DNA from: a virus
Length of the DNA stretch: 24,599 nucleotides
IMG/VR virus record: IMGVR_UViG_3300035703_000401
Location: 1 to 24,599 of that record
Strand: one strand, 5' to 3'
Shown: positions 1 through 24,599 of the stretch, piece after piece
Layout: each line of letters starts with the position of its first letter
Position numbering within the stretch: the first letter of the stretch is position 1
Position numbers and translations under genes: made by a program
The notes under the pieces: generated by a model
Seen by the model: the letters and a program-made list of their open reading frames with translations, nothing else
The model's database searches: none
Told to the model about the DNA's origin: nothing

Positions 1-185
1 CCGAAGAATAGATTACCAGTGACCATATAAGAAATAGCACCACAAATAATACCGACCATTGCCCAGCGCCCATTATACTTCTCCTTTACTTGATTGGGAG
101 TGTCCATACCATAGTTTTCATAATACATAGTGGGTTCTTTTGCCCACATATTCTGTTGTCCACGATCATTAGTCGTTACAGTCAT
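1..185 (-). CDS. hli: High-light-inducible protein (Hli), 3' end cut by window
   Basis: Translating the minus strand from the ATG at 185-183 gives 61 complete codons that run off the window edge. Residues 36-46 contain the chlorophyll a/b-binding signature (EKYNGRWAM), followed by a hydrophobic helix ending in TGNLFF, which is typical of the single-helix Hli/Scp proteins of cyanobacteria and cyanophages. Family knowledge: Hli proteins sit in thylakoid membranes, bind pigment and protect photosystem II under stress; phage copies are thought to keep photosynthesis going during infection. The N-terminal 30 residues are polar. It lies just downstream of the sugar operon but has its own consensus-like promoter. 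No clear Shine-Dalgarno sequence precedes the ATG. The identification is secure; only the C-terminus is missing. Confidence 0.93.
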   Translation of the reverse strand, partial: MTVTTNDRGQQNMWAKEPTMYYENYGMDTPNQVKEKYNGRWAMVGIICGAISYMVTGNLFF

Positions 186-212
186 TTCCGTTTTATTACG
201 AATTGTTACATC

Positions 213-241
213 AGTATATATGCCTATTGGTGGTTTGTCAA
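213..241 (-). promoter_or_regulatory. sigma70-type promoter for hli
   Basis: On the minus strand a perfect -35 TTGACA (241-236) is followed after exactly 17 bp by TATACT (218-213, 5 of 6). The hli ATG is 28 bp below the -10 box. The -35 box overlaps the stop codon of the GT25 gene, so hli can be transcribed independently of the sugar operon. TAGG occurs 4 bp upstream of the -10 box, as in other promoters of this window. Confidence 0.8.
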
Positions 242-1017
242 GAGGGATTTGTTATCCTTCCAAGATATGGATCATAGTTCATGATGTCACTTATACTTAA
301 TCCAGGTCCATTTTGTTTCCAAAAGTTCAATATTCCCTCATAACTTTGCTTATGAAACATATCAATATGTTCTGGATGAATTGAAGAACCTAGATCTAAT
401 TTATACAGTAACAATGGAATACTAAAGGTATTTCCACTATTATAAATCAAATCATCTGCAACTGCCCTAGGTTTAACTCCATTATCAAGTTTATATTTTT
501 CCTTTCTGACATGATGCTTGAGCAATTTAGTTGCATGATGACGAGTAATTAAGTAAGCAGCAGTAGAAAAGTCATTCACAAACCTCTTGTGAAGTTTTAC
601 GTGGATGTTTCCAGTGCAAATAATAGATAGTTGAATTACATCAAAGTCATATGGTACTTTGGATATCACTTCGTTCCAAGTAAAATTCCAATATTTAACT
701 GGTTCTAAATTACAATCATCTTCCATAATGATCGCATAAGGAGTATCAGTTGTCTCATACCAATGTTTAATTGCTTTAAGATGAGAAGTGGTGCAACCAA
801 TTTCTCCAGATGTCATCATTTCAGGATATCTTCCGGAAATGATATCACTTAAATCATCTTGACGACCATCATATGCAGAAATTCGAGTATAATTTTCAAT
901 TTCCCAATACTTAAATTGATCCTCCATATATTCTCTTCTTTCCGGTTGCCCATCAAGATTTAGATAATATATGTGAGGAAGATTTTTGAGTTTATAAGTT
1001 GATTTATTTTTGTCCAT
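238..1017 (-). CDS. Glycosyltransferase family 25 (LPS-type)
   Basis: A 259-residue protein with the GT25 layout: an N-terminal IYYLNLDGQPERREYM segment (residues 16-31) resembling the family's INLDRRPER motif, then GCTTSHLKAI near residue 74, then the acidic metal/nucleotide-sugar motif IMEDD (97-101). Family members transfer galactose or glucose to lipooligosaccharide cores, or to collagen in animals. The length is normal for a complete bacterial GT25 domain. It is the last gene of the sugar operon and starts 1 bp after the preceding stop codon. The acceptor cannot be read from the sequence; phage glycans, virion proteins and host LPS are all possible. Confidence 0.85.
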   Translation of the reverse strand: MDKNKSTYKLKNLPHIYYLNLDGQPERREYMEDQFKYWEIENYTRISAYDGRQDDLSDIISGRYPEMMTSGEIGCTTSHLKAIKHWYETTDTPYAIIMEDDCNLEPVKYWNFTWNEVISKVPYDFDVIQLSIICTGNIHVKLHKRFVNDFSTAAYLITRHHATKLLKHHVRKEKYKLDNGVKPRAVADDLIYNSGNTFSIPLLLYKLDLGSSIHPEHIDMFHKQSYEGILNFWKQNGPGLSISDIMNYDPYLGRITNPS

Positions 1018-1018
1018 C

Positions 1019-1981
1019 TTATGAAATAAGTAAATTTATTATTTTATCGGTGACATTTATACCAGCAAAAATTTTTTCAATATCAACTAAAATTGGGATA
1101 TTGGAATTATAATCCACAAATACTTCATAATCAATATTTCGAAGAAAACATTCTACAAAACAACTTGATGGATATGTTATATAATAATTCTTTGCTAAGG
1201 AGTATAAACTACTTCTACTTAAATTGTTATGATTTAACCATGCAGTATCTACACAATAATTTGTCGGATTATTTAATATTTTTTGAAATGTTGGGTGAGA
1301 TGGAGAAGATGCTGCGGGATGAAGAATGAAGTAGCAAGTAGTATTATTATTTGATAGTTCAAAAAAAGTATCCCACGTCTTCTCTTTCCAATCTCTAGTA
1401 TAAATTTTAGCCCACTCAGAAGAACTTGTTTCTAATTTTATATCAGAGGAATTATCTTTTTCAAAGAAGTTTCCCAGAAAAAATACTTTCCCATCTCGTT
1501 TATAGTCAAATTCTTGAAAATAATGATTTGGAATACCAACGGGAATGAATTTTTCTTTTGGAGTTGCAACTTCCTCATGAATATATTCCTCTTTAACCCA
1601 AGTCAAAACATAATCTGCACTATATGTGTAATGAGGAAGTCTTGTAATTCCCTCTTGAGATAATCCGTGTTGAATAGCAAAGCTTTTCGACTTTTTAGCA
1701 AATTCATATTCAAACTGATGATATGGACTCGACGACCCACTGGTTACTAAAATTACAGTTTCCTTATCAATGATTGAAGAAATATCTTTGTTAATTGATA
1801 TAATTTTAAAATTATCATTTTTATACTGCAATTCAAGAAGATATTGATACCTAGATAGATCGTATTTTAGTTCCTCATTACAATATAAAATTAAATCACA
1901 TTTTTCTAATATTCCCTCTACAATAGGAACTATAAATCTAAGGAAATTTCTAGTCGTACAAGTAATAATTACCTTTTTCAT
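1019..1981 (-). CDS. Putative GT-B-like sugar/polyol-phosphate transferase
   Basis: This 320-residue protein is not confidently assigned to a family. Visible features resemble GT-B enzymes of the CDP-glycerol polymerase or capsule type: an IQHG motif near residue 102, SADYVLTW shortly after, VGIPNHYF near 149, ILHPAASS in the second half, and ITYPSSCFVECFLRN near the C-terminus, where related enzymes have a TDYSS-type substrate motif. No signal peptide or membrane helix is apparent. It overlaps the preceding methyltransferase by an ATGA start/stop overlap (1978-1981), implying coupled translation in the sugar operon. The glycosyltransferase role is inferred from these motifs and from context. 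Confidence 0.6.
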   Translation of the reverse strand: MKKVIITCTTRNFLRFIVPIVEGILEKCDLILYCNEELKYDLSRYQYLLELQYKNDNFKIISINKDISSIIDKETVILVTSGSSSPYHQFEYEFAKKSKSFAIQHGLSQEGITRLPHYTYSADYVLTWVKEEYIHEEVATPKEKFIPVGIPNHYFQEFDYKRDGKVFFLGNFFEKDNSSDIKLETSSSEWAKIYTRDWKEKTWDTFFELSNNNTTCYFILHPAASSPSHPTFQKILNNPTNYCVDTAWLNHNNLSRSSLYSLAKNYYITYPSSCFVECFLRNIDYEVFVDYNSNIPILVDIEKIFAGINVTDKIINLLIS

Positions 1982-2622
1982 TTCTTAGTTTTTTTAATCT
2001 CAAAAATCAAATCATCATACCTATTTTTGATTTGCCTTAAATCCACAAAGGAGTGTGAATATTCGTATTCATCATCTTTTGTTAATGACTGAAGTTTATC
2101 TAGTAGTAAATTAAAATGCTCGTATTCTTGAACATCTTCTATAAAGATACTACCACCTTCACGTAACATAGGTAAATATAAATCTAAAAATTTTAATTGA
2201 CTATCTAAAGTATGAGGACCATCATCAAAAATAATATCAAATCCATTTGGAACAAATTTCTTCACTTCATAAGAACTCTCCTCCAAATAAGCATCACAAT
2301 TTGCATAAGTAAATCTTTTCTCATCCATAATTTCCCATACCTTAGGATTGATAGTCTCTTGAATATCTAAAAGTAAAAGTTGAGATTTTGGGAGAAAATC
2401 GTGCCACATAATAGCTGAACAACCATAATTTGCACCAACCTCAAGGATATAAAGTTCTTTATTTTGATAAGGAGTTAATTTCTCTTCATAATAATTACAA
2501 TACGAATGCCAATCATTTTTATCAGTTCCCCAACCACCTAAATGCCTGCCCTGAGCATCATAACGTCCATTAAGGCCATTCATATTATATTTTTCGATAA
2601 TTTCAACTAACTTGTTTTTCAT
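1978..2622 (-). CDS. Class I SAM-dependent methyltransferase
   Basis: A 214-residue protein with a Rossmann methyltransferase core: motif I ILEVGANYGCS (59-69), an acidic residue ending the next strand (LLLLDIQE), a motif similar to IIFDDGPHTLDSQ around residues 131-144, and LREGGSIFIEDV as post-motif III. The DDGPHT segment and an N-terminal GGWGTDKNDWHSY-type region resemble Methyltransf_24 and sugar O-methyltransferases acting on glycosides. In this operon it probably methylates a sugar hydroxyl on a glycan. Its start overlaps the 3' end of the GT4-like gene by 20 bp. The enzyme class is well supported; the substrate is unknown. Confidence 0.8.
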   Translation of the reverse strand: MKNKLVEIIEKYNMNGLNGRYDAQGRHLGGWGTDKNDWHSYCNYYEEKLTPYQNKELYILEVGANYGCSAIMWHDFLPKSQLLLLDIQETINPKVWEIMDEKRFTYANCDAYLEESSYEVKKFVPNGFDIIFDDGPHTLDSQLKFLDLYLPMLREGGSIFIEDVQEYEHFNLLLDKLQSLTKDDEYEYSHSFVDLRQIKNRYDDLIFEIKKTKK

Positions 2623-3580
2623 TTTTCTCCTTAACTAATTGATAACATTTTTTCCAAAGATTTGAAACTGATTCTGGACTATGAAATAAATCGATGTATT
2701 TTTGTCCCTGTTTTATTTTTTCTAATACCTTTTTCTTATTACTGAGAGCCCAAAAAATTCCATCATAAATTCTATCATAATCATCTAAAAAAACAAAATC
2801 TTGAAAATCTTTATAGCTATTGACTCCATTGTTTGTAACTACAAACTTTCCCATCTGAAGGGATTCTACAATTCTATTAGGACTTTTAACAGAAATATTT
2901 TTAAAATTATTATAAAATGGAAGTAATATAATATCACACTCTTCCATCAATTTAGTCTGAAGTTCAAAGGTCCAGGTGTAGATATTTAATTTTTTATGCC
3001 TAAAATTATTAATGTCACTGATTTCATTATTAAAAATTGCTTCTATAGTAAAATCAATTCCAAAATTTTCAAGTTTAGAAATAATATTAAACCAATCGAC
3101 TGGGATAAAATTATCTCTACATCCAAAAAATAATAATTTCAATTTATTATCTGGATTAAAATTTGGCAATCTCCTAGTCCTTTCAAACGGGTCAGTAATT
3201 ACAAAGGCATCTTTATCAATTTTTTGTTTTACCAAATCCCTCATAGATTTTGTAGGGACAACTATAAGTTCACAATTTATACACGCATATTTAAACATTA
3301 GTGAGTATGTTTTATCATCAAATTGATCATCACATATATCAAAAATAAATTTTATTTTCTCCTGCAAGAGATAATCAATATCTTTTATTGTAGTTTTTTT
3401 AGATAATACCACAACATCTTCAGAAGAAGCATCAGAAAGATCAGTTATGACTTCACCAAAAATACTTGCTGGTATCTCACAACGCAATCTTTTGGATGCT
3501 CTAGGTATATTATCTGGTGTATGAAATTTAAGCATGGTATTTATTATAACAATATCTAACTTCTTTATCCATATCTCCAT
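2603..3580 (-). CDS. Glycosyltransferase, GT4-like (GT-B fold)
   Basis: A 325-residue protein with the GT-B organisation. An N-terminal strand (LDIVIINT) leads into a TPDNIPRASKRLRCEIPA region, the middle has LKLLFFGCRDN at the start of the second Rossmann domain, and the C-terminal part has RIVESLQMGKFVVTNNG, equivalent to the GT4 'E..a.G.Pvv' nucleotide-sugar signature. The start is uncertain. The ATG at 3580 keeps the first beta strand but overlaps the GT2 gene by 53 bp; a second ATG at 3535 would overlap by only 8 bp but would lose that strand, so the longer form is preferred. Neither has a good Shine-Dalgarno sequence. Sugar and acceptor are unknown. Confidence 0.75.
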   Translation of the reverse strand: MEIWIKKLDIVIINTMLKFHTPDNIPRASKRLRCEIPASIFGEVITDLSDASSEDVVVLSKKTTIKDIDYLLQEKIKFIFDICDDQFDDKTYSLMFKYACINCELIVVPTKSMRDLVKQKIDKDAFVITDPFERTRRLPNFNPDNKLKLLFFGCRDNFIPVDWFNIISKLENFGIDFTIEAIFNNEISDINNFRHKKLNIYTWTFELQTKLMEECDIILLPFYNNFKNISVKSPNRIVESLQMGKFVVTNNGVNSYKDFQDFVFLDDYDRIYDGIFWALSNKKKVLEKIKQGQKYIDLFHSPESVSNLWKKCYQLVKEKNEKQVS

Positions 3581-4220
3581 GATAATTTGAAGATATTTGA
3601 TTTTTATGGATTCTGTTGCTGACTAAAACATCATCGAGATAAATTGGATTTCCAAATTTTAATCTAGTATGATAGTAAAAATCACAGTCCATCATCATCT
3701 TTAAATTAGTATCAAATTTAATTTGCTCAAATACATTCCTACTAAAGGATAAAACAGAAGGAGAACTTATTGTATTTACTCCCAGTAAAATATTATCATT
3801 CCACCTGGGATACATCTCATTGTAAAAAGAGTTCCCATCATCTGCAGTATGATTGCAACCACATAATATCCAAGAGATATCTTTTCTAAACTCATTAATT
3901 ATTTTTTGAAATGCCTCATCATCATAAAAAAAATCGTCTTGAAACATTACTTTAATAATATCACCATGGCATAAAGAAATTGCATTATTAGTATTGTATG
4001 GACCATTCCCTCTATGTTCTAAGCATCTATTATACCTTATTGAGAGATCGTAGATATTTTTTTTACAAAAATCCCGTATATCATTATTTCTACTATGGTC
4101 GGATATAACAACCTCAAAGTTTCTAAAAGTTTGTATACTTATTGTCCTGAGTAAGTCATCTAAAAATTCAACTCCTCTCCCATAGTACTCCCAGGTAGGA
4201 ATTGCTACAGATAATTTCAT
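3528..4220 (-). CDS. Glycosyltransferase family 2 (GT-A fold)
   Basis: Residues near the N-terminus (LSVAIPTWEYYG, then QTFRNFEVVISDHS) are the classical GT2 nucleotide-binding start, and VMFQDDFFYDDEAF supplies the acidic DxD-like metal site. HRNRGNGP-type sequence is represented by LEHRGNGPYNTNNAI. The length (230 aa from this start) matches a single GT2 catalytic domain without membrane helices. An in-frame ATG lies four codons upstream at 4232, but the ATG at 4220 gives a 4-bp ATGA overlap with the GT11 stop codon, the coupling seen elsewhere in this operon, so it is chosen. The donor sugar cannot be predicted. Confidence 0.85.
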   Translation of the reverse strand: MKLSVAIPTWEYYGRGVEFLDDLLRTISIQTFRNFEVVISDHSRNNDIRDFCKKNIYDLSIRYNRCLEHRGNGPYNTNNAISLCHGDIIKVMFQDDFFYDDEAFQKIINEFRKDISWILCGCNHTADDGNSFYNEMYPRWNDNILLGVNTISSPSVLSFSRNVFEQIKFDTNLKMMMDCDFYYHTRLKFGNPIYLDDVLVSNRIHKNQISSNYHGDMDKEVRYCYNKYHA

Positions 4221-5017
4221 ATAATAATCCAATGACTACAATATAAATCCTTTGTTATTTTGTCAGAATTATTAGGACCAAACCATTTGGATGGAGCAAT
4301 AACCTTCCCAACATTAGATAACCAAGCACCCCACCAACTAAAAGTACTATTTGCAATGATAAAATCACTACACTTAGACATCAAATATAAATCATGATAT
4401 GAACTCCCTCCCTCTGATACTAAAAATCTATCATCAGAAAAAAGTTCCTGTTCTTTGCACCATTCTGGGTCATCGGAAAAAATAATTACCTGCCTATTAC
4501 TAGAGAACTTTGATAGTGCATATTCATAAAAATCTAAGCTTAAATTGTGATGATTTTTTGAGTTTATTAAATAATCTCCCCTTCTAATATGAAGAGCAAC
4601 AGGATTATCAAAAAAATTAAGATATTCTTTGCAGTCAGATACTATATGGTCAAGAAATGAAAAATCTTTTCTTATATCATCCGAGACATTTGAAAAATAT
4701 TTTTCAGTTTGAAAATACCCAACCAAAGAAAAGTCTTCTTTAATTCTTGTATTGAACAATTCAGAATCAAATTCAAAATGCTTTTCCGGAAAATAATTTT
4801 GAGTATCTAAGAAACCAACATTATCAGGATTAATCTTAAAACAATCAAACAATTCAATTCTTAGTTTATTTCCCAAATTATCATTAACTATTTGACCATG
4901 ATTGGGAATTATGAAATTAGTTCCAATATTTTTAGATATTCCTTTTGCTGCAGCATATTGAAACATTTGATTTCCAAGTTGTCCCATGGTTCCCAAATGA
5001 TTAAACCCTATAGTCAC
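4217..5017 (-). CDS. GT11 family alpha-1,2-fucosyltransferase-type enzyme
   Basis: A 266-residue protein with the diagnostic GT11 motifs: GQLGNQMFQYAAAKG at the N-terminus (12-26), HIRRGDYL (143-150) and NSTFSWWGAWLS (223-234). The family transfers L-fucose from GDP-L-fucose, usually to galactose in O-antigens or human-type glycans; the HxRRxD motif binds the GDP part. No GDP-fucose synthesis genes are visible here, but a GDP-mannose 3,5-epimerase homologue starts the same operon. GDP-L-galactose, which is 6-hydroxy-GDP-L-fucose, is therefore a plausible donor (inference). It overlaps both neighbours by 4 bp (ATGA). Confidence 0.93.
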   Translation of the reverse strand: MTIGFNHLGTMGQLGNQMFQYAAAKGISKNIGTNFIIPNHGQIVNDNLGNKLRIELFDCFKINPDNVGFLDTQNYFPEKHFEFDSELFNTRIKEDFSLVGYFQTEKYFSNVSDDIRKDFSFLDHIVSDCKEYLNFFDNPVALHIRRGDYLINSKNHHNLSLDFYEYALSKFSSNRQVIIFSDDPEWCKEQELFSDDRFLVSEGGSSYHDLYLMSKCSDFIIANSTFSWWGAWLSNVGKVIAPSKWFGPNNSDKITKDLYCSHWIII

Positions 5018-5607
5018 TTCTTAATTCCCCAAAAATAAAGATCTTTTGAAAACGAATACTTACTCCCCTTTAGTTGTTTAATAAATTCAGTTAAAGGTTC
5101 TTTCACAGTACTATGAAATTCATAAACTTCGAATATATCATCAAAAGATTCATTAAAAGAATTTCTAAAATCATCTTCATCTAGATTTCTGTAATAATCC
5201 CATCCTTTACCTATTGTTAGAGGTGATTTTGATGGAGAAGTCCTGGATGTTCCATGTTCAGGGCGACCAGTAGTAGCACAAGTAAAAAACACTAATCCAC
5301 CACTCTTAGTCATTCTGACCATATTAGCAAAGGTTTCCGCCCAGTATGGATTATGCTCAAAACATTCACCAGAAGTACATACATCGTAAGTTTCATCTGG
5401 AGAATTATACTCATGTCCAGAACAAACAAAATCTACATCTTTGCCTTCACCAACATCAATTCCCGTGTAATCACAGTCATTAAAAAAATCTCTCATAGTC
5501 CCATTAATGTTGAGACTTCCAACTTCCAAAACTTTTTTATTTGAAAAGAATAATAAATTATTCTTTTTTACCATTAAAATAAATTCTCTCTGATAACTAT
5601 GCGACAT
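5014..5607 (-). CDS. SAM-dependent methyltransferase
   Basis: A 197-residue protein with a class I methyltransferase core: KVLEVGS (25-31) as motif I, YTGIDVGEGKDVD as motif II with an acidic ribose-binding residue, YDVCTSGECFEHNPYW as the motif with the conserved 'E.leH' pattern of Methyltransf_11 enzymes, then MVRMTKSGGLVFFTCAT. It is short but covers a full catalytic domain. Lying between the epimerase and the GT11 gene, it probably methylates a sugar or a sugar precursor. It overlaps the epimerase stop by 11 bp and the GT11 start by 4 bp. The substrate is unknown. Confidence 0.8.
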   Translation of the reverse strand: MSHSYQREFILMVKKNNLLFFSNKKVLEVGSLNINGTMRDFFNDCDYTGIDVGEGKDVDFVCSGHEYNSPDETYDVCTSGECFEHNPYWAETFANMVRMTKSGGLVFFTCATTGRPEHGTSRTSPSKSPLTIGKGWDYYRNLDEDDFRNSFNESFDDIFEVYEFHSTVKEPLTEFIKQLKGSKYSFSKDLYFWGIKK

Positions 5608-6649
5608 TTTTCTCGATTTGCAATTTAATCCAATTGTAAGTTCTAAGAATTCCCTCTTCTAGAGTTTGTGAATAATCCCATCCAAGTTTTTCTCGAATCA
5701 GATCATTATTAGAATTGCGACCACGAACACCAAGAGGTCCATCAATATGGATTTTTTCTACTTTTTTACCGGCAACTTTGGCAGCAGTATCTACAAGTTG
5801 ATTAATAGTAACCATTTCCTCAGAACCAATATTGACGGGACCTTGGAAATCGGAATCCATCATTCTGCGGGTTGCTTCGATGCATTCATCAATGTACAGG
5901 AAGGAACGAGTTTGTAGTCCATCTCCCCACACCTCGATGGATCCACCTTCTTCTGGAAGATAGGCAACCTTTCTGCAGATTGCTGCTGGTGCTTTCTCTC
6001 TTCCACCTTCCCAAGTTCCTTCAGGTCCAAAGATATTATGATACCTAGCAACCCGAACAGGGATCCCGTAATTACGAGAATAAGCGAAAAACAACCGCTC
6101 TGAGAACAGTTTCTCCCAACCATATTCAGAATCGGGTGCTGCTGGGTATGCTGATTCTTCACGGCAATCTGGGTTATCTGGATCGAGTTGATTGTGATCA
6201 GGATACATGCAAGCAGATCCAGAGTAGAAAATTTTAGTCTTATTTACACCGTCTCTTGCATTACGTTCCTTTTGCATTTCCAGAACGTTCAAATTAATAG
6301 TTGCAGAGTTATGCATGATGTCTGCATCGTTCTCACCAGTGAAAACAAAACCCGCACCACCCATATCAGCAGCAAACTGATAGATCTCATCAAATGATTG
6401 AATGTGATTATCTGGAACCAAGTGATAAAAATTTCCCAAGTAACCTTTGAATTGAAGACAAGCAGCAACGAATTTTACATCCCGAAGATCTCCAAGAATA
6501 AACTCATTTGCCTCTGTTTCAGAAAACTCCGGGAGTTTCAGGTCTACACCTCGAACCCAGTATCCTTCAGAACGAAGTCTCCTCACCATATGACTTCCAA
6601 TGAAACCACCAGCACCAAGGACCAGTGCTGTTTTAATATACTCACTCAT
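5597..6649 (-). CDS. GDP-mannose 3,5-epimerase homologue (extended SDR)
   Basis: A 350-residue NAD-dependent epimerase. GAGGFIGS (12-19) binds NAD. The rest closely follows plant GDP-mannose 3,5-epimerase as I recall it: QFAADMGG, SGSACMYP with Cys147, SEYGWEK with Tyr176 and Lys180, GTWEGGREKAPAA with Lys219, WGDGLQTRSFLYIDEC and GVRGRNS. Cys147, Tyr176, Lys180 and Lys219 correspond, with a +2 offset, to Cys145, Tyr174, Lys178 and Lys217 of the Arabidopsis enzyme, so the catalytic set is complete. The known reaction converts GDP-D-mannose to GDP-L-galactose (and GDP-L-gulose). It is the first gene of the sugar operon, behind a good sigma70 promoter, and probably supplies the activated sugar for the GT11 enzyme downstream. 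Confidence 0.85.
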   Translation of the reverse strand: MSEYIKTALVLGAGGFIGSHMVRRLRSEGYWVRGVDLKLPEFSETEANEFILGDLRDVKFVAACLQFKGYLGNFYHLVPDNHIQSFDEIYQFAADMGGAGFVFTGENDADIMHNSATINLNVLEMQKERNARDGVNKTKIFYSGSACMYPDHNQLDPDNPDCREESAYPAAPDSEYGWEKLFSERLFFAYSRNYGIPVRVARYHNIFGPEGTWEGGREKAPAAICRKVAYLPEEGGSIEVWGDGLQTRSFLYIDECIEATRRMMDSDFQGPVNIGSEEMVTINQLVDTAAKVAGKKVEKIHIDGPLGVRGRNSNNDLIREKLGWDYSQTLEEGILRTYNWIKLQIEKNVA

Positions 6650-6672
6650 AATTTTTTTCGTTATGTATTATC

Positions 6673-6701
6673 ATTATACCTATAATTGGTGTCATAATCA
6701 A
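6673..6701 (-). promoter_or_regulatory. sigma70-type promoter of the sugar operon
   Basis: On the minus strand TTGATT (6701-6696) is followed after 17 bp by a perfect TATAAT (6678-6673). The epimerase ATG is 24 bp below the -10 box. The spacer ends in TAGG, directly abutting the -10 box. No other promoter is apparent before the hli promoter about 6.4 kb downstream, so one transcript probably covers all eight sugar genes. Confidence 0.75.
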
Positions 6702-6747
6702 GAGGTATGACAACAAAAATAAAGTAACTGGATTATTTAGAATGAAT

Positions 6748-6900
6748 TTAACTACCCCAACCATTTAAAAATTTCTCCAAAGGATCTCTGCCAGTTTTAA
6801 CGATCTCACAAGCTCTTTTATAAAACATATTATTAGTGTTACCAGATTTTTCAAAAGTTTCCTTTATCTTAATCCAGTTATTAAGAGTATGATTGTCCAT
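6748..6900 (-). CDS. Small hypothetical protein (50 aa)
   Basis: An ATG at 6900-6898 opens a 50-codon frame ending in TAA at 6750-6748. The product starts MDNHTLNNWIKIKETFEKSG and continues with a YKRACEIV helix and DPLEKFLNGW. It is charged, helical in appearance and has no signal peptide. It fills an otherwise empty gap on the coding strand, with codon use like its neighbours. Function unknown. A 7-of-8 late-promoter match lies about 40 bp upstream. There is no strong Shine-Dalgarno sequence. Confidence 0.65.
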   Translation of the reverse strand: MDNHTLNNWIKIKETFEKSGNTNNMFYKRACEIVKTGRDPLEKFLNGWGS

Positions 6901-6939
6901 CTAAAAATGGCAAATGATTTACTATTTACCATCGGTATC

Positions 6940-6947
6940 AATTTATA
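6940..6947 (-). promoter_or_regulatory. Possible degenerate late promoter
   Basis: TATAAATT on the minus strand matches the T4 late consensus TATAAATA at 7 of 8 positions. It lies 40 bp upstream of the 50-aa gene and just after the zinc-ribbon stop codon. In AT-rich DNA such a match is weak evidence by itself. Confidence 0.35.
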
Positions 6948-6950
6948 CCC

Positions 6951-7202
6951 CTATTTGATTTCAAATTCTAACTTTCGAACTTTACGAGTTCTTCGTTCTT
7001 CTTGATAAGCTAGATCTTCTCTGCTGAAAGATGACTTTGATTTTTTAGTTTGATTTGTGGTAATTAATTCTACTAAACTTAAATCTAAAGCAGTAATTGT
7101 TTCCCCTTTGACAGTTGTTAAATTATCACATCCACAGCATTTAGTTCTTGATGGATGTGATTCTAATGTTATGTTGCAACTCTTGCATCTTATTGTTAAC
7201 AT
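6951..7202 (-). CDS. Small zinc-ribbon protein (83 aa)
   Basis: Residues 6-9 (CKSC) and 22-25 (CCGC) form a likely four-cysteine zinc knuckle pair, CxxC-12-CxxC, with Cys23 extra. The C-terminal half is basic and charged (NQTKKSKSSFSREDLAY, then RRTRKVRKLEFEIK). This suggests a small nucleic-acid- or protein-binding factor, but no family is recognised. An exact TATAAATA lies 19 bp upstream of the ATG, so late expression is likely. It begins just after the CAU tRNA. Confidence 0.75.
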   Translation of the reverse strand: MLTIRCKSCNITLESHPSRTKCCGCDNLTTVKGETITALDLSLVELITTNQTKKSKSSFSREDLAYQEERRTRKVRKLEFEIK

Positions 7203-7220
7203 TGTTCCACATAATTTAGA

Positions 7221-7228
7221 TATTTATA
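7221..7228 (-). promoter_or_regulatory. Late promoter (TATAAATA) for zinc-ribbon gene
   Basis: Exact T4-type late promoter octamer on the minus strand, 19 bp before the ATG at 7202. It begins 2 bp after the 3' end of the CAU tRNA, so the promoter is squeezed against the tRNA gene. In T4 this element is read by gp55-programmed RNA polymerase. Confidence 0.75.
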
Positions 7229-7230
7229 AA

Positions 7231-7301
7231 TGGCGGGTGAGGGAATTGAACCCCCTCCTGAAGCTTATGAGACTTCTGTGCTACCTTTACACTCACCCAC
7301 G
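7231..7301 (-). tRNA. tRNA with CAU anticodon (Met or Ile2), atypical
   Basis: The minus strand folds into a cloverleaf: acceptor CGTGGGT/ACCCGCC, D arm GTGT-AAAGGTA-GCAC, anticodon arm GAAGT-CTCATAA-GCTTC (anticodon CAU at 7269-7267), a 4-nt variable loop, and T arm GGGGG-TTCAATT-CCCTC, with A as discriminator and no encoded CCA. The anticodon would serve Met, or AUA-reading tRNA-Ile if the C is modified to lysidine. Odd points: the first acceptor pair is C·C, and position 8, almost always U, is G. The anticodon stem lacks the three G-C pairs of initiator tRNAs. It lies between the porin and zinc-ribbon genes. Confidence 0.8.
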
Positions 7302-7305
7302 ATGA

Positions 7306-7322
7306 GGAGGCAAAATGCCTCC
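7306..7322 (-). terminator. Hairpin between porin and tRNA
   Basis: A perfect 7-bp stem (GGAGGCA/TGCCTCC) with a TTT loop lies 8 bp after the porin stop codon and 4 bp before the CAU tRNA. No U-tract follows, so it may be a 3' stabilising or processing hairpin, not a true terminator. Confidence 0.5.
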
Positions 7323-7330
7323 AATATTTA

Positions 7331-8797
7331 TCAGAACTTAAAGGTTGTCTGAATTACACCACCCCAGTTGGAAGAATTGCCAACCAGACGTTGGTTGTCA
7401 CTTCCATAGATGATGGCAGGAGTAACACTGATGTTATCAGATACTTGATACTTGTAGAAGATCTCAAGCATAGTTGCTTTCTCCAGATTTTCTCCAGTAG
7501 GTGCTTGACCGATAGCAACACCAGCAGAGTTGCCATCAACAAACACATCTTCCCACTGAAGACCAGCAAACCAGGACTGACTGTTAGTAGCAGCACTTTC
7601 AGTACCACTTACAGTGTTCCAACCATAACCTGCAGAGATGGAGGGAACCCAACCAGATTGAGTGGGTTGCCAGTATGCATTCAGAGCATAACCATTAGAG
7701 GTTTGACCAGGAGCAAGAGAACCTGAAGCACCATCAAAACCATTATAGGTACGAACACGGGTGCCCTCAGTACCATAACGATAACCAAATGCAGCACCCC
7801 AGTTATCACCACGATAACCAATTTGTGCCAGAGTATTCAGAGCACCAGAACGATCAAACTCACCAGTAGAACTATCAGCACCATTTTGTGCCACATAGTT
7901 TACACCAGCAACAAGACCTTTCTTGCCATACTGGATACCAAAACCAGAACCAGTTGCCTTGTTATAAACACCAGGAGCACCAGCAACTTGGAAGAAGTCA
8001 AGGATCTTGGAACTATAAGCAGTAGGGAGCCAGGAAATTTCAGTGTTACGAACCAGAGCACCAGCAGTCAGAGTAGTGCTACCATTGAACACAGGGAACT
8101 GATAGTACAGACGATCAATAACTACATTATTGCCATTCTCACCAGTGGTGTTGTCTGCTTTATCCAGTTTGAACAGTGAAGAACTGGATCCAAAAGGATT
8201 GCTGCTGAAGTTAGAAGAACGCAGACGAGTACGAAGCAGGTCCTTACCAGTGAATGAAGTATCCAGGTTCAGACGCAGATCATAGTTAAATGCTGTGTGA
8301 GTGATATCACCATCTTTGCTTTGGTAGTCATCAACACCACCAAGAACAAAGTTTGCTTCACCACGCAGTTTAGTAGTTGTAGAGAACTGTTGTGCTTCAA
8401 GTGTAGTCACTTGTGCTTCCAGTTTGTCAACACGACCACGAAGAACTGCAAGTTCTGCAGCAAACTCATTAGTAAGACGCTTGAGTTCATCAGTAACTTC
8501 AGTCACACGATCAAGGCAAGCATTCAGAAGTGCTGCTGCCTCATAACGAGTCATAGCACGACCACCACCAAAGGTGCCATTGGGATAACCAGCAACACAA
8601 CCATAACGCTCTACTAGTTGTGAGAGTGCTTGATATGCCCAGTCAGTTGGTTGCACATCAGAGAATTGAGTGACACTTGTAACTTGTTCTGAAGAATATT
8701 GGGTTACTCCACCCATATTGAGTTCTGCAGCATTCACAGCAGGAGCAACGATCCCCAAGGCAACAGGTGCAAGCATCAGTTGTTTGAAAAATTTCAT
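7331..8797 (-). CDS. Cyanobacterial-type outer-membrane porin (SLH + OprB-like)
   Basis: A 488-residue protein with a signal peptide (about residues 1-23, ending VNA), an SLH domain (about 44-97, FSDVQPTDWAYQAL to TRYEAAALLN), a short coiled coil (about 100-137) and a long beta-barrel region ending in phenylalanine (TTFKF), the usual last residue of outer-membrane proteins. This is the architecture of cyanobacterial SomA/OprB-type porins: the SLH domain binds peptidoglycan-linked polymer in the periplasm and the barrel lets small solutes through the outer membrane. It looks full length, so it is probably functional and host-derived. An exact late promoter sits 31 bp upstream. No Shine-Dalgarno sequence is visible. 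The role in infection is unknown. Confidence 0.9.
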   Translation of the reverse strand: MKFFKQLMLAPVALGIVAPAVNAAELNMGGVTQYSSEQVTSVTQFSDVQPTDWAYQALSQLVERYGCVAGYPNGTFGGGRAMTRYEAAALLNACLDRVTEVTDELKRLTNEFAAELAVLRGRVDKLEAQVTTLEAQQFSTTTKLRGEANFVLGGVDDYQSKDGDITHTAFNYDLRLNLDTSFTGKDLLRTRLRSSNFSSNPFGSSSSLFKLDKADNTTGENGNNVVIDRLYYQFPVFNGSTTLTAGALVRNTEISWLPTAYSSKILDFFQVAGAPGVYNKATGSGFGIQYGKKGLVAGVNYVAQNGADSSTGEFDRSGALNTLAQIGYRGDNWGAAFGYRYGTEGTRVRTYNGFDGASGSLAPGQTSNGYALNAYWQPTQSGWVPSISAGYGWNTVSGTESAATNSQSWFAGLQWEDVFVDGNSAGVAIGQAPTGENLEKATMLEIFYKYQVSDNISVTPAIIYGSDNQRLVGNSSNWGGVIQTTFKF

Positions 8798-8828
8798 ATA
8801 GTTTGTTAAGAATTACAACTACAGTGTT

Positions 8829-8836
8829 TATTTATA
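8829..8836 (-). promoter_or_regulatory. Late promoter (TATAAATA) for porin
   Basis: Exact TATAAATA on the minus strand, 31 bp before the porin ATG and 3 bp after the hairpin that follows tRNA-Gly. It predicts porin expression late in infection. Confidence 0.8.
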
Positions 8837-8839
8837 ATT

Positions 8840-8855
8840 CCCAGATGTTTCTGGG
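8840..8855 (-). terminator. Hairpin terminator after tRNA-Gly
   Basis: A 6-bp stem (CCCAGA/TCTGGG) with an AACA loop begins 2 bp after the tRNA-Gly 3' end and is followed by AATTAT and then the porin late promoter. The T-tract is poor, so termination may be partial. Confidence 0.5.
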
Positions 8856-8857
8856 GA

Positions 8858-8928
8858 AGCGGGTAAGGGGATTCGAACCCCTGACTACAACTTGGAAGGA
8901 TGGTATTTTACCCCTAAACTATACCCGC
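8858..8928 (-). tRNA. tRNA-Gly (anticodon UCC)
   Basis: Cloverleaf on the minus strand: a perfect 7-bp acceptor (GCGGGTA/TACCCGC), U8 and A9, D arm GTTT-AGGGGTA-AAAT, anticodon loop CTTCCAA (UCC at 8896-8894), T arm AGGGG-TTCGAAT-CCCCT and discriminator U; CCA is not encoded. The anticodon stem CCATC/GTTGT has two mismatches (27 C·U and 30 U·U), which is unusual for a functional tRNA. Its own promoter lies just upstream. UCC decodes GGA, common in AT-rich phage genes. Confidence 0.85.
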
Positions 8929-8935
8929 ATATGTA

Positions 8936-8955
8936 AGGGAGTATTATAACTCCCT
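8936..8955 (-). repeat. Inverted repeat around the tRNA-Gly -10 box
   Basis: Perfect 7-bp inverted repeat AGGGAGT/ACTCCCT whose 6-nt centre is exactly the TATAAT -10 box. It could be an operator, or a hairpin at the very start of the transcript. Confidence 0.7.
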
Positions 8956-8971
8956 AGTATTCAGTTGTCAA
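8943..8971 (-). promoter_or_regulatory. Perfect-consensus sigma70 promoter for tRNA-Gly
   Basis: TTGACA (8971-8966), exactly 17 bp, then TATAAT (8948-8943) on the minus strand, ending 14 bp before the first tRNA base. It is one of the strongest possible sigma70 promoters. CTAGG ends 4 bp upstream of the -10 box. Confidence 0.88.
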
Positions 8972-8979
8972 GTATGTAT

Positions 8980-9009
8980 ATTATACCCTAGTATAGCATA
9001 CATTGGCAA
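8980..9009 (-). promoter_or_regulatory. Second, weaker promoter upstream of tRNA-Gly
   Basis: TTGCCA (9009-9004), 18-bp spacer, TATAAT (8985-8980) on the minus strand, overlapping the 3' end of the RlpA-like gene. CTAGGG sits directly upstream of the -10 box. It would be in tandem with the stronger promoter. Confidence 0.45.
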
Positions 9010-9343
9010 CCCCTTGTCCAGGAGATGCGATTTTACTAAATGCACCATAGGACAAATCAAGAGATCTACCAGCAACAAAAGGTCCTCTGTCATTCACTTT
9101 TACAATTACAGAACGACCATTTGATTGATTGGTAACTTTTAATTTAGTGCCGAAGGGAAGAAATTTATGGGCAGTTGACAACCCATATGCGTTATATCTT
9201 TCTCCATTGGCAGTAGTTTGTCCGTGATATCCATCACCTACTCCATAATGTGATGCAAGGGAACATCCGCTTGCTGCCTTTGCTGTGATGGGTGCCAGTC
9301 CAACAAGACCAAAGGCAAGTATTGAAATTGTTTTAAAAAGCAT
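8981..9343 (-). CDS. rlpA: RlpA-like double-psi beta-barrel protein, secreted
   Basis: From the ATG at 9343 the product is 120 aa with a signal peptide (MLFKTISILAFGLVGLAP, cleavage near AKA-AS at 23). It has a single RlpA/DPBB domain: SHYGVGDGYHGQTTANGERYN-type N-terminus (31-51), THKFLPFG-like AHKFLPFGTKLKV (58-70), and VNDRGPF (83-89) with the catalytic-type Asp85, followed by RSLDLS (93-98). Bacterial RlpA cleaves glycan strands lacking stem peptides. Cys27 and Cys116 could form a disulfide. It may remodel host peptidoglycan during infection or lysis. There is no lipobox, so it should be soluble in the periplasm. An in-frame GTG upstream at 9391 was rejected because the signal peptide would then not be N-terminal. 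Confidence 0.85.
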   Translation of the reverse strand: MLFKTISILAFGLVGLAPITAKAASGCSLASHYGVGDGYHGQTTANGERYNAYGLSTAHKFLPFGTKLKVTNQSNGRSVIVKVNDRGPFVAGRSLDLSYGAFSKIASPGQGVANVCYTRV

Positions 9344-9365
9344 TAAATTTAATTGAATTCTACAT

Positions 9366-9414
9366 CCCAATAGAAGGGGGGTACACCACACCTCTCGGTG
9401 GGCACCTTCCTGGG
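9366..9414 (-). ncRNA. GC-rich foldable leader upstream of rlpA-like gene
   Basis: A GC-rich island in AT-rich intergenic DNA. On the minus strand CCCA (9414-9411) pairs with TGGG (9369-9366), GGAAGG (9410-9405) with CCTTCT (977-72 within 9300s), and CACC (9400-9397) with GGTG (9392-9389) around a GAGA tetraloop. It ends 22 bp before the RlpA-like ATG, which lacks a Shine-Dalgarno sequence. It may be a structured 5' leader; it matches no riboswitch I recognise. Confidence 0.4.
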
Positions 9415-9474
9415 CTCTAATTTCATAATCAAAGACTCATTCTAAAAATCATTATGAGTGATTATTTAGTAATT

Positions 9475-9663
9475 CTAAAGAATGTCCGAAATATACTCTA
9501 GTGATACCACTTCAAGTTCTTCATTTTGAACTACCCATTCTTGAATTTCAAGATACAAAGCAGTTGCTTCTTTAGACTTACCATTCAAACACAATTCGTG
9601 CATTCTGTCAATTCTTCGATCAATTTCAAGTCTACACAATTCTCTCAACTCAAGTCGATTCAT
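9475..9663 (-). CDS. Small hypothetical protein (62 aa)
   Basis: The product begins MNRLELRELCRLEIDRRIDRM and is rich in charged heptad-like helix (EIDRRIDRMHELCLNGKSKEA, then LYLEIQEWVVQNEELE). No signal peptide or known domain is recognised. The start is supported by an AGGAAAG Shine-Dalgarno sequence 6 bp before the ATG. It overlaps the GIY-YIG-like gene by 14 bp but has its own perfect-consensus promoter inside that gene, which points to strong early expression independent of its neighbour. Small, strongly expressed early phage proteins are often host-takeover factors, but nothing in this sequence proves that. Confidence 0.75.
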   Translation of the reverse strand: MNRLELRELCRLEIDRRIDRMHELCLNGKSKEATALYLEIQEWVVQNEELEVVSLEYISDIL

Positions 9664-10078
9664 AATAATCTTTCCTGAAGTATCTCCCTAGGATATTGCT
9701 ATTATAGTACCTAGGCTCTCCAGTGTCAAGGGATTCAGTTAAAACATTGTTCAGAAACAACTGTTTAGTTTCTTCGTAATTAGTTTTGCCTATTGTTTTA
9801 TGTAATGATAGTATGAATCTTTTAAACTTATCCTTACCATACTTCTTTACATCTTCTTTTAATTCTGGACAGGATCCATAATACTTTTTCCAATCACTTT
9901 CCTGTTTAACTTTTCTAGACTTACCCTTCGGTTTTCTAAAAGACCAAAAATACTTCCTCCCCAAATAAATTCTGGAAGTCTCAGTGCATTCAATACGATA
10001 AACAAAACCAAAGTAATCCAATATGTCAGGTGAATCAAACACCTGTCCTTGATATATCCAAGGGTTCTCATAGGTCAT
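9650..10078 (-). CDS. GIY-YIG-like nuclease, putative
   Basis: This 142-residue protein has GFVYRIEC (24-31) and RIYLGRKYFW (36-45), which fit the GIY and YIG strands of a GIY-YIG nuclease. A basic stretch (RKPKGKSRKVKQ) and then ESDWKKYYGSC, DVKKYGKDKFKRFIL and NYEETKQLF follow, a pattern I associate with phage-encoded GIY-YIG-related endonucleases. Glutamate in the NYEET segment could be the metal ligand. It could be a free-standing homing nuclease or a DNA-degrading enzyme. The start has AAAGG 4 bp upstream. It has its own promoter just after the preceding gene's stop. Confidence 0.6.
   Translation of the reverse strand: MTYENPWIYQGQVFDSPDILDYFGFVYRIECTETSRIYLGRKYFWSFRKPKGKSRKVKQESDWKKYYGSCPELKEDVKKYGKDKFKRFILSLHKTIGKTNYEETKQLFLNNVLTESLDTGEPRYYNSNILGRYFRKDYYEST
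9701..9729 (-). promoter_or_regulatory. Perfect-consensus sigma70 promoter for the 62-aa gene
   Basis: TTGACA (9729-9724), 17 bp, TATAAT (9706-9701) on the minus strand, lying inside the 3' end of the GIY-YIG-like gene. Palindromic CCTAGG occurs both upstream (9715-9710) and downstream (9692-9687) of the -10 box. The gene starts 38 bp below the -10 box. Confidence 0.88.
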
Positions 10079-10100
10079 AAAGCCTTTAATAATTAAGCCT

Positions 10101-10108
10101 TATTTATC
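10101..10108 (-). promoter_or_regulatory. Possible degenerate late promoter
   Basis: GATAAATA on the minus strand (7 of 8 to the late consensus), 22 bp before the GIY-YIG-like ATG and downstream of that gene's sigma70-type promoter. It may allow both early and late expression. Confidence 0.4.
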
Positions 10109-10127
10109 CTTCATCCCTAGCAGAGTG

Positions 10128-10156
10128 ATTCTAACTACCTATGAGAACAATGTCAA
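10128..10156 (-). promoter_or_regulatory. sigma70-type promoter for the GIY-YIG-like gene
   Basis: TTGACA (10156-10151), 17 bp, TAGAAT (10133-10128, 5 of 6) on the minus strand. The -35 box starts 3 bp after the stop codon of the HAD-domain gene. TAGG occurs 4 bp upstream of the -10 box, and CTAGGGA lies just downstream. Confidence 0.75.
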
Positions 10157-10159
10157 GTA

Positions 10160-11557
10160 TTACTTTGTTGCCTGATAAGAACGTACCTTGGATTCACCAG
10201 TTTTCTTATCTGGTGCTACCATATGAGTTTTGATTTTCTTTGATACTGGTGCGTTCTGCTTTTCCTTCTCAAATGCCTTATGTACTTTGGCAGCATCATC
10301 ATACATATGAACTTTGCTAGCACCACTCTTCTTCGCAACAGCATTAGCAACCTTCACTTTTTTCTCACCAACATCACCACCTTTCATTCCACCAGTGTAG
10401 TGAATCTTTGATTTATCTACATCGACACCATGCTTCTTGAGGTGTCCCTGGAATTCACTTGGTTTATCAAACTTGGAACGAGCAGTGATGATGTGAACGT
10501 TCTGTCCTCTTGCCTGCTTTCTCTTAACATCTTTAATCACTTTCTTATTTGGACTTGAAGTTTCCTTGAACTTCTTGGCACTCTGGAACTCACCGAAGTC
10601 ATAAGAATGACCTTTCTCCAACTTATGAGTGTTGAACTCCTGGTTACTTAAACTCTTAACTCTCTTACCAGATGCGTCCTTAACGTGAACCTTGACGTTT
10701 GGTTTGCCCTTTTTACCGTGAGAGAACAAGGTCTCATCAACATCATATGCATGAACTGTTTTCTTGGGTCTAGTTCCTCTTGCCTTTTCTAAAAGATATT
10801 CTTCATCTACTTTCGTTTTATTATATTGCTTCCAAGCAGTCGCATAAGCAATTGCTCTTTCTCTATCGGTCAGTCCATCTTTGGAGTAACCTTTCTTGAT
10901 ATGCTTCACCATTCTTTCAAATTTTGCCCCAGGAGGTGCCTTCTCTACCAATTCGACCTCTTCCTTGGGAACACAATTTGGAACAGTCCTACCACCTTTC
11001 TTCTTTGTCCCTATTGGTTCATATCCCTTCCAACAAGGATTTGTATTCCTTAAAGTTTTTTCTTTCTTTGCTTCATCCAAAATCATTCTCATTCTATCTT
11101 TAGATGCTTCAAATTCTTCCTTATTATGCATTGTTTCCCAATATGAATCCCAATTCTTCTTATCTTTTTTTGCCTGCTCTCTTGATGATGGAGTAAATGA
11201 AGATGCCTTATTTCTAGTACCTTGTCCCAATGGCACTCTCTTTTTGGGACCAGATGCTGCTGCCCTTTTTGCCATTTTCTGAATTTCTGGATCTGAACCA
11301 GTTCTCTTTACACTGCCAATTGTTTTAGTTACAGGATCCCAATGTGCTTCACCAAGTTCAACTTCCTCACTGTTTACTTTAGGCAGTTTCACTGCTGCTG
11401 CCTTTTTCTTTTGGAGTTCTACTGCCTTTGGTCCTAACTGTCTTGCTGCACTTGGAGTGAGTGCTCCTGCACCAGAAGATTTCCTAACTTCAAAACTAGG
11501 AGACTTAGCTTCGTAAACCTTACTATATGCTTCTCTAATATTATTAAGACCAGACAT
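10160..11557 (-). CDS. Modular virion-type protein with C-terminal HAD phosphatase
   Basis: A 465-residue, lysine-rich protein. The C-terminal ~200 residues form a HAD domain: VHAYDVDETLF with the Asp272-x-Asp274 nucleophile pair, IITARS (356-361), a lysine near 399, and HMYDDAAKVH with Asp420-Asp421. This is closest in outline to polynucleotide-phosphatase-type HADs such as the T4 Pnkp phosphatase domain. The N-terminal part is a string of short modules common in cyanophage virion proteins, including NPCWKGYEPIGTKKKGG and MVKHIKKGYSKDGLTDRE, with acidic EEVEL linkers. The first 20 residues contain IREA and VYEA, which fit the (I/L/V)xE-A cleavage rule of T4 prohead protease. An exact late promoter precedes it. 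A capsid-packaged phosphatase is my inference. Confidence 0.75.
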   Translation of the reverse strand: MSGLNNIREAYSKVYEAKSPSFEVRKSSGAGALTPSAARQLGPKAVELQKKKAAAVKLPKVNSEEVELGEAHWDPVTKTIGSVKRTGSDPEIQKMAKRAAASGPKKRVPLGQGTRNKASSFTPSSREQAKKDKKNWDSYWETMHNKEEFEASKDRMRMILDEAKKEKTLRNTNPCWKGYEPIGTKKKGGRTVPNCVPKEEVELVEKAPPGAKFERMVKHIKKGYSKDGLTDRERAIAYATAWKQYNKTKVDEEYLLEKARGTRPKKTVHAYDVDETLFSHGKKGKPNVKVHVKDASGKRVKSLSNQEFNTHKLEKGHSYDFGEFQSAKKFKETSSPNKKVIKDVKRKQARGQNVHIITARSKFDKPSEFQGHLKKHGVDVDKSKIHYTGGMKGGDVGEKKVKVANAVAKKSGASKVHMYDDAAKVHKAFEKEKQNAPVSKKIKTHMVAPDKKTGESKVRSYQATK

Positions 11558-11578
11558 AATACTCTTACTTTTTACAAG

Positions 11579-11586
11579 TATTTATA
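11579..11586 (-). promoter_or_regulatory. Late promoter (TATAAATA) for HAD-domain gene
   Basis: Exact TATAAATA on the minus strand, 21 bp before the ATG. Its first T is the last base of the T-tract of the nrdB terminator. Confidence 0.85.
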
Positions 11587-11611
11587 AAAAAAGAGGGTCC
11601 GAAGACCCTCT
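11587..11611 (-). terminator. Rho-independent terminator of nrdB operon
   Basis: Perfect 8-bp stem AGAGGGTC/GACCCTCT closed by a C(UUCG)G tetraloop, 3 bp after the nrdB stop codon and followed by at least six T residues. This is a textbook intrinsic terminator ending the gp61-nrdA-nrdB transcript. Confidence 0.92.
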
Positions 11612-11614
11612 AAA

Positions 11615-12751
11615 TCAAAGTTTAAATCCCGCAAAAGTATCTGTTTTCACATCTTGCTTAATGCCACCAACAACATAAGATTCAACTTCTGTTTCTTGTG
11701 GTGCCACTTGAAGACCTTTAGAACTAATCCAATGCTCCGTCCAAGGAAGTGGATTATTTTTAGCAGCAATATCATAAATTGGTTTGATTCCAATTGCTCT
11801 CATTCTTCGATTAGCAATCCACTCAACATAATTGTTGAGTAGTTTATCATTCAAACCAATCATAGAACCATCTTTGAAGAGATACTGTGCCCACTCCTTT
11901 TCCTGATCTACGCAATTCCTGAAGGCAGAGATTACCCAATCTTGTTCTTCTTTAGCAATTTGCTGCATTTCTGGATCATCCCCTTCACTCCACTTATTGA
12001 GGATGTTTTGAGTAATGACAAGGTGCTGATTTTCGTCTCTTGCGATGAGAGAGATAATTTTAGCGGATCCTTCCATAAGTTTGAGTTCACCAAACGCAAA
12101 GCTGCAAGCGAACGAGACATAAAACCTGATACCTTCGAGAATGTTGACATTGGCAATTGCTCTGTAAAGTTTTCTTTTAAGTTCAATTCTATCTTCCCTG
12201 GCAGAACCTGCACGTTCTTGTGCATATAACCAGGCATTAGAAGTCCCATACTGTTGTGCAGAGTTAATGAATTCATCATAAGATTCTGTCACTGATGATG
12301 CTCTTTCCAGAATCCTTTCATTATTCAAAATAGTATCAAACACTTCAGAAGGATCTGAGTATACATTTTTGATAATGTAAGTATAGGATCTAGAATGGAT
12401 CATCTCCATGAATTCCCACACAGTCATACATGCTTCCAGTTCAGGAAGGGAGCAGTATGGAATAAATGCCATACCAGGACCACGACCCTGAACTGAATCC
12501 AGAAGAATCTGATACTTCAAGTTAGATGTGAAAATGTGCTTCTGTTCTGGTCGCAGTGTATGGTAATCGGCACGATCCTTTTGGAGGGAGACCTCCTCAG
12601 GTCTCCAGAAGTATCCAAGTTGTTGTTGAGTTAATTTATCAAAGACTGGATATTTGTATTGATCGTATCTTTGAACTCCAAGAGGATTGCCAAAAAACAT
12701 TGGTTGCTTTTTGGAATCCACTTGTGATGTGTTGAATACTGTCATTCCCAT
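11615..12751 (-). CDS. nrdB: Ribonucleotide reductase class Ia, beta subunit
   Basis: Small subunit holding the diiron-tyrosyl radical for reducing ribonucleotides to deoxyribonucleotides. It aligns with E. coli NrdB throughout: PMFFGNPLGVQRYDQYKYP, FWRPEEV, LLDSVQGRG with the first Asp ligand, WEFMEMIHSRSYTYI with Glu/His ligands and the radical tyrosine, IRFYVSFACSFAFGE, IARDENQHL with Glu/His ligands, and KDGSMIGLN. The reading frame extends upstream to an ATG at 12793 overlapping nrdA, but the ATG at 12751 (378 aa) has a GGAAGAG Shine-Dalgarno sequence 6 bp upstream and matches the family N-terminus, so it is preferred. Phage NrdAB supplies dNTPs for phage DNA synthesis. Confidence 0.97.
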   Translation of the reverse strand: MGMTVFNTSQVDSKKQPMFFGNPLGVQRYDQYKYPVFDKLTQQQLGYFWRPEEVSLQKDRADYHTLRPEQKHIFTSNLKYQILLDSVQGRGPGMAFIPYCSLPELEACMTVWEFMEMIHSRSYTYIIKNVYSDPSEVFDTILNNERILERASSVTESYDEFINSAQQYGTSNAWLYAQERAGSAREDRIELKRKLYRAIANVNILEGIRFYVSFACSFAFGELKLMEGSAKIISLIARDENQHLVITQNILNKWSEGDDPEMQQIAKEEQDWVISAFRNCVDQEKEWAQYLFKDGSMIGLNDKLLNNYVEWIANRRMRAIGIKPIYDIAAKNNPLPWTEHWISSKGLQVAPQETEVESYVVGGIKQDVKTDTFAGFKL

Positions 12752-12773
12752 AGTAGACTCTTCCGAATTAACT

Positions 12774-15074
12774 CTAAATTTTGCAACTTTCACAATCTTC
12801 TTCTCCAGATGAACTTAAGATGTCGTCAATTAAATCATTAATATTTTGAGATGGTTCTTTGATCTCATCAGTCTTATTATCATATGTGTTTTGATAATAA
12901 GAAGTCTTCCATCCATACTTATAAGTTGTCAAGAAGTCTTGTGCCATCACACTAACAGGAACTTCGTTATCTGCATAGTTTTCTGGATTATAACTCCAGT
13001 TTCCGGAAATTGCTTGGTCGAAAAACTTCTGCATCACAGCAACAACATTAATATAACCACGATTAGACTCCATATCCCAAAGGAGAGTGTAATTGTTTTT
13101 AAGACTCTGATATTGAGGGACAATCTGCTTAAGAGGTCCTTTTTTGGACTTCTTAACGGACAGGAATCCCCTAGGAGGCTCGATGCCATTGGTGGCATTT
13201 GACACAACGGAACTGCTCTCCGATGGCATTTGTGCGGACAACGTGCTATGTCGTAATCCATATGTCTGAATGTTGGTACGTAAAGTTTCCCAATCATGCT
13301 CTAGTGGGATAGAAGAAATTTCATCTACATCTCTCTTGTATGTATCAATCGGCAGAATTCCATCAGAATATTTTGTTCTCCCAAAGTACTCACAATAACC
13401 CTTTTCTTTGGCAAGTTGATTAGATGCCTTCAGAAGATAATATTGGAATGCCTCAGTTAAACCATGAACTGCATCCCATGCCTCCTGAGAGTCATAATTG
13501 AACCCAAGTTTGGCAAGATAGTGTGCGAGACCAATGAAACCGATTCCAAGGGACCTACGTGCCTTTGTAGCAATCTCTGCTGCCTTTACAGGATAATCCT
13601 GATAATCAATCAGTTCATCCAATCCACGAACAGAAAGATCACAAAGTTCTTCAAGTTCTTCATCAGACTTTACCTTACCGACATTGATGGCAGACAGAAT
13701 GCAAAGAGCAATCTCCCCCATATCATCATCAATATGCTGAAGAGGATCTGTAGGAAGAGTGATCTCCTGGCAAAGATTACTCATATTCACTTTATCCTTA
13801 AAGGATGAGTGAGAGTTGCAGTGATCGATATTCATGATGTAAATACGACCAGTTTCTGCACGTTCTTTCAGAAGATTGAGAATGAGTTCTTGACCTCCGA
13901 TAGTTTTTCTTGGAATAGATGGATCTCGTTCATAACCCACATATAACTCGTCAAATCGATCAGTGCCAAAAGCATCATACAAACCAGGAACGTCGTGGGG
14001 GGAAAAGAGTGAAATCTCTTCGTTTTGGATAAATCGTTCATAGAACAGTTTGCTGATTTGAATAGAGTAATCTAACTTACGAACACGGTTATCTTCAGTT
14101 CCTTTATTGTTCTTAAGGACAAGAATATCTTCTATTTCTTGATGCCAGATTGGAAAATGGACCGTTGCAGATCCACCTCGGATGCCATTTTGAGTGCAGC
14201 ATCGGACAGTTGCCTCAAATTTTTTGAGAAACGGTACAACACCAGTATGGGCAACCTCTCCACCTCTAATTTTACTGTTGATGCCACGGATGCGACCTGC
14301 GTTGATACCGATTCCCGCCCTCTGAGCAACATACCTGCCAATAGCCATGTCACTACTAAAGATGCTGTCGAGGGTGTCATCAACATCAACAAGAACACAG
14401 CTTGCAAATTGTCTAAGAGGTGTTCTAACTCCTGCCATGATGGGAGTTGGGATGTTGATTTTGTGCTTTGAGATTGCATTGTAATACCTATGAACGTAGT
14501 CTAAACGTTTCTCTTTTGGATACTCTGCAAAAATAGTCAGAGCAATCATAATATACATGAACTGGGGAGTTTCGTACACTTTACCAGCACTTCGATCTTG
14601 CACGAGGTACTTATCAACGACTTGACGTAGACCTGCGTAGGTGAAGAGCATGTCACGATCATGGTCGATAAAACCATTGACCTTATCAATATCTTCCTTT
14701 GAATATTTAATAAAGATATCACTATCGTAAATATTTTTCTCAACACAAGAATAAATGTGCTGCTCTAGATGGGGAAATTCTTTGATTCCTCCATAAAGAC
14801 CCTTTCTCAAAGAGAACAGAAGAAGTCTAGCAGCAACAAATTGATAATTTGGATGATCCAAATCAATCAAATCACTAGCACTTCGGATTAAGATTTCTTG
14901 AATCTCTGCCGTAGTAATGCCATCATAGAATTGAATACCAGATTGCATCTCAACTTGACTTGCAGAAACCCCTGCAAGTCCCTTACATGCCTCTTCTACC
15001 ATCAAATGCATCTTGTCTAGATCAAGTGGTTCGATGGATCCATCTCTCTTATTAACTTTTAGTCCGTTGCTCAT
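12774..15074 (-). CDS. nrdA: Ribonucleotide reductase class Ia, alpha subunit
   Basis: Large catalytic subunit, 766 aa, full length. An N-terminal ATP-cone (KVNKRDGSIEPLDLDKMH) is present. Active-site features match E. coli NrdA: ASCVLVD (Cys225 equivalent), SNLCQEITLP (Asn437, Cys439 and Glu441 equivalents) and IALCILSA (Cys462 equivalent). The C-terminus ends DCESCKI, keeping the redox-shuttle cysteine pair. The ATG at 15074 is chosen because MSNGLKVNKRDGS aligns with the family start and gives an ATGA overlap with the primase stop; 15 extra codons upstream have no support. It is cotranscribed with gp61 and nrdB. Confidence 0.97.
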   Translation of the reverse strand: MSNGLKVNKRDGSIEPLDLDKMHLMVEEACKGLAGVSASQVEMQSGIQFYDGITTAEIQEILIRSASDLIDLDHPNYQFVAARLLLFSLRKGLYGGIKEFPHLEQHIYSCVEKNIYDSDIFIKYSKEDIDKVNGFIDHDRDMLFTYAGLRQVVDKYLVQDRSAGKVYETPQFMYIMIALTIFAEYPKEKRLDYVHRYYNAISKHKINIPTPIMAGVRTPLRQFASCVLVDVDDTLDSIFSSDMAIGRYVAQRAGIGINAGRIRGINSKIRGGEVAHTGVVPFLKKFEATVRCCTQNGIRGGSATVHFPIWHQEIEDILVLKNNKGTEDNRVRKLDYSIQISKLFYERFIQNEEISLFSPHDVPGLYDAFGTDRFDELYVGYERDPSIPRKTIGGQELILNLLKERAETGRIYIMNIDHCNSHSSFKDKVNMSNLCQEITLPTDPLQHIDDDMGEIALCILSAINVGKVKSDEELEELCDLSVRGLDELIDYQDYPVKAAEIATKARRSLGIGFIGLAHYLAKLGFNYDSQEAWDAVHGLTEAFQYYLLKASNQLAKEKGYCEYFGRTKYSDGILPIDTYKRDVDEISSIPLEHDWETLRTNIQTYGLRHSTLSAQMPSESSSVVSNATNGIEPPRGFLSVKKSKKGPLKQIVPQYQSLKNNYTLLWDMESNRGYINVVAVMQKFFDQAISGNWSYNPENYADNEVPVSVMAQDFLTTYKYGWKTSYYQNTYDNKTDEIKEPSQNINDLIDDILSSSGEEDCESCKI

Positions 15075-16072
15075 ACTCGTTTCCAACCAATAAGTTTTGC
15101 TTTTGCTTCTAATCCACAATAAGTGTTTGATTTTAACATAGACTGAACGTTTAGTCCAGACAAAATCATATCATTAATATCCTTTTGCTGGATATCATTA
15201 GGCCAAATGACGATGGGCAATTTTAATTCAATTGCTTTTGTCATCTTATCAACAATCTGTTTATTCCGTTTTTCATTATCATAAACAACTACAAAATCAA
15301 CTTCATAATTCGAAAGTAAAAACATATGATCGATATCAGAACCAACCATAGCAATTGAGTTGTCTATAAACATACTATCAAAAGGACCTTCAACAATATA
15401 AACTGTCTTGTCCCAATCAACATTATCTAGTCCATAAATTTTTGGATGTGAATCATTCAAAATGATTGTAATGTATTTAACCTTCGAATTTTTCTTCAAA
15501 CTTCTTCCTTGAAATCCAAAGATTTCACCTTTGTTTATTAAAGGAATAATAATCCTCGGTTCATCATTTTCAATGGAAGTAAATGTTTGCTTTTGAGAAT
15601 TAGTCCATTCTTTAAATTTATCACAATAATATAATTGCGATAGATATTTTTCTGGAATTTTTCTACTACTTAAATACTTTTTTGCGGTATGATCTTCCGG
15701 AAGTTCTAATATAGTAGGAAGATCAAAAGACTTTTTTGAAAATTTTGGAGCAGTAAAATTGAATTTTGGATCAGCAGTGTTTGAGTTTTTTCCAGTCAAT
15801 CCATTTTTATACCTCTCCATTACATATTGATCGTAAAGGACGTTATCCATATCCTTTAAGAAGTTTGTAAAAGACCTAGATACACCACAATTATGACACT
15901 TGTAATTGTGATCGTTCTTTGACTGGTAGATGTACCCCCTTGCTTTGTTTTTATACCTCTGCGAATCTCCACAGTAAGGGCATCTGAAATTATAAAGATT
16001 GTTTTTTACTTGCTTAAATTTTTGAAGCCTAGATGAAATAAGTCCAATGTATTTGGAGTCAACAAAACTCAT
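15071..16072 (-). CDS. 61: DNA primase, T4 gp61-like
   Basis: A 333-residue primase with an N-terminal zinc-binding domain (Cys31, Cys34, Cys59 and Cys62; CPYCGDSQ and CHNCG) and a TOPRIM-type catalytic core: VYIVEGPFDSMF with Glu228, followed by VDFVVVYDNEKRNKQ with Asp264. T4 gp61 works with gp41 helicase at the fork, making RNA primers for lagging-strand synthesis. Full length compared with T4 gp61 (about 340 aa). It is the first gene of the gp61-nrdA-nrdB operon and is preceded by a sigma70-type promoter. gp41 lies about 5.5 kb away in this window. Confidence 0.92.
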   Translation of the reverse strand: MSFVDSKYIGLISSRLQKFKQVKNNLYNFRCPYCGDSQRYKNKARGYIYQSKNDHNYKCHNCGVSRSFTNFLKDMDNVLYDQYVMERYKNGLTGKNSNTADPKFNFTAPKFSKKSFDLPTILELPEDHTAKKYLSSRKIPEKYLSQLYYCDKFKEWTNSQKQTFTSIENDEPRIIIPLINKGEIFGFQGRSLKKNSKVKYITIILNDSHPKIYGLDNVDWDKTVYIVEGPFDSMFIDNSIAMVGSDIDHMFLLSNYEVDFVVVYDNEKRNKQIVDKMTKAIELKLPIVIWPNDIQQKDINDMILSGLNVQSMLKSNTYCGLEAKAKLIGWKRV

Positions 16073-16083
16073 TACAAGATAAT

Positions 16084-16497
16084 CTATTTGCTAGATTCTA
16101 TTCTAGCAGGTTGCTGGTCTGGTGTCAAGATATCCACCACTATATGAGATTGTGATACTGCGAAAGATAAGAGAATTGCTGCTCCTGCAATTATCCAACG
16201 AAATTTTCCAAGGTCTTCTACTTTAGTCTCTAATGAATCAATTCTTTTAGAAACTACTTCATGCTGATCTTTATTTTCTATTTTTAATTCTTCAATTAAT
16301 CTTCCAACATAATCATCTGCTCTATGGCACTGTTCTATCTTTTCCTCATGAACAGCCAACATCTTACTGATATTCTGACTTGTCCTTCCCATAATCTGAA
16401 TTGCTTCATCTATCTTTTTCAATAGCAATTCATAAGATGAAAGTCTTTCTTCGAGCACGGCAATTTTGGTGTCTGCAGAAGTATTTTGGTTAAACAT
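16084..16497 (-). CDS. Coiled-coil protein with C-terminal membrane helix
   Basis: A 137-residue protein. Residues about 10-95 are a long amphipathic, heptad-like helix (KIAVLEERLSSYELLLKKI, later KRIDSLETKVEDLGK), followed by a single hydrophobic segment at about 100-120 (WIIAGAAILLSFAVSQ) and a short polar tail. This resembles XhlA- or spanin-like small membrane proteins, but no family is confidently recognised. A membrane-anchored role late in infection is possible. The promoter for gp61 lies within its 3' end. Its start codon is 1 bp from the stop of the next upstream gene. Confidence 0.7.
   Translation of the reverse strand: MFNQNTSADTKIAVLEERLSSYELLLKKIDEAIQIMGRTSQNISKMLAVHEEKIEQCHRADDYVGRLIEELKIENKDQHEVVSKRIDSLETKVEDLGKFRWIIAGAAILLSFAVSQSHIVVDILTPDQQPARIESSK
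16090..16107 (-). repeat. Inverted repeat overlapping the gp61 promoter -10 box
   Basis: Perfect 6-bp inverted repeat GCTAGA/TCTAGC around ATAGAA. It covers the -10 box of the gp61 promoter, so it may be an operator or a leader hairpin. Confidence 0.5.
16100..16128 (-). promoter_or_regulatory. sigma70-type promoter for gp61-nrdA-nrdB
   Basis: TTGACA (16128-16123), 17 bp, TAGAAT (16105-16100) on the minus strand, inside the 3' end of the coiled-coil gene. The primase ATG is 27 bp below the -10 box. This promoter lacks the TAGG element. Confidence 0.75.
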
Positions 16498-16707
16498 TTA
16501 CTTGGACCGTCTTTGTACCTTTGCTAAATTTTTAAAAAAAGGATTCCAAGTTCTATGCTTCTTTTTACGTAAATCAACTGGTGGATTTCCAGGATCTGCC
16601 TCAGGAGTTCCTGCAATCTTACCAGTACCAAGATTCATTGTTGGAGCATCTTCACGTAAATTTGTTCTAATAATATTTATTATTTCGTTTAATTTGTCCG
16701 ATTTCAT
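16498..16707 (-). CDS. Small basic hypothetical protein (69 aa)
   Basis: The N-terminus is a helix (MKSDKLNEIINIIRTNLRED), followed by a glycine/proline-rich linker (MNLGTGKIAGTPEADPGNPP) and a basic tail (DLRKKKHRTWNPFFKNLAKVQRRSK). This layout, including the glycine-rich MNLGTG segment, is familiar from small proteins of cyanophages, but I cannot name a function. The basic tail could bind DNA. It follows the 123-aa gene with a 1-bp gap and precedes the coiled-coil gene by 0 bp, so the three are probably cotranscribed from the late promoter upstream of the Ig-like gene. Confidence 0.7.
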   Translation of the reverse strand: MKSDKLNEIINIIRTNLREDAPTMNLGTGKIAGTPEADPGNPPVDLRKKKHRTWNPFFKNLAKVQRRSK

Positions 16708-16708
16708 T

Positions 16709-17080
16709 TTAGATTGAATTTAGGATATCTAAACATTTATGGTCTATGGGTATATCGTCGATCATCGACTTTGGATATTCCGGAATTCTATTCAAAAATA
16801 ATAAAAATGTCTTAATAGAAGACCACAGTTCCCTCTCTAATTTATAAAAGAGAAGTGGAACTGCGGCATCATTAAAGACATTAAATATGATAATGAAGTG
16901 GTTAATTAAAAGATCAACTCTCAATTCACCACCTCTTACATATTTCCGAAGCAGTTTCTTTATATACTTAAATCTACTTAAGTCTTCAAAGAAATCATCT
17001 TGCGTAACTGCTTGAGGATTATCATAATATTTAATAGCAAACAATATATAATTCTCTTCGTTCAACTCATCAAACTTCAT
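16709..17080 (-). CDS. Conserved hypothetical protein (123 aa)
   Basis: A largely helical protein beginning MKFDELNEENYILFAIKYYD, with FEDLSRFKYIKKLLRKYVRGGELR and a hydrophobic LINHFIIIFNVFND stretch. No catalytic motif, signal peptide or transmembrane segment is certain; the hydrophobic stretch is more likely a buried helix. I do not recognise a function. It starts 6 bp after the Ig-like structural gene and has no own promoter, so it is probably a late gene. A neck, tail or scaffold-accessory role would fit the context, but this is a guess. Confidence 0.7.
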   Translation of the reverse strand: MKFDELNEENYILFAIKYYDNPQAVTQDDFFEDLSRFKYIKKLLRKYVRGGELRVDLLINHFIIIFNVFNDAAVPLLFYKLERELWSSIKTFLLFLNRIPEYPKSMIDDIPIDHKCLDILNSI

Positions 17081-17086
17081 ATATTA

Positions 17087-17923
17087 TCAGCTAACGGTCA
17101 TTGTTGCAATTCCAGAAGTCGAGGACACATCTCCAGAGGTAAGAACGACACGATACTTATAATTATTCTTGCTTGCATCAGTATTCGCAATGCTTACACT
17201 AGTTGAGGTTTGACCCGCAAGGTTAGCAAATGTTCCGGTATTAGGATCCTGTTGCCACTGATAAGAAAGTGGTGCATAAGTAGGAGTAATTGATGCACTT
17301 ACACTAAACGTTGCAGTTGCTGTAGTTCCAACACCTACTGATTGTGGTTGAGTGAGAATTGAAATAACGGCATCAACATATACAGAATCGTCAGCAGCAT
17401 CACCAGCAGCAATATATGTTGGAAGAGTTCCACCAGTGATTTCCGACATAGCAACAAGAGTTTCTGATTTAACTCTCAAGTTACCGTGCATATCGACATA
17501 AGTATGAACGCCAACCCATCCTGCGTGTGCTACAGCATATTTAGTTGTTGTTGCTGCTCCTGCCTCATTTACATCAACACCATACACAACATTGGTAGAA
17601 GATGAATTTCCTGCCCCAATAATTGTTGCATAATTTATGTCCTCAAGGGTATAGATTGGTCTTTCAGTAATCGAATATCCAATTCCAGAAATTGCTGCTC
17701 CAGACAAGTATTGAGTAGTAGCAATTGAAATCGAAGTATCCGATGTAATTGCAGAAATTACTGCAGAACCAAAAGTTCCACCAGCTCCAATTACAATTAC
17801 ATCGCCAGTGGAAATTCCAGCAGCAGTGAATGAAGTTCCGGTTCCGGTGATAGTTTTATTTCCATAATTAACTGCGATTGTTCCTACAGAATAAAGACTA
17901 TCTGATTTTCCCCAAAGAGCCAT
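17087..17923 (-). CDS. Structural protein with C-terminal Ig-like domain
   Basis: A 278-residue protein rich in Gly, Ser, Thr and Ala. The N-terminus (MALWGKSDSLYSVGTIAVNY) and the repeated short beta-strand segments resemble cyanophage virion structural proteins. The last ~90 residues (ILTQPQSVGVGTTATATFSV, SYQWQQDPNTG, YKYRVVLTSGD) form a typical phage Ig-like domain with the conserved tryptophan and tyrosine. Ig-like domains decorate capsids and tails (for example T4 Hoc) and can bind surface carbohydrate. An exact late promoter is 34 bp upstream. It is full length by appearance; its exact place in the virion is unknown. Confidence 0.8.
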   Translation of the reverse strand: MALWGKSDSLYSVGTIAVNYGNKTITGTGTSFTAAGISTGDVIVIGAGGTFGSAVISAITSDTSISIATTQYLSGAAISGIGYSITERPIYTLEDINYATIIGAGNSSSTNVVYGVDVNEAGAATTTKYAVAHAGWVGVHTYVDMHGNLRVKSETLVAMSEITGGTLPTYIAAGDAADDSVYVDAVISILTQPQSVGVGTTATATFSVSASITPTYAPLSYQWQQDPNTGTFANLAGQTSTSVSIANTDASKNNYKYRVVLTSGDVSSTSGIATMTVS

Positions 17924-17957
17924 TTGTTTTACCTAACTAATTTTTTTATTCTTGAAT

Positions 17958-17965
17958 TATTTATA
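17958..17965 (-). promoter_or_regulatory. Late promoter (TATAAATA) for Ig-like structural gene
   Basis: Exact TATAAATA on the minus strand, 34 bp before the ATG and directly after the T-tract of a hairpin terminator. Confidence 0.85.
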
Positions 17966-17990
17966 AAAATGGGGGAGTGAGTTCTCCCCC
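17966..17990 (-). terminator. Rho-independent terminator before Ig-like gene
   Basis: A 7-bp GC-rich stem GGGGGAG/CTCCCCC with a 6-nt loop, followed by ATTTT and then the late promoter. It lies 27 bp after the stop codon of the 56-aa gene. Confidence 0.8.
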
Positions 17991-18017
17991 CAGTAATTTT
18001 AGTGTGAATAGTAATTA

Positions 18018-18188
18018 TCAACCTTTCTTTAAAAGGGACTTTCTTACCGTAGATGCAATTACATCATCAATATCATTATCTGTAGATTGAACGTACTTAT
18101 CAATCAAATCACAAACTAATTTTTTAGTTTTTCTATTAGATGCTAAAGAAAAAAGTAAAGGTCTGACTAAACTTACAGCTACTCCCAT
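18018..18188 (-). CDS. Small conserved hypothetical protein (56 aa)
   Basis: From the ATG at 18188 the product is MGVAVSLVRPLLFSLASNRK..., with helix-forming KKLVCDLIDKYVQSTDNDIDDVIASTVRKSLL at the C-terminus. This resembles small cyanophage proteins with a 'aL....ST.N..DD..v..vR.aL' pattern that I have no function for. An in-frame ATG 14 codons upstream (18230) would overlap the preceding gene, but an AAGAGG Shine-Dalgarno sequence lies 6 bp before 18188, so the shorter form is chosen. It is probably cotranscribed with the acidic repeat protein and ends at the terminator downstream. Confidence 0.75.
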   Translation of the reverse strand: MGVAVSLVRPLLFSLASNRKTKKLVCDLIDKYVQSTDNDIDDVIASTVRKSLLKKG

Positions 18189-18222
18189 GATTACCTCTTG
18201 TATTATCCTATTATATAGGAAA

Positions 18223-18975
18223 TCACCCATTAATATTATATCTATTTTGAAGATATAATATTACTGATTCATTTGTAGATCCAGATTGTGCTTTTGCTTT
18301 TGCAAGTTGAACATCAGCAAGTTCTTTTTTGACTTGCATCTGAGCTGCTCTTCTCTTGGCAGAAGAATCTACAGTTACAGTTTCTGCATCACCTTTAGGT
18401 GGAATGGCAGTTGAGTTTGCTTCATCAATACTTGGTTTTGTATTGATTTTATTTTCTACATTTCTAACATCAAGTTTTTTATTCTTTCTAACCTTACCAG
18501 GTTCAACCTCTTCCTTTCTCATTGCCTTTTTGATGGCACGATATTTTACCTTTGGTCCTTTTGGTGAATTTGCTGCTAGATAAATTTTTGCTGCTCTCTT
18601 TCTGCTCTCTTTATCATCAGAATCAGCAAGTTCATCTGACTTTTTCATCATACGACCATATGGAAGTGGTTGTTCTCCACTCTTTTCTGTAAGAATATCG
18701 AGTTCAACCTCTTCCTTTCTCATTGCCTTTTTGATGGCACGATCTTTTACTCCAGCATACTCATCTGCTTCATCTTCTACTTCACCGTCACCATCATAAT
18801 CTTTAGACTTTTTTCCAGTCTTCTTATACTTATGCTCTTCATCTTCACCAGCATCATCTTCATCATCATCTTCCTTCTCGGATTCCTTTTTACCTTCAGT
18901 TAAGGTATAAGGATCTTCAATATTAAAAAATGGTTCTCTAAGTTCTTTAAAAGAATCAGTCCAAATGTTAGTCAT
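18223..18975 (-). CDS. Acidic modular virion-type protein with duplicated segment
   Basis: A 250-residue protein that is strongly acidic at the N-terminus (EKEDDDEDDAGEDEEH) and basic later. DYDGDGEVEDEADEYAGV (about 59-76) reads like an EF-hand or dockerin-type calcium loop (DxDGDGxxE). The segment RAIKKAMRKEEVE occurs twice, encoded by a 42-bp perfect repeat. The EEVEL-type linkers resemble those in the HAD-domain protein. TLTEG near residue 27 fits the T4 prohead-protease cleavage rule. It is probably a capsid-associated or internal protein; the function is unknown. A 7-of-8 late-promoter match lies 25 bp upstream. Confidence 0.7.
   Translation of the reverse strand: MTNIWTDSFKELREPFFNIEDPYTLTEGKKESEKEDDDEDDAGEDEEHKYKKTGKKSKDYDGDGEVEDEADEYAGVKDRAIKKAMRKEEVELDILTEKSGEQPLPYGRMMKKSDELADSDDKESRKRAAKIYLAANSPKGPKVKYRAIKKAMRKEEVEPGKVRKNKKLDVRNVENKINTKPSIDEANSTAIPPKGDAETVTVDSSAKRRAAQMQVKKELADVQLAKAKAQSGSTNESVILYLQNRYNING
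18501..18542. repeat. 42-bp direct repeat, copy 1
   Basis: Identical over 42 bp to 18702-18743 and displaced by 201 bp (67 codons), so both copies are read in the same frame of the acidic protein. Similarity continues with single mismatches for several more bases. Confidence 0.9.
18702..18743. repeat. 42-bp direct repeat, copy 2
   Basis: Second copy of the in-frame repeat. It encodes most of the RAIKKAMRKEEVE module that follows the calcium-loop-like segment. Perfect DNA identity suggests a recent duplication or gene conversion. Confidence 0.9.
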
Positions 18976-19000
18976 TGATTTTCTGTGCTTTTGCTTCTTT

Positions 19001-19008
19001 TATTTATT
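19001..19008 (-). promoter_or_regulatory. Possible degenerate late promoter
   Basis: AATAAATA on the minus strand (7 of 8 to TATAAATA), 25 bp before the acidic-protein ATG, in the short gap after the nucleotidyltransferase gene. Confidence 0.45.
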
Positions 19009-19010
19009 TG

Positions 19011-20135
19011 TCAGTTAACTTCACAAACATCCTTTATCCAAGATTTAAACATTATACCATCATCAGTTACACAAATTAGATGGTTTGTCCCAGATCTAAT
19101 AATATTACCACGAAGTCCTGTATTACAATTCTCCACTAAAGACCCAACAGTAAATATTTTTTTAGTGACATAATTTTCACGAAGACCTCTCCAATCCAAA
19201 TCTGGAGAAATTTCCCAAATAGAATAACCTTCTTTAATATTCATAGCATCTCTCAAATCCATAAAGAGTTGCTTAATTATTGATTCATCAACATTTGAAG
19301 GCATTGTTTTTTTAAAGGTCTGATAATCCCCTTCTGCAGCAGAACTTCTAGCAACAGAAGATGTCCCAGTTTCGGAATCAGAGTCTTTTGGTCCCGCAGA
19401 AACTACGTTAATTGATTGGAACTGATATAACTGTCCGTTTGCCTTTGCAGTCAAACTATCAAGTTCAGCAACTCTTTCCTCTCCACAGACTACATTGGCA
19501 GAAGTATATCCTTCTTGATTTAAGAAGGTCAGTGCATCAAATACAGTGTTAAACTCATCACTGTCAATAATCCGATCAGCATAATCAGGAAACATTTCCT
19601 TCATATATTGGATCTTTAATTCAGGATCCAATGGATTTCTTTTTTTATCCTGCGTTCTACTTGGGAATATATAAAAGTTTCCTCCAGCAGATACTTGAGA
19701 CATTGCTTTAAACAATGCTTCGTGTCCTTTGGTTGGAGGATTGAACTTACCGAAGGCAACGGTAACTATATCATCACGAACTTGCTGTTGAGATTGACCG
19801 TATCCAGATGCTGAAGAAGATGCTGCTGAAGCAGCAGAAGATCTCTGAGATGCTGCTTGAGGGGTTTTGCCAAGTCTTACTTTTCCCCCTTTATAAGAAG
19901 AAGGTTTCTTACCAGTAATGGTTGCTGGTTCTTGCCTTTCAGTCTCATCCCTATCTTTCTTCTGAGATGCCTTTCCACTAAAGACTTTAAGTTGTCCCTT
20001 TATAGTTTTTGCTACTAACTTTCCCTTTGAATCATACCAGTCTCCGTGACCGTTTCCCACAAGTCCCATCCTTTTCGCTTGAGCGGATGCTTGTGTTTCT
20101 ACTGCTTCTTTGATAAAGGTTAAGAAAGTTTTCAT
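19011..20135 (-). CDS. Nucleotidyltransferase with internal-protein-like N-terminus
   Basis: A 374-residue protein with several parts. Residues 1-11 (MKTFLTFIKEA) closely resemble the capsid-targeting sequence of T4 internal proteins (MKTYQEFIAEA), cut by prohead protease after Glu. Residues 17-52 form a small GLVGNGHGDWYDSKGKLVAK module, followed by a Ser/Ala-rich linker. Residues 121-280 are a cytidylyltransferase/NMNAT-like domain: VTVAFGKFNPPTKGHEAL (TxGH, 135-138), FPSRTQDKKRNPL, and GTSSVARSSAAEGD (257-270) in place of the family's ISSTxVR motif. Residues 325-374 may be an SH3-like barrel. The substrate is unknown. It is translationally coupled (4-bp overlap) to the 74-aa gene. Confidence 0.8.
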   Translation of the reverse strand: MKTFLTFIKEAVETQASAQAKRMGLVGNGHGDWYDSKGKLVAKTIKGQLKVFSGKASQKKDRDETERQEPATITGKKPSSYKGGKVRLGKTPQAASQRSSAASAASSSASGYGQSQQQVRDDIVTVAFGKFNPPTKGHEALFKAMSQVSAGGNFYIFPSRTQDKKRNPLDPELKIQYMKEMFPDYADRIIDSDEFNTVFDALTFLNQEGYTSANVVCGEERVAELDSLTAKANGQLYQFQSINVVSAGPKDSDSETGTSSVARSSAAEGDYQTFKKTMPSNVDESIIKQLFMDLRDAMNIKEGYSIWEISPDLDWRGLRENYVTKKIFTVGSLVENCNTGLRGNIIRSGTNHLICVTDDGIMFKSWIKDVCEVN

Positions 20136-20356
20136 TTATTAATTTGAGAATATATAAAGTCTTGATTATCAAGAATATAGTTGAGACCTGATTTTTTCAA
20201 TTGTAAGTATTTATCTTTCTTGTCTTTTGTATCTTGATTAGATTCAATAAAAGATATAAAAAACCTAGAAAAATTTTCTATGGTCCTTCTTTTCAATTGT
20301 TTAATACGAACTTTAGTCTTGTATATTTGTATTAATTCTAAAAATAATTGCTTCAT
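20132..20356 (-). CDS. Small hypothetical protein (74 aa)
   Basis: A lysine-rich helical protein, MKQLFLELIQIYKTKVRIKQLKRR..., with a C-terminal YLQLKKSGLNYILDNQDFIYSQINK. No signal peptide or recognised family. It overlaps both neighbours by 4 bp (ATGA), so it is a fixed part of the three-gene cassette with the PD-(D/E)XK candidate and the nucleotidyltransferase. It may be a partner of one of them, but nothing in the sequence proves this. Confidence 0.75.
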   Translation of the reverse strand: MKQLFLELIQIYKTKVRIKQLKRRTIENFSRFFISFIESNQDTKDKKDKYLQLKKSGLNYILDNQDFIYSQINK

Positions 20357-21081
20357 ATTATGTTAATGTTTCTATCTAGATCTTCATTTGATGCGGGAAG
20401 TCCTTTTGTGTAAAGTGCATAAGAAAAATTATATTTTCCAGATCCTTTTGGTTGAACTCTAACTCTTATAAAGGTCTCCTCTGGAGTAAATTGTTTGAGA
20501 TCTTTTGAAATATTCAAAGGATCTTTAACACCAAACCAGTACAAACCTCTTCCTCCAATTTGGATATAATGAGATCCTTTACTTGTATAATAATCTACTA
20601 TATCACTATAACTACATTTAATTTTTATTTCCGACAATGCCTCCAAATCTTGCTTTCCCCTCTTATCTCTAGGTATTTTTATAACATTCTTGAAGGGGTG
20701 TGTTTTCTCCTCTTCTAAGTATAGAGGATAATATTTATCATTATCTAAATACCACTTCTTATTAACCACCTCTGTAACTTTATATTTTCTAGCAATATTT
20801 CTCATTATTTCTTTTGAGGTATTTTCATCATCAAGTTCATTAGATTCAGTCAATACCCAAGGTAATTTATTTGGGGAGTTATCAAATTTTAAAGTTCCAG
20901 AACCAAAGGCAGCAGATAAATTTAATTTAATCTCCAATCCACTAGTACCAAAACGATTTTCAACAGTAACATCTTGTCCTGGAATTTGTTCTACATCATT
21001 AACATCAAGAGGAATTTTTCCGGCATTCTTCAATTCTTTGAATAACTTTCTCTCATAAAGTTGCCCCTTATTGAATGCCAT
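20353..21081 (-). CDS. Putative PD-(D/E)XK nuclease-like protein
   Basis: A 242-residue protein. The N-terminus has GQLYERKLFKELKNAGK (Glu10 in a helix), GQDVTVENRFG (Asp37) and SGLEIKLNLSAAFG (Glu50-x-Lys52), which is the spacing expected for a restriction-endonuclease-type core (E...D...ExK). The remaining ~180 residues are mixed alpha/beta with basic stretches (PRDKRGKQDLEAL; a tyrosine- and glycine-rich IQIGGRGLYWFG segment). No family is recognised; nuclease activity is inferred from the motif alone. The ATG directly follows the T-tract of the mazG terminator, leaving no normal Shine-Dalgarno spacing. It starts an operon with the 74-aa gene and the nucleotidyltransferase. Confidence 0.65.
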   Translation of the reverse strand: MAFNKGQLYERKLFKELKNAGKIPLDVNDVEQIPGQDVTVENRFGTSGLEIKLNLSAAFGSGTLKFDNSPNKLPWVLTESNELDDENTSKEIMRNIARKYKVTEVVNKKWYLDNDKYYPLYLEEEKTHPFKNVIKIPRDKRGKQDLEALSEIKIKCSYSDIVDYYTSKGSHYIQIGGRGLYWFGVKDPLNISKDLKQFTPEETFIRVRVQPKGSGKYNFSYALYTKGLPASNEDLDRNINII

Positions 21082-21115
21082 AAAAAAATCCCGTTTCCTT
21101 TATTTAGAAACGGGA
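21082..21115 (-). terminator. Rho-independent terminator of mazG
   Basis: Perfect 9-bp stem TCCCGTTTC/GAAACGGGA with a 9-nt loop, beginning 6 bp after the mazG stop codon and followed by seven T residues that run straight into the next ATG. It should end the gp43-uvsX-41-mazG transcript. Confidence 0.92.
21101..21108 (-). promoter_or_regulatory. Degenerate late promoter inside terminator loop
   Basis: TCTAAATA on the minus strand (7 of 8 to TATAAATA) spans the loop of the mazG terminator hairpin, 19 bp before the next ATG. The position fits the other late promoters here. Confidence 0.5.
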
Positions 21116-21120
21116 CCTTA

Positions 21121-21531
21121 TCAAATATCTCCTACTTCTCGGTTCTCGGAATAATAAACATCAAAGAAACCATCTGGATATCGTTTCATCAATTTATCAA
21201 TATTAGTTTGAATAACTTGATCAAAAGAAACCTCAAGAGCAATGCAAGCTTGTGCTACGTACCACATCGTATCACCAAGTTCTTTGATTAGGTGAGTGCG
21301 GGTTTCATCATTCCAGGATTTGCCCTGGAATACCATCTTCTTTACGATTTCCATAAACTCACCACCTTCAGCATTAATACCAACAGCAGCAGTTAGAAGA
21401 CGTTCAATATTTGCTCCTTTCTGATCCAGTTCAACCATTCGATCAGATAGTGCTACAAAATCTTTTGATGCATCAGAAGTAACAGCATCAACAAAATTTT
21501 GGTATTTGTCAAAATCAATTTTTTGTGTCAT
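21121..21531 (-). CDS. mazG: MazG-type nucleotide pyrophosphohydrolase
   Basis: A 136-residue single-domain MazG. The metal-binding motif is present as EGGEFME (Glu55, Glu58, Glu61) followed by KELGD (Glu84, Asp87), the ExxE...ExxD pattern of all-alpha NTP pyrophosphatases. Cyanophage MazG proteins of this length are widespread and were proposed to lower (p)ppGpp or to clean up (d)NTP pools; their best substrates are debated. Its ATG overlaps the gp41 stop by 1 bp (TAATG), so it belongs to the replication operon and is followed by a strong terminator. Confidence 0.92.
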   Translation of the reverse strand: MTQKIDFDKYQNFVDAVTSDASKDFVALSDRMVELDQKGANIERLLTAAVGINAEGGEFMEIVKKMVFQGKSWNDETRTHLIKELGDTMWYVAQACIALEVSFDQVIQTNIDKLMKRYPDGFFDVYYSENREVGDI

Positions 21532-22910
21532 TAGAATTTTAATCCAGAAAATTTATTAGTTTTTTTAGTATCTTCTTCATAATCATACTCTTCTTCTTTA
21601 CCAGAGTCAAGTATGTTATCTTGAGCACTTTGCTCACAATCATAAAGTCTCATCTTCGCACGATCAATACCAACAACAAATCGTTTATTGACCGTAGGAT
21701 CATTATACCTATTCTTAAGTTGCTTAACCATAATCTGACCCATCTGTTCTAGTTCTTCAGTACTAATCAAAGCAAACATAAAGTCTGCAGTAGCAGGAAG
21801 ACCAAAGGATTCAGAAGTGTCCGTCAGTTCTACATCAGAGTTGCCATATCCACTACGAGTAGTTTGAGTGGCACTGACGATTGGAACATTAAACTCCACA
21901 GCAAGACCACGAAGTTCTTCTGCGATTGCCTTTACATAAGAATAAGAATTCACTGAGAAATTTGCCTTGTATCTAGAAGAAGCACAGATATTAAGATAAT
22001 CAATAAAGATAATATCTGGTTTAAATGATTTCTTCAAAGACAACTCATTGAGTAATGATTTAAAATGTCCCGAATGTGCCGAAGCAGTAGGATATTCTTT
22101 AATGATTAACTTACCTTGAGTTTTTTTGTTAAGAATATCAATCTTCTTCTCAAACATATTTTTGGAAAGATCAACAATATCTTTGATATTTACATTCAAG
22201 AGGTTCGAGTCAATTCTTTCAGCAATCCTGTTCTCTGCCATTTCAAGTGTAATGTAGAGAACATTGCGTCCTTGCAGGAGGACGGAGCTAGCCATGTGGC
22301 ACATGAATAGACTTTTCCCGACACCCGTACCAGCAAGAGCGACGTTGAGAGTCTTATTAGGTAGACCACCTTTTGTAATTTTGTTGAAGTATTCAAGGTC
22401 AAATGGGATTTTATCTTCTTTTCTGTGATAAGATTCATATCTTTCTAGGTAGTCCTGTAAATAATCATGTCCGATGTGGTCGTCAAAACTAACGGCAAGT
22501 GCGTTCTGAAGAATTGATGGAATAGCATCTCGGTTTTTCTTTTCGTCCTGTCCGTCAGCAATTTTAATGCTTTCCATCAGTGCGAGATAAATTGCTTTAT
22601 CTCTGCACCATTTTTCAGTTGTATCAGTTAACCACTGATCGTCAACACTAGAATCATCCAGTGCCTTTACATAATCACAAATGACTTTATAAGTGTCCTC
22701 TGTGATATCTGTCCTTTTTTCAGTTTCAATTAATACAACTTCTTTGGTGGCAAGATTGTCATAGTTAAGAATGAACTTACAAATCTCTTCAAATACTACA
22801 CGTTCATGAGTGTTATCAAAATATTCATTTTTAAGAAAAGGCAAAACCTTTCTACAATAGTCCCCATTGAAAATGAGATTTCTTAGAATTGTAGTTTCAA
22901 TCTTTTCCAT
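21531..22910 (-). CDS. 41: Replicative DNA helicase, T4 gp41-like
   Basis: A 459-residue DnaB-family helicase. The N-terminal helical domain (1-~150) is followed by a RecA-like motor: Walker A AGTGVGKS (193-200), LEMAENRIAERI, Walker B DIIFIDYL, VPIVSATQTTRSG (sensor loop) and a C-terminal arginine segment VKQLKNRY. gp41 forms a hexamer on the lagging strand and recruits gp61 primase, which is also present here. The tail (EEEYDYEEDTKK, then SGLKF) is acidic. Full length compared with T4 gp41 (475 aa). GGAGGG lies just before the ATG, inside the end of uvsX, with a TAATG overlap. Confidence 0.95.
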   Translation of the reverse strand: MEKIETTILRNLIFNGDYCRKVLPFLKNEYFDNTHERVVFEEICKFILNYDNLATKEVVLIETEKRTDITEDTYKVICDYVKALDDSSVDDQWLTDTTEKWCRDKAIYLALMESIKIADGQDEKKNRDAIPSILQNALAVSFDDHIGHDYLQDYLERYESYHRKEDKIPFDLEYFNKITKGGLPNKTLNVALAGTGVGKSLFMCHMASSVLLQGRNVLYITLEMAENRIAERIDSNLLNVNIKDIVDLSKNMFEKKIDILNKKTQGKLIIKEYPTASAHSGHFKSLLNELSLKKSFKPDIIFIDYLNICASSRYKANFSVNSYSYVKAIAEELRGLAVEFNVPIVSATQTTRSGYGNSDVELTDTSESFGLPATADFMFALISTEELEQMGQIMVKQLKNRYNDPTVNKRFVVGIDRAKMRLYDCEQSAQDNILDSGKEEEYDYEEDTKKTNKFSGLKF

Positions 22911-23914
22911 TACCCTCCGTATAAGAATTCTTTTTGTGCTGCTTCATCTAATGCCTGCATTACTTCACCCGTGAAGTATTTTTCCGGATTTTCCATTATG
23001 GTTTTCCCATATTGCGATCCGAACGCAGTTTCGTACCTAGTCCCAGACTTTTTGAATATTTCATATTTCTCAGCCAAATCAAGAAGACCATAATACTTAT
23101 CAAGACCACGATCATCATAATACAACCTTACCTCCACTGTTTTGTTTTCTTTACTAAGTCTGGACTTATGAGTTGTTGCTTTAATAATGTTTCCAACAAC
23201 TTCTGTACCATCCTTTTCTTTCTTCTTAGAAAGGTAGATGATTGTAGATGCTGCATACTTAAGTCCAGATCCACCACTCATTTCTTTAGTTGGAACATAA
23301 GATCCTACCACATCATAAGTGTGATTGGTGACAATCATTGGAATTTTTGCCTGACCCAGTTTTAAGGTTAGCATCCTGAAGGCACCTTTGACAAGTTGGG
23401 ATTTAGTCATATCTCTAACTTGTTTTTCATTCAAAGCATCATCAATTTCTTTTTCAGTGGAAAGCATTCCAAGAGAATCAAGAACAAACATACAAGGACT
23501 TCTATCTTCTTCTTTCTTCTTCAGATACATATCGACTGCCTTGAGTGCTTTAGATCGAAACTCCTCAATAGTAACTACATTTAGTACAACGATTCGTTTA
23601 ACATCTATTCCCCTGGATACTAGTAATGATTTGTTGATAGCAGCCTCAGTGTCAAAGTAGAGACAGTAACCATCGGGATTAGTATCAAGAAAGTTCTTAA
23701 CCACTGCGAGAGAGAAAAAAGTCTTTCCAGTAGAAGACTCTCCAGCAATAGCAGTAATCTTATTCCCAGATACACCGCCAAGTACACTACCTGAAACCAG
23801 TGCATTAAAAATGTATGAACCCGTATCAACATAAGTTTCCGTCTCATCAATTTCCGATGCTAATGATGCATATTCACCACCAACTTCTTTAATTATATCC
23901 TTTAAAAAATCCAT
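22910..23914 (-). CDS. uvsX: RecA-like recombinase UvsX
   Basis: A 334-residue strand-exchange protein. Walker A GESSTGKT (58-65), YFDTEAAIN with the catalytic Glu region, Walker [10 protein letters not shown], and the DNA-binding loop region [19 protein letters not shown] are all present. UvsX catalyses homologous pairing for recombination-dependent replication in T4-like phages. It is slightly shorter than T4 UvsX (~390 aa), normal for cyanophages. The start has a strong AGGAG Shine-Dalgarno sequence 8 bp upstream, lying in the small gene before it. Confidence 0.96.
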
Positions 23915-24034
23915 TCAATTGTCTCCTGTAAATAATAGTCTCCATAGTTTGTAATATAACTCTCGATCTTTAGTAGGTTTCAGATAATTTAATATTTCTT
24001 TCACCTCTTCCTTTTTAAGTTTTATAGTTATCAT
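23915..24034 (-). CDS. Small hypothetical protein between gp43 and uvsX (39 aa)
   Basis: ATG at 24034-24032 overlaps the gp43 stop codon as ATGA (24031-24034), and the TGA at 23917-23915 directly abuts the uvsX ATG. The 39-aa product (MITIKLKKEEVKEILNYLKP, then TKDRELYYKLWRLLFTGDN) is amphipathic and basic. It tiles the gap exactly, which argues that it is a real gene. The function is unknown. Confidence 0.75.
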   Translation of the reverse strand: MITIKLKKEEVKEILNYLKPTKDRELYYKLWRLLFTGDN

Positions 24035-24599
24035 ATGAAAAGTGATTCAATTGTATTTGTCTTTTCAACTCTCCATCCAATGCAATGAAGTATGATTTTC
24101 AATGGATCTAAAAAACTCTTCTCGAATTGCAAATCATAATCAACATACCTTTCCAAATTTAATTCCTTTGGGAATTTTTGAATGAATGAAATAACATTTT
24201 CGTGAATTGTATTTGGTTTCTTGAGATAGCAGAACTTTACTTTCTCTCCATTGTTGATAGTTGGATATTTTGAATCCAACTTGTTCTTCCTCACATAGTA
24301 ATTATATAACAAAGAACCTCTGATATGAATAGGAGTCCTTTCTATGTAAATTGAATGTGCCGATTTATATTTCCCAAGATTATTAGCAGTTCTAGGGAAT
24401 GATATATCTTCTGGAAGTAGTGAATTGAATTCCTTCTTACACTTAGACACAAAATCAATTAGATCATCCTCAGTTTTAGTCATAATGATTTTAAGAGCAT
24501 CTTTAATCATTTGACGACAAGGTGCAGGAGTAGAAGATTTAACTGCTTCAATTCCCATAATCTTTAGTTTTGGTTCAGAGTATCGAACTCCTTCACTGT
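24031..24599 (-). CDS. 43: DNA polymerase gp43, C-terminal part (5' end outside window)
   Basis: The frame is open to the window edge and ends in TGA at 24033-24031. The ~188 visible residues begin SEGVRYSEPKLKIMGIEAVK and include SSTPAPCRQMIKDALKIIM, DISFPRTANNLGKY, and the tail DYDLQFEKSFLDPLKIILHC followed by IGWRVEKTNTIESLFI. This is the thumb and C-terminal tail of the T4-type family B DNA polymerase; the last residues resemble the clamp-binding tail. The polymerase and exonuclease domains lie outside. It is the upstream gene of the uvsX-41-mazG block. Confidence 0.95.
   Translation of the reverse strand, partial: SEGVRYSEPKLKIMGIEAVKSSTPAPCRQMIKDALKIIMTKTEDDLIDFVSKCKKEFNSLLPEDISFPRTANNLGKYKSAHSIYIERTPIHIRGSLLYNYYVRKNKLDSKYPTINNGEKVKFCYLKKPNTIHENVISFIQKFPKELNLERYVDYDLQFEKSFLDPLKIILHCIGWRVEKTNTIESLFI

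Follow-up and report, generated by a model that had tools for sequence, protein, structure and literature searches.

A candidate capsid-targeting leader on a modular nucleotidyltransferase of T4-like cyanophages

The window analysed here is a viral record of 24,599 bases whose genes lie in the order of a T4-like cyanophage, the same as in S-SCSM1: UvsX, DnaB-like helicase, MazG, nucleotidyltransferase, small genes, primase, NrdA and NrdB. UvsX and MazG were assigned by family models, whilst the helicase, primase, NrdA and NrdB are what we take these sequences to be from reading them. The nucleotidyltransferase gene occupies positions 19011..20135 on the minus strand, starts with ATG and encodes 374 amino acids beginning MKTFLTFIKEAVETQASAQAKRMGLVGNGHGDWYD (MKTFLTFIKEA...). 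The protein belongs to phrog_395, ‘cytidyltransferase’ (E 2e-74), and matches of this type were found in 533 phage records, chiefly of Synechococcus and Prochlorococcus phages. A neighbouring gene (17087..17923, minus strand) encodes a homologue of S-SCSM1_95, an annotated virion protein (46% identity over 177 aa), and matches phrog_613 ‘head protein’. A possible late promoter, GATAAATA, about 70 bases upstream of the ATG was given no weight, as TAAATA occurs 36 times in the window and 36.0 times in shuffled sequence. Two further minus-strand genes are presumably host-derived, at 7331-8797 one that reads like a porin of the cyanobacterial outer membrane bearing an SLH-type domain, and at 8981-9391 one that reads like an RlpA-type protein.

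The 374-aa protein is modular. The leader, residues 1-10 (MKTFLTFIKE; 20106..20135, minus strand), is followed by a module of about 44 residues that we term GHG (GHGDWYD...VAKT..G.L; residues 13-56, 19968..20099), a variable linker (residues 57-118, 19782..19967), a nucleotidyltransferase domain with the motif GKFNPPTKGH (residues 121-303, 19227..19775) and a C-terminal module of about 50 residues (324-373, 19017..19166). In the AlphaFold model, confidence is high for residues 121-303, where pLDDT is mostly about 90, and low for 54-87 and 89-118, with linker values below 50. We aligned 40 homologues, comprising the window protein, 36 from viral contigs, which were fetched with patterns that excluded the leader, and three from isolates. 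Residues M1, K2, F4, F7 and E10 are invariant in 40/40, position 8 is Leu or Ile in 39 and Phe once, and position 11 is Ala in all 34 homologues with an aligned residue, the other six having a gap. Mean entropy is 0.97 bits across residues 2-11, 1.06 in the GHG module (16-50), 2.54 in the linker (51-115), 1.34 in the enzyme domain and 0.88 in the C-terminal module; the ten residues at the tip, with a freely varying linker between them and the enzyme, are thus as tightly conserved as the catalytic domain.

The sequence-only reading had proposed that this N-terminus is a capsid-targeting sequence (CTS) like that of the T4 internal proteins, which it gave as MKTYQEFIAEA. The open-reading frame lies exactly at 19011-20135 on the minus strand with the start that was claimed, and the T4 sequence given is correct for ipII and ipIII. 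In T4, truncation and amber-suppressor work on IPIII showed that ten residues suffice for targeting, with residues 4 and 7 mainly responsible for targeting and residues 8 and 10 for processing (PMC9026906). By alignment, the positions conserved here are those that matter in T4: both aromatics, F4 and F7, are present in the window protein and in 40/40 homologues, and the window protein has I8, E10 and A11 in the form of the gp23 cleavage sites described below. Free variation of the first residues, which the same reading had named as telling against it, is absent in cyanophage homologues, where the leader positions are conserved. Outside the cyanophages (HTVC008M, Melnitz-1, K64-1 and PA5oct) the leader of homologues is absent or degenerate, which implies that packaging is not needed for the basic function of the enzyme.

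Eleven residues are short and most of the homologues are related by descent, so that the match might be a coincidental resemblance to a lineage-specific N-terminus unrelated to T4 targeting. We regard this as extremely improbable, since chance resemblance was ruled out by three controls. With a strict leader regular expression, each phage genome gave 0-3 open-reading frames, where shuffled N-termini would give 0.000-0.013, and none of more than 8,000 internal Met positions matched. A degenerate DNA pattern for MKTFxxFIxEA was found in at least 119 stretches of viral contigs, where chance would give about 0.2-1.2 if the collection holds about 45 Gb, and a permuted control pattern matched once. 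Across 257 Gb of bacterial genomes there were five matches to the real pattern, about as many as chance would give (1.4-7), and all but one of them open just 11-49 codons. The leader also stands on unrelated proteins of 44 clusters (see below), and a profile of it recovers the T4 internal proteins blindly. The position weights of this profile came from 145 distinct viral-contig leaders, with T4 excluded; the regular expression used for training fixes K/R2, F/Y4, F/W/Y7 and E10, so that the profile is strongest there by construction, and its independent tests are the rankings in T4 and S-CREM2. Among 438 T4 open-reading frames, ipIII, ipII and ipI ranked first, second and third, an exact top three with a chance probability of 7e-8. 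In the window, the 374-aa protein scored 27.1 and the next-best open-reading frame -5.1.

The evidence from virions concerns orthologues in four isolates, the window phage itself being a 24.6 kb metagenomic record without head genes. Published mass spectrometry places the direct orthologue in S-SCSM1 (ORF91, leader MKSFLQFLKEA) and the homologue in S-CREM2 (ORF154, leader MKNFSSFLTEA; 3 unique peptides) in virions. S-SZBM1_140, whose leader MRFRQFIIEA is shorter by one residue, was detected with 2 peptides and is the only enzyme named among the 30 virion proteins of that phage. In S-SM1, the ‘putative citidylyltransferase’ T4-GC190, a cyanophage core gene, was detected in virions (PMC3037559); the alignment of the S-SM1 protein with that of Syn9, which bears the leader, begins at residue 1, and the P-SSM2 homologue carries the record label T4-GC 190. 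An NMNAT, possibly a homologue, is also reported from virions of S-CBWM1, and PMC3037559 states that the homologue in the S-PM2 genome was not detected in virions in 2008. Virion presence of the enzyme family has therefore been published already, without a targeting signal or proof of cargo status (PMC9602691, PMC10665884, PMC9146016, PMC3037559). Together with the conserved leader positions important in T4, the orthologues in virions of four isolates give good support to the claim of capsid packaging made from the sequence, and we consider it very probable that the leader is what packages the protein.

The authors of the proteomes warned that proteins expressed at high levels may persist as carry-over after CsCl purification. 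The protein could accordingly be an ordinary cytoplasmic enzyme, abundant during infection, with an N-terminus that serves, for example, folding or partner binding; the low peptide counts in S-CREM2 and S-SZBM1 and the leaderless homologues in other phages fit such a reading. We think it distinctly unlikely, as detection recurs in four independent isolates, the abundant replication enzymes NrdA, NrdB, primase and recombinase are absent from the S-CREM2 table, the leader is common to unrelated S-CREM2 virion proteins and the T4 internal proteins, and the S-CREM2 and S-SZBM1 enzymes, which lack the GHG module, still keep the leader. For the leaderless homologue in PA5oct there is no mass-spectrometry note, though its neighbours have one, a pattern that is no more than suggestive.

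The leader is a good, though not perfect, predictor of virion presence. The five top leader scores among the 727 open-reading frames of S-CREM2 all belong to proteins in the set of 52 virion proteins (hypergeometric p 6e-4 against all CDS, 5e-5 against non-structural CDS): the nucleotidyltransferase, an APH/ChoK-like kinase, a SAM lyase, ORF13 and ORF136, with the fifth scoring 2.3 and the next open-reading frame -2.4. One of two profile-scored leader open-reading frames was detected in virions of S-SCSM1 and none of two in S-SZBM1; pooled, detection was 6/9 for leader open-reading frames vs. 127/719 (p 0.0014). The three leader proteins absent from the virion data (S-SCSM1_30, S-SZBM1_191 and S-SZBM1_192) are all small, at 105-165 aa. 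A leader-like LRFASFMAEA lies 16 residues into S-CREM2 ORF12, a virion nuclease with a Cas9-like annotation, with no usual start codon there. The GHG module recurs in this nuclease and twice in the virion kinase ORF14 of the same phage; as the packaging signal it was rejected, since the virion-detected S-CREM2 ORF154 and S-SZBM1_140 do without it.

T4 gp23 is cut at FLTE|A. The corresponding contexts, with cyanophage positions read off by analogy with T4, are LLTE|A in S-CREM2, FLAE|A in S-SCSM1, FLSE|A in P-SSM2 and ILTE|T in Syn9, and in the viral contig of L004, a 75% identical relative, gp23 reads GFLAE|A and the leader MKKFLDFITE|A. On this comparison, E10|A11 of the window protein (between 20106 and 20105, minus strand) matches the form of the gp23 cleavage site in such phages. 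A gp21-type protease was found in 7/7 related viral contigs (E 3e-81 or better) and gp23 in 8/10; the window fragment stops short of the gp21 and gp23 genes. Trimming after Glu10 is therefore predicted, and we judge it likely.

Searches with gp23 also matched, unprompted, small open-reading frames adjoining the primase gene (E 1e-4 to 1e-5, gp23 residues 60-95), which carry a peptide copying the N-terminal arm of mature gp23, for instance GATGFTGAAAPEGPVAGYDPLM in S-CREM2 ORF160 vs. GADGFTGAAAPGGPNAGFDPVM in gp23. The window copy (phrog_3286; 16498-16707, minus strand) is diverged; others lie in contigs L049 (13174-13389), L059 (11875-12078) and L067 (13748-13957), and in T4 as gp61.1 (AF158101, 18966-19130), with a CTS-like N-terminus, MKTFKEFIKED. 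S-SCSM1_97 and S-CREM2 ORF160, both of this type, are virion proteins, and the peptide reads as a mimic of the capsid arm within the virion. A 465-aa protein of the window (10160-11557, minus strand), the C-terminal half of which we take to be HAD-like from reading its sequence, has a stretch of about 40 residues in common with the virion proteins S-CREM2 ORF160 and SSZBM1_139; its N-terminus, MSGLNNIREAYSKVYEA, is unlike the leader.

The enzyme domain had been read as NMNAT/cytidylyltransferase-like; its predicted fold is that of an adenylyltransferase. Foldseek and VIA-align gave Z 13-14 to CoaD and to NMNAT/NadD/NadM structures about equally, phosphopantetheine adenylyltransferases and NMN/NaMN adenylyltransferases lying within 1 Z unit of each other, so that the two are not separated. 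The Rossmann fold of adenylyltransferases with its (H/T)xGH motif is present, and N132, P133, P134 and H138 of the TxGH motif, together with R160, are invariant in the 40 homologues. With PF01467 (CTP_transf_like) the window protein scored 13.7 bits, below the gathering cut-off of 21, and the S-CREM2 homologue barely passes with 22.3 bits. An NCBIfam search with the 374-aa protein gave no match, no family model reached its cut-off for an NMN/NaMN adenylyltransferase identity of the window protein, and the best nucleotidyltransferase match in a PDB sequence profile search had E 0.18. On its predicted structure the enzyme is an adenylyltransferase-type nucleotidyltransferase (CoaD/NadD/NadM-like); ‘cytidylyltransferase’ has no specific support, ‘NMNAT’ is unproven beyond the fold class, and NMN or NaMN as the substrate is a tentative suggestion, somewhat less probable than its alternatives.

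Other phage proteins with the same N-terminus, a search for which had been proposed, are numerous. Among the viral-contig matches listed there were 225 leader open-reading frames, 114 of them outside the main enzyme cluster and falling into 44 clusters; counts drawn from such matches carry no frequency meaning. Pfam domains behind the leader include GNAT, adenylate kinase, SAM lyase, AAA (zeta-like) kinase, glucosaminidase, DPBB, DUF5661 and DUF6267. A group of 12 leader proteins has an HGT...VY motif and weak matches, below the cut-offs, to PARP and ART-PolyVal; their alignment (A3: L086, L093, L109, L130, L137, L142, L157, L163, L184, L186, L196) shows an invariant H21 and a V-Y motif, and this family is possibly one of packaged ADP-ribosyltransferases, parallel to T4 Alt. 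SAM lyases with the leader occur in S-CREM2 (ORF6, 3837-5081), where the enzyme is a virion protein, and in contig L146 (7160-7690); a packaged SAM lyase could disarm restriction ahead of phage gene expression. The C-terminal module of the window protein is found alone behind a leader in a small protein, L110, and both small modules are found with no enzyme in another, L191, which, with the varied cargo, implies that leader and modules recombine.

These small proteins, the place of the gene in the cyanophage core and the head-assembly defect of T4 IPIII mutants (PMC9026906) would also fit a leader that targets the prohead for a structural role, as part of the core or scaffold like IPIII, with enzyme activity secondary or lost. 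We hold this to be unlikely, since the invariance of the catalytic-type residues N132, P133, P134, H138 and R160 in the 40 homologues argues for an activity that has probably been kept, and other leader proteins bear unrelated catalytic domains.

We conclude with good confidence that the product of the open-reading frame is a modular protein, carried in the virion of a T4-like cyanophage, and that its leader works like the T4 internal-protein CTS. By analogy, the mechanism would be that of T4: through F4 and F7 of its leader the protein would dock on the core of the prohead while the shell is still open, a gp21-type prohead protease would cut after Glu10, at a site of the gp23 form, and the enzyme would be retained in the head and ejected into the cell with the DNA. 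Injection into the host is, on the same analogy, somewhat likelier to occur than not to. Once inside, the enzyme might make or restore an adenylylated cofactor of the NAD or CoA type at a time when no new phage proteins have yet been made; such an early supply, possibly set against NAD-depleting defences, is a guess and the weakest step of the scheme. Of this scheme, only the leader, its first condition, and the virion presence of orthologues, its outcome, have support here; core docking, cleavage, injection, substrate and purpose are inferred.

Beyond this enzyme, we lean towards MKxFxxF[IL]xE|A serving T4-like marine phages in general as a portable address tag, placed ahead of cargo domains that number in the dozens and are unrelated to one another, amongst them the nucleotidyltransferase, SAM lyase, protein kinase, GNAT, adenylate kinase, ADP-ribosyltransferase-like, glucosaminidase, DUF5661 and DUF6267. 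If so, the set of packaged and injected enzymes could be read from sequence, and cargo would be swapped by recombination behind a constant leader. Earlier groups could not separate cargo from contamination, and the leader offers a specific, testable reason for virion presence. It takes T4 capsid targeting beyond three small proteins of a coliphage, to enzymes of viruses that abound in the ocean. If it predicts cargo, the injected repertoire (SAM lyase, ADP-ribosyltransferase-like proteins, kinases and nucleotide enzymes) could be listed from metagenomes and the enzymes tested for counter-defence and host takeover. In the literature searched, which covers neither most subscription journals nor any preprints, we found no report of a targeting leader in cyanophages, and ‘capsid targeting’ and ‘cyanophage’ co-occur solely in a T4 review; we do not claim priority.

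The closest known systems are IPI, IPII and IPIII of T4, with which the cyanophage protein shares the CTS form MK-x-[FY]-x-x-F-[IL]-x-E|A with key positions 4, 7, 8 and 10, the presence of the cargo in virions, and phages with gp21/gp23-type head genes. The T4 cargo is a small basic protein, whereas that of the cyanophage is a large modular enzyme with an additional GHG module and linker after the leader, in a phage that infects a marine cyanobacterium; cleavage and ejection have been demonstrated for T4 and are expected here by extension. T4 Alt, a virion ADP-ribosyltransferase, is likewise an enzyme that a T4-like phage carries in its head and that is believed to have an early action, but the 374-aa protein is an unrelated enzyme with a different N-terminus, and a closer functional parallel to Alt would be the 12-member ADP-ribosyltransferase-like group, for which Pfam matches are weak. 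The virion NMNAT/cytidylyltransferase proteins of S-SCSM1, S-CREM2, S-SZBM1 and S-SM1 belong to the same family as ours (phrog_395/T4-GC190). NadM of the phage NadM/NadV salvage pathway has the same adenylyltransferase fold, and packaging of NAD/ADP-ribose enzymes in myoviruses has been proposed from gene context (PMC9503650); NadM, however, is fused to Nudix and travels with NadV, whereas the 374-aa protein is without Nudix and we noticed no NadV gene in the window. Bacterial CoaD and NadD and archaeal NMNAT share the fold (Z 13-14) and the TxGH motif with the cyanophage enzyme, at only 9-18% identity.
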